From the NCBI GenBank assembly GCA_028283765.1, contig JAPWJY010000008.1, positions 806,001-870,000 of the forward strand: DNA of 64,000 nucleotides, given 5' to 3'. Made by a program: the position numbers and the translations under genes. A model generated the notes under the pieces. It had not been told where the DNA came from, made no database searches, and saw nothing but the letters and a program-made list of their open reading frames with translations. The number at the start of each line of letters is the position of its first letter. The stretch's first letter is position 1. Shown here piece by piece: positions 1 to 64,000 of the stretch. Origin of the DNA: Parvibaculaceae bacterium. GTDB taxonomy: Bacteria; Pseudomonadota; Alphaproteobacteria; Parvibaculales; Parvibaculaceae.

Positions 1-262
1 TTTGCAGATCGATGATGAGAAGCGTTGTGCCGGGCGGCTGGGGCCATGCGCCGGCCGTGCAGGGCGTTCCAGACGCAAGCACCCCACACGCAAACACCGT
101 GGTGGCGAGCATCCCCGCCGCCCCGCATGCTGGCCCCCGCCGCAGGCGTTTCTTCCCCCTCATGGACCATCCCCCCTGGTCACAGGGCAAATTTCATTCC
201 ATGGCGGGCTTCATGTAAAGTGCCCCGGGCCTGTTTCGAGTCTGTTTTCAAGGATAATGTTC
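1..262. other. leading non-coding stretch
   Basis: No convincing gene is seen here. The reading frame of the downstream nitroreductase stays open back to the window edge, but the translation of this part is Arg/Pro/Gly-rich and unlike any nitroreductase N-terminus. I treat it as upstream DNA. No terminator or clear promoter is visible. Confidence 0.5.
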
Positions 263-865
263 ATGACGGCTTCCCCTGAGGTGACGGCTTCGCCGGAGAC
301 GATCCGCTTTCTGCTCGCGCGCCGTTCGGCAAAAATCGTGACCATTGTCGAGCCGGGGCCATCGCCGGAGGAATTGACCACGATCCTGACCATCGCGGCG
401 CGCGTGCCGGATCATGGCAAGCTCGCCCCCTGGCGCTTCATCCTGTTCGAGGGAGAGACGAGGGCCGCGTTCGGCGAGGTGCTGGCGCGCCGGTTCGCCG
501 AGGTGGAGCCAAGGGCGACGCCGGACATGATCGCCTTCGAGCGCGCGCGGTTCCTGCGTGCTCCGCTGGTCGTCGGCGTCGTTTCCTCGGTCCAGCCCGA
601 TCACCCGAAGGTGCCGGTGTGGGAGCAGCAGCTCTCCGCCGGGGCCGCTGGCGCCAATATGGTGGCGGCAAGCGAGGCGCTGGGCTATGCGCCTGCGTGG
701 CTGACTGAATGGTATGGCTATGACGAGGGCATCGCGGCGGCGCTGGGCCTCGGCACGAACGAGCGGATGGCGGGTTTCGTCTATATTGGCAGCCGCAGCG
801 CGCCCAAGGATGATCGTCCGCGTCCGGCCCTTGCCGATGTCGTGACCACATGGTCACCGCGTTGA
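263..865 (+). CDS. nitroreductase family protein
   Basis: A predicted FMN-dependent NAD(P)H oxidoreductase of the YdjA/nitroreductase fold, about 200 residues, usual for the short subgroup. The family hallmark LLARRSAK (about residues 17-24) lies near the N-terminus and contacts the FMN phosphate. PDHGKLAPWRF follows at about 47-57, and the GAAGANMVAASEALGY helix is in the second half. The frame is open far upstream. I chose this ATG because AAGGA at 250-254 sits 8 bases before it, whereas the ATG at 257 is only 2 bases from that site. The physiological substrate is unknown. A flavin reductase-like gene follows after 27 bases, so the two may be cotranscribed. Confidence 0.85.
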   Translation: MTASPEVTASPETIRFLLARRSAKIVTIVEPGPSPEELTTILTIAARVPDHGKLAPWRFILFEGETRAAFGEVLARRFAEVEPRATPDMIAFERARFLRAPLVVGVVSSVQPDHPKVPVWEQQLSAGAAGANMVAASEALGYAPAWLTEWYGYDEGIAAALGLGTNERMAGFVYIGSRSAPKDDRPRPALADVVTTWSPR

Positions 866-892
866 TGTCTCATTGTCCGTCAGGAGTTTGCC

Positions 893-1495
893 ATGTTCTA
901 TGATGCGGGCGCCAATGCGCACGGCCTGAAGCATGATCCTTTCAAGGCGCTGGTCGTGCCGCGCCCGATCGGCTGGATTTCAACCCTGTCGCGGGATGGG
1001 GTGCCGAACCTCGCGCCCTACAGCTTCTTCAATGCCATGGCGACCGATCCCCACATCGTCATGTTCGCAAGCGCCGGGCGCAAGGACAGCCAGCGCAACG
1101 CCGAGGAAACCGGCGAGTTCGTCTGCAATCTGGCGACATGGGATTTGCGCGAGCAGATGAACAAAAGCTCGGCGAGCGTGGGGCCCGAGGTCGATGAATT
1201 CGTGCTGTCGGGGCTTGAGATGGGGCCCTCGGTCATGGTCAAGGCCCCGCAGGTGAAGGCTTCGCCGGTTCATCTGGAATGCGTCTGGCTGCAGACGCTG
1301 AAGCTCAAGACCCGGTCGGGAGAGCTCCACCCCATCTATGACGTTGTGGTGGGCGAGGTCGTCGGCATTTCCATCGATGACCGGTTCATCACGGATGGCA
1401 TGGTCGATACCGCCGCGATGAAGCCGCTGTCGCGGCTTGGCTATCATGATTATGCGGTGATCAACGAATTGTTCACCATGCGCAGGCCGGGCTGA
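893..1495 (+). CDS. flavin reductase family protein (FMN-binding split barrel)
   Basis: A 200-residue protein with the flavin reductase-like domain over almost its whole length. The N-terminal RPIGWIST (about 24-31) followed by NLAPYSFFNAM (about 40-50) is characteristic of the branch that binds FMN and reduces it, or uses it, with NAD(P)H. AGGAG at 881-885 precedes the ATG at normal spacing. The gene lies just downstream of the nitroreductase on the same strand and ends 7 bases before the stop of the convergent TPR-dioxygenase gene. The partner oxygenase, if any, cannot be told from the context. Confidence 0.85.
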   Translation: MFYDAGANAHGLKHDPFKALVVPRPIGWISTLSRDGVPNLAPYSFFNAMATDPHIVMFASAGRKDSQRNAEETGEFVCNLATWDLREQMNKSSASVGPEVDEFVLSGLEMGPSVMVKAPQVKASPVHLECVWLQTLKLKTRSGELHPIYDVVVGEVVGISIDDRFITDGMVDTAAMKPLSRLGYHDYAVINELFTMRRPG

Positions 1496-1501
1496 GGCGG
1501 A

Positions 1502-2935
1502 TCATTTCCGCCAGCTTGCGGGCTTTATGTCGAAGGCGAGGCTGATGCGCGGCTGCGATCCCCTGAACGGCTTTGTCCGGTGGAAGACGTAGGAGGGGAA
1601 GAAGAAGGCATCGCCTGCGCGCGGCTCATAGCTCAGGGTGAGGGGCGTGAAGTTTGCCTTGAAATCCGCGGGCGGCGCGCCGAATTCGATCCAGCCGTCC
1701 TGGTTTTCCTCGCCATGGCCCATGCTGTCGGGCAGGGCGACGTAATAGACGCCGCTCATCCAGCCGCCGACATGGATGTGGGAGTCCTGATGCCCGTCCT
1801 CTTCCAGCACGGTGCCCCAGAGATCGATCAGATATTTATCCGGCACCTGCCCGAAGAACGGATGCTTTGCCTCGCGCCGGATGCCGTCGAAGAAGGCGTC
1901 TATTCCCTTGCGGAGCATTTTCTCAAAGCTGATGAAGGGTTCGGCCGGGCTGTCGAGCAGCAGGCCGGTCTGGCCGCCCTTGCGGGTGGATTTGCCAAGG
2001 GGCTCCCACTGGAGGGTCGGGTGAGAGATCAGGGCGGCGGCGAGGCTGGCGTTGAGATTGGCTTTTGAGGCATAGCCTTCGGGCGTATCGAGCGTCACGC
2101 GCCGGATCAGGCGGCCCAGTTCCGAGCGATAGCCGCCGGGCACCATTTCCATTTCCTGCGCGCGGGCGAAGGGCAGCCAGGCGGCGGCGCGGCGTTCAGG
2201 CCCCATCTGCGCCAGCGTGCGCTCGAAGATTTCGGCCGCCTCGCGCGCATGGCCCCGCTTCAACTGCACAAGGCCGAGGCTGACGTAGGCCAGCGGATCC
2301 TTGGGGTTGAGTGCGACGGCCTTGTCATAGGCCGTTGCCGCCGCTTCGAGGTCGCCCAGTTTCTGATAGGCATTGCCCAGATTGCCGAAGCCCGCTGCCT
2401 TTTCGGGATCGAGCCTTGTCGCCTCCTTGAGCGTGGTGATGGCCTCCCCGATTTTTTCCTGCCTGAGCAGCACCATGCCGAGATAGCTGTAGGCCTCGCC
2501 ATGGCCGGGCCGCAGGGCGATGACCTTGCGGAACGAGGCTTCGGCGGCGGCGAACTTGCCCGCGCGCTGCTGGATCTGGCCGAGGGTCATGTGCAGCAGG
2601 GGGAAATCGGGCAGGGCGGCGACGGCCTGTTCATAAAGCGCTTCAGCATCGCCCCAGCGGCCGTTCATCTGGTAGAAGCGGCCAAGATTGGTCCAGGTCA
2701 GATGAGTGTCAGGCCGATGATCGCGGGCGGTGAGGAGCAATTGCTCCGCGTCCGCCTTGCGTCCGGTATCGACATATATCTGCGCGAGCAGCGCCAGCGT
2801 GTCGGGCTCGCCGGGCGCTTCGGCCAGAATGGAGCCGCCCAGCTTTTCCGCCTCATCGAACTGGCGCGCCTTGTAGGCGGCCAGCATGGCGCGCAGGCGG
2901 GCGGGAATATCCTGTTGTGCTGTCACACTGCTCAC
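1502..2935 (-). CDS. TPR-repeat protein with C-terminal 2OG-Fe(II) oxygenase-like domain
   Basis: A 477-residue two-part protein. Residues about 10-250 are a run of tetratricopeptide repeats with recurring A..Y/LG......A spacing, for example AYSYLGMVLLRQEKIGEAI and AYVSLGLVQLKRGHAREA. The last ~200 residues match the putative 2-oxoglutarate/iron oxygenase family that hydroxylates protein or small substrates. The segment DSHIHVGGWMSGVYYV carries the first metal histidines. YVFHRTKPF followed by QPRISLAFDI gives the distal histidine and the arginine expected to hold 2-oxoglutarate. Its ATG overlaps the stop of the upstream lyase gene (ATGA), so it is the third gene of a MaoC-lyase-TPR operon. 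The substrate is unknown; a protein client recognised by the TPRs is possible. Confidence 0.82.
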   Translation of the reverse strand: MSSVTAQQDIPARLRAMLAAYKARQFDEAEKLGGSILAEAPGEPDTLALLAQIYVDTGRKADAEQLLLTARDHRPDTHLTWTNLGRFYQMNGRWGDAEALYEQAVAALPDFPLLHMTLGQIQQRAGKFAAAEASFRKVIALRPGHGEAYSYLGMVLLRQEKIGEAITTLKEATRLDPEKAAGFGNLGNAYQKLGDLEAAATAYDKAVALNPKDPLAYVSLGLVQLKRGHAREAAEIFERTLAQMGPERRAAAWLPFARAQEMEMVPGGYRSELGRLIRRVTLDTPEGYASKANLNASLAAALISHPTLQWEPLGKSTRKGGQTGLLLDSPAEPFISFEKMLRKGIDAFFDGIRREAKHPFFGQVPDKYLIDLWGTVLEEDGHQDSHIHVGGWMSGVYYVALPDSMGHGEENQDGWIEFGAPPADFKANFTPLTLSYEPRAGDAFFFPSYVFHRTKPFRGSQPRISLAFDIKPASWRK

Positions 2936-3822
2936 TTGCTGTTTCCACCCTGCTTCGGCCTCTGGGTTGCCCGCTCGATCAGCTTTTGCGCCTGACGCAG
3001 GTGCGGGCGGTCGAGCATCACGCCATCGAGCGCCACCACCCCCACATCGCCCGCTTCGTCAAAGGCGGCGAGCACGGCATGGGCATGGGCGAGATCGTCC
3101 GCCCCCGGGGTGAACACCTCATTGATCGGGCCGACCTGTGCGGGATGGATCGCCATCTTGCCGGTGAAGCCGTCGCGTGCAGCGGCCCTTGTTTCACGGA
3201 CAAGGGCCGCCTCGTCGCGGAATTCCTTGGAAATGGTGTCGATGGGGCTCACGTCCGCATGGACGGCGGCGAGCAGCGTCAGCGTGCGGGCAAGCTGATA
3301 GGGGCCGGTGTAGACGCCCTCATCGTCCTTGTTGTCGCGCGCGCCCAGATTGGCCGCGAGATCCTCAGCGCCCCATGTCAGTGCGATCAGCCGCGCGCTC
3401 GCGCCCGCATAGCTCTGCATATGGAACAGCGAGGTCGCCGTCTCCGTCGCCACGCAGCAAAGCCCGATCGCACCGGGCGTCAGCCCCTGTTCCGTTTCGA
3501 GCCGGTCGAGTTCGGCCGCGACCTTCGCCACGCAAAGGCCTGAAAGGGTTTTGGGGATCATCAGCGCATGGGGGCGGCCCCCCGCCACGGCAGCGATGTC
3601 GTCTTGCCAGAAAGGCGTGTCGAGCGCATTGATCCGCACAATGATTTTTTGGCCATCCGTTCCCGCGCCATCGAGATAGTCGCGGGTCATGCGGCGGGCC
3701 CGCTCCTTGGCGGACAGGGCGACTGAATCCTCAAGGTCGAGGATCAGTGCGTCGGCCCCGCTGCCGGCGGCCTTCAGCTGTTTCTTTTCACTGTCCCCGG
3801 GCACGAAGAGGAGGGAGCGCAT
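2932..3822 (-). CDS. HpcH/HpaI-type CoA ester lyase (citrate lyase beta / malyl-CoA lyase-like)
   Basis: A 296-residue CitE-like (beta/alpha)8 lyase. It begins RSLLFVPGDSEKK, then DALILDLEDSV (about 25-35) with the acidic metal ligands, VRINALDT with the CoA/substrate arginine (about residue 60), and TWGAEDLAANLGA (about 150). Family members cleave or form malyl-CoA, methylmalyl-CoA or citramalyl-CoA using Mg2+. The adjacent MaoC hydratase, 5 bases upstream, is the classical partner: hydration of an enoyl-CoA such as mesaconyl-CoA, then cleavage. A role with methylmalyl- or citramalyl-CoA is therefore reasonable, but the exact substrate cannot be read from the sequence. The stop overlaps the start of the TPR-oxygenase gene. 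Confidence 0.85.
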   Translation of the reverse strand: MRSLLFVPGDSEKKQLKAAGSGADALILDLEDSVALSAKERARRMTRDYLDGAGTDGQKIIVRINALDTPFWQDDIAAVAGGRPHALMIPKTLSGLCVAKVAAELDRLETEQGLTPGAIGLCCVATETATSLFHMQSYAGASARLIALTWGAEDLAANLGARDNKDDEGVYTGPYQLARTLTLLAAVHADVSPIDTISKEFRDEAALVRETRAAARDGFTGKMAIHPAQVGPINEVFTPGADDLAHAHAVLAAFDEAGDVGVVALDGVMLDRPHLRQAQKLIERATQRPKQGGNSK

Positions 3823-3827
3823 ATGAT

Positions 3828-4286
3828 TTACTCCCCGCTTTTCGAATGCATGAAGGCCTGCCGGATGCAGGAGGCCACTTCCACGCCGCGCTGGTTGAAG
3901 GCCTTGTGCTCGAAGGTGACGATGCCGGCTTGCGGCCGCGACTTCGAGCGGCGCTTCGAGATCACGCGCGTTTCGACGTGGAGCGTGTCGCCCTGAAAAA
4001 CGGGATTGGGAAAAATCACGTCAGTCATGCCGAGATTGGCGATGGTGGTGCCCATGGTCGTTTCGTGCACGGAAATGCCGATCATCAGGCCGAGCGTGAA
4101 CAGGCTGTTGACCAGCGGCTGGCCGAACTCCGTTTCCGTTTCGGCATAATGCCGGTCGAGATGCAGGGGCGCCGGGTTCATGGTCATGGTCGTGAACAGG
4201 ATATTGTCGGTCTCCGTCACCGTGCGGGTGATCGCATGGCGGAAAATCTGGTTTTCCTCGAATTCCTCGAAATAGAGACCGGGCAT
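3828..4286 (-). CDS. MaoC family dehydratase
   Basis: A 152-residue single hot-dog domain protein of the MaoC (R-specific enoyl-CoA hydratase) family. The segment [25 protein letters not shown] (about 37-61) contains the typical Asp/His hydratase region (N.APLH.D...A). The downstream part, [20 protein letters not shown], is also usual. It is the first gene of a minus-strand operon with a CitE-like lyase, which suggests reversible hydration of a branched dicarboxylic enoyl-CoA such as mesaconyl-CoA. It is divergent from an acyl-CoA dehydrogenase with about 120 bases between them, which may hold shared promoters. Confidence 0.85.
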
Positions 4287-4405
4287 GGGGTTTCCAGTGA
4301 TTATCCTGATGAGCGTCGAAGGCCATGACAGCTTCGATCCGGGGGACTAGCTTATAGCCCCGATGGAAACACAAACCAAGAACAGGCCGAAGCCCGGGAG
4401 TATCC

Positions 4406-5575
4406 ATGGATTTCCGTTTCAATGAGGACCAGCAGGCGATTCGCGATGCGGTCGCCCGCATCTGCACACGCTACGACGACGCCTACTGGCTGGCGCGGGA
4501 TCGCGATGGCGTTTTCCCCGAGGATTTCGTCGCGGATATAGCGCAGGGCGGCTTTCTCGGCGTGGCGATGCCGGAAGCCTATGGCGGTGCGGGGCTCGGC
4601 GTCACGGAAGCGGCCATCGTCGCCCAGACGATCGCGCGCTCGGGCGCGTGCCTGTCGGGTGCGTCGGCGATCCATATGAACCTGTTCGGGCCCATGCCGC
4701 TCGTCGTGTTCGGCACGGATGAGCAGAAGAGCCGCAACCTGCCGCCCCTGATCGCGGGCCGGGAGCGCTGCTGCTTCGGCGTCACCGAGCCCGACGCCGG
4801 GCTTAACACGACGGCGATCTCGACGAAGGCCGAGTGGGACGGCAAGGCCTATGTCGTCCATGGGCGCAAGATGTGGACCTCGACCGCGCAGACGGCGCAT
4901 AAAATCATGCTGCTCGCCCGCACCACGCCCACCGACAAATGCGCGAAGCCGACGGAAGGCCTGTCGCTGTTCTATACGGACCTTGATCGCGGCGGCGCGA
5001 CCGAGGTGCGCGAAATCGAGAAAATGGGCCGCAAGGCGGTCGATTCAAACGCGGTCTTCTTCGATGGCTTGCGCGTGCCGAAGGAAGATCTGATCGGCGA
5101 GGAGGGCAAGGGCTTTCATTATCTGCTCCATGGCCTCAACCCCGAGCGGGTGCTGATCGCCTCGGAGGCCATTGGCGTCGGCCGCATCGCGCTTGAAAAG
5201 GCCACGGACTATGCCCGCGAGCGCGAGGTTTTCGGCCGTCCCATTGGCCAGAACCAGGCGATCCAGCATCCGCTGGCGCGCAACTGGGCGGAGCTTGAAG
5301 CCGCCGATCTGATGGTCTGGAAGGCCGCCGCGCTTTACGATGCCGGGCTTCCGTGCGGGGCGGAGGCCAATGCGGCGAAATTTCTGGCCGCCGAAGCAGG
5401 ATTCCGGGCCTGCGAGCAGGCGGTGATGACCCATGGCGGCATGGGGTATGCGAAGGAATATCATGTGGAGCGCTATCTGCGCGAAGTCATGATCGCCCGC
5501 ATCGCGCCGGTTTCGCGCGAACTCATCCTCTCCTTCATTGCCGAGAAGGTGCTGGGCCTCGCCAAATCCTATTGA
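4406..5575 (+). CDS. acyl-CoA dehydrogenase
   Basis: A 389-residue flavoprotein of the acyl-CoA dehydrogenase family with all three regions: an N-terminal helical part (MDFRFNEDQQAIRD), a middle beta domain with CCFGVTEPDAG (about residues 127-137) and KMWTSTAQ, and a C-terminal helical part with QAIQHPLA and HGGMGYAKEYHVERYLR (about 345-361). It oxidises an acyl-CoA to the trans-2-enoyl-CoA and passes electrons to ETF. The divergent MaoC/lyase operon suggests that its enoyl-CoA product may be hydrated and cleaved by those enzymes. Chain specificity is not evident. Confidence 0.88.
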   Translation: MDFRFNEDQQAIRDAVARICTRYDDAYWLARDRDGVFPEDFVADIAQGGFLGVAMPEAYGGAGLGVTEAAIVAQTIARSGACLSGASAIHMNLFGPMPLVVFGTDEQKSRNLPPLIAGRERCCFGVTEPDAGLNTTAISTKAEWDGKAYVVHGRKMWTSTAQTAHKIMLLARTTPTDKCAKPTEGLSLFYTDLDRGGATEVREIEKMGRKAVDSNAVFFDGLRVPKEDLIGEEGKGFHYLLHGLNPERVLIASEAIGVGRIALEKATDYAREREVFGRPIGQNQAIQHPLARNWAELEAADLMVWKAAALYDAGLPCGAEANAAKFLAAEAGFRACEQAVMTHGGMGYAKEYHVERYLREVMIARIAPVSRELILSFIAEKVLGLAKSY

Positions 5576-5663
5576 GCCCCATTTTGTTGAGAAACGATCT
5601 CATATACTGCCCTTGTTTCGCCGTGATCGGGGATAATATGTATCGCGTCTTTCAAGGAGAGCG

Positions 5664-5921
5664 ATGATGCGGCGCTGGCTGGTGATGGGTTTGCTTCTGG
5701 GGGCGATGGCGTCGCTGGGCGGCTGCGTCAATGATGCGGCGATACAGGCGCAACTCGATGCGAAAGATAATCAGGACTGCATCGACCTCGGCTTCACGCC
5801 GGGGAACGAGGCCTATGGCAACTGCCGGCTGAAACTGAAGCAGATCAGGGCGGAGGAGTCGGCCGGTTACGATTCCTCGCCGCGTGTCGGCGTGGGCGTC
5901 GGTTTCGGCTTTGGGCATTAG
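5664..5921 (+). CDS. small lipoprotein, paralogue 1
   Basis: An 85-residue protein with a lipoprotein signal: charged start MMRR, hydrophobic core, and lipobox LGGC giving lipidated Cys21. The mature part has the block DCIDLGFTPGNEAYGNC followed by LKLKQIRAEE, and ends in a Gly/Val-rich tail. Two cysteines flank the LGF.PG core and might form a disulfide. A strong AAGGAGA lies just before the start. The next gene encodes a paralogue with the same core. I do not know a function; localisation to the inner or outer membrane leaflet follows from the lipobox. Confidence 0.75.
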   Translation: MMRRWLVMGLLLGAMASLGGCVNDAAIQAQLDAKDNQDCIDLGFTPGNEAYGNCRLKLKQIRAEESAGYDSSPRVGVGVGFGFGH

Positions 5922-5941
5922 GGTAACGGGAAGATCGGATC

Positions 5942-6208
5942 ATGCGTAAAGGATGGATATTGCTGCCCCTGCTGTTGCTGGCTGCCTGCATATCGCCGGA
6001 GGAGCGCATGGCCATGGAGGCGGCCCAGCGTCAGGCCGACATGGAGGAATGCCAGAAACTCGGTTTTCATCCCGGAACCACCGAACTTGGCAATTGCGTC
6101 CTGAAGCTCCGGGAAATCCGGGCGACGCAGTCCCAGACCGACGCCATTCAGGCCGCCACGCCGCCTTATCCTTATTATGATCCATGGGGCCGGCCCTACT
6201 GGTATTAG
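5942..6208 (+). CDS. small lipoprotein, paralogue 2
   Basis: An 88-residue lipoprotein with signal MRKGWILLPLLLLAAC, so Cys16 is the likely lipidated residue. The mature part contains ECQKLGFHPGTTELGNC followed by LKLREIRA, aligning without gaps to the core of the preceding gene (C..LGF.PG....GNC.LKL..IRA). The C-terminus is Pro/Tyr/Trp-rich (YPYYDPWGRPYWY), unlike its neighbour. The two genes are 20 bases apart and probably cotranscribed, consistent with a tandem duplication followed by divergence of the tails. Function unknown. Confidence 0.75.
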   Translation: MRKGWILLPLLLLAACISPEERMAMEAAQRQADMEECQKLGFHPGTTELGNCVLKLREIRATQSQTDAIQAATPPYPYYDPWGRPYWY

Positions 6209-6261
6209 GTGCCGTAAATATTGCTCCATGGGGCTTGAGGCCGGCGCATGAGGTCCTTATC

Positions 6262-6285
6262 CTCGAATGTGAATTCGTATTCGAG
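6262..6285. promoter_or_regulatory. near-perfect 24-bp palindrome, candidate TetR operator
   Basis: Arms CTCGAAT (6262-6268) and ATTCGAG (6279-6285) are exact inverted copies. The central GAATTC (6271-6276) is itself palindromic and shares the same centre, so only the two GT dinucleotides break symmetry. It lies immediately before the likely start of the TetR-family gene at 6296, the usual place for an autoregulatory operator of this family. Binding by that protein is inference. Confidence 0.55.
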
Positions 6286-6295
6286 AATGCTCATC

Positions 6296-6937
6296 ATGAC
6301 TGCCGACAAAGATAAACCCTATTCCGGTCTGCCCAACCTGATCGAACCCAAGCAGGAGCGCAGCCGTGCGCGTATGGACGCCCTGCTCAAGGCGGGCAAG
6401 CATCTGTTTTCGATTCGTGAATATGAAGATGTCACCGTCGCGGACATCGCCGTTGAGGCGGGGTGCGCCGTCGGCACGGTTTATGGGCGTTTTCAGAACA
6501 AGGAAGCGCTGTTTCTCGCCATTGTCCATGATCTGCTGAAGCCCGCCGAAGGGCATATGGAATCGCTCCTCGCCATTCTCAACGAAGGCACGTCGCCGCG
6601 CGAGGTTGCCGGGACGATGATCCGGATGCTTGTGGCCTTCTTCCGTAATGCCGAGGGTATTCTGGGCGCGGCCCTGCGCCGCTCCAGCACCAATCCGGAA
6701 AGCTGGACCCCTTTGCGGGAAGCGGGCGGGCGCACGGCGATGCTGGTGCTCGTCGCCATGGCGCGGGCTCTCCGGACAGAACCGGAAGCGGTTGAACTGC
6801 GTGTGCTGTTCGCCATGCAGATGGTTTATGGCACGCTCATCAATGCCCTGCTCAACCGGCCTGGCCCCATTCAGCTTGCCGATCCGCGGCTTGAGGACGA
6901 ACTGATCAAGGCTATGTGCAGCTACCTTGAGATATGA
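6296..6937 (+). CDS. TetR/AcrR family transcriptional regulator
   Basis: About 213 residues from this start. The N-terminal helix-turn-helix is clear: QERSRARMDALLKAGKHLFS, then VTVADIAVEAGCAVGTVYGRFQNKEALFLAI (about residues 40-70). The C-terminal ligand domain shows no recognisable specificity. An ATG at 6248 is in frame, but starting there would place a 24-bp palindrome inside the coding region. The ATGs at 6287 and 6296 leave the palindrome as a promoter/operator element and are preferred. The targets are unknown; autoregulation is likely, and the lipoprotein pair upstream or the convergent HerA-like gene are possible. Confidence 0.82.
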   Translation: MTADKDKPYSGLPNLIEPKQERSRARMDALLKAGKHLFSIREYEDVTVADIAVEAGCAVGTVYGRFQNKEALFLAIVHDLLKPAEGHMESLLAILNEGTSPREVAGTMIRMLVAFFRNAEGILGAALRRSSTNPESWTPLREAGGRTAMLVLVAMARALRTEPEAVELRVLFAMQMVYGTLINALLNRPGPIQLADPRLEDELIKAMCSYLEI

Positions 6938-6949
6938 TGGGCCGCACGC

Positions 6950-8446
6950 TTATTTGGTAAGAGAGCCCAGGATGCCGCGCACCAAAGCCTGGGTGAGCTG
7001 ACGCCCGACCTGCGAACCGACGCTGCGCATCACGCTTTTGGCAAAGGCTTCCGTCGCGGTCTCGCGTCCACGTGGGGCCGGGCGGGCCGCCTCCCGTTCG
7101 GCGTTTTTCGCCGCTTTTGCGGAGTCGGCGGCTTCCTGCTCGCGGGTCCCGGCACTGGTCGCGGCCTGCGTCCGGGCGCTCAGGGTTTCATAGGCGGATT
7201 CCCGGTCCACCTCCCTGTCATATTTGCCGGCGACCGGGCTTCCGGCGATCACTTTCCGCCGCTCATCGGGGCTGATCGGACCAAGCCGGGCGGAAGGGGG
7301 ACGCACAAAGGCGCGCTCGACGACGGCGGGAGTGCCCTTGCCTTCAAGGCAGGAAACCAGCGCCTCGCCCACGCCCAGTTCCGTGATCACGGTCGCGATC
7401 TCGAAAGCGGGGTTTGCCCGGAATGTTTCAGCCGCCGCCCGCACGGCCTTCTGGTCGCGGGGCGTAAAGGCGCGCAACGCATGCTGGACCCGGTTGCCAA
7501 GCTGGCCGAGCACGCTGTCGGGGACATCGAGCGGGTTCTGGGTCGCGAAATAGATGCCGACACCCTTGGAGCGGATCAGCCGGACCACACTCTCGATCCG
7601 GTCGAGCAAGGCCTTTGGGGCATCGTCGAACAGAAGATGCGCTTCATCGAAAAAGAACACGAGCTTGGGCTTGTCGGGGTCGCCGACCTCAGGCAGCGTC
7701 TCGAACAGTTCCGACAGCATCCACAGCAGGAAGGTGGCGTAGAGCATCGGCGTCTGCATGAGCTTGTCGGCGGCCAGAATGTTGATGAAGCCCCGGCCGT
7801 CCTGCGCCGTTTTCATGAAATCGTTGAGGTCGAGTGCCGGTTCGCCGAAGAAATGATCGCCGCCCTGCTGTTTCAGCGTGAGCAGCTTGCGCTGGATCGT
7901 CCCCACGGACGCGGCGCTGACATTGCCATAGGTGCCGCCGATGGTCTTGGCGTTGTCGGCGACATGGGACAGCAGCGCCTGCAAATCCTTCAGGTCCAGC
8001 AGCAGCAGTTTTTCATCGTCGGCGATCTGGAAGACGATGGAGAGCACGCCTTCCTGCGCGTCGGTCAGGTCCAGCAGGCGCGACAGCAGCAGCGGCCCCA
8101 TTTCGGACACGGTGGTGCGGACGGGATGCCCCTGTTCGCCCAGCACGTCCCAGAGCATCACCGGCGAGGCTTCCAGCCTGTAGTCGGTGAGGCCCAGGCT
8201 TTTCGCCCGCTCCGCAAATTTGGGATTGGCCACGCCGGGTTGGGAGAGCCCGCCCAGATCACCCTTCACATCGGCGAGGAACACCGGCACGCCGAGGCGT
8301 GAAAAGCCCTCCGCGAGAATCTGGAGGGTGACCGTCTTGCCGGTGCCGGTCGCGCCCGCGATCAGGCCATGGCGATTGGCGAGCTTGAGCAACAGGTCGC
8401 AAGGCTTCTCCCCGCCACCGATGAAAATGCTGTCCGGTTCGCTCAT
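6950..8446 (-). CDS. HerA/DUF853-type P-loop ATPase
   Basis: A 498-residue protein of the DUF853 / HerA-like helicase group. The start [11 protein letters not shown] is followed by Walker [11 protein letters not shown] (about 31-40). Walker B is [14 protein letters not shown] in the middle, and the C-terminal part has [26 protein letters not shown], the conserved sensor/arginine-finger region. After about residue 430 the sequence becomes charged and Ala-rich, a likely flexible tail. The reading frame extends upstream to 8848, but that part is low-complexity and unlike the family, and a start at 8446 gives the normal length of about 500. Family members are hexameric DNA-translocating ATPases; no NurA nuclease is next to it, so its role is uncertain. 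Confidence 0.85.
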
Positions 8447-8846
8447 GACAACTCCGCTCAGATTGATGCTTTCCTGTGTGACGATAACGCAAGTTCGCGG
8501 GAATGGGATGCCGGTTTGTCGCATGCCCGGCGGGAAAATTGAAAAGCCGCAAAAAACAGAAAAAGGGGCGAAAATACCCCACTTTCCCCGTCTGGAGGGC
8601 GAAGGTAACGGGATTGGTAAATTATTTTCAGAACAGAGCAGGCGGGAGTGAGTAGAATTGAATATATAAATATTTTGTGAAAGCTGATCTCGAATATTCC
8701 GGATCCGGGTGCGTGCGGGGGACAGGCGGGTATCCAGAAAATGAGCGCGTCTTCTGCCTGCGGTTCTCTCATGGATCGTCCTTTGCCGCTTGCAGGCGGG
8801 GGGTTCGTCACAGACAGTGGCGTGAAGCCTGCCGGGAGGGGAAACC
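8447..8846. other. 400-bp intergenic region between divergent genes
   Basis: No gene is supported here. The centre is AT-rich for this genome (about 8620-8680, including an ATATATAAATATTTT run) and probably holds the divergent promoters of the HerA-like gene and the methyltransferase. Short palindromes GAATATTC (8692-8699) and CCGGATCCGG (8699-8708) overlap each other. Confidence 0.5.
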
Positions 8847-9467
8847 ATGGGGTTCTATGAAAAACACGTGCTGCCGCATGTCATCAATTGCGCCTGCGCC
8901 ACCAAACCCATTCGTTACCAGCGGCGCAAGATCGTGCCGCTGGCCGGGGGAACGGTGCTTGAAATAGGCATCGGCACCGGCCTCAACCTTGAATATTACG
9001 ATCCGGCCCGGGTGACCCGCCTGATCGGCCTCGATCCCTCGGAGGAATCATGGAAGCTTGCAGGCGAACGCGCCGCGAATCTGCCCTTTCCCGTCGAGTT
9101 CGTTGGTCTGCCGGGCGAACGGATTCCGCTTGAGGATGCGAGCGTCGATACGGTGCTCGTCACCTATGCGCTCTGCACCATCCCCGACCCGGTGACGGCG
9201 CTGGAGGGGATGCGCCGCGTGCTCAAGCCTGGGGGTACGCTTTTGTTCTGCGAGCATGGGCTGGCGCCGGATGCCGGGGTGCGGACATGGCAGGGCCGCC
9301 TCAATCCGGTCTGGAAGCGCCTGTTCGGCGGCTGCAACCTTCACCGCCCGATTCCCGCGTTGATCGAGAAGGCCGGCTTCCGGATCGCTGCCATGGAGAC
9401 CATGTATCTGCCCGGCACGCCGCGCTTTGCCGGCTTCAACTATTGGGGAACGGCCCGCTCCGCCTGA
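8847..9467 (+). CDS. class I SAM-dependent methyltransferase
   Basis: A 206-residue Rossmann-fold methyltransferase. Motif [16 protein letters not shown] is at about residues 37-51, with IGLDPSEE as motif [16 protein letters not shown] as motif IV and [13 protein letters not shown] as motif V/VI. The start [17 protein letters not shown] and the ending NYWGTA resemble the METTL7/UbiE-related group that methylates lipids or small molecules. The actual acceptor is unknown. The GGDEF gene follows about 175 bases downstream, with no evidence of a functional link. Confidence 0.85.
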
Positions 9468-9642
9468 GGCCGCCGCAGGCAAAGGTCCCTCGATGGCCGG
9501 GGAACAAAATGGCCGGGCTGTCGCATTTTCATCGGTTGTGACCGCAGGAACGAGGCTTTCCAGCCTTGTCCCGGTTCACGAAACGATTCATTCATTCCGG
9601 CCTGGGGACATTCCGGCTTCGGCTGGAAACAGGGCGGAGATG

Positions 9643-10815
9643 ATGGATTCAGGATTTACACTTGGGCTCGACCCGCGGGCGATGTTTCTGGTCAACGCCA
9701 TCTCCCTCATTGTCTTTTCCGGCGCATTTTTTTCGGCATGGATAAAGGAAAAAAAGAATACCTACTGGCTGTACTGGATCGCCGCGAACATGGCTTTCGG
9801 CCTGTCGTTTGTCCTGTTTGCCGTGATCGATCTCAACAGTGTCAGGCAATTTGTGGTGCCCAATTGTCTGCTTGTCCTGGGTCTTGGATTCCGCTGGCAG
9901 GCCCTGCAGGTCTTCTACGGGCGCGACATGTCGTTTCGTGCCTCGTTCAAGGTCTCCTACTTTCCCGTTCTTCTCGTTGCCGTCCTGTTTCTTTTCAAGA
10001 ACAGCGCGGGAACGGGTGTCGTTTACGGCGGCGTGAACGTTGTGATCGCCGTCCAGCTGATGCTGATTATCCATGTTCTTCTGACAGAGAAGCGCGAGGA
10101 TCTGCCATCCCGCTGGGGGCTGGTGGTGGCCTATGCCCTGATCTGGGGCTCGACGGTCGCGCGGGTGATCCAGGGATGGTGGCCGGGCGATGACGTCACG
10201 AGCCTGCTGCCCCGGGATTTGCTGCTTGAGATACATCTCCTGCTGGCGACGGTTCATATCATCGCAAGCGGGGCGTTCGCACTTTCGCTGGCCTATGAGC
10301 GAGGGGCCTCCGATCTGCGGCAACTGGCGCTGCGCGATCCCCTGACCGGTCTTCACAACCGCCGCGCATTCGAGGAGTTTATCGCCCGGGCCACCCCGCT
10401 TTATCTTGGCGAGCGGTTTGCCGTGGCTACTTTCGATATCGACCATTTCAAGCGGATCAATGACCAGTTCGGTCACGCTCTGGGCGATGCCGCTCTCCAG
10501 CGATTTGCCCTCGTCCTTTTGAAAATCCTTCGCCAGACGGATTTCGTGTCCCGCATGGGTGGGGAGGAGTTTGTCGTGGTGCTGCCCAAAACCTCCCTTG
10601 CGGAAGCGCACATGATCGTCGAACGGGTCAGAAGCGCCGTCGAGAAAGATGGCGTGAGGCACAGGGAGGCCATTGTGAGATTCACCGTCAGCGCCGGGGT
10701 TCACGGCGCGCGGACGGGGACGATGGAAATGTCTGAAATCGTCAAACGGGCGGACGCCAATCTCTATGCGGCCAAGATCGGGGGCCGGAACCGGGTGGAG
10801 GTCAGCTCCTCATAA
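9643..10815 (+). CDS. GGDEF-domain protein, probable diguanylate cyclase
   Basis: About 390 residues. The N-terminal ~220 residues form several hydrophobic membrane segments (LVNAISLIVFSGAFFSAW, FGLSFVLFAVIDL, YFPVLLVAVLFLF and others). The cytoplasmic GGDEF domain starts at RDPLTGLHNRRAFEEF. The active-site loop is GGEEF at about residues 306-310, so catalysis of cyclic di-GMP synthesis is expected. An inhibitory RxxD (RQTD) lies five residues before it, so product feedback is likely. The upstream frame is open, but the sequence before 9640 is not membrane-like. A purine-rich GGGCGGAG precedes the two adjacent ATGs (9640, 9643). The sensed signal is unknown. Confidence 0.86.
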   Translation: MDSGFTLGLDPRAMFLVNAISLIVFSGAFFSAWIKEKKNTYWLYWIAANMAFGLSFVLFAVIDLNSVRQFVVPNCLLVLGLGFRWQALQVFYGRDMSFRASFKVSYFPVLLVAVLFLFKNSAGTGVVYGGVNVVIAVQLMLIIHVLLTEKREDLPSRWGLVVAYALIWGSTVARVIQGWWPGDDVTSLLPRDLLLEIHLLLATVHIIASGAFALSLAYERGASDLRQLALRDPLTGLHNRRAFEEFIARATPLYLGERFAVATFDIDHFKRINDQFGHALGDAALQRFALVLLKILRQTDFVSRMGGEEFVVVLPKTSLAEAHMIVERVRSAVEKDGVRHREAIVRFTVSAGVHGARTGTMEMSEIVKRADANLYAAKIGGRNRVEVSSS

Positions 10816-10892
10816 GGACGAATCCCTGACTTCCTTCATCTTTTGCGGGCCTTGGACCGGGACATTACCCCCTGCGACAACAGCCCGCATCA

Positions 10893-10926
10893 CATACCCA
10901 TAAACAAATTATGGTTTATGGGTATG
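10893..10926. promoter_or_regulatory. perfect 13-bp inverted repeat upstream of ompW
   Basis: CATACCCATAAAC (10893-10905) and GTTTATGGGTATG (10914-10926) are exact inverted copies with an 8-base spacer, ending 51 bases before the porin start. No T tract follows, so an intrinsic terminator is unlikely. A related sequence, TATGTGGGTATG, recurs at about 10941-10952. The arrangement fits a protein-binding operator with an extra half-site, or an mRNA hairpin in the leader. Confidence 0.55.
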
Positions 10927-10977
10927 ATAGCCACAGTTTTTATGTGGGTATGAAATTGCCCGCGACTGGAGGCAACA

Positions 10978-11688
10978 ATGCAGGCGAAGGTCACCCGATT
11001 GGCGGGTAAGGAGATGGCCGGGCTGATGCTCGGTACGGTGCTGGCGGTGGCAGGTGCCATGCAGGCGAAGGCGGGAGAGGTGTCCACCCTTCCCCAGCAG
11101 GGCGCGGTGGCCGAGGCCCCGTTTACCGGCAAGTCGGCGGGTGACGTGATGGTCCGCGCAAGGCTGCTCGGGGTGATTCCGCAGAACAATGGCTCGACCA
11201 GCCTGGGCGGGCATCCAACGGGCAACAATGATATTATCCCGGAACTGGATGTCAGCTATTTCATCACGGACAATATCGCGCTCGAATTGATCGCGGGCAC
11301 CTCGAAACATGATATGAAGGCGGCTCACACATCAGGCGGCGATATAGGCATCGGGAGTGTCAGGCTGCTGCCGCCGACATTGACGGCGCAGTATCATTTC
11401 ATGCCCAAGGAGCGGCTGAGCCCCTATCTGGGCGCAGGTCTCAACTACACCTTCTTCTATGACGTCAGTACGCCTGGCGGTGGCATCGACAGCGTTCATT
11501 ACGATAATCACATCGGCTATGCGCTTCAGGCCGGTGTCGATTACGCGATCACGCCGAATGTCTACTTCAACGCCGATGTGAAGAAGATTTTCCTGCGCAC
11601 CGACGTGTCGGTGAACGGCGGGGCCGTCACGGCAAGAGCGAAAATCGATCCCTGGCTGGTTGGCGCCGGTATCGGCTACAAATTCTGA
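10978..11688 (+). CDS. OmpW family outer-membrane protein
   Basis: A 236-residue protein of the OmpW family, small eight-stranded beta-barrels that carry hydrophobic compounds across the outer membrane. A signal peptide spans about residues 1-33 (hydrophobic LMLGTVLAVAGAMQAKA). The family features follow: DVMVRARLLGVIPQNNG, PELDVSYFITDNIALELIAG, PTLTAQYHFMP, YLGAGLNYTFFYD, and a terminal aromatic residue (IGYKF) typical of barrel insertion signals. GGAGG sits 8 bases before the ATG. It is expressed alone, bounded by an upstream inverted repeat and a downstream terminator. Confidence 0.88.
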   Translation: MQAKVTRLAGKEMAGLMLGTVLAVAGAMQAKAGEVSTLPQQGAVAEAPFTGKSAGDVMVRARLLGVIPQNNGSTSLGGHPTGNNDIIPELDVSYFITDNIALELIAGTSKHDMKAAHTSGGDIGIGSVRLLPPTLTAQYHFMPKERLSPYLGAGLNYTFFYDVSTPGGGIDSVHYDNHIGYALQAGVDYAITPNVYFNADVKKIFLRTDVSVNGGAVTARAKIDPWLVGAGIGYKF

Positions 11689-11718
11689 AACCGGCTGGAT
11701 TGCTATAATGTTGAAAGG

Positions 11719-11740
11719 AAGGGGACCTCGGGGTCCCCTT
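11719..11740 (+). terminator. terminator hairpin after ompW
   Basis: A perfect 9-bp stem AAGGGGACC / GGTCCCCTT encloses a TCGG tetraloop 30 bases after the ompW stop. The following bases are pyrimidine-rich (TCCCGTTTCC) rather than a pure T run. Confidence 0.65.
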
Positions 11741-11932
11741 TCCCGTTTCCGGCGCGTTTGCGCGCCTTTTCGGTCCCGGACCCGGCCGGGTTTGTCCCGG
11801 CGTCGTTCCGCCACCATCTGATGTCGCTTTCGTACAAGTCCAGCGCCGAACGCGTTCTCGCTATTGGCGGGGTTCGGCGCAATGATCCGGTTACAGTGCC
11901 GCCGCTTCATGGCTGCAACGGGACCGTGCGAC

Positions 11933-13186
11933 ATGCAGAAATTTTCCGGCTTTTCCCTCATCAGGCAGGCTCTCTCCGGGCATCAGGGCTGGCAGGCGCA
12001 ATGGCGCACGCCCGAACCCAAGGCGAGCTATGATGCGATCGTCGTCGGCGGCGGCGGCCACGGGCTCGGCGCGGCCTATTACATGGCCAAGGAGCATGGC
12101 CTGAAAAACATCGCGGTGCTGGAGCGCGGCTGGCTCGGCGGCGGCAATACCGGCCGCAACACCACCATCATCCGCTCCAACTACCTGTTCGATGAAAGCG
12201 CGGCCCTGTTCGACCATGCGGTCAAGCTCTGGGAAGGGCTCTCGCAGGAGCTGAACTACAACGTCATGTTCTCCCAGCGCGGCGTGTTGATGCTGGCCCA
12301 TACGGTGCACGACGTGCAGTCGTTCAAGCGCCATATCCACGCCAACCGCCTGAATGGCGTCGACAATGAATGGCTGAGCGCGGAGGAGGCGAAGGAATTC
12401 TGCCCCCCGCTCAATATTTCGCCCGGCATGCGTTATCCGGTCGTCGGGGCGGCTCTCCAGCGCCGGGGCGGCGTGGCCCGCCACGATGCCGTCGCCTGGG
12501 GCTATGCTAGAGCGGCCGACGCGCTCGGTGTCGACATCATCCAGAACTGCGAGGTCACCGGCATCCGGCGCGGCGTGAACGGCGCGGTCGAGGGGGTCGA
12601 GACGACAAAGGGCTTTATCGGCAGCAAGCGGATCGGGGTCTCGGCGGCCGGTCATACCAGCGTGCTGATGGCCATGGCGGGCGTGCGGATGCCGCTTGAG
12701 AGCTATCCGCTTCAGGCGCTGGTTTCCGAGCCGGTCAAGCCTGTCTTCCCCTGTGTGGTCATGTCCAACACCATCCACGCCTATATCAGCCAGTCCGACA
12801 AGGGCGAACTGGTGATCGGCGCGGGCACGGACGCCTATACCTCCTACAGCCAGCGCGGCGCGCTCCATATCGCGACCCACACGCTGGACGCCATCTGCGA
12901 GCTTTTTCCCATGTTCCGGCGGATGCGGATGCTGCGGAACTGGGGCGGCATCGTCGATGTGACCCCGGACCGCTCGCCGATCATCGGCAAGACCCCGGTG
13001 CCGGGACTGTTCGTCAATTGCGGCTGGGGCACGGGCGGCTTCAAGGCGACGCCGGGCTCGGCCCATGTCTTCGCCCACACCATCGCCACCGGCGAGCCGC
13101 ACAAGATCAACGCGCCTTTCACGCTCGAACGCTTCCGCGACGGGCTGATGATCGACGAGGCGGCCGCCGCCGCCGTCGCGCACTGA
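11933..13186 (+). CDS. soxB: sarcosine oxidase subunit beta
   Basis: A 417-residue subunit, the normal family length, of heterotetrameric sarcosine oxidase. This enzyme oxidatively demethylates sarcosine to glycine, with H2O2 and formaldehyde or methylene-THF. The dinucleotide-binding motif [14 protein letters not shown] lies at about residues 37-50 and binds [17 protein letters not shown] (about 180-193) contains the histidine expected to link FMN covalently. The C-terminal [14 protein letters not shown] is conserved. The frame is open upstream to 11864, but [10 protein letters not shown] at 11933 matches the usual N-terminus. It is the first gene of a soxB-D-A-G-sdaA operon. Confidence 0.93.
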
Positions 13187-13205
13187 ACGGCGGGGAGAGA
13201 AACAG

Positions 13206-13523
13206 ATGCTTCTGATCGCATGTCCCTATTGCGGCGAACGGCCCGAAACCGAGTTCCGCTATGCGGGCGAGGCCCATATCGCCCGTCCGCATGACCCTTC
13301 CGCCCTCAATGACGACGAGTGGGTCGATTTCCTGTATCAGCGCGCCAACCCCAAGGGGCTCCATGTCGAGCGCTGGCGGCATATCCATGGCTGCGCGCGT
13401 TTTTTCAACGCCGTGCGCGACACGGTGAGCGACCGGATCTTCAAAACCTATGAGGCGGGCGAGCCCCGTCCCGATGTCAACGCCGTCGCGGCGGACGTCC
13501 TTGCAAAGGAGAGCGAGCGATGA
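13206..13523 (+). CDS. soxD: sarcosine oxidase subunit delta
   Basis: A 105-residue zinc subunit of the heterotetrameric enzyme. CPYCGERPETEF (Cys6 and Cys9) and HIHGCARFF near residue 60 supply zinc ligands, and YAGEAH is the family signature. The start is 19 bases after soxB. The stop overlaps the start of soxA (ATGA), so the two are translationally coupled. Confidence 0.93.
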   Translation: MLLIACPYCGERPETEFRYAGEAHIARPHDPSALNDDEWVDFLYQRANPKGLHVERWRHIHGCARFFNAVRDTVSDRIFKTYEAGEPRPDVNAVAADVLAKESER

Positions 13524-16500
13524 GCCGCTTTCGCCTGCCCAAAGGCGGCCGCATCGATCGCGCCCGCCCGATCAGCTTCAGATTCGACGGCAAGTCCTAT
13601 GGCGGCTTCGTGGGCGACACGCTTGCCTCGGCCCTGATCGCCAATGGCGTCCATCTGGTCGGCCGTTCGTTCAAATATCACCGTCCGCGCGGCATCATGA
13701 CGGCAGGCGCGGACGAGATGAACGCGCTGGTCGGCGTCGGTGCGGACCAGACCCGCTATACGCCCAACATGCGCGCCACGCTGGTCGAGCTTTACCATGG
13801 TCTGGTTGCGGAAAGTCAGAACCGCTGGCCCTCGCTCGGCTTCGACGTGGGGGCGGTCAACGACTTCCTGTCGCCGTTCTTTCCGGCGGGCTTCTACTAC
13901 AAGACCTTCATGTGGCCCAAGCCCGCATGGAAGCAGCTTTACGAGCCGGTGATCCGCGCCGCCGCGGGCCTCGGCAAGGCGCCGACCGCCTCGGACGCCG
14001 ATCGCTACATGCAGTGCTATGCCCATTGCGACGTGCTGGTGGTGGGGGCCGGGCCCGCGGGGCTTGCCGCCGCGCTGGCGGCTGCCGAAACCGGCGCGCG
14101 GGTCATCCTGTGCGACGAGCAGCGCGAGTTCGGCGGCTCGCTTCTGGCGTCGGACACGGACACGGCCATCGACGGCCTGAGCGCCATTGAATGGGTTGCA
14201 AAGGCTGTCGAGGCGCTGGCCCGGCATGAGAATGTCACGCTGCTCACCCGCACCACGGCGTTCGGCTATTACCCGCATAATTTCCTCGGCCTGATCGAGC
14301 GGGTGACGGATCATGTGGCCCAGCCGGACCCGGCCCTGCCGCGTGAACGGCTCTGGCAGGTCCGCGCCAAAGAGGTGGTGCTGGCCACCGGCGCGCTGGA
14401 GCGCCCGCTGGTGTTCCCGGAAAACGACCGGCCCGGCGTGATGCTGGCGGACGCCGCGCGCACCTATGCCGCGCGCTATGCCGCCCGGCCCGGTACCCGC
14501 GCGGTCATCGCGACCGCCCATGACGAGGCTTACCGCGCTGCCCTGACGCTCAAACAGGCGGGCGTGCAGATCGCCGCCATCGCCGACATGCGCCCTCAGG
14601 CTGAAGGGGAGTGGCCTGCGGCTGCCCGCGCGGCGGGCATCGAGGTCATGACCGGCACGGCCATTACCGGCACACGGGGACGGATGCGCGTTTCAGGGGC
14701 CACTCTGGCGCGTATCAAGGGCGACGGCACGGCTGAAAAAGGCGAGCAGTTCGCCTGCGATCTGGTGCTCATGTCCGGCGGCTTCACGCCGAGCGTGCAT
14801 CTTTTTTCCCAGTCCAAGGGCAAGCTCATTTATGATGAGGGTCTCAAGGCCTTCGTCCCCGGCGCGTCGCCCGAGCGCAACCGCTCGGCGGGCGCCTGCG
14901 CCGGTGAAACGGGCCTCCATGCCACGCTGGAAAGCGGTTATGCGGCGGGCGAGGGCGCGGTCCGCGCGGCGGGCTTTGGCGGTGGATTGTCCGGGCGCAG
15001 CCTGACGGTCACGGAAAAGATCAGCGCCGGCGGTGGCTTTGCCGGGGCGGTGCCCCATGGCCGCAATCCTTCCTTCGTCAAGGCGTTCGTCGATTTCCAG
15101 AACGACTCGACATCCAAGGACATCAAACTTGCGACCCGCGAGGGTTTCCTCTCGGTCGAGCACGTCAAGCGCTACACCACCACCGGCATGGCGACCGATC
15201 AGGGCAAGACCTCGAACATGAACATGCTCGGGATATTGTCGGATACGCTTGGCAAGCCCATCCCGGAAATCGGCATCACCACGTTCCGTCCGCCCTATAC
15301 GCCGGTCACGTTCGGCGCGTTCGCGGGCATGTCGCGAGGCGAACTGTTCGATCCGGCCCGGCGCACGGCCATCCATGACTGGGCGGCAGAGCAGGGCGCG
15401 GCGTTCGAGGATGTGAGCCTGTGGAAGAGGGCGCATTATTTCCCGCAGGCGGGCGAGGATATGCACGCCGCCGTCAACCGAGAATGCAAGGCGGTGCGCG
15501 AGTCCGTGGGCGTGTTCGATGCCTCCACTCTCGGCAAGATCGAGGTTGTCGGCCCCGATGCGGCGGAATTCATGAACCGCATGTACATCAACGCCTGGAC
15601 CAAGCTTGAACCGGGCCGCTGCCGCTATGGCGTGATGTGCCGCGAGGATGGTTTCGTCATGGACGATGGCGTGGTCGGGCGCATCGCGGCGGACCGTTTC
15701 CATGTGACGACCACGACCGGCGGCGCGCCCGCCGTGCTCAACATGATGGAGGATTATCTCCAGACGGAATGGCCGGACCTCAATGTCTGGCTGACCTCCA
15801 CCACCGAGCAGTGGGCGGTCATCGCCGTGCAGGGCCCCAATGCCCGCAAGGTGCTGGAGCCGCTGGTCGGCGACATCGATCTTTCCGCCGCCGCGATGCC
15901 CCATATGAGCGTGCGCGAGGGCCATATCTGTGGGGTCCAGACCCGGCTTTTCCGGGTCAGCTTCACCGGCGAACTGGGCTTCGAGGTCAATGTGCCGGCC
16001 GATTATGGCCGGGCCGTGTGGGAAGCGATCTGGGCCAGCGCCCGCCGCTTCGATGCGGTCGCCTACGGCACCGAGACCATGCACGTGCTGCGCGCCGAAA
16101 AGGGCTTCATCATCGTCGGTCAGGAAACCGACGGCACGGCGACGCCCGATGACGTCGGCCTGACATGGGCCATCGGCAAGCTCAAGAAGGATTTTGTCGG
16201 CAAGCGCTCGCTCGCCCGCGCCCAGATGAGCAATCCCCAGCGAAAGCAGCTTGTCGGCCTCCTGAGCCTCGATAACCGTTCCGTGCTGGAAGAGGGCGCG
16301 CAGATCGTCGCCAATCCCAATGAGCCTGTGCCCATGGCCATGATCGGCCATGTCACGTCCTCCTACTGGAGTTCGGTGCTGGGGCATCCGATTGCGCTCG
16401 CCATGGTCAAGGGCGGGCGGGTGCGTCTGGGCGACACGCTCCATGTGCCGATGCCGGGAAAGACCCTTCAGGTGAAGGTCGTCGAGCCGGTGTTCTTCGA

Positions 16501-16528
16501 TAAAGAGGGAGCGCGTCTCAATGACTGA
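13520..16528 (+). CDS. soxA: sarcosine oxidase subunit alpha
   Basis: The 1002-residue large subunit. Residues about 15-100 are the 2Fe-2S-like N-terminal domain (FDGKSYGGFVGDTLASALI). About 170-500 form the NAD/FAD-type domain beginning VLVVGAGPAGLAAALAAAE. From about 600 onward is a GcvT-like folate-binding half, with FRPPYTPVTFGAFAG, FDASTLGKIEVVGPDA and a C-terminal GHVTSSYWS. The protein carries NAD+ and binds tetrahydrofolate, which accepts the one-carbon unit from sarcosine. It overlaps soxD upstream and soxG downstream, so the four subunits are made in one coupled unit. Confidence 0.94.
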   Translation: MSRFRLPKGGRIDRARPISFRFDGKSYGGFVGDTLASALIANGVHLVGRSFKYHRPRGIMTAGADEMNALVGVGADQTRYTPNMRATLVELYHGLVAESQNRWPSLGFDVGAVNDFLSPFFPAGFYYKTFMWPKPAWKQLYEPVIRAAAGLGKAPTASDADRYMQCYAHCDVLVVGAGPAGLAAALAAAETGARVILCDEQREFGGSLLASDTDTAIDGLSAIEWVAKAVEALARHENVTLLTRTTAFGYYPHNFLGLIERVTDHVAQPDPALPRERLWQVRAKEVVLATGALERPLVFPENDRPGVMLADAARTYAARYAARPGTRAVIATAHDEAYRAALTLKQAGVQIAAIADMRPQAEGEWPAAARAAGIEVMTGTAITGTRGRMRVSGATLARIKGDGTAEKGEQFACDLVLMSGGFTPSVHLFSQSKGKLIYDEGLKAFVPGASPERNRSAGACAGETGLHATLESGYAAGEGAVRAAGFGGGLSGRSLTVTEKISAGGGFAGAVPHGRNPSFVKAFVDFQNDSTSKDIKLATREGFLSVEHVKRYTTTGMATDQGKTSNMNMLGILSDTLGKPIPEIGITTFRPPYTPVTFGAFAGMSRGELFDPARRTAIHDWAAEQGAAFEDVSLWKRAHYFPQAGEDMHAAVNRECKAVRESVGVFDASTLGKIEVVGPDAAEFMNRMYINAWTKLEPGRCRYGVMCREDGFVMDDGVVGRIAADRFHVTTTTGGAPAVLNMMEDYLQTEWPDLNVWLTSTTEQWAVIAVQGPNARKVLEPLVGDIDLSAAAMPHMSVREGHICGVQTRLFRVSFTGELGFEVNVPADYGRAVWEAIWASARRFDAVAYGTETMHVLRAEKGFIIVGQETDGTATPDDVGLTWAIGKLKKDFVGKRSLARAQMSNPQRKQLVGLLSLDNRSVLEEGAQIVANPNEPVPMAMIGHVTSSYWSSVLGHPIALAMVKGGRVRLGDTLHVPMPGKTLQVKVVEPVFFDKEGARLND

Positions 16529-17132
16529 GTTTTTGGGAACTGAGCTTTCAGGAACTGAATTTTCAGGCGCGAATCTGGCGAACGCCCGGACCGGCGCGCT
16601 GGACCGGTTCGCGGGTGCCGCCAGTGCGCTTGTCGTGACGCCGGGCGATCCCGCCACCCGTTTCATCTTTCGCGGCGGCAAGGCGGCGCAGGCGGCGATG
16701 GGAGATGCTTTCGGCATCGCCCTGCCGGTGCAGTCCTGCCGGGCGGCAACCGGGCAAAGCCGGGCGGCGCTCTGGCTCGGGCCTGACGAATGGCTCCTGA
16801 CCGGCGAAGACGGGCAGGCGGAGACCCTGTTCGCGGCGCTTGAAAGCGCCCTTGCCGGGGTGCCTCATTCGCTGGTCGACATCAGCCACCGCAATATATC
16901 GATCCTGCTGTCCGGCCCGAAGGCGGCGGCCGCCCTCAACACAGCCTGTCCGCTCGATCTGGCTCTGGAAAGCTTTCCCGTCGGCATGTGCACGCGCACG
17001 GTCTTCGGCAAGGCCGAAGTCCTGATCTGGCGAACCGGGGATACCCTGTTCCACCTTGAGACATGGCGTTCGTTCGGCCCCTATATCTGGGGATTGCTCT
17101 CGCTGGCGCAGCGCGAATATGGGGCGCTTTGA
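16521..17132 (+). CDS. soxG: sarcosine oxidase subunit gamma, with N-terminal pentapeptide-like repeats
   Basis: A 203-residue gamma subunit, GcvT-like, with RAALWLGPDEWLLTG (about 74-88), HSLVDISHRNISILLSGP and MCTRTVFGKAEVLIWR typical of the family. It starts inside the last codons of soxA. The extreme N-terminus is unusual: TEFLG-TELSG-TEFSG-ANLAN, three near-identical 15-base units (16524-16568) that read like pentapeptide repeats. This stretch precedes the conserved SoxG region and is probably a recent local repeat expansion. Whether it matters for assembly is unknown. Confidence 0.88.
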   Translation: MTEFLGTELSGTEFSGANLANARTGALDRFAGAASALVVTPGDPATRFIFRGGKAAQAAMGDAFGIALPVQSCRAATGQSRAALWLGPDEWLLTGEDGQAETLFAALESALAGVPHSLVDISHRNISILLSGPKAAAALNTACPLDLALESFPVGMCTRTVFGKAEVLIWRTGDTLFHLETWRSFGPYIWGLLSLAQREYGAL

Positions 17133-17150
17133 CGCCATGGCGGGAACCCG

Positions 17151-18518
17151 ATGATAAGCGTCTTTGAACTCTTCAAGATCGGGATAGGACCTTCTTCCTC
17201 CCATACGGTCGGCCCTATGAAGGCCACGGCCTCCTTTGTCCGTACACTCCATGAGATGGAGTGCCTGGACGAGGTCGGCCGCCTTGAGGTGACGCTTTAC
17301 GGTTCGCTGGCCTGGACCGGCAAGGGCCATGGCACCGACAAGGCCGTGTTGCTGGGACTGGCGGGCGAATATCCCGACACGGTGGACCCGGACCGCGCCG
17401 ACCAGATCGTCATCGATGTGCGGGAAAGCCATCAGCTTCCCTTTGCCGGGCGTCTGCTCGATTTCGATATGGATCGCGATATCGTCTTTGACGGTATCAG
17501 CGCCACGCCGAGGCACCCCAACACCATCAAATTCGCCGCTTTCGATGCGGATGGCCGGGAAATTCATGCCGAGCGCTGGTGCTCGATCGGCGGCGGCTTC
17601 GTCGTGCTGGAGGCCGACGTGGGCATCGAGGTCGAGGAAACCGGCCATGTGCCCTATCCCTTCCGCAATGCGGACGAACTGCTGGCGCTGGGCCGTCAGC
17701 ATGACATGACGATTGCCGACATGGTGCTGGCGAACGAACTGGCGCAAAACTCCGCCGAAGTGGTGGACGTCCATGTCCGGCGCGTCATCGACACGATGAT
17801 GGCCTGCATTGAGCGGGGCATGCGCAACGAGGGCGAATTGCCGGGCGGCCTCAAGGTGCGCCGCCGCGCCCGGATGCTGCTCTCCAGGCTCGACGCCGAC
17901 CCGCAGGGCCAGTCCCGCCCGCCTCAGGGCATGATGGACCGGGTCAGCCTCTTCGCCATCGCCGTGAATGAGGAAAACGCCGCCGGGGGCCGGGTCGTCA
18001 CCGCGCCCACCAACGGGGCGGCTGGCGTCATGCCCGCCGTGCTGCGCTACTATCAGGATTACTGCAACGGGGCGTCCCCGGAACGGCTGAAGACCTTCCT
18101 GCTCACCGCGACGGCGATCGGCGCGCTCTTCAAGATGAACGCCTCCATTTCGGGCGCTGAGGTGGGTTGTCAGGGCGAGGTTGGCGTCGCCTGCTCCATG
18201 GCCGCGGCGGGCCTCACCGCCGCGCTGGGCGGCACCAACGAGCAGATCGAGAATGCGGCTGAAATCGGCATGGAGCATCATCTGGGCATGACCTGCGATC
18301 CCATCGGCGGGCTTGTCCAGATCCCCTGCATCGAGCGCAATGCGTTCGGCGCGGTCAAGGCCATCAACGCCGCCTCGCTGGCGATGATGGGCGACGGCAC
18401 CCACCGGGTTTCACTCGATCAGGTGATCGAGACCATGCGCCAGACCGGGGCCGACATGCAGTCCAAATACAAGGAAACCTCGCAGGGCGGGCTTGCTGTG
18501 AACTTCACGGAATGCTGA
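17151..18518 (+). CDS. sdaA: L-serine ammonia-lyase, iron-sulfur dependent, single chain
   Basis: A 455-residue single-chain L-serine dehydratase that converts serine to pyruvate and ammonia. The N-terminal beta domain begins [21 protein letters not shown]. The C-terminal alpha domain carries the cysteines expected to hold the 4Fe-4S cluster: about Cys305 ([10 protein letters not shown]) and the pair in [10 protein letters not shown] (about 340 and 347). It starts 18 bases after soxG. In this operon it provides the exit to central metabolism: sarcosine to glycine (Sox), glycine to serine (GlyA, not in the window), serine to pyruvate. Confidence 0.93.
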
Positions 18519-18533
18519 AGCCCGCCGCCCGCT

Positions 18534-18576
18534 GACCGGCCTTGCCGGGGCGGCGCCGGTCCAATCGGGAGATTGG
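18534..18576. terminator. two adjacent hairpins after sdaA
   Basis: Inverted repeat GACCGGC (18534-18540) / GCCGGTC (18555-18561) is followed directly by CCAATC-GGGA-GATTGG (18561-18576). Neither has a T tract. They may end or attenuate the sox-sdaA transcript, or act as a binding site for the regulator gene that starts at 18623. Confidence 0.35.
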
Positions 18577-18622
18577 CCGTTCCTCCGGTTTCGCGCTATG
18601 ATCCGCGCCGAAGGAGCCCGCG

Positions 18623-19732
18623 ATGGCCTATACGACGCCCGCTGACAGCAAGAAGAAACCCGCCCCGCCGCCGGAAAAGCCGGTGTTGTCGGTTGGTTTC
18701 ATTCTGGCGGACAATTTCACGCTCTCGGCCTTCTCGCTTTTCGTCGACCAGTTGCGGCTGGCCGCCGACGAGGGCGACGGCAGCAGGCCGATCCTGTGCC
18801 GCTGGTCGATCATGTCGTCAAAGCCCGATCCGGCCCGGGCAAGCTGCGGCGTCACCGTGAGCCGGACCAGCGGCCTTACCGATCCCCGCCAGTTCAATTA
18901 CATCGTCGTCGTCGGCGGGCTGCTGCATACGGGACGTCCGTTCGACGACGAGACGATCGATTATCTGAAAACGGCGGCAAGGGCCGGGGTAAAGCTCATC
19001 GGGCTTTGTACCGGCAGCTTCGTCCTGTGCCGGGCGGGGCTCATGGTCGGGCGGCGCTGTTGCGTGAGCTGGTATCATTATCAGGATTTCCTCAAGGAAT
19101 TTCCGCACCATCACCCGGTCGCCGACCGGCTGTTCGTGGTCGATGGCGACCGCATCACCTGCGCGGGTGGCGGCGGCACGGCGGATCTGGCGACCTGGCT
19201 GATCGAGCGCCATATCGGCCGCTCGGTCGCCCAGAAAAGCCGCCATGTGCTGTTGCTGGACCGGGCGCGGGCAGGGACCGAGGCCCAGCCCCATCCGCCG
19301 GTCGCCGAGGGTATCTCGGATGAACGCATCCGGCGCGCGCTCCTGCTGATGGAGCAGCATCTGGCCGACCCGCTGCCGATTGCCGAAATCGCCCAGCGGC
19401 TGGCCGTCTCCACCCGCCAGCTTGAGCGGCTGTTCCATGCCGTGCTGAACATGCGCCCCGCCGCCTTCTACCGGGTATTGCGATTGCGCTATGCCCGATG
19501 GCTGCTGGACAACACCGAACGCTCCATCACCGATATCGCGCTTGATGCGGGATTCTCCGACTGCGCCCATTTTTCGCGCCAGTTCAAGGCCCTGCATGGC
19601 TTCACGCCGACGAGCGCCCGGGCGGACGTGCGCGCCACCGCGCTGCTCGACGCGGCCATGCCGATGGCCCCGCTGGGGATGGCCGAAGCCATCACCGTGC
19701 CGAGGCTCGCGGGCTCCCGGGTGTTCGAATAG
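18623..19732 (+). CDS. GlxA family transcriptional regulator (DJ-1/PfpI + AraC)
   Basis: 369 residues. The N-terminal part (about 20-210) has the DJ-1/GATase1-like fold with the pseudo-active-site nucleophile elbow GLCTGSFVLCRAG (about 129-141), probably a ligand sensor. The C-terminal AraC DNA-binding domain has two helix-turn-helices, IAQRLAVSTRQLERLFHAVL and ITDIALDAGFSDCAHFSRQFKALHG. GAAGGAG precedes the start. It lies between the sarcosine/serine operon and the betaine monooxygenase genes, so control of methylated-glycine catabolism is likely by context. Relatives include GbdR and SouR; which it corresponds to is not decided, and a SouR-like sarcosine sensor is one possibility. Confidence 0.85.
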   Translation: MAYTTPADSKKKPAPPPEKPVLSVGFILADNFTLSAFSLFVDQLRLAADEGDGSRPILCRWSIMSSKPDPARASCGVTVSRTSGLTDPRQFNYIVVVGGLLHTGRPFDDETIDYLKTAARAGVKLIGLCTGSFVLCRAGLMVGRRCCVSWYHYQDFLKEFPHHHPVADRLFVVDGDRITCAGGGGTADLATWLIERHIGRSVAQKSRHVLLLDRARAGTEAQPHPPVAEGISDERIRRALLLMEQHLADPLPIAEIAQRLAVSTRQLERLFHAVLNMRPAAFYRVLRLRYARWLLDNTERSITDIALDAGFSDCAHFSRQFKALHGFTPTSARADVRATALLDAAMPMAPLGMAEAITVPRLAGSRVFE

Positions 19733-19748
19733 GGCCGGCCAAAACAAC

Positions 19749-19782
19749 TTGTCGATTTTGAACAGGATTGTGTCGTTTTTGG
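19749..19782 (+). promoter_or_regulatory. direct repeat 21 bp apart, candidate AraC/GbdR-type site
   Basis: TGTCGATTTTG (19750-19760) and TGTCGTTTTTG (19771-19781) match at 10 of 11 positions and are spaced 21 bases, two helical turns, which suits a dimeric AraC-family activator. The site lies 70-100 bases upstream of the betaine monooxygenase start. A looser relative, GTCGTATTTTTACC, occurs before the dimethylglycine demethylase gene at 23264-23277. Confidence 0.4.
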
Positions 19783-19850
19783 AAAAGTCTGCAAACGTCC
19801 TTTCCCGGACACTGTGAGTTGGAAAAGCCCCCGTTTCCAGCCCCCTTTTT

Positions 19851-21119
19851 ATGAGACGTACCATGCTGAACGTCGTCGATACCTCGCTCAAGGCGCTGAT
19901 CAAGCGCCGCCGCTCCGGCCATAGCCTCGAAGCGCCGTTCTACCGCGACCCGGAGATATTCAAGGCCGACCTCGACATCATCTTCGGCCGCCACTGGATC
20001 TATGTCGGCGTCGAGCCGGACGTCGCCGAGCCGGGCGACGCCATGGTCATCGACATCGGCGAGACCTCGGTGCTGATCGCCCGCGACGACGACATGAAGG
20101 TGCAGGCCTTCCACAATGTCTGCCGTCATCGCGGCGCGCGCCTGATCACGGACTACAAGGCGACCGTCGGCAATCTGGTCTGCCGCTATCATCAATGGAC
20201 CTACGGGCTCGACGGCAAGCTGATCTTTGCCGAGAACATGGGCGCCGGGCTTGACATGAGCTGCCACGGGCTGAAGCCCGTGCATATCCGCTCGATGGCG
20301 GGCCTCTTGTTCATCTGCCTCGACGATAATCCGCCGGATGATTTCGACGTCATGGCCCGCGCCATGGAGCCCTATATCGCGCCCCATGACGTGCGCAACA
20401 CCAGGATCGCCCATCAGGTCGACCTGATCGAAAAGGGCAACTGGAAGCTGACGATGGAGAACAACCGGGAGTGTTATCACTGCTCCGGCAACCATCCCGA
20501 ACTTACCATCCCGCTCTTTGCCTATGGCTTCGGTTTCAACCCGGACACCGCCGACGCGCTCAGCCTCCAGGAGGCCAAACGCTACGACGACCTGATCGCG
20601 ACCTCGCACGGCCGCTGGGAATCCTGCGGCCTGCCCTCGGCTGAAATCGAGCATCTGGACGATATGGCGACGGGCTTCCGCACCGAGCGCCTGCCGATCG
20701 ACCGGGACGGCCAGTCCCAGACGATGGATACGAAGGTCGCCTGCCGCAAGCTGCTCGGCCACTTCAACGATCCGCAACTGGGCGGGCTTTCCTTCTGGAC
20801 CCAGCCCAACTCGTGGCACCATTTCATGAGCGACCATATCGTGACCTTCTCGGCCATCCCGCTGACGCCGGAGACGACGCTGGTGCGCACCAAATGGCTC
20901 GTCCACAAGGATGCCGTCGAGGGCGAGGATTATGATCTGGAAAATCTGACCACGGTGTGGAACGCCACCAACCAGCAGGATGCGGATCTGGTCGAAATCG
21001 CCCAGAAGGGCGTTGCCAGCCCCGCCTATGAGCCCGGTCCCTATTCGCCCTATACGGAAGGGCTGGTCGAGAAATTCTGTAGCTGGTATCTCGGGCGGCT
21101 CTCCGCCGATCTTGTGTGA
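19851..21119 (+). CDS. gbcA: glycine betaine monooxygenase, Rieske oxygenase subunit (GbcA-like)
   Basis: A 422-residue Rieske non-heme iron oxygenase alpha subunit. The Rieske 2Fe-2S ligands are in CRHRG and CRYHQW (C-x-H-x17-C-x2-H, about residues 91-115). The mononuclear iron site is NNRECYHCSGNH (about 203-214). Together with the adjacent reductase, the GbdR-like regulator, Bet genes, dimethylglycine demethylase and Sox genes, this indicates demethylation of glycine betaine to dimethylglycine. An alternative ATG at 19863 (MLNVVDTSL) is possible, and neither start has a strong ribosome site. Other Rieske enzymes such as stachydrine demethylase are similar, but the neighbourhood argues for betaine. 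Confidence 0.86.
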   Translation: MRRTMLNVVDTSLKALIKRRRSGHSLEAPFYRDPEIFKADLDIIFGRHWIYVGVEPDVAEPGDAMVIDIGETSVLIARDDDMKVQAFHNVCRHRGARLITDYKATVGNLVCRYHQWTYGLDGKLIFAENMGAGLDMSCHGLKPVHIRSMAGLLFICLDDNPPDDFDVMARAMEPYIAPHDVRNTRIAHQVDLIEKGNWKLTMENNRECYHCSGNHPELTIPLFAYGFGFNPDTADALSLQEAKRYDDLIATSHGRWESCGLPSAEIEHLDDMATGFRTERLPIDRDGQSQTMDTKVACRKLLGHFNDPQLGGLSFWTQPNSWHHFMSDHIVTFSAIPLTPETTLVRTKWLVHKDAVEGEDYDLENLTTVWNATNQQDADLVEIAQKGVASPAYEPGPYSPYTEGLVEKFCSWYLGRLSADLV

Positions 21120-21124
21120 GGTTG

Positions 21125-22240
21125 ATGTCTGTGGAACTGAAAAGCGAACGGGTTGCGCAGACACTGGCTGAAAATCTGCCGAACTGGGACCCCGACCGGG
21201 ACGATGTGCTTGTCTGCCGTCAGGTGCGCGATGAAACGCATGATGTGAAGACCTTCATTTTCTCGGGCCGGTCGCCCCAGCTTTTCCGCTACCGGCCCGG
21301 GCAGTTCCTGACCCTCGATCTGGAGATCGGCGGGCAGCAGGTCAACCGCTGCTACACCATCTCCTCGACGCCGACGAGGCCGCACGCCCTCTCGATCACG
21401 GTCAAGCGGGTGCCGGGCGGGCCGGTCTCGAACTGGCTGCACGATCATCTCGTGCCGGGCGCTGAAGTGAGGGCGCTGGGGCCTGCCGGGGTTTTCTCCT
21501 GCCTTGAGCATCCCGCCCGAAAATATCTGTTCCTGTCGGGTGGCAGCGGCGTGACGCCGCTCATGTCCATGGCGCGCAGCTTCCACGATGTGGGCGGACG
21601 CCCGGACATCATTTTCGTGCACAGCGCGCGGACGCCCGCCGACATCGTGTTCCGGGACGAACTGGACCTGATGGCCCGCAACCAGCCGGGTTTCCGCATC
21701 GCCCATGTCTGCGAGGATGACGCGCCGGGCGAGCCCTGGAGCGGCTATCGCGGACGGCTGACGCCCGCGATGCTCGAAATGATCGCACCGGATTTTCGCG
21801 AGCGCGAAATCCTTACCTGCGGTCCCGGCCCCTATATGGCGGCGGTGCGCGCCATGCTCGAAGGGCTTGCCTTCGACATGGAGCATTATCATCAGGAAAG
21901 CTTCAGCTTCGAGGAACTGTTCGCCGAGGCCGTGCCGGAGGGGCTGGAAGCGCCCCTGCCGGAGGAAGCGTCGGTGCCCCGCTTCAAGGTGCAGTTCACC
22001 AAAAGCCGCCGCGACATCGAGTGCGAGGCGACGGCCAATGTGCTCGACGCCGCCCGCGCGGCCGGGATGCGGCTGCCATCCTCCTGCACCAAGGGCATTT
22101 GCGGAACCTGCAAGAGCAAGCTCGTTTCCGGCTCGGTGGATATGAAGCATCAGGGCGGCATAAGGCAGCGCGAGATCGATCAGGGCATGATCCTGATCTG
22201 CTGCTCAAAACCCCTGAGCGATCTCGTGATCGAACGCTAG
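21125..22240 (+). CDS. gbcB: glycine betaine monooxygenase reductase subunit (GbcB-like)
   Basis: About 371 residues. The flavin-binding part has RYRPGQFLTLDL and NRCYTISSTPTRP, and the NAD(P)-binding part has YLFLSGGSGVTPLMSM and ILTCGPGPYM. The C-terminal plant-type ferredoxin domain has SSCTKGICGTCKSKL and a distal ILICCSKP, the four 2Fe-2S cysteines. It passes electrons from NAD(P)H to the Rieske oxygenase next door. A GTG at 21116 overlapping the gbcA stop is an alternative start. The following regulator begins 4 bases after the stop. Confidence 0.88.
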   Translation: MSVELKSERVAQTLAENLPNWDPDRDDVLVCRQVRDETHDVKTFIFSGRSPQLFRYRPGQFLTLDLEIGGQQVNRCYTISSTPTRPHALSITVKRVPGGPVSNWLHDHLVPGAEVRALGPAGVFSCLEHPARKYLFLSGGSGVTPLMSMARSFHDVGGRPDIIFVHSARTPADIVFRDELDLMARNQPGFRIAHVCEDDAPGEPWSGYRGRLTPAMLEMIAPDFREREILTCGPGPYMAAVRAMLEGLAFDMEHYHQESFSFEELFAEAVPEGLEAPLPEEASVPRFKVQFTKSRRDIECEATANVLDAARAAGMRLPSSCTKGICGTCKSKLVSGSVDMKHQGGIRQREIDQGMILICCSKPLSDLVIER

Positions 22241-22244
22241 GGCC

Positions 22245-23237
22245 ATGGCGCGGATACCGGTAACGCGGCATGGCCTCGATCTGGCGAAGCTCCAGCGGAT
22301 CGCCTTCCTGACCCTGCCCAACTATTCCATGATCGCCTTCACCAATGCGCTCGAAGCCTGCCGCATGGCCAATTATGTAAGCGGGCGGGCCGCCTATGAA
22401 TGGCAGGTGGTGACGCTCGACGGCAAGCCGGCGATGGCGAGCAACGGCTTGAGCGTGTCGCCGGGCGGCATGCTCGATATGGACGAGCTGCCGGACCTGC
22501 TGCTGGTCTGCGGCGGCATTTCGGTCCGCCATGCGGTGTCGCGCGAGTTGAAGGACCTGCTGCGCCGGGTTGCGCGGCGCGGCGTCGCCATGGGCGCGCT
22601 CTGCACCGGCGCCTTTGCGCTGGCCGAGGCGGGCCTGCTGGAAGGGCGGACATGCGCCATCCACTGGGAAAACCTTTCCAGCATCCGGGAGGAATTTTCC
22701 GGCATCAATTTTGTCGATGATCTTTATGTCATCGACGGCGACCGGCTGACCTGCACCGGCGGGGTGGCGCCGCTGGACATGATGCTGGCCCTGATCGAAA
22801 AGCGGCTGGGCCCGGTGCTGGCGCGCAAGGTTTCGGCACAGTTCATCCTTGAACGGATTCGCCACGCGGAGCATCCCCAGAAGCCGCAGACGGGGAAGGC
22901 GGGCGGCATCCGGCACCCGGCGCTCGGGCGGGCGCTGAAGCTGATGGCCGCGACCATCGAGGCGCCGCTGGAAATAAACCGTATCGCCCAGGCCTCGGGC
23001 GTTTCCTCGCGTCAGCTTGAGCGTCTGTTCAAGCAGGAAACCGGTCATTCGCCGGTCGATCATTACCATGAGTTAAGGCTGGAACGCGCGCGCGAGCTGT
23101 TGCGCCAGACCCGCATGTCGGTGACCGACGTAAGCCTCGCCTGCGGCTTCCTGTCGGGCGCGCACTTCAGCACGGCCTACAGCCGCCGGTTCGGTCATTC
23201 ACCGAAGGCCGAGCGCGCGGTGGCGGGGGCGGCATGA
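22245..23237 (+). CDS. gbdR: GlxA/AraC family regulator, GbdR-like
   Basis: 330 residues with an N-terminal DJ-1-like domain (FLTLPNYSMIAFTNALEACRMAN; nucleophile-elbow region ALCTGAFALAEAG at about 118-130) and a C-terminal AraC domain (ASGVSSRQLERLFKQETGHSP; VSLACGFLSGAHFSTAYSRRFGHSP). GbdR in Pseudomonas senses betaine or dimethylglycine and activates gbcAB, the dimethylglycine demethylase and sox genes. The position, 4 bases after the reductase and before the dimethylglycine gene, supports the same role here. It is a distant paralogue of the regulator at 18623. Confidence 0.8.
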   Translation: MARIPVTRHGLDLAKLQRIAFLTLPNYSMIAFTNALEACRMANYVSGRAAYEWQVVTLDGKPAMASNGLSVSPGGMLDMDELPDLLLVCGGISVRHAVSRELKDLLRRVARRGVAMGALCTGAFALAEAGLLEGRTCAIHWENLSSIREEFSGINFVDDLYVIDGDRLTCTGGVAPLDMMLALIEKRLGPVLARKVSAQFILERIRHAEHPQKPQTGKAGGIRHPALGRALKLMAATIEAPLEINRIAQASGVSSRQLERLFKQETGHSPVDHYHELRLERARELLRQTRMSVTDVSLACGFLSGAHFSTAYSRRFGHSPKAERAVAGAA

Positions 23238-23384
23238 GAAACCGGAGGGTGCTTGCGGGACCAGTCGTATTTTTACCGGTCTCGTGGCGCAATCATTCTG
23301 TAAGTTTAACCGCAGGCGGCCCTATGCTTGGCCGTTCATCGCTTTGTCAATCGGCTGGCACCGCCCGCCTCAAGAGGTACTGAA

Positions 23385-25895
23385 ATGAAGACTCATGCGC
23401 GGGTGGTGGTGATCGGTGGCGGTGTCGTGGGCGTCAGCACGCTCTATCATCTGGCCAAGAAGGGCTGGTCCGATGTGGTGCTGATCGAGCGCAAGGAACT
23501 GACCTCGGGGTCGACCTGGCACGCAGCGGGCCTGCTGCCGCTTTTCAACCTCAGCTATTCGGTGGGCCAGCTCCATAAATATTCGGTCAAGCTCTACAAG
23601 GGGCTTGAAGCGGAGACCGGCCAGCATGTCGGCTTTTCGCAGGTGACCAACATCCGCCTCGCGACGACGAAGGACCGGATGGACGAATATCTCTATTACG
23701 CGGGCGTGGCCAAAACCATCGGCGTCGATGTGAAGTTCATCACGCCCGAAGAGCTGAAGGAAATCTGGCCGCTCTGCGACACCACGGGCGTGCTCGGCGC
23801 GATCCAGCATCCCGACGACGGCTATATCCAGCCTGCCGACCTGACCCAGGCGCTCGCCAAGGGCGCAAGGGCCATGGGCGCGGAGATCAACCGCTATACC
23901 AGCGTCATCGCCATCGAGAAGTTGCCGGGCGGCGAGTGGCTGGTGAAGACCGACAAGGGCGACATCACCTGCGAGCATGTCGTTTCCGCCTCGGGCAACT
24001 TCGCCCGCAAGACGGGGGCGATGGTCGGGCTTGAAGTGCCGGTCATTCCTGTTGAGCACCAGTATATCGTGACGGAGCAGCACCCGGCGATCATGGAGCG
24101 CAAGCGCCTCGGCCTGCCGGAAATGGGCGTGCTGCGCGAGTCCGACGCCTCCTACTACATGCGCGAGGAAGCGGGCGGCCTGCTGCTCGGACCTTATGAA
24201 ATCGGCGCGCCTGCCTGCTATGTCGACGGCCCGGATGACAATTCCGAATACGAACTTTTCCAGGAAGATCTTGAACGCCTCGAACCCTATATCGAGGCCG
24301 CGATCAAGCGTGTGCCCGCCTTCGCCGAAGTCGGCGTGAAGAAGGTTTACAACGGCGCCATCGCCTACACCCCGGACGGCAACCCCATTGTGGGCCCGGC
24401 CTGGGACGTGAAGAATTTCTGGCTCAATGAAGGCCACAGCTTCGGCGTGACGGCGGCGGGCGGCTCGGGCTGGCAGCTTGCCGAATGGATCGTCGAGGGC
24501 GAGCCTTCTGTCGACATGATGGGCGTGGACCCGCGCCGCTTCGGCCCCTATGCGAGCCGCGGCTATCTGAAGGAGAAGAACGAGGAAGCCTATGCCAAGG
24601 TCTTCTCGATCCATTATCCCGACGAGGAGCGCACGGCGGTACGGCCTTTGAAGCGCGCGCCGAACTATGATCGCATGAAGGCGCTCGGCGCGGTGTTCGG
24701 CTCCATCTATGGCTGGGAGCGGCCCAACTGGTTCGCACCAGCGGGCTATGCGCTGAGCGAGGCCGATCTCGACAAGCCCGACGTGCTGCTGAACGAGAAC
24801 CACCCCGATGTGAAGGAGGGCGAGGCGATCCGCGAGAAGTGGAGCTTCCGCCGTTCCAACTATTTCGAGCATGTCGGCAATGAATGCCGCCATGTGAACG
24901 AGAAGGTCGGCATTCTCGACATGACCGCCTTCGCCAAGTTCAGGGTGACGGGCGCGGGGGCCGAGGCATGGCTCGACTCGATCTTCACCAACAAGCTGCC
25001 GCAGAAGGTGGGCCGCGTCAGCCTGACCTATCTGCTGACGAAGCTCGGCGGTGTCCGCGCTGAATTCACCGTCTACAAGGAAGCGCACCAGAATTATTAT
25101 CTGGTTTCCGCGGGCGCGCTCGAACGCCACGATTTCGACTATCTGCAAAAGCTGCTGCCCACGGATGGCAGCGTGCAGTTGCAGAAGATCACCACCCAGT
25201 TTGGCGTGCTGGTGGTGGCGGGGCCGCGCGCGCGCGACCTGATGGCGAAAGTCACGGATGCGGATCTGTCGTCAAAGGCCTTCCCCTGGCTTTCCGGCAA
25301 GACGATCAGCATCGGCGGGGCCGTCGTGACGGCGTTGCGGGTCAATTTCGTCGGCGAGCTTGGCTGGGAAATTCACCACCCCATCGAGACGCAGAACTAC
25401 ATCTTCGATCTGCTGATGGAAGCGGGCAAGGAATTCGACATCAGGCCGTTCGGCATCCGCGCCATGGATTCCATGCGGCTGGAGAAATCCTACAAGCTCA
25501 TCCCCCGCGAGCTTTCCATTGAATATGCGGCCTATGAATCCGGGCTTGATCGCTTCGTCGCACCGAACAAGGGCGAGTTCATCGGCCGCGACGCGCTGGT
25601 GCGCCGCCGGGAGGACGGGCTCAAGTGGAATTTCGTCACCATGGAAGTGCATGGCGTGACGGATGCCGATGCCCGTGGTTCCGAGCCGATCTATCAGGGT
25701 GAAGAAATGGTCGGCCGCGTCACGTCGGGCGGCTATGGCTGGCGCGTCGGCAAGTCGCTGGCGCTCGCCATGGTGCGGCCTGAACTGAGCGCGGCCGGTA
25801 CGGAACTTGAGATCGTCATTCTGGGGCTGCGCTTCAAGGCGACCATCGTGCCTGAATCCCCGTTTGATCCGGAGAACAACGCGCTGCGGGGATAA
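23385..25895 (+). CDS. GcvT-type FAD-dependent demethylase, probable dimethylglycine dehydrogenase
   Basis: An 836-residue fusion. The N-terminal amine oxidase (DAO) half begins VVVIGGGVVGVSTLYHLAKKG (about 6-26), followed by TSGSTWHAAGLLP, the region containing the histidine that binds FAD covalently in relatives. The C-terminal half, from about residue 430, is GcvT/aminomethyltransferase-like, with VGILDMTAFAKF, VNFVGELGWEIHHP and a terminal VTSGGYGWRVGKSLA, binding folate. This is the architecture of dimethylglycine and sarcosine dehydrogenases. Since sarcosine oxidase is encoded separately, dimethylglycine to sarcosine is the most likely step. AGAGG at 23373-23377 supports this ATG over upstream in-frame codons. 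A bidirectional terminator follows. Confidence 0.86.
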   Translation: MKTHARVVVIGGGVVGVSTLYHLAKKGWSDVVLIERKELTSGSTWHAAGLLPLFNLSYSVGQLHKYSVKLYKGLEAETGQHVGFSQVTNIRLATTKDRMDEYLYYAGVAKTIGVDVKFITPEELKEIWPLCDTTGVLGAIQHPDDGYIQPADLTQALAKGARAMGAEINRYTSVIAIEKLPGGEWLVKTDKGDITCEHVVSASGNFARKTGAMVGLEVPVIPVEHQYIVTEQHPAIMERKRLGLPEMGVLRESDASYYMREEAGGLLLGPYEIGAPACYVDGPDDNSEYELFQEDLERLEPYIEAAIKRVPAFAEVGVKKVYNGAIAYTPDGNPIVGPAWDVKNFWLNEGHSFGVTAAGGSGWQLAEWIVEGEPSVDMMGVDPRRFGPYASRGYLKEKNEEAYAKVFSIHYPDEERTAVRPLKRAPNYDRMKALGAVFGSIYGWERPNWFAPAGYALSEADLDKPDVLLNENHPDVKEGEAIREKWSFRRSNYFEHVGNECRHVNEKVGILDMTAFAKFRVTGAGAEAWLDSIFTNKLPQKVGRVSLTYLLTKLGGVRAEFTVYKEAHQNYYLVSAGALERHDFDYLQKLLPTDGSVQLQKITTQFGVLVVAGPRARDLMAKVTDADLSSKAFPWLSGKTISIGGAVVTALRVNFVGELGWEIHHPIETQNYIFDLLMEAGKEFDIRPFGIRAMDSMRLEKSYKLIPRELSIEYAAYESGLDRFVAPNKGEFIGRDALVRRREDGLKWNFVTMEVHGVTDADARGSEPIYQGEEMVGRVTSGGYGWRVGKSLALAMVRPELSAAGTELEIVILGLRFKATIVPESPFDPENNALRG

Positions 25896-25912
25896 GCTCT
25901 CTGTCGGCAGAT

Positions 25913-25948
25913 AAAAGCCCGCGTCCAGTCACCGGATGCGGGCTTTTT
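25913..25948. terminator. bidirectional terminator
   Basis: Stem AAAAGCCCGC.TCC / GGA.GCGGGCTTTTT with a short loop, a T run on the plus strand, and an A run on the left that becomes T on the minus strand. It lies between the convergent demethylase and choline dehydrogenase genes and can serve both. Confidence 0.85.
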
Positions 25949-25950
25949 GT

Positions 25951-27609
25951 TTATCTTTGCGCCGTGGCCCAGTCGGGCGCAGTATAGTAGGGCGCGTTGG
26001 AGGGGGCGAGCAGGGGCTTGCCCAGAATGTGGTCGGCGGCCTTTTCGCCGATCATGATGGTCGGCGCGTTGAGGTTGCCGGTGGTAACCGAAGGCATGAT
26101 CGAGGAATCGACCACGCGCAATCCCGAAATGCCGTGAACGCGCGTCTCTGAATCCACGACCGCCATGGGATCGTCCTTGCCGCCCATCTTGCAGGTGCAG
26201 GAAGGATGGTACGCGCTCTCGACCTTGTTCCTGATGAACTCGTCGATGTCCTCGTCGGACTGGACATCGACGCCGGGCTGGATCTCGCGCCCGGCATAAG
26301 GCCCGAAGGCCGGTTGCTGGAAGATTTCGCGCGTCAGGCGCACGCAGGCGCGCATTTCGCTGCGGTCATCCTCATGGCTCATGTAATTGAAGAAAACGCG
26401 CGGCTTGTCGGCCGGCTTGTTCGAGCGCAGCCGCACCCAGCCCCGGCTTTTCGAGCGCATCGGACCTACATGCGCCTGAAAGCCATGTTCCGTCGCCAGA
26501 CTGTTGCCGTCATAGGAAACGGCGAGCGGCAGGAAATGATACTGGATATTGGGATATTCCACGCCCGCATGGCTGCGGATGAAGCCGCAGCTTTCAAAAT
26601 GGTTGGTCGCGCCAAGACCGGTCTGCGTCGCGAGCCATTGCATCCCGATCAGGCCCTTGGCGAACAGGCCTTGAGAGGAATAAAGCGTGATCGGCTTTTT
26701 GCTCGCCATCTGGAAATAGAATTCCAGATGATCCTGCAGGTTCTCGCCGACGCCGGGAAGATCATGCACCACGCCGATGCCATGCTCGCCCAGTTCGCGC
26801 GCCGGGCCGATGCCGGAGAGTTTCAGCAGTTGCGGCGAGTTGATGGGACCACCCGCAAGGATCACCTCGCGACGGGCGCGGACTTCATGGCTGGCGCTGC
26901 CCTGATTGTAGGCGACGCCGACGGCCTTTTTGCCTTCGAGCAGGATTTTGGAAACGAGGGCATGGGTGCGCAGCGTGAGGTTGGGGCGCTTGAGCGCGGG
27001 CTTCAGATAGGCGTTGGCGGCGCTCCAGCGGCGGCCCTTGTAGACGGTCATGTCCATCCGCCCGAAGCCTTCCTGCTGGAAGCCGTTGATGTCGGCGGTT
27101 TCGGGATAGCCCGCCTCTTTCGCGGCTTCGATCCAGGCGCGGTAGAGCGGGTTGTTCAGGGGGCCGTAGCGGGTGTGCAGGGGGCCGCCGCTGCCGCGAT
27201 ACTCGTCGCCACCTTCCTCGCGGGTTTCGGCCCGGCGGAAATAGGGCAGCACATCGGCATAAGCCCAGCCCCTTGCGCCTTCATCGTGCCAGCGATTGAA
27301 GTCATGGGGATTGCCGCGCACATAGACGAGGCCATTGATCGAGGAGGAGCCGCCCACCACCTTGCCGCGCGGCGTGTGCATGCGGCGGTTGTTGAGGTGG
27401 GGCTCGGGCTCGGTTTCATAGAACCAGTTGTATTTCTCGCGGTTCATCGGGATCGAGAGCGCGCTTGGCATCTGGATGAAGATGGATTTGTCCGAGCCGC
27501 CATATTCCAGCAGCAGAACGGTATTTTTACCATCTTCGCTCAGCCGGCTGGCGAGCACGCAACCGGCGGATCCTGCGCCGATGATGATGTAGTCGAACTG
27601 TTCGGACAT
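25951..27609 (-). CDS. betA: choline dehydrogenase (GMC oxidoreductase)
   Basis: A 552-residue FAD enzyme of the GMC family, oxidising choline to betaine aldehyde at the membrane. The FAD motif IIGAGSAGCVLASRLSE is at about residues 8-24, with GMC signatures TPRGKVVGGSSSINGL (about 77-92) and the GGPINSPQLLKLSGIGP type. The C-terminal YHPSCTCKMG includes the catalytic-region histidine, and LRVVDSSIMPSVTTGNLNAPT follows. An ATG at 27633 is also in frame, but MSEQFDYIIIGAG matches the family start. It lies directly downstream of the betaine-aldehyde dehydrogenase fragment, as in bet operons. Confidence 0.92.
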   Translation of the reverse strand: MSEQFDYIIIGAGSAGCVLASRLSEDGKNTVLLLEYGGSDKSIFIQMPSALSIPMNREKYNWFYETEPEPHLNNRRMHTPRGKVVGGSSSINGLVYVRGNPHDFNRWHDEGARGWAYADVLPYFRRAETREEGGDEYRGSGGPLHTRYGPLNNPLYRAWIEAAKEAGYPETADINGFQQEGFGRMDMTVYKGRRWSAANAYLKPALKRPNLTLRTHALVSKILLEGKKAVGVAYNQGSASHEVRARREVILAGGPINSPQLLKLSGIGPARELGEHGIGVVHDLPGVGENLQDHLEFYFQMASKKPITLYSSQGLFAKGLIGMQWLATQTGLGATNHFESCGFIRSHAGVEYPNIQYHFLPLAVSYDGNSLATEHGFQAHVGPMRSKSRGWVRLRSNKPADKPRVFFNYMSHEDDRSEMRACVRLTREIFQQPAFGPYAGREIQPGVDVQSDEDIDEFIRNKVESAYHPSCTCKMGGKDDPMAVVDSETRVHGISGLRVVDSSIMPSVTTGNLNAPTIMIGEKAADHILGKPLLAPSNAPYYTAPDWATAQR

Positions 27610-27638
27610 AACGTTTTTCTCGATAAGGAGCATTGTTC

Positions 27639-28559
27639 TCAGTAGGGGGCGTCGATCGCGGTGAGCGCGACGTAGACGCTTTTCAGCTGCGTGTAATGTT
27701 CAATGGCGGCCTTGCCGTTCTCGCGGCCGAGGCCGGAAAGCTTGTAGCCGCCGAAGGGAAGCTCGATGGGTGTGACGTTGTACTGGTTGATCCAGCAGGT
27801 GCCCGCCTGAAGATTGGCGATGACGCGATGACCGCGCGCGAGATCGCGGGTGAAGACGCCGGCGGCAAGGCCGAAAGGCGTGTCGTTGGCGCGCGCCACA
27901 ACCTCGTCTTCGCTGTCAAAGCCGAGGATCGCCATCACGGGGCCAAAAATCTCTTCGCGGACGATGCTCATGCCGTCGCTGCATTCATCGAAGACGGTCG
28001 GCTCGACGAAGGCTCCCTTGTCGAGACCGTCGCGGGTGACGCGGTTGCCGCCGCAGATGAGGCGCGCGCGTTCGGTCTTGCCCTTGCCGATATAGCCCAG
28101 CACCTTTTCCATATGGTCCATGGAGATCAGGGCGCCGACCTGGGTGCGCGGATCGAGCGGGTCGCCGATGACCATGCGGTTCACGCGCGCGGCGAGCTTC
28201 TCGATGAATTTCGCCTTGATCGAACGATGGACGAAGACGCGGGTGCCGTTGGAGCAGACCTCGCCCGCGGAGTAGAAGTTGGCCATCAGCGCGCCGGACA
28301 CGGCGTTGTCGATGTCGGCGTCCTCAAAGACGATCAGGGGCGATTTGCCGCCCAGTTCCAGCGTCACGTTCTTCAGCGTCGCGGCGGCGTCCGCCATCAC
28401 TTTCTTGCCGGTGCCGACTTCGCCGGTAAGCGAAATCTTGGCGATGCCGGGGTGACGGCTGAGCAGGCGGCCGGTGTCGGCGAAACCCTGCACCACGTTG
28501 AAAACGCCATCGGGCACGCCTGCTTCCGCCATGATTTCCGCAAGCTTGAGCGCGGTCAG
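27639..28559 (-). pseudogene. betB: betaine-aldehyde dehydrogenase, C-terminal part, separated by frameshift
   Basis: The C-terminal ~305 residues of BetB (betaine aldehyde to glycine betaine with NAD+). It reads [25 protein letters not shown], then [29 protein letters not shown] with the catalytic glutamate, and [12 protein letters not shown] with the catalytic cysteine, ending in the bet-type [14 protein letters not shown]. It continues the N-terminal half that ends at 28556, but one base out of frame. At 28559-28561 there are three C on the coding strand, where four would restore a full-length enzyme. Either a real mutation, which would prevent betaine synthesis from choline, or a homopolymer sequence error. 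An internal ATG at 28532 would give only a fragment. Confidence 0.85.
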
Positions 28560-29770
28560 GGCGTGAGTTCCGCGGGCTTGAAGATCATCGCATTGCCGCA
28601 GGCAAGCGCGGGGGCCGACTTCCAGCAGGCGATCTGGAGCGGGTAGTTCCAGGCGCCGATGCCTGCCACGACGCCAAGCGGCTCGCGCCTTGTGTAGCCG
28701 AAGGCGGCGGGCCCCAGATCGATATGCTCCCCGGCGATGCTGGCGGCGATGCCTGCATAATATTCAAGGCAATCTGCGCCCGAGAGCACGTCGACGGCGC
28801 TGGTTTCCTGTATCGGCTTGCCGGTGTCCTGTGTTTCGAGGCGGGCAAGCTCGTCATTGCGCGCGCGCAGAATATCGGCCACGCGGCGCAGCACCCGGCC
28901 GCGTTCGGCCCCGGTCATCGCGCCCCAGATCTTCTGTCCCTTCTGCGCGGCGGCGACGGCCAGCGCCACCTCCGTTTCCCCGGCGATTTCAAGGCTGGCC
29001 AGCACGTCGCCGGTCGCCGGGTTGACGGTCTCGAACGTTTCGCCGCTGTGAGAGGCGACATAGCGGCCGCCGATGTGGTTTTGCAGCGGCGGCGTGCCTG
29101 AAGGGCTGACCGTCCTGATAGGGAGCGGCACAGGCGCGGCGGGAGGCCCGGAAGATTGCGCCGCCACGCCAGGGACGATGCCGGTGCTGTAAAGAGCAAG
29201 CTGGCCGTCCACGAAGTCGGCGGCGATGCGCCGGGCCGTTTCCGCGTCGGTTTCGTTCCAGCCCGAGAGGGTGGCGCGCAGCCAGAGCCCATCGATGAGC
29301 GCGGCGATCGAAAGTGCAAGCTGGGCTGCCTGAGGTGCTGGCATCAACTGTTTCAGCGAGTGGCGCAGATTGGAGAGCATGCGGCGCTGGTAGGCTGCCT
29401 GCACCCGCTTGAGGCGTGCGGAGTGAACGACCTGCCCCCAGAAGGCGAGCCAGACCGTGCCCGTTTTCAGGTCGAATTCTTCCGGGGCGAGATTGACGTC
29501 GATGATCGCGTCGATTCGTGCGCGCGGGGTCTTCGCGCGTTTCAGCCGGTCGGTCGCGCCCCTGCTGACGCGCAGGGCGAGGTGGCGCAGGGTGGCTTCG
29601 AGCAGCCCGTCCTTGTCGCCGAAATAATGCGAAACGAGGCCGGGAGAGACGCCGGCCCGGCCTGCGATCTGGCCGAGCGTCGTTGCGGCGAAACCGACTT
29701 CCGCAATTGTTTCGATGGTGGTCGAGATCAGCTGGTGCCTGCGGACATCCTCCGATTCCGTGCGTGCCAT
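28556..29770 (-). CDS. betI: BetI repressor fused in frame to N-terminal part of betaine-aldehyde dehydrogenase
   Basis: One open frame of 404 residues. Residues about 1-195 are a complete BetI-type TetR repressor: [51 protein letters not shown], and the choline-sensing domain ending [15 protein letters not shown] and [13 protein letters not shown] ~30-residue Pro/Ala/Ser linker follows. From about residue 230 comes Bet[50 protein letters not shown]. The frame ends at FKPAELTP, where a one-base shift separates the rest of BetB. There is no ATG for a separate betB; a GTG at 29131 lacks a ribosome site. I preferred the ATG at 29770 because AGGGAG lies 6 bases before it. A fusion of repressor and enzyme is unusual. 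Confidence 0.85.
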
Positions 29771-29815
29771 CTCTGTCTCCCTCATGCCTGAACGAACAAT
29801 CTATATCGTTAATTA

Positions 29816-29834
29816 TGATTGATTGTCCATTCAA
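29816..29834 (-). promoter_or_regulatory. candidate BetI operator 1 (betI side)
   Basis: On the minus strand this reads TTGAATGGACAATCAATCA. It overlaps an 8-bp inverted repeat, ATTGATTG-TCCATT-CAATCAAT, on the plus strand (29818-29839). It lies 46 bases upstream of the betI start. The sequence resembles known TTGA/TCAA BetI operators and matches the second copy at 18 of 19 positions. Confidence 0.65.
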
Positions 29835-29996
29835 TCAATTCGAGGAAGCGATGATTCTATGGCGTAAAATTAAGCAAAATAGAGAGCAAATGGGCCGGTT
29901 TTGTGCAATTCCGGATCTTTTTCCCCGTCGTTACGCCGCCGTTTCGTAAGCGGAGAAATGGTGAAAATTCTTTCTTGATCTGACGGCTGAGTATGC

Positions 29997-30015
29997 TTGA
30001 ATGAACAATCAATCA
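29997..30015 (+). promoter_or_regulatory. candidate BetI operator 2 (choX side)
   Basis: TTGAATGAACAATCAATCA differs by one base from the copy near betI, in the opposite orientation, and lies 190 bases upstream of choX. This suggests that one repressor controls both the bet genes and choline uptake. Confidence 0.6.
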
Positions 30016-30205
30016 ACCTCTTTGCAGGGTGAGGTTGGAGATTGCGGTGCATCCACCCGTGGGGGTGGCATCGCGGGGGCTTCTTGGAGGAGTGAGCCTT
30101 CGGGTTCCATGGTTGCGCTCCTGAAAAGGGGCTCGACATATGGAGGTCGATAGAGGAGCGTCTCCGGGGAGCAAAGTCTCAAAATGACGCGACGGAGGCG
30201 GATAG

Positions 30206-31147
30206 ATGCGCAAACTGACATTGGCGGCAATGCTGGCTGTTCTGGGCCTTGGCTCGGTGACGGCCCAGGCCGCAGAGCCCGAGAGCTGTAAGGCCGTCAA
30301 ATTTTCGGATGTCGGCTGGACCGACATCACGGCGACGACGGGCACCACCAGCTACATTCTGGACAGCCTCGGCTACAAGCCGACGGCGACCCTGCTTTCG
30401 ATCCCGGTGACGCTGGAATCGATGCAGAACAAGAAGATCGATATTTTCCTCGGCGACTGGGAGCCGACCAACGCCGTCAACATGAAGCCTTATCTCGCGG
30501 CCAAGACGGTCGAGGTGGTGGGCGTCAATCTGGAAGGCGCGAAATATACGCTCGCCGTCCCCACCTACCTCTATGATCAGGGACTGAAGTCCTTCAAGGA
30601 CATCGCCAAGTTCAAGGATCAGCTTGACGGCAAGATCTACGGCATCGAACCCGGCAACGACGGCAACCAGTTGATCCTTGGCATGATCAAGAACAACACG
30701 GATGGCGTCGGCAAGTTCAAGCTCGTGGAATCAAGCGAGCAGGGCATGCTGGCCGCCGTGAAGAAGGCGACGGCGAAGAAGAAGGCGATCGTCTTCCTCG
30801 GCTGGGCGCCGCATCCGATGAACAGCCAGTTCAAGATGAGCTATCTTGCCGATGGCGACGATGTGTTCGGCCCCAACTTCGGCGGCGCGACGGTTTACAC
30901 CACCGTGCGTACGGGTTATGTGGCCGAGTGCCCCAATGTCGGCAAGCTGTTGACCAATCTCAAGTTCACGCTTGGCATGGAAAACGACATCATGGGTTCG
31001 ATCATGTATGACAAGATGGATCCCAAGAAGGCGGGCGCAAAATGGCTGAAGGCGCACCCGGAAGTGCTTTCGACCTGGCTTGCCGGTGTGACCACCATTG
31101 ATGGCCAGCCTGCCGAAGCCGCTGTGAAGAAGAGCCTCGGCCTCTGA
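30206..31147 (+). CDS. choX: choline ABC transporter substrate-binding protein
   Basis: A 313-residue periplasmic binding protein of the OpuAC/ProX family. The signal peptide MRKLTLAAMLAVLGLGSVTAQA is cleaved near residue 22. FSDVGWTDITATTGTTSYIL, FLGDWEPTN and FLGWAPHPMNSQF provide aromatic residues of the kind that cage quaternary amines. It is followed by matching permease and ATPase genes and sits beside the bet genes, so choline is the likely ligand, rather than betaine or proline-betaine. It is transcribed divergently from betI, with a BetI-like box in the leader. Confidence 0.9.
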   Translation: MRKLTLAAMLAVLGLGSVTAQAAEPESCKAVKFSDVGWTDITATTGTTSYILDSLGYKPTATLLSIPVTLESMQNKKIDIFLGDWEPTNAVNMKPYLAAKTVEVVGVNLEGAKYTLAVPTYLYDQGLKSFKDIAKFKDQLDGKIYGIEPGNDGNQLILGMIKNNTDGVGKFKLVESSEQGMLAAVKKATAKKKAIVFLGWAPHPMNSQFKMSYLADGDDVFGPNFGGATVYTTVRTGYVAECPNVGKLLTNLKFTLGMENDIMGSIMYDKMDPKKAGAKWLKAHPEVLSTWLAGVTTIDGQPAEAAVKKSLGL

Positions 31148-31169
31148 TTTGCAGGCTGTATGATAGGAG

Positions 31170-31199
31170 TGCCGGGCGGTGCTTGTGTGCCGCCCGGCA
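31170..31199 (+). other. intercistronic hairpin between choX and choW
   Basis: A perfect 10-bp stem TGCCGGGCGG / CCGCCCGGCA with a 10-base loop, 23 bases after the choX stop and with no T tract. Such stem-loops often stabilise the binding-protein mRNA or partly terminate transcription, raising its level over the permease genes. Confidence 0.6.
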
Positions 31200-31271
31200 T
31201 ATCCGGCGAGAGAGACCGGGCTCTGAATACAGGCACCCGGCGCACCATGGTTAAAATAAAGGGTCGATTGA

Positions 31272-32126
31272 GTGGATCAGCTCCAAAACTGGCTTTCTGA
31301 CAACAAGATTCCCATCGGGGACTGGATTGCCGAATTCGTGGACGCGATCAATGGCAATGGTTTTTTCGATGCGGTTTCGACGGGGCTGGGCGCCTTGATC
31401 GATGGCTTCACCAATGTGCTGGAGTCCGTGCCGCCCTTCGTTCTTATCCTCGTCATCGCCGTTGGCGTCTTCGTGTTCAAGCGCAACTGGAAATTGTCCG
31501 TCTTCATCGCGCTGGCGCTGCTGTTCATCTTCAATCAGGGCTACTGGACCGAAACCCTCGAAACGCTCTCCCTCATTATTTATGCAACGGCCGTCTGCAT
31601 GATCATCGGCGTGCCGGTCGGCATTGCCGCCGCTCACCGCCCCTGGCTCTTCAATGCGCTGCGTCCCCTGCTGGACCTCATGCAGACGCTGCCGACTTTC
31701 GTTTATCTCATTCCCACGCTCGTGCTGTTCGGCCTCGGCGCCGTGCCGGGGCTGATCTCGACCATCATTTTCGCGCTGCCGGCGCCCATCCGTCTCACCC
31801 ATCTGGGCGTCTCCTCGGTGCCCGAGCCCCTGCTGGAAGCGGGCAAGGCGTTCGGCGCCAGCAAGTCGCAACTGCTGTGGAAGGTGGAACTGCCCCACGC
31901 GCTGCCGACCATCATGGCGGGTCTCACCCAGTGCATCATGCTGAGCCTTTCGATGGTGGTGATCGCGGCGCTGGTAGGTGCGGGCGGGCTTGGCGTGCCG
32001 GTGGTGCGGGCACTCAACTCGGTGCGGATCGACATGGGCTTTGAAGCGGGCCTCTCCATCGTGGTGCTGGCGATCATCCTTGACCGGATCTGCCGCCCGG
32101 CCGATGCCGACAAAAGAAAGGTCTGA
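31272..32126 (+). CDS. choW: choline ABC transporter permease
   Basis: A 284-residue inner-membrane permease of the ProW/OpuAB type with about six hydrophobic spans. The conserved cytoplasmic loop is GKAFGASKSQLLWKVELPHALPTIMAG (about 194-220), the EAA-type site contacting the ATPase. The start appears to be GTG (MDQLQNWLSDNKIP). It is separated from choV by only 3 bases. Confidence 0.9.
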   Translation: MDQLQNWLSDNKIPIGDWIAEFVDAINGNGFFDAVSTGLGALIDGFTNVLESVPPFVLILVIAVGVFVFKRNWKLSVFIALALLFIFNQGYWTETLETLSLIIYATAVCMIIGVPVGIAAAHRPWLFNALRPLLDLMQTLPTFVYLIPTLVLFGLGAVPGLISTIIFALPAPIRLTHLGVSSVPEPLLEAGKAFGASKSQLLWKVELPHALPTIMAGLTQCIMLSLSMVVIAALVGAGGLGVPVVRALNSVRIDMGFEAGLSIVVLAIILDRICRPADADKRKV

Positions 32127-32129
32127 GTC

Positions 32130-33347
32130 ATGACCGCTGTCGAATTCTGGGGTGTCGATATTCTTTTTGGTGGTGGTTCGGGCAGGCCCGGCACACCGGC
32201 GGCGCAGGCGCTCGACATGCTCGACGAGGGCCGCACGCGCGACGAGATCATCGCGGAAACCGGCGTCGTCGTCGGCGTCAAGAACGCCAACCTGAAGGTC
32301 GAGGAAGGCGAGATCTGCGTGCTGATGGGCCTGTCCGGCTCGGGCAAGTCCACGCTGCTGCGCGCCGTCAACGGTCTCAACAAGGTGACGCGCGGCAGGA
32401 TCATGGTCCGCCACGGCGACAAGAAGGTCGATGTGGCGTCCTGCGATGCCGCCACGCTGCGGGTGATGCGGACCCAGCGCATCGCCATGGTCTTCCAGCA
32501 GTTCGCGCTGTTGCCCTGGCGCACGGTGCGCGAGAATGTCGGCTTCGGACTTGAACTGCGCGGCATGTCGAAAGCCGAGCGCAACAAGATCGTCGACGAG
32601 AAGCTCAAGATGGTGGGCCTCGACAAATGGGCCGAGAAATATGCAAGCGAGCTTTCCGGCGGCATGCAGCAGCGCGTCGGTCTGGCGCGCGCCTTCGCCA
32701 CGGATGCCGATATTCTGCTGATGGACGAGCCGTTCTCGGCGCTCGATCCGTTGATCCGCACCAAGCTCCAGGATGAATTGCTGGATTTGCAGAAGCAGTT
32801 CCAGAAAACCATCATCTTCGTCAGCCATGATCTGGACGAGGCGCTGAAACTCGGCAACCGGATCGCCATTCTCGAAGGCGGCCGCATCGTCCAGCAGGGC
32901 ACCGGCGAGGACATCGTGCTGCGTCCGGCCGACGCCTATGTGAAGGAATTCGTCCAGCACATGAACCCGCTCAATGTGCTCAAGGCGAGCGCGGTGATGA
33001 CGCCCGCCAGCGACATGCGCAAGCTCGGCGACGCCTATGCCATCGACTGGCAGGATCGCCGACAGTTGACGCTGGATGCCGATGGCTCGCCCTCCAGTGC
33101 CACTATCGGCGGGGTTTCCGCCCCGCTGGTCTGGCCCGAGCGTGACGGTGTGGAGAAAGCCCGGTCGGGCGATGTGGCCGTCGTCTCTCCCTCCATGCTG
33201 CTGAAGGACGTCATCGAACTGCGCCAGATCACCGGCAATTCCGTCGTCTTCGCGGAGCAGGGCAAAATGGTCGGAAGCTGCTGCGAGGAGGATATTCTGC
33301 GCGCGCTGAGTTCCGACGCCTGGCGCGAGACGCGGGCGGCTTCCTGA
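32130..33347 (+). CDS. choV: choline ABC transporter ATP-binding protein
   Basis: A 405-residue ATPase of the glycine betaine/choline class. Walker A GLSGSGKST (about residues 66-74), Q-loop MVFQQFALLPWRT, signature ELSGGMQQRVGLARA (about 174-188), Walker B ILLMDEPFSALD, and H-loop IIFVSHDLDEA are all intact. The N-terminal ~60-residue extension and the C-terminal part after ~270 are typical of this class. It completes the ChoXWV importer. Confidence 0.92.
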   Translation: MTAVEFWGVDILFGGGSGRPGTPAAQALDMLDEGRTRDEIIAETGVVVGVKNANLKVEEGEICVLMGLSGSGKSTLLRAVNGLNKVTRGRIMVRHGDKKVDVASCDAATLRVMRTQRIAMVFQQFALLPWRTVRENVGFGLELRGMSKAERNKIVDEKLKMVGLDKWAEKYASELSGGMQQRVGLARAFATDADILLMDEPFSALDPLIRTKLQDELLDLQKQFQKTIIFVSHDLDEALKLGNRIAILEGGRIVQQGTGEDIVLRPADAYVKEFVQHMNPLNVLKASAVMTPASDMRKLGDAYAIDWQDRRQLTLDADGSPSSATIGGVSAPLVWPERDGVEKARSGDVAVVSPSMLLKDVIELRQITGNSVVFAEQGKMVGSCCEEDILRALSSDAWRETRAAS

Positions 33348-33360
33348 ACGGATTTTCGAG

Positions 33361-33885
33361 ATGACCGACGCCGCCACGCCTGAGGCCCTGTTCGCCTTCA
33401 TCGAGTCACTGGGCATCGAGGTTCAGACCATCGGGCATCCCCCGGTCCATACCGTGGAAGAGGCGCTGCCCCATTGGGAAAAGCTGAAGGGCGCGCACAC
33501 CAAGAATCTTTTCCTCAAGGACCCAAAGGGCGGCCTCTGGCTTGTTTCTCTGCCTGCGGAACAGAAGACCGACCTGAAGGCGCTGGCGAAGGCCGTCGGC
33601 GCAAAGCGCTTTTCGTTCGCCTCCGCCGAATTGCTGGAGGAGGCGCTTGGCGTCCGGCAGGGTTCGGTCAGTGCCTTCGCGCTGATCAATGACCGGGCGG
33701 ATAAAAGGGTGAGGTTCGCGCTCGATGAGGCGCTTGCCGGGGCGGATCGCGTCACCTTCCATCCGCTGGTCAACACCATGACGTCATCCATCGCGAGTGG
33801 CGATCTGATGCGCTTTCTGGCGGCGACGGGACACGAGCCCGTCATTGTCACGGCTGAAGCGCTCGCAGCGGCGGCGGCGGGCTAG
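33361..33885 (+). CDS. YbaK/ProX-type aminoacyl-tRNA deacylase
   Basis: A 174-residue single-domain protein of the YbaK/ProRS-editing superfamily that hydrolyses mischarged tRNA, usually Ala-tRNA(Pro). HTVEEALPHWEKLKGAHTKNLFLKDPKGG (about 30-58), with the conserved lysine of KNLFL, and VRQGSVSAFALIND and TFHPLVNTMTSSIA later in the chain are typical. It follows choV after 13 bases and so is probably in the choline uptake operon, for no obvious metabolic reason. It overlaps the convergent SDR stop by 4 bases. Confidence 0.88.
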   Translation: MTDAATPEALFAFIESLGIEVQTIGHPPVHTVEEALPHWEKLKGAHTKNLFLKDPKGGLWLVSLPAEQKTDLKALAKAVGAKRFSFASAELLEEALGVRQGSVSAFALINDRADKRVRFALDEALAGADRVTFHPLVNTMTSSIASGDLMRFLAATGHEPVIVTAEALAAAAAG

Positions 33886-34646
33886 AACGCGGCGAGCAGG
33901 CCGCCATCCACATAGATGACCTGACCGGTGATGTAGCCGCCCGCGGGCGAGGACAGGAACACGGCCGTCCCCATCAGATCCTCCATCCGGCCGAAGCGGC
34001 GGAGCGGAATCTTGTCGAGGGTGCTGCTTTCCCAGACTTCATCGGCGAAAAAGCCGTCGGTCATCTCCGTGCGGAAATAGCCGGGGCCGATGCCGTTGAC
34101 GCGGATGCCCAGCGGCGCCCATTCCGTCGCCAGTGCGCGGGTCATGCCGGCAAGGCCGGTTTTGGAGGTGCAGTAGGGGACGGCGGTCGGGATGCCGACT
34201 TCCGAGGCGATGGAGCACAGGTTGAGGATGCTGCCGCCATCCTTCTTCATATGGCGCACGGCGGCGCGGGCGCAGAAGAAAGCGCCTTTCAGATTGGTGT
34301 CGACGATCTTGTCCCAATGGGCCTCGTCAATATCGATCGCAGGGCGCACATGCTCGACGCCTGCATTGTTCACCAATATGTCGATATGGCCGAATTTGGC
34401 CGCGATCTGTGCCATGCCCGCATCTATCGAGGCGACGCTGGAGACGTCCATGATCTGGCAGGAACCGCGCCCCTTGCGGACGCCTATTTCGTCGGCTGTC
34501 TTTTCCAGCGCCTCGATGTCGCGGCCCGCCAGCACGACGATGGCGCCTGCGAGCGAAAAGCCGATGGCAAGGGCTTTGCCGATGCCCCGCGAGGCGCCGG
34601 TCACGACCACCACATGGCCACTGAGGGAGAAACTGGGAAGGCGCAC
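33882..34646 (-). CDS. SDR family oxidoreductase
   Basis: A 254-residue classical short-chain dehydrogenase. The cofactor motif is VTGASRGIGKALAIGF (about 15-30), with ILVNNAGVE, catalytic Ser in LNLCSIAS, and YCTSKTGLAGMTRALATEW with YxxxK (about 156-160). Its closest-looking relatives are gluconate 5-dehydrogenase or 3-oxoacyl-ACP reductase-like enzymes; the substrate is unknown. It has its own upstream region with an AT-rich inverted repeat, separating it from hutH. Confidence 0.87.
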   Translation of the reverse strand: MRLPSFSLSGHVVVVTGASRGIGKALAIGFSLAGAIVVLAGRDIEALEKTADEIGVRKGRGSCQIMDVSSVASIDAGMAQIAAKFGHIDILVNNAGVEHVRPAIDIDEAHWDKIVDTNLKGAFFCARAAVRHMKKDGGSILNLCSIASEVGIPTAVPYCTSKTGLAGMTRALATEWAPLGIRVNGIGPGYFRTEMTDGFFADEVWESSTLDKIPLRRFGRMEDLMGTAVFLSSPAGGYITGQVIYVDGGLLAAF

Positions 34647-34673
34647 TATGGACCCTGCATGTCAGAAGGATTT

Positions 34674-34694
34674 GACTTAAAATTAATTTAAGTC
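34674..34694 (-). promoter_or_regulatory. AT-rich inverted repeat upstream of the SDR gene
   Basis: Exact 8-bp arms GACTTAAA / TTTAAGTC with a 5-base centre, 28 bases upstream of the SDR start and 43 bases beyond the hutH stop. AT-rich symmetry in a GC-rich genome suggests a promoter-linked operator for the SDR gene; the cognate regulator is not identified. Confidence 0.45.
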
Positions 34695-34737
34695 GCCGTA
34701 GCTTGAAAAAGCAACCGGCATTCGGGAATCGGGCGGT

Positions 34738-36273
34738 TCAAAGCCCGGGCAGTTTCAGGCCGGTGGCCTCGGGCAACGTACCCGAACCAATGAGGTGGCT
34801 TGCGGTCTGAATGTCTGGCGCGAACAGACGGTCGGTTTCATAGAAGGGCACGCTGGCCCGCAAGGCGGCGTGCGCCGAGACCAGCGCCCGGGAGCTGGCC
34901 AGCGGGGCAAGGAAATCGAGCCCCTGGGCGGCGGCCAGATATTCGATGGCGAGAATATTGCGGGTGTTGCCGGCCATGTCGCCCAGCCGTCGCGCGGCGA
35001 AGGTCGCCATGCTGACATGGTCTTCCTGATTGGCGGAGGTCGGCAGGCTGTCCACGCTGGCGGGGTGGGCGAGGCTCTTGTTTTCGGAGGCGAGCGCCGC
35101 CGCCGTCACCTGAGCGATCATGAAGCCGGAATTGATGCCGCTTTCCCTGACGAGGAAAGGCGGCAGGCCGCTCATTGCGGCATCGACCAGCAAGGCGGTG
35201 CGCCGCTCGGAAATGGCGCCGATCTCGGCAAGGGCGACGGCGATGGCGTCCGCCACCAGCGCCACCGGCTCGGCGTGGAAGTTGCCGCCGGACAGAAGCT
35301 CGTCCGTATCAGGAAAATGGATCGGATTGTCCGAGACGGCATTGGCCTCGATGGTCAGCGTGTTGGCCGCATAGCGGAGCTGGTCGAGGCAGGCACCCAT
35401 CACCTGGGGCTGGCAGCGCAGGCAATAAGGGTCCTGCACCCGGTCGTCACCTGTCAGATGCGAGGCGCGGATGGCGGAACCGGCAATCAGCGCGCGATAG
35501 GCCGCAGCGCTTTCAATCTGCCCCTGTTGTCCTCTCAGTTCATGAAGGCGCGCATCGAACGGCGCATCCGTGCCCCGGGCCGCGTCGATCGACATGGCGC
35601 CGGTAATGAGGGCGGACTGGTAGAGCCGTTCGGCCTCGAAAAGATTGACCAGCGCCAGCGCGGTTGAGACCTGCGTGCCGTTGAGCAGTGCAAGCCCCTC
35701 CTTGGGGCCAAGCTGGAGGGGCGCGAGCCCCGCGCTTGAAAGCGCCTCACGGGCGGGCGTCACGGCCCCTTGCACCCGGACATGGCCTTCGCCGATCAGC
35801 GCCAGCGCCATATGCGCGAGCGGGGCGAGGTCGCCCGATGCGCCGACGGAGCCCTTGAGCGGAATGACCGGATAGAGGCCCTTGTTGACGAGGGCGAGCA
35901 GCAGATCGACGATTTCGGGACGGACGCCGGAATGGCCGCGCGCCAGCCCGTTGGCTTTCAGGATCATGATCAGGCGCACGGTGCGGTCGTCCATCGGCTC
36001 GCCCACGCCGGCGGCATGGCTCAGCACCAGATTGCGTTGCAGCAGGGCCAGCCTGTCGGCGGGGATGCGGGTTTTCGCGAGCTTGCCGAACCCGGTGTTG
36101 ACGCCATAGACCGCCTCGCCCCGGGCCACGATGCGGGCCAGCGAGCGGGCTCCTTCCGCAAGCCGGGCGTGTGCGCTCTCATCCAGCGTCACCGGCGCTT
36201 CGCCCCGGCTCAGGTTTCGCAGATCGTCAAGGGTGAGCTTGCCGGGGTTCAGGATGAAAGGGGACGGGCTCAT
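34738..36273 (-). CDS. hutH: histidine ammonia-lyase
   Basis: A 511-residue homotetramer-forming lyase converting L-histidine to trans-urocanate and ammonia. The MIO-forming Ala-Ser-Gly lies in [22 protein letters not shown] (about residues 143-145). [11 protein letters not shown] and the [11 protein letters not shown] segment are conserved. Its ATG overlaps the stop of the cytochrome b561 gene (ATGA), so in this genome hutH is translationally coupled to a redox gene pair and not to hutU directly. Confidence 0.94.
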
Positions 36274-36812
36274 GGTTTGCCGCGCGCCATGCTGGAAAAG
36301 ACGCCATCGCGGCGGATCAGCCCGTGGTAGAGCGCCGCTCCCAGATGGCCGAGGATGGTCAGGAACAACAGAAAGGCCAGATATGTATGGGCCTGACGCA
36401 GGATCGCGAACAGCAGCGGGTTTTCAGGCACGATCGGGGGCAGCAGGACCGGCCCGTAAAGGATCACCGGATAGCCGCCCGCCGAGAGCATCGACCAGCC
36501 GATCAGCGGCATCAGAAACATCAGCAGATAGAGCGCGAGGTGCGAGAGATGGGCAAGGCGGCGCTGTATGCCCGGCAAGTCGGCCGGCAGCGGCGGGGCG
36601 CCCCGCTTCAGGCGTATGAACAGGCGCAGCACCACGAGAACCAGCAGGGCGATGCCCAGCGGCTTGTGGATCTGCACCAGCCACTCGTGCCGTTCCGATA
36701 TCGAGGCCACCATGCCGACGCCGATGAACAGCATCGCGAGGATCAGCACCGCCATTGTCCAGTGCAGCACGCGGGCCGGGAGGCTGAAGTTCGTTGCGGG
36801 CGTGGTGCTCAT
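36270..36812 (-). CDS. cytochrome b561 family protein
   Basis: A 180-residue four-helix membrane protein of the prokaryotic b561 group that binds two b hemes and oxidises quinol. Candidate heme histidines are in [10 protein letters not shown] (about 17), VQIHKPLG (about 49), RQAHTYLAF, and [11 protein letters not shown] near the end. Its start overlaps the stop of the upstream catalase-like gene, and its stop overlaps the hutH start. It probably donates electrons to the catalase-like partner, as similar pairs are thought to do. Confidence 0.87.
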
Positions 36813-37921
36813 GACCGGGGATCCTTCGCGGCTGGGGGAGCGGTGTGTCCGGCAGCCGAAACGCCGGCTTCCTCGCTGGTGCGTCGCTCATAGGAGGTTG
36901 CATAGACGGCCGAACGGGCCGCCAGCAAGGGATCATCCGAGGGCAGAATGCCTGTGGGCAGCACAAGCGGATCATAGTTGATGTCGCGGCAGGGGCCTGA
37001 ATCCTGCGGTTCGGTGCTCTGCAGCAGCAGCGTGCCCGCATCGACGACAGTCCGGCCGGCGGGCCATTGTTTCGTGGCGTCGTTGGTCGGGTCGCCGGGG
37101 TTAGCCAGTATCAGGGTCAGATGCCAGCGCAGCGGGCCGTGCGCCAGCCTTTGCGCCAGATCCTGGGCAAGAAAATCAGGATCGGCGGGCAGGGGCTGAC
37201 CGCCCGGCTGGGCCGTTTCTTCCGGCACCAGACCCCAGCGCACGGCCTGGCGCTGTCCGGCATCATTCACCAGAAAGAAAGCATTGAGGCCGTTATAGGC
37301 CTCGGTTGCGAAGCTCGCCGAGGGTTTGGCGGATTTCACCCATTGCAGGAAAGGGGCGGTTTCCGGATGGGCCGCGAAAAAGGCCTTCATGCGTTCGGGA
37401 TCGGGCTTGCCGGTGGCGGCGACCGGCTGGCTGGCCTGCAACTGTTCATAGAACGCCTGCGGCGTCGCCACGGGAAACACGGGCATGCTGTTCATGCCGG
37501 TGCGCCATTGCTGGCCGTTGAGCTGATTGAAGCGCAGGGCAAGGCTGCGGATCGGCACGCCGCCATCCGGCGCATAGGGATTGCCGCCGGGGATCGCGAA
37601 ACGGCCCACCACGGGCGTGCGGCGGCCGGGCGCGAAGACCTCGGCGCTGGAAAATTTCGCCGCCGCGCCGGTACTTACGAACAGGCCGACGACACAGACG
37701 CCCTTGGCATGGTTGCGGCGAAAGCCGGGGTGGCGGCCGCTTGCCTGTTCAAAGCTGTCCACGATGCGCGTAGGCGTCAGCCTTTGCGGATCGAGCCAGC
37801 CGCCGGTATAGGCAAAGGCCCCGCCGAGGAGCGCGATCACAACAAGGATCACCCCGAGCCGGGAGGCTGTCTGGAAAGGGCTCAGAATCGGCTTTGGAGG
37901 AGGTGTTGGCTGATCGCTCAT
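36809..37921 (-). CDS. membrane-anchored catalase-related peroxidase (SrpA-like)
   Basis: A 370-residue protein with one N-terminal membrane anchor (RLGVILVVIALLGGAFAYTGGW, about 21-42) followed by a minimal catalase-fold domain. RRNHAKGVCVVG holds the distal heme histidine, and RSAVYATSYERR near the C-terminus has the proximal tyrosine region. It lacks the large extra parts of true catalases, so it is more likely a periplasmic heme peroxidase. It is coupled by a 4-base overlap to cytochrome b561 and, through it, to hutH. A 105-base gap separates it from hutU, so it may also have its own promoter. Confidence 0.85.
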   Translation of the reverse strand: MSDQPTPPPKPILSPFQTASRLGVILVVIALLGGAFAYTGGWLDPQRLTPTRIVDSFEQASGRHPGFRRNHAKGVCVVGLFVSTGAAAKFSSAEVFAPGRRTPVVGRFAIPGGNPYAPDGGVPIRSLALRFNQLNGQQWRTGMNSMPVFPVATPQAFYEQLQASQPVAATGKPDPERMKAFFAAHPETAPFLQWVKSAKPSASFATEAYNGLNAFFLVNDAGQRQAVRWGLVPEETAQPGGQPLPADPDFLAQDLAQRLAHGPLRWHLTLILANPGDPTNDATKQWPAGRTVVDAGTLLLQSTEPQDSGPCRDINYDPLVLPTGILPSDDPLLAARSAVYATSYERRTSEEAGVSAAGHTAPPAAKDPRS

Positions 37922-38026
37922 GAACGGTTCCCTGGCCTTGCGGCCTGTGCTTATGCTGAATGTTCAGACGCCGGTGCATCGTACTTTATTTCATGGCAGG
38001 GCCAAATGAATTCCCGGTATGACGGA

Positions 38027-39724
38027 TCAGCCGAGGATTCCGGGGAGGTTCAGGCTCTTTTCCCGGGCGCAATCCAGCGCGATGTCATAGCCCGCATCGG
38101 CATGGCGCATCACGCCGGTGGCGGGATCGTTCCACAGCACCCGCGCCAGCCGCTTCGCCGCTTCCGGCGTGCCGTCGGCGACGATGACCATGCCCGCATG
38201 CTGCGAATAGCCCATGCCGACGCCGCCGCCATGGTGCAGCGACACCCATGTCGCGCCGCTCGCGCAATTGAGCAGGGCGTTGAGCAGCGGCCAGTCGGAC
38301 ACGGCGTCCGAGCCGTCCTTCATCGCTTCCGTCTCGCGGTTGGGGCTTGCGACCGAACCTGAATCGAGGTGGTCGCGCCCGATCACGACGGGGGCCTTGA
38401 GTTCACCCTTCGCCACCATCTCGTTGAAGGCGAGGCCGAGCCGGTGCCGGTCGCCAAGCCCGACCCAGCAGATGCGGGCGGGCAGGCCCTGAAAACTGAT
38501 CCGTTCACGGGCCATGTCGAGCCAGTTGTGCAGGTGGGGATTGTCGGGGATGAGTTCCTTCACCTTTGCGTCGGTGCGGTAAATGTCTTCCGGATCGCCG
38601 GAAAGCGCGGCCCAGCGGAACGGGCCGACGCCCCGGCAGAAGAGGGGCCGGATATAGGCGGGCACGAAGCCCGGAAAATCGAAGGCGTTTTCCAGCCCCT
38701 CGTCCTTCGCCATCTGGCGGATATTGTTGCCATAGTCGAGGGTGGGGATGCCCATGGCCTGAAACGCCAGCATGGCCTCGACCTGCACGCGCATGGATTG
38801 CCGGGCGGCATGCTCCACGGCGGCGGGATCGCCCGCCCGCATCTTCTCGTGCCGGTCCAGCGTCCAGCCTGCGGGCAGGTAGCCGTTCAGGGGATCATGC
38901 GCGCTGGTCTGGTCGGTCACCACGTCGGGCCGGTAGCGCGGATCGGTTTTCGCGCGCCTCGCCAGCTCGGGGAAGATCTCGGCCGCATTGCCGAGCAGGC
39001 CCACGGAAACAGGAGTGCCGCCGGCCTTTGCCTCTTCGATGATGGATATGGCTTCGTCCAGCGTATCGGCCCTGCGGTCGAGATAGCGGGTTTCGAGCCG
39101 TTTTTCGATGCGGCTCGGCTGGCACTCGACCGCGAGCATGGAAGCGCCCGCCATGGTCGCCGCCAGCGGCTGGGCCCCGCCCATGCCGCCAAGCCCGCCG
39201 GTCAGGATCCATCGGCCCTTGAGGCTGCCGTCATAATGCTGGCGGCCGACTTCCACGAAGGTTTCATAGGTGCCCTGCACGATGCCCTGCGAGCCGATAT
39301 AGATCCATGAGCCCGCCGTCATCTGGCCGTACATCATCAGCCCGCGCCGGTCGAGTTCGTTGAAATGGTCCCATGTGGCCCAGTGGGGCACGAGGTTGGA
39401 GTTCGCGATCAGCACACGCGGCGCATCCGCATGGGTGCGGAAGATGCCGACCGGCTTGCCGGACTGGACCAGCAGCGTTTCCTCATCGCCCAGGGTGCGC
39501 AGGCTGGCGCAGATCCGGTCGAAGGAGGGCCAGTCGCGGGCAGCGCGGCCGATGCCGCCATAGACGACAAGCTCCTGCGGCCGCTCGGCCACCTGCGGGT
39601 CGAGATTGTTCATCAGCATCCGCAGGGCGGCTTCTGTCTGCCAGCTTTTTGCCGACAGTTCAGATCCGCGGGGCGCGGTGACCGTCCGGTCGTTCCAGAG
39701 AACGGGGTGGGCTTGTTCACTCAT
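38027..39724 (-). CDS. hutU: urocanate hydratase
   Basis: A 565-residue NAD+-dependent urocanase (urocanate to imidazolone propionate), normal length. [43 protein letters not shown] and the glycine-rich [18 protein letters not shown] (about 170-187) are hallmarks, and [19 protein letters not shown] is also conserved. A longer frame to 39754 exists, but [13 protein letters not shown] fits the family. A HutC-type palindrome lies 18-31 bases upstream of this ATG. Confidence 0.94.
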
Positions 39725-39741
39725 GCGGGCGGCCTCTGCAG

Positions 39742-39755
39742 CTTGTCTATACAAG
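39742..39755. promoter_or_regulatory. candidate HutC operator upstream of hutU
   Basis: CTTGTCTATACAAG is a 14-bp near-palindrome (12 of 14 symmetrical) between hutC and hutU. Its core TGTCTATACA is identical to that of the site between hutI and hutF, and GntR/HutC operators of Pseudomonas have this TGTATANACA-like form. Confidence 0.7.
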
Positions 39756-39784
39756 TGAAAGCTTAGAGGCGGGCCGTCGCCGGG

Positions 39785-40552
39785 TCAACGCGCCTTTGCC
39801 GCCATGTCGCGGAAAGCCGGTTGCACCGTGCCGGTCCGGTATCGCCCGCCAAGGCTGTGGCGCGAGCCCGGATAGGTGAAGAGGCTCTTGGTCGCGGGCT
39901 TGCCGTCCACCCATGTCCGGCGCTGGAGCAGCAAGCAGGGTTCGGCGGCGTCGAGCTTCAGCAGGCGGCAGGTTTCCACGTCCGGAGCGATCGCATAGAC
40001 GACATGCTCCACCTCGCTCGCCTCGGCGATGCTCTGGAGATAGCGGCTGGGCGTCGCCATGGTGAAGTCCTGCTCCAGATAGGCGGGGGCGAAGCGAGGC
40101 GTCACGAAGCGCTCCTCAAGCTGGATTGGCAGTTCGTCCTCATAATGTATCATAATGGAATGGAATATCTTGGCGCCAGGCCGCAGGTCGAAGGACAGCG
40201 CGAGTTCCGCATCGCTGCGGATCGCATCAAGGTCGATCAGCAGGGCGCTGTGCTCATGGCCGCGTGAAACGATGTCTTCGGAAATGTCGCGGATCTCGAA
40301 CAGTTCGGACCGCACGGGCGGCTCCAGAACGAATGAGCCCACGCCCTGAATCCGCATGATGATGCCGTCATTCATCAGTTCACGCAGTGCCCGGTGCACG
40401 GTCATGCGGGATATGCCCAGCTCGCTCACCAGTTCGTTTTCAGATGGGAGCTTCATGCCTGCGGGCCATTTCCCGGCGGCGATCTTGCCCATGACATATT
40501 GTTTGACCTGGCCATAGAGCGGGCCGGGCGTCTGGTCGACCTTTGCATTCAT
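39785..40552 (-). CDS. hutC: histidine utilization repressor
   Basis: A 255-residue GntR family, HutC subfamily regulator. The winged helix is [20 protein letters not shown] with [22 protein letters not shown] (about 34-55). The C-terminal UTRA ligand domain has [15 protein letters not shown] and [20 protein letters not shown] and ends YRTGTV. Urocanate is the usual inducer. Its ATG overlaps the hutI stop (ATGA), so it is cotranscribed with hutI, and the two matching palindromes in the cluster are its likely targets. Confidence 0.92.
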
Positions 40553-41817
40553 CTGTCGGTTCCGCTGTCTTCTTCCTGCTTTTCCCCGCCATGGAATACG
40601 CGCAGGCAAGCGGGTGTCCCGCCTATCCAGTAGGCGAGTTCACCTGGGTGAGCGATGTTCCAGATGGCCAGATCAGCCTGTTTCCCCACTTCAAGCGTAC
40701 CGATTTCATCGCCCAAGCCAAGGGCCTTTGCGGCCTCCCGGGTAAAGCCCGCCAGCGCCTCCTCCGGCGTCAGGCGAAAGAGAACGCAAGCCATATTGAG
40801 GATGGTGAGCGGGGAGAGCGTGGGCGCGGTGCCGGGGTTGGCGTCGCTGGCGAGCGCCATGGCGACGCCGTGGCGGCGCAGCAGGTCGATGGGGGGCAGG
40901 CGCGTCTCCCGCAGGAAATAGAAGGCCGCGGGCAGGAGCATGGCGACGGTACCCGCCTGCGCCATGGCGATGACCCCGGCCTCGTCGGTCCATTCCAGAT
41001 GATCCGCCGAGAGGGCGTTGAACGAGGCGGCAAGGGCCGCGCCGCCGAGGTTGGACAACTGGTCCGCATGAAGCTTGACGGACAGGCCGAGCGTTTGGGT
41101 GGCGGTGAAGACCCGCCGGATTTCTTCCGGCGTGAAGGCGATGCCTTCGCAAAAGCCGTCGACGGCATCAACGAGCCCTTCGGCAGCAAGCGCCGGCAGC
41201 ATGTCGCTGGCGACATGCTCGATATAGGCGGCCTGCCGCCCCGTGAATTCAGGGGGAAGGGCATGTGCGCCGAGAAAGGTGGTTCGTATACGGACCGGAA
41301 GGGTGTTTGCGGCTTTGCGCGCTGCGCGCAGTTGCTTGCGTTCTGCTTCGAGCGTAAGGCCATAGCCCGATTTTATTTCAACGGTGGTAACGCCCTCGGC
41401 GAACAACCGCTTCAGCCGGGCCATGACCAGATCCGTCAATTCTTCTTCCGGGATGGCTCTGGTGGCATTGACGGTCGAGAGAATGCCGCCGCCCGCCCGG
41501 GCGATCTCCTCATAGGAGACGCCGTTGAGCCGCTGCTCGAATTCCGTGCTACGGTCTCCGGCAAAGGCGAGGTGGGTATGGGCGTCAATCAGTCCGGGCG
41601 TCATCCAGGCGCCGCCGAGATCGGTCGTCTCGCGGGCCAGCGTTTCGGGCGCGCCCGGCAGTTCGGCGCGGGGGCCGATCCATGCGATGAGGCCGTCCTT
41701 CGCGGCGATGGCGCCGTCATGGATCGCGCCGTAGGGAACGGGGCCGGGCCGCATGGTGGCGATGCCGGTATTCAGCCACAGCCTGTCCCACTTCGCCGTT
41801 TCAACCCGGTCCGTCAT
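40549..41817 (-). CDS. hutI: imidazolonepropionase
   Basis: A 422-residue metal-dependent amidohydrolase opening imidazolone propionate to N-formimino-L-glutamate. [12 protein letters not shown] (about 81-92) has the first metal histidines, with [19 protein letters not shown] and KLHADQLSN in the middle, and [12 protein letters not shown] with the metal aspartate. The frame is open further upstream but overlaps hutF, and the start at 41817 gives the usual length. The operator at 41834-41845 lies 17 bases upstream of this start. Confidence 0.94.
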
Positions 41818-41833
41818 GATTTCCTCGTCCAAT

Positions 41834-41845
41834 ATGTCTATACAT
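41834..41845. promoter_or_regulatory. candidate HutC operator between hutI and hutF
   Basis: ATGTCTATACAT shares the core TGTCTATACA with the hutU-side site. A second, overlapping symmetrical TATACATGTATA lies at 41839-41850, extending the possible binding area. It sits between the divergent hutI and hutF starts and could repress both. Confidence 0.7.
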
Positions 41846-41915
41846 GTATAGGAAATTCGGGAATGGTCCAGACGCCAGAAGGACAGCCGCCAAAATTCAG
41901 ATGAAGGAGGGGCGA

Positions 41916-43304
41916 TTGGAAAATGGATCGGCGCCGCTGAAAACCCGGGCGTTCTTCGCCCCTCGCGCCTTGCTGCCGGACGGCTGGGCGGAGCATGTCC
42001 GGATCGGCGTGAATGATGCGGGTAAAATCGTCTCCGTGGAAGCAGGCGCGTCCCCCGGGGATGCGGCCTTGCTCGCCGGGCCGCTCGTGCCGGGCATGCC
42101 CAACCTTCATTCCCATGCCTTTCAGCGCGCCATGGCGGGGCTGACCGAGCGGCGGGAAAATCCGGCCGACAGTTTCTGGACATGGCGCGATCTCATGTAC
42201 CGCTTCGCGAACCGGATTTCGCCCGGCCAGTTGCGCGCCGTCGCCGCCCAGCTTTTCATCGACATGCTGAAGGCGGGCTACACCGGCGTTGCCGAGTTCC
42301 ATTACGTTCATCATGCCCCGGGCGGCGCGCCCTATGACGATCCGGCCGAAATGGCGCTGCAACTGGCGCAGGCGGCAAGCGACGCCGGAATCGGCCTCAC
42401 CCTTCTGCCGGTACTTTATGTTTATGGCGGTTTTGGCGGCCGGCCGCTCAGCGCGGCGCAAGCCCGCTTCGCCAGCGATCCCGCAACCATCGCCGCGATC
42501 ATCGAAGGGCTGGGTTCCTGCCCCGGCATCCGGGTTGGCGTCGCGCCTCATTCCCTGAGAGCCGTATCCCTGCCCATGCTTAGCGAATTGCTGGTGGTGG
42601 CGCCCGCCAACGGGCCTGTCCATATTCATATCGCCGAGCAGGTGCGCGAGGTCGAGGAGTGCGTGGCGAATACGGGCCGCCGCCCGGTCGAGTTCCTGTT
42701 CGACAATTTCGAGGTCGATGCCCGTTGGTGCCTTGTCCATGCCACCCACATGAATGAAGCGGAAACGCAAGTCCTCGCGAAATCCGGCGCAGTGGCCGGG
42801 CTTTGCCCGATAACCGAGGCCAATCTGGGCGACGGGTTCTTTCCGCTGCGCGGTTTTCTGGATCAGGGCGGGCGGTTCGGCATCGGCTCCGACAGCAATA
42901 TCAGCCCCGGCCCATGGGAGGAACTGCGCCTGCTCGAATATGGTCAACGTCTCCTTCATCGCGAACGGGCCGTAGCCATTCCGGCAGGGCAGACGGGTTC
43001 GACCGGGCTTGCGCTCTATCGATCCGCGCTCGCGGGCGGCGCGCAGGCGTTGGGGCAGGGTGAGGCTGGTATCGCCCCGGGCGCGGACGCCGATTTCTGC
43101 GTGCTCGATCCGGCGCGCCTTCCCCTTGGCGATTGCGGACCCGAAAGCCTTCTGGATCAGGCCGTTTTCGCCTCGGCGGCGTCCCCGGTCCGCGATGTCT
43201 GGGTCCGGGGCATACAGATCATTGCCGAGGGACATCATGCGGGCGAGGCGGAAACCCGCCGGCGCTTCGATGCGGCCCTGCGCGAACTGGGAGACCTGTC
43301 ATGA
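41916..43304 (+). CDS. hutF: formimidoylglutamate deiminase
   Basis: About 462 residues. It deiminates N-formimino-L-glutamate to N-formyl-L-glutamate. [17 protein letters not shown] has the metal Hx[15 protein letters not shown] the next histidine, and [12 protein letters not shown] the metal aspartate. I chose a TTG start because AAGGAGGGG (41904-41912) lies just before it and [24 protein letters not shown] aligns with family N-termini. An ATG at 41901 is in frame, but that ribosome site would lie inside the gene. The stop overlaps the hutG start. Confidence 0.9.
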
Positions 43305-44095
43305 CGGCTGTTTTCGATCTGCATCAGGGCGAGGGGCCGGTGCTCGTCGCCATGCCCCATGTCGGCACGAAACTGCCCGCCGAGATTGCCGCCCGCATGA
43401 CGCCTCCGGGGCAGGCGGTGACCGATACTGACTGGCATGTGGATGTGCTTTATCGCACGGCGGCCTCGCTGGGGTGCAGCGTGCTCACGGCCCGTTTCTC
43501 GCGTTATGTCGTCGATCTCAATCGCGGGCCGGACGATGGCGCGCTTTATCCCGGCCGTCCCAGCACCGGCCTCGTGCCTCTGCTTTCCTTTGATGGTGAT
43601 CCTCTCTATGCGGAGGGGGACAGGGTGACGGACGAGGAGATAAAGGCCCGCGTCGCGGCTTACTGGCGGCCCTATCATGATGCGCTCGGGGCCGAACTTC
43701 AGCGTCTGCACTCGAAATGGGGTTTCGCGATCCTGTGGGACGGCCACTCGATCCGCTCTCAGGTGCCCCGCCTGTTCGAGGGCCGCCTGCCGGACCTCAA
43801 TTTCGGCACCCATGATGGCGCTGCCTGCGCGCCGGAGCTGATTGCAAGGGTGCTGGAGGTCGCGGCGCAGGCGGACTACAGCCGGGCCTTCAACGGCCGC
43901 TTCAAGGGCGGCTACACCACGCGCCACTATGGCGATCCCGCGCATGGTATCCACGCCATCCAGCTTGAAAAGGCGCAGGCAATCTATCTTGAGACGGAAG
44001 AAGCTCCGTTCGCGCTGGATGAGGCGAAGGCGGCGCGTCTGTCCGTCCTGATCGGACGGATGCTGGAGGCCGCGCAGAGCTGGCGGCCCGCATAG
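43301..44095 (+). CDS. hutG: N-formylglutamate deformylase
   Basis: A 264-residue amidohydrolase giving L-glutamate and formate, the last step of the five-step histidine route. GPVLVAMPHVGTKLP, TDTDWHVDVLY with a metal histidine, and ILWDGHSIRSQVP are conserved. It is coupled to hutF by an ATGA overlap. With HutF present, the pathway avoids formamide and ends in formate. Confidence 0.93.
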   Translation: MTAVFDLHQGEGPVLVAMPHVGTKLPAEIAARMTPPGQAVTDTDWHVDVLYRTAASLGCSVLTARFSRYVVDLNRGPDDGALYPGRPSTGLVPLLSFDGDPLYAEGDRVTDEEIKARVAAYWRPYHDALGAELQRLHSKWGFAILWDGHSIRSQVPRLFEGRLPDLNFGTHDGAACAPELIARVLEVAAQADYSRAFNGRFKGGYTTRHYGDPAHGIHAIQLEKAQAIYLETEEAPFALDEAKAARLSVLIGRMLEAAQSWRPA

Positions 44096-44112
44096 GCGTC
44101 CGGGTACCCGGG

Positions 44113-44571
44113 TCAGCCGCCTGTGGCGCCGAGAAAGGCGCTGGCCTCGATGTCGGCGATCCGGCCGAAGCCCGAGATGATGTGGGCGCTGGTGGGCACA
44201 AGGCGGTAAAAGCCGAAGTCGGCGAAATCGCAGAACAGCGTGGCGTCGGGATGGCGGGCGAGAAAACGCTGCCTGATTGCGGGATCATCAACAGGCTCGA
44301 TCAGGCCGGGCAGGCTCACCCGCGTTCCCTCAAGCGGGGAGGCGGCGTCGCTGCCGCGGAGCAGCAGGGAGGCGCGCGGGTCGGCGTGCAGGTTGCGGGT
44401 ATGAAGCGCGAGCCGGGACAGCAGGAACGTCGGCATGCCGTCCGGCGAGGTGGCGACGGTGACGAGGGACACATAGGGCGCGCCGTCCGGAAACAGCGTG
44501 CCCAGTGCGCCTTCACCGGCCTCATGCAGGATGCGGCGGACAGCGCGGGCGTTATCCATGCCGGGGCTCAC
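44113..44571 (-). CDS. HugZ-like pyridoxamine 5'-phosphate oxidase-fold protein
   Basis: A 152-residue FMN-binding split-barrel protein resembling the N-terminal domain of HugZ/heme-utilisation proteins: GALGTLFPDGAPYVSLVTVATSPDGMPTFLLSRLALHTRNL (about 20-60), then DPRASLLLRG and the FYRLVPTSAHIISGFGRI end. The C-terminal DUF2470 part of full-length HugZ is absent. Heme binding or a general flavin role is possible. Its ATG overlaps the stop of the preceding membrane protein gene. Confidence 0.8.
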   Translation of the reverse strand: MSPGMDNARAVRRILHEAGEGALGTLFPDGAPYVSLVTVATSPDGMPTFLLSRLALHTRNLHADPRASLLLRGSDAASPLEGTRVSLPGLIEPVDDPAIRQRFLARHPDATLFCDFADFGFYRLVPTSAHIISGFGRIADIEASAFLGATGG

Positions 44572-45125
44572 GCCTGCCGGGCGCTGTCCCGGCGCAGCTC
44601 GGCGAACCGGCGGGCCCGATCCGCCTCGGCAGCGGAGCCGTCAACGACAAGGTCAAAGCGCGCGCCCTTCATGTCCGATTCAAACACCAGCGACGAGTCG
44701 CGATGGCTCCAGCCATCCCACACGAGGGAGGCGATGGCCGTCAAGCTGCCGACCAGGGCCGCGCCCGCAAAAGCTGCCGCAAGCAGGCCGAACAGGTTCG
44801 AGGCCAGCGCCATGGTGAAGGGGTTGAGGGCGAAGACGACGCTGGCCGCCCCGGTCAGGCCGCCGACGCCGCCGATCAGGGCGCCGAAGCTGCCCCAGCG
44901 CGCGGCGCGGTGGCCCGGGCCGCATATGGCAACCGGGTGGAGAGTGACATCGCGCGCGGCCTCGCGGTCCTCGTAGCGGATCGCCAGCCTGTCGACGGGA
45001 AAGTCGTTCCGGCCGAGCTGACGGATGATGTCGGCCGCCGCGGGCACGCTTTCATAGGTCGCGATCGTGATCGGGGTATGGTTTTTGTGGTCTGGCCTTG
45101 CGGCCGAAAGCATCGGGACGGACAT
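44568..45125 (-). CDS. predicted membrane protein, YflT-like stress protein
   Basis: About 185 residues. The first ~60 residues (ITIATYESVPAAADIIRQLGRNDFPVDRLAIRYED) resemble the general-stress YflT/DUF1269 type of alpha-beta domain. The middle has two Gly/Ala-rich membrane segments (GSFGALIGGVGGLTGAASVVFAL and LFGLLAAAFAGAALVGSLTAIASLVW). The C-terminus is short, soluble and charged. Function unknown. A GTG at 45134 is an alternative start. The stop overlaps the HugZ-like gene. Confidence 0.7.
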   Translation of the reverse strand: MSVPMLSAARPDHKNHTPITIATYESVPAAADIIRQLGRNDFPVDRLAIRYEDREAARDVTLHPVAICGPGHRAARWGSFGALIGGVGGLTGAASVVFALNPFTMALASNLFGLLAAAFAGAALVGSLTAIASLVWDGWSHRDSSLVFESDMKGARFDLVVDGSAAEADRARRFAELRRDSARQA

Positions 45126-45212
45126 GGCCGCCACCTCATGGGTGAAAATCTGAAAGCCTGACTGATGGGGTAGGATTTAGGGTGGAAACCCCGTAATTCA
45201 AGCCATCCCTCT

Positions 45213-45240
45213 TTCAGAAGGGTGTCTTCAGAAGGGTGTC
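45213..45240. repeat. perfect 14-bp tandem duplication
   Basis: TTCAGAAGGGTGTC occurs twice head to tail (45213-45226 and 45227-45240), directly next to the stop codon of the TetR gene. It looks like a recent slippage duplication in the 3' flank, with no coding effect. Confidence 0.9.
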
Positions 45241-45963
45241 TCAGGCGTCTGGCCCGGACGGGCAGGCCAGCCGCTCGCAACCGGCATGAAAGCCATCGGC
45301 GATAAAGGCGGTCATGGCGTCGACATGCGCCTCGCGCTCCTTCTTGCCGACCTTCATGCGGATGATCCGCTCCACCATGCCGACGATGAACTGGGCCAGC
45401 AGTTCCGCGGGAATGTCGCGCCGGAGCAGGCCGCGTTGCTGGTCTTCGAGGATGTTGCCGGCGATCATGCAGGCATATTCGGTCTTGATCTCTTCGGCGA
45501 GGGGACACTGGAAAAAGCCGATTTCCGTCAGATTCCGGTCCTGGTCGAACGCCTCGAAAATGGTGTGGGTCGCGTGATGTATCCGCAGGCGGATCTGGTC
45601 GGGCCGCATATCCTGGTCCTCGGGAAACCGGTTCGCGCTGACCAGATCGCGCAGGCGGCGGCGGAAGATGGCGACGAGTTCGTCGTAAGCCGCCTCTTTA
45701 TTCGCGAAATAGAGATAGAAGCTTGGTTGGGTCAGACCGGCTCTGGCGACAATGTCGCTGACCTTCGTGTCATGGAAGCCGCGCGAGGCGAATTCCGCGG
45801 CGCTCGCCTCCAGCAGGCGCGCCCGCGTCCGCTCTCCCTTGCTTTGTTTGGTGAGGGTTGCTCTGGCGTTGCAATTCGCGTGGGGACCATGAATCTCGAT
45901 CTTGTCCGCTTCTGTCATTTCTTTTCCCGTCGTTGCGGATTTTTTACCCGACTTTACCGACAT
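45241..45963 (-). CDS. TetR/AcrR family regulator, probable repressor of the adjacent efflux pump
   Basis: Up to 240 residues. The helix-turn-helix is SKGERTRARLLEASAAEFASRG, with VSDIVARAGLTQPSFYLYFANKEAAYDELV (about 50-80). The C-terminal domain shows no recognisable ligand signature. An ATG at 45918 (MTEADKIEI) is an alternative start. It is transcribed away from the RND efflux operon, the common arrangement for AcrR-type repressors, and an intervening palindrome is a candidate binding site. Confidence 0.85.
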   Translation of the reverse strand: MSVKSGKKSATTGKEMTEADKIEIHGPHANCNARATLTKQSKGERTRARLLEASAAEFASRGFHDTKVSDIVARAGLTQPSFYLYFANKEAAYDELVAIFRRRLRDLVSANRFPEDQDMRPDQIRLRIHHATHTIFEAFDQDRNLTEIGFFQCPLAEEIKTEYACMIAGNILEDQQRGLLRRDIPAELLAQFIVGMVERIIRMKVGKKEREAHVDAMTAFIADGFHAGCERLACPSGPDA

Positions 45964-46311
45964 CGTTAATCATATCAATTTTCTTCCCAAAAAGGTACTT
46001 GAAAGTAATATTACTTAAAACTATGTTCCCCGAGCCTGTTCACGGTTGCCGCGATTCCCCGGCTCTCCGGAGAGTCCGCCTGGCGGCCTGAAGACTGGTG
46101 TCGGCCTGCGCCATACCCTCCCCCCCCCTGGCGCGGGCCGACAGCGTTCTGTCGTAGAAGTAAGACAACAGGGCGAGCTTTAGGCTATTATCGTGTAGGC
46201 TGCGGTGTAAAATAGCGCCGAACTGATACAACACCCTGCGTCTTTACCGTAGGGAAGAGTGATCTATCCCGCCGGTTCTTCGGTGTTTCGTCTTAAAATG
46301 CAGGGGCTCGC
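45964..46311. promoter_or_regulatory. divergent control region of the TetR gene and efflux operon
   Basis: A 348-base region with no supported gene. It is AT-rich near the TetR gene and contains an AAGTAATATTACTT palindrome, a CTCTCCGGAGAG palindrome (46063-46074), a run of nine C at about 46121-46131, and a TTAGGCTATTATCGTG stretch at 46182-46197 that could hold the efflux promoter. Confidence 0.55.
46003..46016. promoter_or_regulatory. 14-bp perfect palindrome, candidate TetR operator
   Basis: AAGTAATATTACTT is fully symmetrical and lies 40 bases upstream of the TetR gene start. An adjacent GGTACTT (45994-46000) could extend it as a further half-site. Confidence 0.5.
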
Positions 46312-47526
46312 ATGCTCTCTTCTACTGTCACCTCCCCGGCCCGCCCTTCTCGCCGGACGGCAGGCTTTTCCCTTGTCGCCGCTGTCCTCGTTTCCGTTTC
46401 CGGGCTTCTCGCCGGTTGTGGCGACAAAAAGGATGAGTCGCAGCAGCAAGACACGCCAGCCGTCGGCTTTGTGACGATGGCGCCCGAAAGCGTCACCTTC
46501 ACCACGGACCTGCCGGGCCGGATTTCCTCGCTTCGCGTCGCCGATGTGCGGGCGCGGGTGGATGGCATCATCCTGCGGCGCGCCTTCGAGGAAGGCAGCG
46601 AGGTCAAGGCGGGGCAGTTGCTCTTCAAGATCGACCCGGCGCCCTATCAGGCGGCGCTGGACAGTGCGAAGGCCACGCTTGCCCGGGCAGAAGCGAACCA
46701 GCAATCGGCCAGCCTTCTTGCCAAGCGGTACAAATCCCTGGTCGCGATCCATGCCGTCAGCCAGCAGAACTATGACGATGCGCTCGCCGCCGAGCAGCAG
46801 AATCTGGCGGATGTGGCGTCGGGCAAGGCTGCCGTCGAAACCGCCCAGATCAATCTGGGCTATACGGATGTGATTTCCCCCATTTCCGGCCGTATCGGCA
46901 GGGCGCAGGTAACTGAAGGCGCCTATGTGCAGCAGGGCAGCGCCACTCTCCTTGCCACTGTGCAGCAGATCGATCCTGTCTATGTGGACGTGACCCAGTC
47001 GACGACCGACCTGCTGCGTCTGCGCCGTGAATTCGAGAGCGGCCAGTTGCAGAAGGCCGGCGACAACGCCGCCGTCGTTTCGCTCACCCTGGAGGACGGA
47101 CGGGAATATTCCCAGAAGGGAAAGCTCGAATTCTCCGACATCACCGTGGATGAAGGTACGGGTTCGATCACGGTTCGCGCCGTTTTCCCCAATCCCGATC
47201 GCGTACTCCTGCCGGGCATGTTCGTCCATGGCACGCTGGACGAGGGCGTGAAAGACGGTGCTTTGATGGTGCCGCAGGAAGGCGTGACGCGCGATCCGAA
47301 GGGCAATGCGACAGTTCTGTTGATCGATGCGGATAACAAGATTGTTCAGCAGTCGATCAAGGCGGATCGGATCGTGGGAGACAAGTGGCTTGTGAGTGAT
47401 GGGCTCAAGGCGGGCGACAAGGTCGTCGTGCAGGGCTTGCAAAAGGTTCGTCCGGGCGAAGTGGTAAAGCCCGAGGAAGCCAATCTGGAGGGTAACACCG
47501 AAGGGTTCGGTATTCAGGCCAAGTGA
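46312..47526 (+). CDS. RND efflux periplasmic adaptor (AcrA/MexA family)
   Basis: A 404-residue membrane-fusion protein. Lipobox LLAGC gives lipidated Cys36. The lipoyl half DVRARVDGIILRRAFEEGSEVKAGQLLFKIDP (about 76-107) is followed by a coiled-coil hairpin (LARAEANQQSASLLAKRYKSL, QQNYDDALAAEQQNLADV), the second lipoyl half, and beta-barrel with ISGRIGRAQVTEGAYV and FVHGTLDEG. It links the inner-membrane pump to the outer-membrane channel. It is the first gene of a three-gene efflux operon. Confidence 0.92.
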   Translation: MLSSTVTSPARPSRRTAGFSLVAAVLVSVSGLLAGCGDKKDESQQQDTPAVGFVTMAPESVTFTTDLPGRISSLRVADVRARVDGIILRRAFEEGSEVKAGQLLFKIDPAPYQAALDSAKATLARAEANQQSASLLAKRYKSLVAIHAVSQQNYDDALAAEQQNLADVASGKAAVETAQINLGYTDVISPISGRIGRAQVTEGAYVQQGSATLLATVQQIDPVYVDVTQSTTDLLRLRREFESGQLQKAGDNAAVVSLTLEDGREYSQKGKLEFSDITVDEGTGSITVRAVFPNPDRVLLPGMFVHGTLDEGVKDGALMVPQEGVTRDPKGNATVLLIDADNKIVQQSIKADRIVGDKWLVSDGLKAGDKVVVQGLQKVRPGEVVKPEEANLEGNTEGFGIQAK

Positions 47527-47580
47527 ACCTGTCCGAATACGCAATGCTTCAACGGTCTCCTGTTAAAGAAAGCCAGTGTC

Positions 47581-50500
47581 ATGGCAAATTTCTTCATTGA
47601 TCGCCCGATCTTCGCCTGGGTTATCGCTATCGTTCTCATGCTTGCCGGCGGGCTGTCGATCATGTCGCTGCCCATCGCGCAATATCCGCCGGTCGCGCCG
47701 CCGTCCGTCCAGATCACGGTGACCTATCCCGGTGCCTCGGCGAAAACGGTCGAGGATACGGTGACCCAGGTCATCGAGCAGAAGATGAACGGCATCGATC
47801 ATCTGGAATACATGTCGTCGACGAGTGACGACACCGGTATCGCCAGCATCGTGCTGACCTTCGCGGCGGGCACGAACCCCGACATCGCCCAGGTGCAGGT
47901 GCAGAACAAGCTGCAACTCGCGACGCCGCTGCTGCCGCAGGAAGTGCAGGCGCAGGGTGTGAAGGTTGCCAAGGCCGCGCGTAACTTCCTGATGGTTGCG
48001 GGCTTCGTTTCCGCGGACGGCAGCATGTCGCGGACGGACCTGACCGACTATGTGGCCTCGAACATCCAGGACCCCATCAGCCGTACGAACGGTGTGGGCG
48101 ACATTACGCTGTTCGGCGCCCAGTATGCCATGCGTATCTGGATGGACCCGGCCAAGCTCAACAGCTTCAATCTGGCGCCGCCGGATGTCATCAGCGCCAT
48201 TCAGGCCCAGAACGTGCAGGTCTCGGCGGGACAGCTCGGCGGCACGCCCGCTGTGCCCGGCCAGAAACTGTCTGCCACCATCATTGCGCTGACGCGCCTT
48301 CAGACGCCCGAGCAGTTCAAGAACATCCTGTTGAAGGTCAATCCGGACGGTTCGCAGGTTCGCCTGCGCGACGTCGCCAGAGTTGAACTCGGCGGTGAAA
48401 GCTACACGTCCGACGCTTATTACAACGGCAAGCCGGCCGCCGGTCTGGGTATCAACCTTGCCACCGGCGCCAATGCCTTGCAGACGTCGGACGCCGTGCG
48501 CGCCCAGATCGCCGCCCTTGCGCCCTATTTCCCGAAGGGGTTCCAGGTCGTTTACCCCTATGACACGACGCCGTTCGTGAAGCTGTCGATTGAAGACGTG
48601 GTGAAGACCCTGATCGAGGGCATCATTCTCGTCTTCCTCGTCATGTATCTTTTCCTGCAGAACATCCGGGCGACGATCATTCCGACAATCGCGGTGCCCG
48701 TCGTTCTGCTGGGAACCTTTGCGATCCTCTATCTGGCCGGATTTTCGATCAACACGCTCTCCATGTTCGGCATGGTGCTGGCTATCGGTCTGCTCGTGGA
48801 CGACGCCATCGTGGTGGTGGAAAACGTCGAGCGCATCATGACGGAGGAGCATCTGTCCCCGCGGGATGCGACCCGAAAGGCCATGGGCCAGATCTCCGGC
48901 GCTCTTATCGGTGTTGCGCTGGTGCTGTCGGCGGTGTTCGTGCCCATGGCGTTCTCAGGCGGGTCCGTGGGCGCGATCTATCGCCAGTTCTCCCTCACCA
49001 TCGTCTCGGCCATGACGCTGTCGGTGCTGGTTGCCCTTATCCTGACGCCCGCCCTTTGCGCCACCTTGCTGAAACCGCATACCGGAGGGGAAGGGCATCA
49101 TGGCTTCCTCAGCGGGTTCTTCAACTGGTTCAACCGTACTTTCGACTCGAGCAGCCATAAATATTCCAACACCGTGTCGCGGATGCTGGGCAAGGCTGGC
49201 CGCTATCTTGTCATCTATGCCGTGATCGTTGTTGCCACCGGATTCCTTTTTGTGCGTCTGCCTTCCTCGTTCCTGCCCAACGAGGACATGGGCATTCTTT
49301 ACGCGCAGGTCCAGTTGCCCGCCGGCGCTTCGCAGGCGCGGACGCTGACCGTTCTGAAAGACGTCAAGGAATATCTGCTGACGAAGGAAACGGACACGGT
49401 CGACTCGGTTTTCACGATCGCCGGCTTCAACTTCGCGGGCCGCGGACAAAATTCAGGTCTGGCCTTTATCCGGTTCAAGGATTGGTCGGTGCGTCCGCAC
49501 AGCAATCAAAGTTCGGCCTCGGTGGTTGACCGGTTTACAGCGTATTTTGCCAACAGCAAGGATGCGATGTTCTTCGCGATCAATCCGCCGCCCATTCAGG
49601 AACTGGGCACGGCCAGCGGCTTTGACCTTGAGTTGCAGGACCGTGGCGCGCTGGGACATGAAAAGCTGATGGCGGCGCGCAACCAGCTTCTTGGAATGGC
49701 CATGAAGAATCCGGTCATTGCGCAGGTTCGTCCCAACGGGCTTGACGATATGCCCCAGTACAAGATCGAGATCGACCAGGAAAAGGCCAGTGCGCTGGGC
49801 GTGTCGCTGACGGACATCAGCACGACTCTTTCGTCGGCCTGGGGCTCGGACTATGTCAACGACTTCATCGACCGCGGCCGTGTGAAGAAGGTCTATATCC
49901 AGGGGGATGCAGCCTCCCGCATGACGCCGGACGATTTCAATAAATGGTACGTGCGGAATGCCGCCGGCAACATGGTGCCGTTCTCGGCCTTCTCCACGGG
50001 TCACTGGACATATGGATCGCCGAAGCTCGAACGTTATAACGGCATCTCGGCGGTTGAAATTCAGGGACAGGCCGCACCGGGCAGAAGCACGGGTGAGGCG
50101 ATGTCTGCCATGGAGGAAATGATCAAGCAGCTGCCTCAGGGCATCGGCTATGAATGGACGGGTCTCTCGTTCGAGGAGCGGATGTCGGGTTCGCAAGCTC
50201 CCGCCCTTTATGCCTTGTCGGTTCTGATTGTGTTCCTCTGCCTTGCTGCCCTCTATGAGAGCTGGTCGATCCCGTTCTCGGTCATTCTGGTCGTGCCGCT
50301 CGGTATTTTCGGCACGCTGCTTGCGACCTCGGCGCGGGGCCTGTCGAATGACGTCTACTTCCAGGTGGGTCTGCTGACGACCGTGGGGCTTGCCGCCAAG
50401 AACGCCATTCTGATCGTGGAGTTTGCAAGGGATCTGCAGGCGCAGGGCAAAGGCCTTGTCGAGGCCACGCTCGAAGCCGTCCATCTGCGTCTCCGGCCTA

Positions 50501-50742
50501 TTCTGATGACGTCCATGGCCTTCATCCTTGGCGTGTTGCCTCTGGCCATCAGTTCCGGTGCAGGTTCGGCAAGCCAGCACGCCATCGGTACCGGCGTGAT
50601 CGGCGGCATGTTGTCGGCGACCTTCCTTGCGATCTTCTTCGTGCCGATCTTCTTTGTGGTCGTGCGGCGGACCTTCTCACGGGACAAGGCGGATGATGAT
50701 GGCACGACGCCTCCGGCTACCACCGTCGAGGGAGGGCACTGA
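47581..50742 (+). CDS. RND multidrug efflux permease, HAE1 family (AcrB/MexB-like)
   Basis: A 1053-residue proton-driven inner-membrane pump. It begins with [18 protein letters not shown]. The proton-relay aspartates lie in the fourth helix, [20 protein letters not shown] (about 401-420). The large periplasmic loops include [21 protein letters not shown], and the second half repeats the membrane set ([35 protein letters not shown]). The hydrophobic amphiphile exporter type is clear; drug specificity is not. The adaptor lies 54 bases upstream and the outer-membrane gene 1 base downstream. Confidence 0.94.
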
Positions 50743-50743
50743 C

Positions 50744-52234
50744 ATGACGAAGCTCACGGTTCCTCTCTCGCTCGCCGCCGTTCTGCTGACCGCGGGTTGC
50801 ACCCTGATACCCGATTATCTGCGGCCTGAGGCGCCCGTCGCCGCGGCATGGCCCACGGGTCCCGCCTATCAGGCGGACGCCGCGGGCGCGGACAAGAACG
50901 CCAGCCAGCCTGCCGCCATCGAGATCGGCTGGCGCAATTTCTTTACCGATCCCGACTTGCAGAAGTTGATCGGGCTGTCGCTCTCCAACAACCGCGATCT
51001 CCGGGTGGCCGTGCTCAACATCGAGCAGGCCCGCGCGCAATATCAGGTCCAGCGCGCGGATCTGCTGCCGAAGATCAACGGTGTCGCGGACGGCACGCGC
51101 CAGCGCCTGCCCGCCGATCTGAGCCAGACCGGCAGGTCGGGCATCTCCAGCGATTACTCCGTCGGTCTTGGCGTCACGGCGTTCGAACTTGATTTCTTCG
51201 GCCGCGTCCGCAGCCTCAAGGAAGAGGCATTGAACCAGTATCTGGCGACCGGCGAAGCCCGCCGCAGCGCCCAGATATCTCTGGTTGCCGAGGTGGCGGA
51301 TGGCTATCTCACGCTGCTGTCCGATCGCGACCAGCTTGCGCTTGCGCAGAGCACGCTCAAGAGCCAGCAGGATTACTACCAGTTGATCACGGCGCGCTAT
51401 AATGGCGGCGTGGCGTCGGAACTCGACCTGAGGCAGGCGGAAACGCAGGTCAACACAGCCGAAGTCAATGTCGCCCAGTTCTCCCGTCTGGTGGCGCTGG
51501 ACCTGAATGCGCTGACGCTTCTGGTGGGCGGTCCGCTGCCTGAAAATGTTGTGAAAGCCGATTCGACGAAGGTGGCGCTCACGGACCAGAACTTCCTTGA
51601 AGATCTGCCCGCCGGTCTGCCGTCCGATCTGCTGACGCGGCGGCCCGATGTGGTCGAGGCCGAATATCAGCTCAAGGCCGCCAACGCCAATATCGGCGCG
51701 GCGCGCGCCGCCTTCTTCCCCAGCATCACGCTGACGGGGAATATCGGCACGGCCAGTTCCCAGCTTTCCGGCCTCTTCGATGGCGGTTCGGGCGCCTGGT
51801 CGTTCGCGCCGCAGCTCAACCTGCCGATCTTCGATACCGGCAGCAACATCGCCAACCTCGATCTCGCCAAGGTTCAGAAGAACATCCAGATCGCGCAATA
51901 TGAAAAGACCATTCAGACGGCCTTCCGGGAAGTGTCCGACGGTCTTGCCTCGCGCGGCACGCTCAGCAGCCAGCTTGCCTCGCAGCAGTCGCTCGTGAAC
52001 GCCGACCAGCGCTCCTATGATCTTGCGCAGGCCCGCTATGATGCGGGCGTCGAGGATTATCTGGTCGTGCTCACCTCGCAGCAGCAGCTTTTCCAGGCCC
52101 AGCAGAATCTGATCAGTACACGGCTGCTGCGGCTGTCCAATCTGGTCGATCTCTACAAGTCGCTTGGCGGCGGCTGGGTCGAGAAAACCGGCGACAAGCC
52201 CGCTCCGGCCGATGTCGATCCGCCGGCATGGTGA
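50744..52234 (+). CDS. outer-membrane efflux lipoprotein (OprM/NodT family)
   Basis: A 496-residue TolC-like channel with lipobox LLTAGC (lipidated Cys19). It has the two repeated alpha-helical/beta parts: WRNFFTDPDLQKLIGLSLSNNRDLRVAVLNIEQARAQY at the start, RRPDVVEAEYQLKAANANIGAARAAFFPSITLTG in the middle, and YDLAQARYDAGVEDYLVVLTSQQQLFQAQQNL near the end. The start follows directly after the RND stop. It completes the tripartite pump. Confidence 0.93.
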   Translation: MTKLTVPLSLAAVLLTAGCTLIPDYLRPEAPVAAAWPTGPAYQADAAGADKNASQPAAIEIGWRNFFTDPDLQKLIGLSLSNNRDLRVAVLNIEQARAQYQVQRADLLPKINGVADGTRQRLPADLSQTGRSGISSDYSVGLGVTAFELDFFGRVRSLKEEALNQYLATGEARRSAQISLVAEVADGYLTLLSDRDQLALAQSTLKSQQDYYQLITARYNGGVASELDLRQAETQVNTAEVNVAQFSRLVALDLNALTLLVGGPLPENVVKADSTKVALTDQNFLEDLPAGLPSDLLTRRPDVVEAEYQLKAANANIGAARAAFFPSITLTGNIGTASSQLSGLFDGGSGAWSFAPQLNLPIFDTGSNIANLDLAKVQKNIQIAQYEKTIQTAFREVSDGLASRGTLSSQLASQQSLVNADQRSYDLAQARYDAGVEDYLVVLTSQQQLFQAQQNLISTRLLRLSNLVDLYKSLGGGWVEKTGDKPAPADVDPPAW

Positions 52235-52242
52235 TGCCGGCG
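52221..52242 (+). terminator. 22-bp hairpin overlapping the efflux operon stop codon
   Basis: A perfect 9-bp stem CGCCGGCAT / ATGCCGGCG with loop GGTG; the TGA stop of the outer-membrane gene lies in it. No T run follows, so termination would be inefficient or factor-dependent. It may instead protect the 3' end. Confidence 0.45.
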
Positions 52243-52259
52243 TGACAGCCACGTGTTCT

Positions 52260-52314
52260 GGCGTGAAAATTGCGTGCGTGCTTACATAAGTCACGACATT
52301 GGAATTTTCACGCC
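52260..52314 (+). promoter_or_regulatory. perfect 12-bp inverted repeat ending at a start codon
   Basis: GGCGTGAAAATT (52260-52271) and AATTTTCACGCC (52303-52314) are exact inverted copies separated by 31 bases. The second arm touches the ATG at 52315. No clear ribosome site lies outside the arms. In RNA the stem would hide the start region; in DNA the arms could be paired operator half-sites. Confidence 0.6.
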
Positions 52315-53097
52315 ATGAGCTATCCAGTTGCCGAACAATGGTATCTCCGTCAGGAGCATCCAGATGGGATCACGAGATTCTGGGAGCCCCATGTCCATCC
52401 GCTTGAGCAGGCGAATTTCTGGCATGTGCGGGGCCGCGACCGCGACCTGCTGATCGACAGCGGCATGGGCATCGTGCCGTTGCGCTCAAGCTTCCCCGAT
52501 CTGTTCGAGGGGCGCGAAACCATCGCGCTCGCCACCCACACCCATATCGATCATATCGGCGCGGTGCATGAATTTGAGCACCGCTGGGTGCATCCCGCCG
52601 AAGCGCACCATATGGAAAGCCCGTCAGGGCTCGTTTCGATCGTCGCCTCCGACATCGATCCCGAACTCTGCCGCCTGTTCGTCGAGGCGGGCTATCCGCC
52701 GTTCGATGAACTGCTGGTCGATGCCTTCCCCTATGAAGGGTTCGATCCGCGCAGCTACCGGCTTCTCGGCGCGCCGCCCACCCGTCTCGTCACCGAGGAA
52801 GATGTGATCGACCTCGGCGACCGTCAGTTCACGCTGCTTCATCTGCCGGGCCATTCGCCGGGCAGCCTCGGGGTCTGGGAGGAGGCGACCGGCACGCTCT
52901 TCACCGGCGATGTGGTCTATGACGGGCCGCTCGTCTATGAGGGGCCGGGCATGGATCTCGACGTCTATGCCGCAACCCTGCGCGAGTTGCGGGACATGCC
53001 GGTCAGCATCATTCATGCAGGCCATGATCCGAGCTTTGGCCCGGCGCGTCTGGGCGAGATCGTCGACCGTTATCTGGCCTTGTGGGGCAGGGCCTGA
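52315..53097 (+). CDS. metallo-beta-lactamase-fold hydrolase
   Basis: A 260-residue MBL-fold protein. The metal motif is THTHIDHIGAVHEFEH (HxHxDH, about residues 76-81), with HLPGHSPGSLGVWE for the next histidine, LFTGDVVYDG for the bridging aspartate, and IIHAGHDPSFG for the last histidine. All metal ligands look intact. The sequence resembles glyoxalase II-like or lactonase-like hydrolases, and the substrate is unknown. The frame is open back to 52270 (TTG), but MSYPVAEQWYLRQ is a more natural start. A large inverted repeat directly precedes the ATG. Confidence 0.85.
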   Translation: MSYPVAEQWYLRQEHPDGITRFWEPHVHPLEQANFWHVRGRDRDLLIDSGMGIVPLRSSFPDLFEGRETIALATHTHIDHIGAVHEFEHRWVHPAEAHHMESPSGLVSIVASDIDPELCRLFVEAGYPPFDELLVDAFPYEGFDPRSYRLLGAPPTRLVTEEDVIDLGDRQFTLLHLPGHSPGSLGVWEEATGTLFTGDVVYDGPLVYEGPGMDLDVYAATLRELRDMPVSIIHAGHDPSFGPARLGEIVDRYLALWGRA

Positions 53098-53119
53098 AGA
53101 GGCTTTTTCCCAAATAAAA

Positions 53120-53144
53120 GCCCTCTCCCCGGCGGGGAGAGGGC
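53120..53144 (-). terminator. terminator of the isochorismatase-fold gene
   Basis: A perfect 11-bp stem GCCCTCTCCCC / GGGGAGAGGGC with a 3-base loop. On the minus strand it is followed by TTTTATTT, a typical U tract, 18 bases after the minus-strand gene's stop. It may also end the plus-strand hydrolase transcript. Confidence 0.85.
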
Positions 53145-53162
53145 GTCTTGAGGCTTATGAGA

Positions 53163-53813
53163 TCAGGAGGCCAGCGCCAGCTTGTCGCGGGCCGCGGCGA
53201 AGGCGCGGAAGCCCTCGACGATTTCGGCTGATTGCCGCCGCGCGCCGCTTTGCAGATATTCCATGGCGTTGAGCGAGGCGTCATGGGCCGGGCGGCTGGA
53301 GCCGCCGACGCAATCCTCGACAACCCGGCAGAAATAATCGTTCTGGTGGCTGTCCACGAAGGTGTAGTGCACGCACACGTCCGTCAGTCCGCCCACCAGC
53401 ACCAGCGTCTGCGCCTTCAGGCCCTTGAGCAGGATTTCAAGATCGGTGCCGAAGAAGGCCGAGTAGCGGCGCTTGGCGATGACGTAATCGTCGGGCCGCA
53501 GGCCCAGCTCCTCTTCCGCCACCGGCGTGCCCTCGTCGTCCTCAAGGCAATGAATGTCCTCGACGCCGTCGAGTTCGCGGCCGAAATCCACCAGCGTGCG
53601 CCGGTGCACTTCCGCGATGAAGATGATCGGAATGTCCGCCTCGCGCGCGGCGTCGACCACCACGCGCGCCTGCTCCATGCGGGCGGAATAGCCTTCCATC
53701 AGCGGGATCGGCTGGGGTGCGTTCTTGAAGAACGAGCCTTTCTGGATGTCGACGACGATCAGCACGGGCTGGCCCTCGATCATCGCGCGCCGCTGTCTTT
53801 TTATCTCTGTCAT
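53163..53813 (-). CDS. isochorismatase-fold cysteine hydrolase
   Basis: A 216-residue isochorismatase superfamily hydrolase. The catalytic triad is recognisable: Asp in VLIVVDIQKGSF (about residue 22), Lys in YVIAKRRYSAFFGTDLE, and Cys in LVGGLTDVCVHYTFVD (about 150). Relatives hydrolyse C-N bonds, as in N-carbamoylsarcosine amidase, biuret hydrolase, ureidoacrylate hydrolase or nicotinamidase. It is 11 bases downstream of the IPNS-type dioxygenase and opposite the ABC importer, suggesting a role in breaking down the imported nitrogen compound. The substrate is unknown. Confidence 0.85.
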   Translation of the reverse strand: MTEIKRQRRAMIEGQPVLIVVDIQKGSFFKNAPQPIPLMEGYSARMEQARVVVDAAREADIPIIFIAEVHRRTLVDFGRELDGVEDIHCLEDDEGTPVAEEELGLRPDDYVIAKRRYSAFFGTDLEILLKGLKAQTLVLVGGLTDVCVHYTFVDSHQNDYFCRVVEDCVGGSSRPAHDASLNAMEYLQSGARRQSAEIVEGFRAFAAARDKLALAS

Positions 53814-53824
53814 GATCTCAACTC

Positions 53825-55009
53825 CTATACGGGGGATTCGTTGATGGCCTTGCGCTTGAACGGATTTTCCTGATGCAGGGGAAAATCCACCTTGAGTTCG
53901 CCGGTCAGGATTTTTTTGCGCAGGTGCTTGGTATCGAGGATGCTGAAGCAGGCGAGGTGGTCGCCCGCCACGATGCGCGTGTAGCCGGAAGGCCGCTCCG
54001 GGGTCACGAACCGGGGCAGGGGCTCGACCACCGTGTGGTAATCGACGGCGAAGAACAGCGGCAGCGAATAGCGTTCGACGCCGGTGTTGACCACGCGGTG
54101 CTGGGTCGCCTTGAACAGGCCGTTGGTCCAGCCCTCCACCAGATCGCCGATATTGACGATGAAGCAGCCCGGCAGGGGCGGCGCTTCCACCCATTCGTCC
54201 GCCGAGTTCATCACCTGCAGGCCGGGGCCGCTGGTGTTGAGGATGGTGAAGCATTCAAAGTCCGAATGCGCGCCGATGCCCAGATTCTGGCGGTCCATGG
54301 GCCTGTCGTTCGGCGGATAGTGCAGCAGGCGCAATTGCGAACTGGGCTTGGTCGCCTTTTCCAGAAAGAACGTCTCGGGCAGGCCGAGCGCCATGGCGAA
54401 GGCGCGGAAGAGCTGGTTGCCGACATTCATCACGGCTTTGTAATAGCTCTGCACATCCTCGCGGAAGCCGGGCAGCCAGTCCGGCCACTGGTTGGGCACC
54501 AGCATCAGATTGCCCGCCAGATAGTCCGGGTCGTCGTCGGCGATCTCGATGGAACTGTCGAAGGCCTGATGCAGGCGCGGATGGCCCAGATGGTCGTCCT
54601 TCGGGTCTTCGGGCGCGGGCGACAGCCGGTAAAGCTCCGGGTCCGGGTCTTCATAATCCAGCGTGCTCGGCAGCCATCCGCGGTTGCCCTGCGAGTTGCG
54701 CACATGCACGCGCTCGCGCAGTTCGACGGGCGAATGGTGGAAGGCGGCGGATTGCGCATAGGCCTTGTCGATCAGCGCCTGGGGCACGCCATGGTTGCTG
54801 ATATAGAAGAAGCCGACATCCTCGCAGGCCCTGCCTATTTCCTGGGCGACTGCCTGGCGTGCGGCCTCGTCGGTGCCGGACAGCGCGCCAATGTCGATGA
54901 CCGGAATGGCGGTGAAGGGCATTTTTGCGGCGCCCATGGCGCCGGATGTTTTTTCACCGGAGTTTGTTGCGCCGGCGCTCGCCGGCGGGGTTTGTGGCAG
55001 CGTGATCAT
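53825..55009 (-). CDS. isopenicillin N synthase family 2OG/Fe(II) dioxygenase
   Basis: 394 residues. The N-terminal DIOX_N part is IPVIDIGALSG, GRACEDVGFFYISNHGVP. The oxygenase core has GIGAHSDFECFTIL (HxD iron ligands, about residues 245-247), LQVMNSADEWVEAPPLPGCFIVNIGDLVEGWTNGLFKATQHRVVN with the distal histidine, and RYSLPLFFAVDY with the 2-oxoglutarate-binding arginine/serine. The first ~30 residues are Pro/Ser/Ala-rich and lie outside the fold, so a start at an internal methionine (MPFTAIPVIDIG) is possible. It is divergent from the importer genes across a 16-bp palindrome. Confidence 0.87.
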   Translation of the reverse strand: MITLPQTPPASAGATNSGEKTSGAMGAAKMPFTAIPVIDIGALSGTDEAARQAVAQEIGRACEDVGFFYISNHGVPQALIDKAYAQSAAFHHSPVELRERVHVRNSQGNRGWLPSTLDYEDPDPELYRLSPAPEDPKDDHLGHPRLHQAFDSSIEIADDDPDYLAGNLMLVPNQWPDWLPGFREDVQSYYKAVMNVGNQLFRAFAMALGLPETFFLEKATKPSSQLRLLHYPPNDRPMDRQNLGIGAHSDFECFTILNTSGPGLQVMNSADEWVEAPPLPGCFIVNIGDLVEGWTNGLFKATQHRVVNTGVERYSLPLFFAVDYHTVVEPLPRFVTPERPSGYTRIVAGDHLACFSILDTKHLRKKILTGELKVDFPLHQENPFKRKAINESPV

Positions 55010-55117
55010 CTCGCATGAGTCCTCACTTTATGGACGCCCGCCACTTCGCAGTCGAATCGGTAACGCCCACGGCAATTTTGAATGCAAGCCACATACCACT
55101 CCCGCCGTCTGGCCCCT

Positions 55118-55133
55118 CGATTGCATACAATCG
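55118..55133. promoter_or_regulatory. 16-bp palindrome, candidate GntR operator
   Basis: CGATTGCATACAATCG is symmetrical at 14 of 16 positions, with the TTG..ATACAA pattern seen in FadR-subfamily operators. It lies between the divergent dioxygenase and importer genes, and the cluster ends with a FadR-type GntR regulator gene. Confidence 0.6.
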
Positions 55134-55173
55134 GGTATCCGGGATTGCGGGCAATTATGCATGGAGTGTGCAG

Positions 55174-56301
55174 ATGACGAAGGCAAAGGACAGCCGTGTG
55201 GGCGGCAAGAACATGAATGATGTGAAAAAGGGCATGTCGCGCCGCTCCGTGCTCAAGGGCGGGGCAGTTCTGGGCGCGGCGGCGGCGGTCAACATGCCGT
55301 TCATCCGGCCTTCCTATGCCGGGTCGAGCCTCAAGGTTTCCACCTTCGGCGGTTATTTCGAGCAGAGCTTCAGCAGCTTCATCTATCCCGCCTTCACCAA
55401 GGCGACCGGCATCGCGGTCGAGTCCGTGCCGCAGTCGGAAAGTCCGGCATTCCTGATCCAGTTGCAGCAGGCCAGCAAGGCCGGCGCCGTGCCGATGGAC
55501 ATCTGCTGTATGCCCCAGAGCGAGCTTCTGCGCGGCCGCGAGCTGAAGCTGTGGAAGACCTACGATCTCGGCAAGATCCCCAACGCCTCGCTTCTGCCCG
55601 ACCGTTACGTCAACAAGATCCCTTCCGGCGTCGATGGCGTCGGCGCCATGGCCTGGTACACGACCTTCGTCGTCAACAAGGAAACCGTGAAGCCCCTGCC
55701 GGATAGCTGGAAGGCGCTGTGGGATCCGAAGTACAAGAATTCCTGGGGTCTCCAGTCCGGCGGCGTTTCCAACATTATCGAAATCACCTCCATGGTCTGG
55801 TTCGGCACCAATGACCTGCTCAACAGCAAGGAAGGCATCGACAAGGTCATCGCCAAGATCGCGGAACTCAAGCCCAACGTGAAGCTGTGGTGGGAAGAGG
55901 AAGGCACCATGCAGACGGCGCTTGAAAACGACGACGTTCTGGGCGGCACCTATTACAACGACGTCGCGCACACCATGGCGGGCAACGGCACGCCGGTCGT
56001 CTCGCTCTTCCCCAAGGAAGGCGGCGTCGTCGATTTCGGTTCATGGGCGCAGCTCGACGTCTCCAAGAAAATTGCTGAGGCGCAGGCCTTCATCAACTAC
56101 ACCTGCACGGCGGAAGCGCAGGAGCTGATGGCCCGCCATGTCGGCTCGGTGCCGCTGATCGATCGTGCCAAGATGAACCTGACCCAGGCCGAGTTCGACA
56201 ATGTGTCGTCCGACGTGCCGCCCATTCTGGTTGCGTCCGAGGCGCGCCTGAAGAACCAGAGCTATATGGATCAGGCCTTCACGAAGATGCTGGCGGGCTG
56301 A
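55174..56301 (+). CDS. ABC transporter substrate-binding protein, PotD/PotF type, Tat-exported
   Basis: About 375 residues from this start. The signal has a twin-arginine motif, SRRSVLKGGAVLGAAAAV, so export through Tat is likely. The mature part resembles spermidine/putrescine-binding proteins (LKVSTFGGYFEQSFSSFIYPAFTKATG, PDSWKALWDPKYKNSWGLQ, VKLWWEEEGTMQTALENDDV). The frame opens at 55015, but that part overlaps the intergenic palindrome. GGAG lies 7 bases before this ATG; one at 55213 is also possible. Ligand unknown, probably an amine or amino-acid derivative. Confidence 0.86.
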   Translation: MTKAKDSRVGGKNMNDVKKGMSRRSVLKGGAVLGAAAAVNMPFIRPSYAGSSLKVSTFGGYFEQSFSSFIYPAFTKATGIAVESVPQSESPAFLIQLQQASKAGAVPMDICCMPQSELLRGRELKLWKTYDLGKIPNASLLPDRYVNKIPSGVDGVGAMAWYTTFVVNKETVKPLPDSWKALWDPKYKNSWGLQSGGVSNIIEITSMVWFGTNDLLNSKEGIDKVIAKIAELKPNVKLWWEEEGTMQTALENDDVLGGTYYNDVAHTMAGNGTPVVSLFPKEGGVVDFGSWAQLDVSKKIAEAQAFINYTCTAEAQELMARHVGSVPLIDRAKMNLTQAEFDNVSSDVPPILVASEARLKNQSYMDQAFTKMLAG

Positions 56302-56347
56302 TCGCCGCGCGGCGGCCCGGTTCCCTCCAGCAATCGCAGGGTGATGC

Positions 56348-57394
56348 ATGATAGGTTTGGAAGTTCAGGCGGTTTCCAAGAGCTACAGCGCGATCAAGGT
56401 TGTCGATCGCGTTTCCTTCTCCGTACCGCAGGGTGAGTTCGTCTGTTTCCTCGGGCCTTCGGGCTGCGGCAAGACCACCTTGCTGCGCATGATCGCAGGC
56501 CTTGAGGCGCCGACGGACGGCCATCTGTTCCTCAATGGCAAGGACATCACCGGCCAGCCCGTGCACGAGCGCGGGTTTGGCATGGTGTTCCAGTCCCTCG
56601 CGTTGTTTCCCCATCTCAATGTGGCGGACAATATCGGCTACAGCCTCAGGCTAAGGTCGGGCAACGCGAAGCTGAGGGCGGAGCGGGTCGAGGAACTGCT
56701 TGAACTGATCCGCCTGCCGGGCATCGGCAAACGGGCCGTCTCCGCCCTTTCGGGCGGCCAGCGCCAGCGCGTCGCCATTGCGCGCGCGCTGGCGCAGGAG
56801 CCGCAGATCCTGCTGCTGGACGAGCCGTTCTCGGCGCTCGACGCCAAATTGCGTGAGGAAATGCAGGTGGAAATCCGACAGCTTCAGCAGAAGCTCAAGA
56901 TTTCCATGATCCTCGTCACCCACGACCAGCGCGAGGCGATGACGCTCGCCGACACCATCCTCGTCATGGGCAAGGGCGAGATCCAGCAGATGGGAGCGCC
57001 GCTGGATATTTACCGCAATCCCTCCAACACGTTCGTCGCGGGCTTCATCGGCTCGACCAATTTTCTCGATGTGACGGTGGAGGGCCCCGGCCTTGTGCGC
57101 TTCCGCGACAAGACCATCGCCGTCGGGGCCATACCGGAGGCGCTGACGCGCGGCCAGAAGGGCGTATTGTCTGTGCGCCCTGAAAATGTCGAACTGTCGA
57201 ATGGCGGCGACGGCGGCCTTGGCGGTGTCGTCACCTTCGTGCGCGATGTCGGCGCGTCCATCGAAACGCATGTCGATTGCGGCGGGCTTGAAATCGTCAG
57301 CCTGTCTTCTTCCTCCCAGGCGGCCTGTCCGGCGGTGTCGGACAAGGTCAGTCTCCGGTTCCAGCCGGATGCCTGCCGGGTGCTTGAGCCATGA
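56348..57394 (+). CDS. ABC transporter ATP-binding protein, PotA type
   Basis: A 348-residue ATPase with Walker A GPSGCGKTTLL (about residues 37-47), Q-loop MVFQSLALFPHL, signature LSGGQRQRVAIARALAQ (about 135-151), Walker B ILLLDEPFSALDAKLRE, and H-loop ILVTHDQREAM. A TOBE domain follows (about 270-345). The start lies 46 bases after the binding-protein gene and the stop overlaps the first permease gene (ATGA). Confidence 0.92.
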   Translation: MIGLEVQAVSKSYSAIKVVDRVSFSVPQGEFVCFLGPSGCGKTTLLRMIAGLEAPTDGHLFLNGKDITGQPVHERGFGMVFQSLALFPHLNVADNIGYSLRLRSGNAKLRAERVEELLELIRLPGIGKRAVSALSGGQRQRVAIARALAQEPQILLLDEPFSALDAKLREEMQVEIRQLQQKLKISMILVTHDQREAMTLADTILVMGKGEIQQMGAPLDIYRNPSNTFVAGFIGSTNFLDVTVEGPGLVRFRDKTIAVGAIPEALTRGQKGVLSVRPENVELSNGGDGGLGGVVTFVRDVGASIETHVDCGGLEIVSLSSSSQAACPAVSDKVSLRFQPDACRVLEP

Positions 57395-58281
57395 CCCTCG
57401 TTTCCCCTCCCGATCTTTCGCGTTATGCGCGCTTCGTCCAGCGCACCGGCCGTCTCGGCGGGCGCTGGGTTCTGGCCTGGCCCGCGGTCATCCTCGGCAT
57501 CTTTTTCGTGATCCCGTTCCTGCTGCTGCTGCGGGTCAGCGTTGCCGAATCCGGCTTTGGCGCCATGGGCAATGGCGGCTTTACCGCCGCGAGCTATCTT
57601 GCCGCGTTCCAGAACGATGTGTTCGTCTATTCCGTCGTCTTCTCCGTGGTTCTGGCCGCGGTCGTGGCGCTCATCTCCATCGCCGCCGGTTTTCCCTTCA
57701 CCTATGCGATCACGCGCATGTCGCGGCGCGCGCAGGTCTGCTGGCTGGTGTTCGTGCTGATGACGCTCTCGCTCTCGGAGGTGCTGATCACCTTCGCCTG
57801 GCAGGTGATGCTGGCCAAGCGCGTCGGCATCTCGAACCTGCTGGTCTGGCTCGGGCTGATGGCGGAGCCGGTGTCGCTGTCACCCAATCTGGGGGCGGTG
57901 CTGGCCTGCCTCGTCTATCTGGTCATTCCGTTCACCGTGCTGGTGCTGTTCCCCGGCATGTCGCGGATCGACCCGCAGATGGCGGAAGCCGCCCGCACCA
58001 TGGGGGCGACGCCGGCGCGCACCTTCTTCACCATCATCGTGCCGATCATGCGCGGCCCCATCGTGACCTGTCTGATGATGTCCTTCATCGTCGGCATCGG
58101 CAGCTATGTCGCGCCGATGGTGCTGGGGCGGCCGGAACACTGGACGGTCGCAATCCTGATCAGCAAGGCGGCGACGGCCTCGAACGACATGCCGCTTGCT
58201 TCCGCCATGTCGGTGCTGTTCCTCGCCGTTGCCTCCGTCATCTGCCTCATCATCTATCGCCTCGGTGTAAGGAAGGTCTGA
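57391..58281 (+). CDS. ABC transporter permease, PotB type
   Basis: A 296-residue permease with six predicted spans beginning WVLAWPAVILGIFFVIPFLLLLRVSVAESG. The conserved cytoplasmic loop is EAARTMGATPARTFFTIIVPIMRGPIV (about 199-225). It overlaps the ATPase gene upstream, and its stop is followed 1 base later by the second permease. Confidence 0.91.
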   Translation: MTLVSPPDLSRYARFVQRTGRLGGRWVLAWPAVILGIFFVIPFLLLLRVSVAESGFGAMGNGGFTAASYLAAFQNDVFVYSVVFSVVLAAVVALISIAAGFPFTYAITRMSRRAQVCWLVFVLMTLSLSEVLITFAWQVMLAKRVGISNLLVWLGLMAEPVSLSPNLGAVLACLVYLVIPFTVLVLFPGMSRIDPQMAEAARTMGATPARTFFTIIVPIMRGPIVTCLMMSFIVGIGSYVAPMVLGRPEHWTVAILISKAATASNDMPLASAMSVLFLAVASVICLIIYRLGVRKV

Positions 58282-58282
58282 C

Positions 58283-59092
58283 ATGAACAATGTCCGCATG
58301 GCCGCCGCTTCCCGCAATCTGTTCCTGTTTCTGTTCGCCGCCTTTCTGTCCATGCCGCTCATCATCGTCGCGGGGGTGAGTTTCAATGCGACCCGGCGCA
58401 TGAGCTTCCCGCCCCAGCAATGGAGCCTGCACTGGTATGCCGATTTCTTCGGCGATCCGGGCTGGATGGGTGCGCTGGAGCTTTCGCTTTTCGTCGGCGT
58501 GGCCTCGGCGCTGCTTGCCGCCAGCGCGGCCCTGCCCATCTGCTATTTCGGCTGGAAATACATGATGCGCCTGACGACGGTGCTGACGGGGCTCGGCAGC
58601 CTGCCGTTCATGCTGCCGCCGATCGTGCTCGCGGTCGTCTTTCTGGTGTTCTGGAGCCTGCTCGGCCATGTCGGTCAGGTGGAAGATCTGGTCATCGCCC
58701 ATGGCATCGTGTTCATGCAGTTGCCGATCGCGGCCATGGCGCTGGGTTTCCGCTCCATCGACCGGGCGCTGATCGACGCGGCGGGCACGCTGGGCGCGCG
58801 CGACGAGGATGTTTTCCGCACCATCGTGCTGCCCATCGTGCTGCCCTATATCGTCTCCGGCGCGCTGTTCGTGTTTCTGCTCAGCCTCAATGAATATATC
58901 ATCGCCCAGATGGTGGTCGGCTTCGCCATGGAAACCCTGCCCGTCAAGATATTCAACAGCCTGCGGACCGGCTTCTCGCCGTCCATGTGCGTGGGTGCGG
59001 TCCTGTTCATGCTGGTCGGCCTCGTCGGCTACAGCCTGATCGCCTGGATCGGCGATCTGCCCAAACTGCTCGGCAGCGAAAGCGCGAAATGA
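58283..59092 (+). CDS. ABC transporter permease, PotC type
   Basis: A 269-residue permease with spans beginning LFLFLFAAFLSMPLIIVAGVSF. The cytoplasmic loop is DAAGTLGARDEDVFRTIVLPIVLPYIVSG (about 163-190), and the periplasmic entry WSLHWYADFFGDPGWMGAL resembles PotC/PotI. Its stop overlaps the next gene start (ATGA). Confidence 0.91.
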   Translation: MNNVRMAAASRNLFLFLFAAFLSMPLIIVAGVSFNATRRMSFPPQQWSLHWYADFFGDPGWMGALELSLFVGVASALLAASAALPICYFGWKYMMRLTTVLTGLGSLPFMLPPIVLAVVFLVFWSLLGHVGQVEDLVIAHGIVFMQLPIAAMALGFRSIDRALIDAAGTLGARDEDVFRTIVLPIVLPYIVSGALFVFLLSLNEYIIAQMVVGFAMETLPVKIFNSLRTGFSPSMCVGAVLFMLVGLVGYSLIAWIGDLPKLLGSESAK

Positions 59093-59870
59093 TGACGCAT
59101 GAAAACCCCGCTTCCGCCGATGAACTGCGCGGCCTGTGGCGGCGCAGCCTGATGGCGTGGCCGGGCGAGCCCGAGGACCGCGACACGTGGGTGTCATGGT
59201 TGCAGGGGCCGTCCCTCTATGCCGATCTGCGCCAGCCCGCGGGGCGGCCGGATTTCACGGGCGTGACGTGCGTGCGCGATCTCGCCGGTATTCATGTCGA
59301 ATGGATGGCCCGGCAGATGGCGTTCGCCGGCACCTTCATCTGCGAGGGCGAGACCTTCAGCTGGAACCATGACATCGAATATGGCCCGCTGTCGCCGGTG
59401 GCGGATCGCGCCCGCCTCTGGTACGAGCCGGGCCGTCTGGTCGAGCGCGGTGTCGAAATCGCCTTCACCGAGCATTGGCACCGCGAGGGCACCGCGAGGG
59501 AGAGGCGCCCGAACCCTGTTCCGCCTGGCGTCTCCAGGGCGCGGAGGGACGCCACGCCATTCTGGTGCGGGCGGGCCATCATTTCCTCATCGCCCACAGC
59601 TATACCGGCCCCGCCTATGGCGCGGACACGCTGGCGGCGTCCCTCGCGGATGTCGCAAATCCTGAAGACAGGCAGGATATGGTCGCCAGCGAGTTTTCCT
59701 TCGGGCAGGTGTCGTCGTCCGGGGCATGGCGGATCGAGCGTTCCTCCCTGCCGTTCCGCGAGGGGGCGGACCTCGCCCCCTCTTTCACTTCGCAAGGCGT
59801 TACGCTTCACGAGCTTGCTCCCGGCGGGGAGCCGGTCGAAAGCGTCTGGACCATCGGATTTTCGCAATGA
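59089..59870 (+). pseudogene. unknown protein, frame broken by an 11-bp tandem duplication
   Basis: The frame starts inside the PotC-type stop and reads well for ~135 residues (WVSWLQGPSLYADLRQPAG, GTFICEGETFSWNHDIEYGP, ARLWYEPGRLVERGVEIAFTEHWHRE). It then leaves frame exactly at a duplicated 11-base unit (59479-59500). Removing one copy restores HWHREGEAPEPCSAWRL and a continuous 256-residue protein ending WTIGFSQ at the expected stop, which overlaps the regulator start. No known catalytic motif is seen. The strand-rich, Trp/Tyr-rich pattern suggests a small beta-barrel binding protein, possibly Hri1-like; this is uncertain. Confidence 0.75.
59479..59500. repeat. perfect 11-bp tandem duplication causing a frameshift
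   Basis: CACCGCGAGGG occurs at 59479-59489 and again at 59490-59500. Eleven is not a multiple of three. Deleting one unit reconnects the two parts of the gene exactly. Confidence 0.95.
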
Positions 59871-60592
59871 CGGAATTTGTCAAACTCGGTCAGCTCATGC
59901 CATCGAAGCAGCGCGCGGCCGCGCCGCTCGCCACGCTGTCGGACGATCTGGGCAGCCGCCTTGCCGACGAGATCACCTCGGGCCGGTTGCTGCCGGGCAC
60001 GCGCCTTGACGAGCAGTCGATCGCGGATCGCTTCAACACCTCGCGCACGCCGGTGCGCGAGGCGCTCCGCCAGCTTGAAGCGAACGGCCTCGTCGAGCGC
60101 CGCCCCTACAAGGGCGCGGTGGTCGCCACCATCTCCCTCCAGATGCTGGCGGAAATGTTCACCGCCATGGGCGAGATGGAGGCAAGCTGCGCCCGGCTGG
60201 CGGCGCTCTCGGCGACAAAGGCGGAGCGGGCCGGACTGCGCAAGCTCCACGCCGCCATGGGCGCGCTGATGCGCGGCGACGACATGGCGGGCTATGCCCG
60301 CGCCAACATCGATTTCCATGAAATGATCTACGCCATGGCGCATAACGAGATCGTGGCCGATTTCACCCGCGCCCTGCGCCGCCGCCTCACGCCGTTCCGC
60401 CGCGCCCAGTTCCGCATGGAGGGCCGCCTCAAGCGCTCGAACGTGGAGCATACCCGCATCGTCCGCGCCATCGAGAAGGGCGAGGGCGACATGGCGGCCC
60501 GGCTGATGCGCGAGCATGTGGACCGGGTGCGCTCCGCCTATCTGGAGTTTTCCGGCGTCGCCGAGCTTGAGGGCGGCGTGACTTTTCTGTGA
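59867..60592 (+). CDS. GntR family regulator, FCD (FadR) subfamily
   Basis: 241 residues. The winged helix-turn-helix is LADEITSGRLLPGTRLDEQSIADRFNTSRTPVREALRQLEANGLVERRP (about 33-80). The C-terminal FCD ligand domain has EMEASCARLAALSA and NIDFHEMIYAMAHNEIV with metal-type histidines, and EHTRIVRAIEKGEGDMAARLMREHV. Its start overlaps the stop of the broken gene, so it belongs to the importer operon. The palindrome between the importer and the dioxygenase is its probable operator. The ligand is presumably the imported compound or a breakdown product. Confidence 0.9.
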   Translation: MTEFVKLGQLMPSKQRAAAPLATLSDDLGSRLADEITSGRLLPGTRLDEQSIADRFNTSRTPVREALRQLEANGLVERRPYKGAVVATISLQMLAEMFTAMGEMEASCARLAALSATKAERAGLRKLHAAMGALMRGDDMAGYARANIDFHEMIYAMAHNEIVADFTRALRRRLTPFRRAQFRMEGRLKRSNVEHTRIVRAIEKGEGDMAARLMREHVDRVRSAYLEFSGVAELEGGVTFL

Positions 60593-60739
60593 ACCGGAGC
60601 TGTGCCGGGGGAGGAGAGGGAAGGTTCGACGGGGCGCTGCCTGCTCTTGTGCTTCCCGGGCCTGAACAGGCCGGTGAGGGGTAGGTGCAAATTCATTCCG
60701 GCAGCACACTGATTGGCGATAGTGGGCCGTTCGGCATTC

Positions 60740-61336
60740 TCAATACAGAGCCGGCGTGACGACCCAGATCAGATCTACCGGCTCGTCGCCTGCGCACCAG
60801 AAGCGGTGCATGTTTTCTGCGCGAAAGGCGAAGGAATCGCCGGCTTTCAGCACGTATTCCTTGCCCGACACCTCCAGGCCGAGCTGACCGGAAATGATCG
60901 TGCCGCATTTGGCGCCGATCGGATTGTTGTAGGGCTTGTCCCCGGACGTCCCGCCCGGCTGGATAACGATCCTTATGATCTGGATGTCGAGAACCGAATC
61001 CGGAGACATCAGCTCCTTGACCATTGCGCCGGGTCCGAGATCCATTTTCCTGCGGTTCTCGGCCCTGACGATCAGATCGTCCGATGGATGCGGTGCCGGT
61101 TCAAACAGCCAGCCGAGAGGCATTTCGAGGGCAGTGCTGATCTGCCGGAGGGAACGCAGGGAAGGTGTCGTCATGCCTCTTTCAATCTGGCTGAGCAGGC
61201 CCACCGACAATCCCGATTTTTCCGCCAGTTCCTGGAGTGTCAATCTCCTCGCCAGCCGGCGCATGCGCAGCCGCGCCCCGACCAGCGATTCTGATTTCTC
61301 CTTCAAATCAGAGACTCCCTTCGTCTCGGCACTCAT
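60740..61336 (-). CDS. XRE family regulator with cupin sensor domain
   Basis: 198 residues. The N-terminal Cro/CI-type helix-turn-helix is GARLRMRRLARRLTLQELAEKSGLSVGLLSQIERGMTTPSLRSLRQIS (about 20-67). A C-terminal cupin barrel (about 110-195) has IVIQPGGTSG, CGTIISGQLGLEVSGKEYVLKAGDSFAF and ENMHRFWCAG. This class often controls catabolic genes next door and senses the substrate through the cupin. It is divergent from hyuA, so control of the hydantoinase/oxoprolinase genes is likely. Confidence 0.88.
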   Translation of the reverse strand: MSAETKGVSDLKEKSESLVGARLRMRRLARRLTLQELAEKSGLSVGLLSQIERGMTTPSLRSLRQISTALEMPLGWLFEPAPHPSDDLIVRAENRRKMDLGPGAMVKELMSPDSVLDIQIIRIVIQPGGTSGDKPYNNPIGAKCGTIISGQLGLEVSGKEYVLKAGDSFAFRAENMHRFWCAGDEPVDLIWVVTPALY

Positions 61337-61588
61337 TTTGCATACTCCCCGTCAAACTACCTGCGGAGATCGCGAATGCCCCGCGGCTTGGTGGCAATAT
61401 GCCACTCGTTGGGCTTTACTTAAACAGCGATAATTGAAAAATATAGTCAAAAATTTCACTATTGCTAAATTCAATGTGACATGTTTTTATCAACCGCACA
61501 GCGTGTCCGGTAGTCGTTTCAGCCTCCAGCCGTCGCGAAAACACAGCCGGCATGCAACAAAATGAAGGATATTTGAGAGGGGCAGTAG
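61337..61588. promoter_or_regulatory. divergent control region of the XRE-cupin gene and hyuA
   Basis: 252 bases without a gene. AT-rich around 61425-61480. It contains an imperfect inverted repeat, TAGTCAAAAATTTCACTA (61444-61461, 14 of 18 symmetrical), a candidate operator for the XRE-cupin regulator. A GAGAGGGG ribosome site lies just before hyuA. Confidence 0.45.
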
Positions 61589-63659
61589 ATGACGTTTCGG
61601 ATTGCCGTCGATACCGGCGGCACGTTTAGCGACGTCGTGGTCACGAGTGGCGAGACCCGGCAGTTGTGGGTCAACAAGGCGCTCACGACATATGACCGTG
61701 TGTTCAAGGGAATCTCGGATGCATTGACTGTGACCTGCGAAGAGATCGGGATAGGCCTGAATGAGCTTCTGTCCCAGACATCCCTGTTCACCTACGGCAC
61801 AACCTTTTCCACGAATGCGATCATCACAGGGGACACAGCAAAGACTGCTTTCCTGACGACGGCGGGACATCCCGATACACTCGTTCTGCGAGAGGGCGGC
61901 AAGCTTAACCCGTTCGATTTCCGGGGCAGCTATCCCGATCCCTACGTTCCGCGCCGGCTTACGTTCGAGGTTCCCGAGCGCGTCGATTCCGAAGGTGGCG
62001 TGCTGCTGCCGCTGGATGAAGCGGAAGTCGTTCGAATTGCCGCCGAGCTTCGCGAACGCAAGATTGAGGCGGCGGCCGTGTGTCTGCTGTGGTCGATCAT
62101 GAACCCGGCGCACGAGCTGCGCGTGGCCGAAATTCTGAAGCGCGAATTGCCGGATCTTCCTGTCACCCTTTCCCACCAGATAAATCCCATTCTGCGCGAG
62201 TACCGGCGCGCATCGTCGGCGGCGATAGACGCTTCTCTGAAGCCGCTCATGCAGCGTCATCTGCGTGAGATGGAAACGGACCTGAAAGGGAGCGGCTTTG
62301 ACGGGCAACTTCTTGTCGGCACTTCGTTTGGCGGCGTCCTGAACGTGGAAGATGTGGCCGCCCGGCCGATCTATACCGTTAATTCGGCCCCTGCCATGGC
62401 TCCGGTTGCCGGCCGCGCCAATGCACCGGATGAAGAAAGCATCATCGTATGTGACATGGGCGGTACCAGCTTCGACGTCTCGAATCGTGCGGGGCGGCTA
62501 TATGAAGTTCACGCGCGAAACCTGGATAGGGGAGCAATACACCGGACATATGACCGGCCTGTCCGCGGTCGACATCAAGAACATCGGCGCGGGCGGCGGA
62601 TCGATCGCCTGGATCGATTCAGGAGGATTGCTGCGGGTGGGGCCGCAGAGCGCCAAGTCGTTTCCGGGACCGGCCTGCTATGGACAAGGGGGAACGAAGG
62701 CGACAGTCACCGATGCGAGCGTCGTTCTTGGCCATATCGATCCCGACTATTTTCTCGGAGGCCGGATCAGGCTCGATCACGGCGCGGCCGTTCGTGCGAT
62801 CACGGACAATATTGCAAAGCCGCTCGGCATTTCGCTTTACAAGGCCGCGCATGCCATATTGGCGATCGCGACCGACAACATGGTCAATGCGATCCGCTCC
62901 ATCACGGTCAACGAAGGACTGGATCCCCGCCAGTCGCTGCTGATCGCCGGCGGCGGCGCCGGCGGCATGACGATCGGCCGTATCGCCGAGCTGCTCGATG
63001 CCGATCGGGTTCTCGTGCCGCGCACAGCCGGAGCCCTTTCGGCCTCAGGCGGTCTGTTTTCTGACATCGTCACGGAGTTCAGCGTCAGCCGGAGGGCGGA
63101 TACCCGCAATTTCGACTATGACGGTATCAATGCCGATCTGGCGAAACTGGATGCCCAGATCGATACATTTTTCGAGCGGATAGGTACACCGGAGGATCAG
63201 CAGTTTCGGGAATTTTTCGTGGAAGCCCGTTATCCGCACCAGGTGTGGGAACTCGATGTGCCCTTGCGTGGATCGCGCTTCACTTCCCGTGACGATGTCG
63301 AGGCGATGATCGAAGGCTTCCACGCCGCTCACGAGCGCGTCTTCGCGGTCAGCGAGCCGGGACAGGGGCTGGAATGCATCTATTGGAAGGCTCGCGCGAT
63401 CGCGCGGCTGCCGAAGCCGAGCCTGCTCCGGCAGAGTTCCGCCGCTGCAGGCGCAGAGCCGTTGTCTGTGACGGATGCATGGTTCGGCAGCGACACGCCT
63501 GAGAAAACGCCACGATACGATGGTCCTTCCCTGGCTGAGGGGATGGTCTTGAAGGGGCCTTGCGTGATCCAGGAGCCGACCACGACCGTGGTCGTGTTCC
63601 CCGGGTGGAATGCCCTGGTCTTGCACAACGGTGACTACATGATGACGAAGGAGGCCTGA
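61589..63659 (+). pseudogene. hyuA: hydantoinase/oxoprolinase subunit A, frameshifted
   Basis: The gene would encode 689 residues of the HyuA/5-oxoprolinase A family, ATP-dependent ring-opening enzymes acting on hydantoins or oxoproline. The first frame gives FRIAVDTGGTFSDVVV, FTYGTTFSTNAIITG, LSHQINPILREYRRASSAA and VCDMGGTSFDVS. After that the correct sequence continues in another frame: GGYMKFTRETWIGEQYTGHM, NIGAGGGSIAWIDSGGLLRVG, PACYGQGGTKATVTDA and LLIAGGGAGGMTIGRIAELL, to the stop at 63659. The break is at about 62483, where one extra A (or two missing bases) separates the halves. Either a real mutation or a sequence error. Confidence 0.85.
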
Positions 63660-63660
63660 G

Positions 63661-64000
63661 ATGACGACCGAACCGCTTCTGCTTGCCATCCTGTCCAACA
63701 GGCTCGACCGAATCGTCCGTGAAATGACGAATACTCTGCTTCGAGCCGGCCGGTCGGCCGTGCTCAACACAGCGCGCGACTTCTCATGCTCCATCATCAC
63801 TTCGGAAAACGAACTTCTCGCGTCGGCCGAAGGGCTGCCGGTTCATGTCGTCGGGACCGAATTTCTCGCGAAGGCCATGACGGAACTTCACGACGATTTT
63901 CGCGAGGGCGACGCCTTCCTGCATAACGACCCATATCTCGGAAACACGCATCCCGCGGATCACGCGATACTGGTGCCCGTGTTTTTCGAAGGCGAACATA
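63661..64000 (+). CDS. hyuB: hydantoinase/oxoprolinase subunit B, N-terminal part (runs off the window)
   Basis: The frame starts 1 base after hyuA and stays open to the window end, giving about 113 residues: MTTEPLLLAILSNRLDRIV, EMTNTLLRAGRSAVLNTARDFSCSII, LPVHVVGTEF, and DAFLHNDPYLGNTHPADHAI with the conserved NDPY..GTHP-type segment of the B subunit. It pairs with HyuA in ATP-dependent hydantoin or oxoproline cleavage. Confidence 0.9.
   Translation, partial: MTTEPLLLAILSNRLDRIVREMTNTLLRAGRSAVLNTARDFSCSIITSENELLASAEGLPVHVVGTEFLAKAMTELHDDFREGDAFLHNDPYLGNTHPADHAILVPVFFEGEH

Follow-up and report, generated by a model that had tools for sequence, protein, structure and literature searches.

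A possible RNA insulator at the start of a metallo-beta-lactamase-fold hydrolase gene: an inverted repeat whose left arm carries a sigma-54-like promoter motif

The window (the whole 64-kb stretch of DNA analysed here) contains a three-gene efflux operon that reads toward a gene for a metallo-beta-lactamase-fold hydrolase (Table 1). The hydrolase protein reached the cut-off of no NCBIfam model and is therefore not called a resistance enzyme; it is probably the product of a gene of metabolism. Its metal-binding motif, HxHxDH, reads THTHIDH (window 52537-52554). The corresponding protein of a congeneric species, 96% identical, reads THTNIDH (L036 4223-4240), with N replacing one usual metal ligand, which could be a genuine change or a metagenome assembly error. 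An upstream TTG at 52270, opening a 275-residue ORF, was ruled out as the start codon, since the spacer of the inverted repeat described below is one nucleotide shorter in the congener and this breaks the frame.

The last gene of the operon, encoding the outer-membrane efflux protein, is present in 11 of 40 family genomes. The first-pass annotation had placed a 9-bp hairpin at its stop codon; this hairpin is indeed present and, as judged by alignment, is retained only in part in the congener. Scanning of 52000-53300 identified zero terminator-like sites on the plus strand, which makes read-through from the efflux operon into the hydrolase gene plausible. A role of the hairpin at the hydrolase start as an intrinsic terminator was ruled out by the same scan. 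On the minus strand, an 11-bp, GC-rich terminator-like stem at window 53120-53144 is retained in the congener and sits behind an isochorismatase-family gene that is convergent with the hydrolase gene.

Table 1. Coordinates of the features discussed (positions of the window, except where a genome and contig are given)
Feature	Position	Strand	Remarks
Efflux operon	46312-52234	+	three genes, reading toward the hydrolase gene
HlyD-type adaptor	46312-47526	+	first efflux gene
RND-type pump	47581-50742	+	1053 aa; named from sequence
Outer-membrane efflux protein	stop at 52234	+	last efflux gene
9-bp hairpin at efflux stop	52221-52229 / 52234-52242	+	4-nt loop
Sigma-70-like pair GTGACA-17-GAAAAT	52242-52270	+	alternative promoter-like motif; 9/12; predicted start near 52277, in the spacer
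Sigma-54-like -24/-12 motif TGGCGTG-AAAA-TTGC	52259-52273	+	putative promoter; left arm plus next two bases
Left (5') arm TGGCGTGAAAATT	52259-52271	+	13 nt; also carries the -24 box of the sigma-54-like motif
Spacer	52272-52302	+	31 nt, partly self-paired; contains both predicted starts (~52285, sigma-54-like; near 52277, sigma-70-like)
Right (3') arm AATTTTCACGCCA	52303-52315	+	13 nt, 100% complementary to the left arm; last base is the A of ATG
Metallo-beta-lactamase-fold hydrolase gene	52315-53097	+	260 aa; Pfam Lactamase_B
2-oxoglutarate-oxygenase-like gene	G000:C3:506815-507888		leader 506756-506814 (L158/L188); product named from sequence

An inverted repeat spans the start of the hydrolase gene. 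The first-pass annotation described it with the correct spacing of 31 nt and with arms of 12 bp; the arms are one pair longer, and the 13th pair involves the A of the hydrolase ATG at 52315. Two further features go beyond that description, namely the retention of the arms in a second species and pairing within the spacer. As the spacer also pairs, 52259-52315 is predicted to form a single hairpin of 24 pairs. Folding of the RNA 52255-52330 gave a z score of -6.0, and none of 200 dinucleotide shuffles was equally stable; the longer stretch 52235-52384 gave -3.3, with 1 of 200 shuffles as good. On average, the 13 pairs between the arms form with a probability of 0.99. Perfect 13-bp inverted repeats with a spacer of at most 60 occur twice in the window (52259-52315 and 10893-10926), compared with 0.2 on average per first-order Markov copy of it (20 copies; maximum 3). 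If 55 genes with 30 positions each are assumed, a window like this one is expected, by a rough estimate, to contain 0.005 repeats of this kind that reach a start codon. The other perfect repeat, CATACCCATAAAC, has 8 nt between its arms and is located 78 bp after an ORF ending at 10815 and 52 bp before an ORF at 10978.

Calculated accessibility sets this start apart from others in the window. Opening the region from -18 to +13 around the hydrolase ATG costs 25.2 kcal/mol, the highest value among 25 starts picked from the window's ORF list and folded identically (the next is 21.8 kcal/mol), and the z score of this start is also the lowest in the panel. For transcripts beginning at 52135 or 52245, which contain both arms, the opening cost is 23.1 or 21.6 kcal/mol, whereas for transcripts beginning at 52277 or 52285 it is 6.6 or 7.9 kcal/mol. 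The congener behaves alike, with 20.1 and 20.5 kcal/mol for the read-through RNA versus 6.7 and 6.8 kcal/mol for the short RNA. The ATG triplet itself shows no gain in the window's species (0.40 unpaired in the short RNA versus 0.35-0.40 in the read-through RNA), and in the congener the values are 0.58-0.62 versus 0.45-0.64. In these calculations, the gain in accessibility on the short RNA is in the leader rather than in the ATG triplet. The best anti-Shine-Dalgarno duplex amounts to just -3.3 kcal/mol in both species, the freed leader included; this weak ribosome site is in line with the earlier remark that the gene lacks an independent one. Sequestration of the start region on the longer transcript is supported by calculation. 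The earlier proposal that the stem occludes the start is borne out in part, by the opening cost, the pairing of the arms and their persistence in the congener.

We searched 61 genomes of relatives, one of which is congeneric (G001, 68% complete; its contig is also JAATFR010000002.1 or L036, a Hyphomicrobiales MAG). Exact arms were found in two of the 61, the window's own genome and the congener. In the latter the gene order is the same, both arms are unchanged (13/13 each, 26/26 together) and the spacer is 30 nt long, with 28 of 30 aligned bases identical and one gap. Fourfold-degenerate sites served as the reference, with 304 of 390 (78%) identical between the two species. Against this level the whole hairpin is more conserved (54 of 56 aligned bases; binomial P = 1.2e-4), as are the arms taken by themselves (P = 0.0015), and the intergenic stretch directly before the hairpin is not (19/23 plus a gap; P = 0.40). 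The z score of the start region is about -6 in both species. The spacer changes seen in the congener do not preserve the fold beyond what random changes would: of 2000 simulated changes, 15% were at least as stable. This test was not significant, so we claim conservation of the arms and do not claim covariation.

The hairpin was absent from 22 orthologous starts in other genera, where z scores ranged from -2.57 to +1.85 with mononucleotide shuffles. This set comprises the correctly placed 22 of the 23 loci L009-L031, L031 having been dropped as misplaced owing to a short contig flank; several of the starts were taken as the nearest in-frame start codon and are possibly wrong, above all those of the distant L029 and L030. 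Many of the other-genus orthologues carry, by eye, a purine-rich ribosome site. In seven relatives (L037-L043), the region from -200 to +20 of the tblastn match start was free of perfect inverted repeats whose arms reach 8 or more; the check covered these seven of the named loci, the other 70 being distant. Among 385 genomes of the class, a covariance model of the hairpin matched just one, the window's own; the hairpin-bearing congener evidently lay outside that draw. Conservation of the arms in relatives, which the first-pass annotation had proposed as a check, therefore came out positive for the single congener and negative for the other-genus orthologues read, and so far as seen the hairpin appears to be a trait of the genus.

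A distribution confined to two close genomes is what one would expect of a functionless palindrome specific to this lineage, created by chance or by replication and common to both species by descent. Such a palindrome would also fit the spacer changes, which protect the fold no more than chance would, and with fourfold identity already at 78% the perfect match of the arms is not overwhelming. It accounts poorly, however, for a hairpin that is more conserved than both the fourfold sites and the stretch preceding it, that is placed exactly at the start codon and that is extreme among the 25 starts. We consider this explanation unlikely.

The left arm and the next two bases together form a sigma-54-like promoter motif. 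With correct spacing, TGGCGTG-N4-TTGC agrees with 9 of 11 positions of the consensus TGGCACG-N4-TTGC given in the excerpt available of PMC3224663 (the excerpt of PMC12316311 also covers sigma-54 promoters of the -24/-12 type). The same score of 9/11 is obtained by the glnA promoter of X. fastidiosa, a promoter with a mapped start according to the same excerpt of PMC3224663. Boxes and spacing of the hydrolase motif are thus like those of known sigma-54 promoters; here, in contrast, the start is a predicted one (~52285) and the boxes have a second role as a hairpin arm. The motif is identical in the congener. Across the genome, the strict pattern TGGCRYG-N4-TTGC has 23 sites versus 7 for a reversed control. 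When genic and intergenic DNA were divided by a codon-usage gene caller written for this analysis, 22 of the 23 fell inside genes and the sole intergenic one was the site in the hydrolase arm. On the minus strand, across from the efflux gene, a long ORF covers the arm motif; it was taken as spurious.

The genome encodes rpoN and a Sigma54_activat protein with GAFTGA and Walker A motifs, which we take to be an NtrC-like activator. A search for an NtrC-type activator site near the hydrolase gene gave a best score of 8/12, usual for shuffles; amtB, a usual target of NtrC, served as a control and was weak too (9 and 8). Both hexamers of the alternative sigma-70-like pair are kept in the congener, where they align at a spacing of 16. 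A transcription start within the loop had been named in the first-pass annotation as grounds for refuting occlusion. Both promoter-like motifs suggest such a start, and we draw the opposite conclusion from it: read-through mRNA would be closed and the gene's own mRNA would lack the 5' arm, so an occluded start and a loop start are compatible, and the latter would complete the switch.

The genome has two copies of the string TGGCNTGAAAATTGC, each in intergenic DNA, 41 and 44 nt before start codons. Within the family, 2 of 40 genomes carry the string, and both belong to this genus. Among looser matches to the motif, 13 of 28 are intergenic, one being the right arm itself; these counts are to be read with the caveat that the motif was spotted post hoc and that AT-rich strings tend toward intergenic DNA. 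When up to two mismatches are allowed, TGGCNTGAAAATTGC has 29 genomic sites, compared with 4 for a reversed control.

We tentatively favour a reading in which the repeat acts as an RNA insulator, closing the hydrolase start on read-through mRNA and leaving it open on mRNA from the gene's own promoter. RNA polymerase arriving from the efflux operon would produce a transcript containing both arms; this would fold into the hairpin of about 24 pairs, hide the ribosome entry region and yield little hydrolase. The gene's own promoter, most likely a sigma-54 promoter with its -24/-12 boxes in the left arm and the next two bases, would act on a presumed signal. Its mRNA would begin in the spacer (~52285), without the left arm, and with an open leader of about 30 nt would be translated.

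The exact and conserved arms could instead serve at the DNA level, as inverted sites for one protein that flank the promoter and repress it or loop the DNA, with the RNA fold a by-product. Consistent with an operator, the left arm overlaps a promoter-like motif and the window is richer in weak arm matches than expected: 26 sites have up to three mismatches, versus a mean of 14.3 in shuffles (0 of 100 shuffles reached 26; the largest count was 23). The window's near-matches beyond the two arms, however, differ at two or three positions, and the arm has no other exact copy in the genome, where four sites match with one mismatch. This excess of weak arm matches, like that of the near-TGGCNTGAAAATTGC sites, may be caused by composition or codon use. 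The 1-bp difference in spacer length between the two species (31 versus 30 bp) changes the helical phase of the arms. Nor does an operator account for a repeat that stops at the start codon or for a spacer that pairs. The looping operator offered in the first-pass annotation as a second possibility thus finds little positive evidence, and we think a DNA site of this kind improbable.

Under the insulator reading the hairpin is absent from the mRNA that is translated. If it were instead part of the main mRNA, it might be opened there by heat, a small RNA, a protein or a ligand, which would agree with a start region that is closed in every RNA holding both arms. For a thermosensor, though, the stem is very stable (opening 20-25 kcal/mol), and the folds calculated here showed no alternative conformation. 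Rfam families all scored below threshold: the lone match to Rfam 15 on 51900-52700 had an E value of 0.54, reached 17.5 bits where the gathering score is 47.9, and lay outside the hairpin. A conditional switch of this type appears quite improbable to us. A short segment flanked by inverted repeats might also point to what is left of a small mobile element. This origin is very unlikely and, like that of a dispersed repeat, is rejected on copy number (one hairpin-model match in its own genome, exact arms only at the hydrolase gene); flanking direct repeats were not seen at the locus. In a plasmid search with 52180-53130 as the query, no match among the best 20 of 27 records extended into the hairpin.

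The insulator reading has precedents. Hairpins conceal the start region of T4 gene e and of I-TevI on long early mRNAs, and mRNAs from late promoters are made without the 5' strand, as described in the excerpts available of PMC3014915 and PMC2988022; for the lysozyme encoded by gene e, the former excerpt gives a 100-fold effect. The hydrolase locus would resemble these genes, as the excerpts present them, in having a helix that conceals the start on longer transcripts and a promoter that overlaps or adjoins the 5' strand. The T4 examples are phage genes with late promoters and a measured effect, and I-TevI has a consensus ribosome site; the hydrolase gene, in contrast, belongs to a bacterial chromosome and combines a sigma-54-like motif with a weak ribosome site and a predicted effect. 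For sigG of B. subtilis, it has been proposed that a hairpin of 20 or more pairs keeps read-through mRNA from being translated; mRNA from the sigG promoter is unable to form it (PMC5942855, excerpt). The likeness to this proposal, as far as the excerpt describes it, extends to a chromosomal gene behind an operon and to a hairpin of 20 or more pairs that would form only on read-through mRNA. According to the same excerpt, sigG has a mapped start and a promoter for a sporulation sigma factor, whereas the hydrolase gene has a putative promoter whose own boxes form the hairpin arm. In open-access text, none of the matches listed was a paper on the hydrolase locus or described a stem of this type with a sigma-54 promoter inside it. 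New here are the host, the gene and the use of a sigma-54-like box as a hairpin arm; the kind of arrangement is itself already known.

A second locus shares some of these features. In the 2-oxoglutarate-oxygenase-like gene, a TGGCNTGAAAATTGC box stands 44 nt ahead of the ATG. A hairpin in the leader spans the predicted start with perfect arms of 10 bp, the left one lying mostly before that start. The gene's calculated opening cost falls from 26.7 to 13.5 kcal/mol (from 17.6 to 12.4 kcal/mol in the congener), and its ribosome site falls outside the stem. The congener's site reads TGGCTTG-GGAA-TTGC; the boxes are kept, but both the intervening bases and the upstream flank have changed, as expected for a -24/-12 promoter. 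Orthologues in other genera showed no upstream TGGY-N7-TTGC at 18 loci (L190-L207), some of which have short flanks and an unsure position; 13 of the 33 places were without a locus. The oxygenase-like gene has two paralogues in the genome. One lies inside the window at 53876-54919 (859876-860919) and is the second gene downstream of the hydrolase gene.

The DNA upstream of amtB carries CTGGCATCCCATTTGCG. This is a likelier sigma-54 promoter, and the amtB leader has no unusual fold (z -1.06; opening 10.8 to 5.9 kcal/mol). The genome has amtB together with a following PII-like gene twice, at L144 (G000:C4:1067-2248) and L145 (G000:C3:10003-11184), with closely similar upstream DNA; TGGC-N7-TTGC is found upstream of the C3 copy and is absent from the C4 copy, which is near a contig end. 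One wider idea is that the genus builds some sigma-54 promoters into the 5' arm of leader hairpins, such that only sigma-54-initiated mRNA would be freely translatable and read-through would be silenced. The hydrolase and oxygenase-like loci fit this scheme and the amtB leader does not. The idea is doubtful as it stands, a lead and not a rule.

If the insulator reading is correct, translation would be the level at which a chromosomal gene behind an operon with no detected terminator is insulated, and one short run of bases would double as a promoter box and a hairpin arm. The scheme of T4, proposed also for sigG, would then extend to an alphaproteobacterial gene and a sigma-54-type promoter, and the case would caution against equating an occluded start with a silent gene. 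Should the wider idea hold for the genus as well, such leaders would constitute a two-key gate that couples sigma-factor choice to translation, beyond phages and sporulation.
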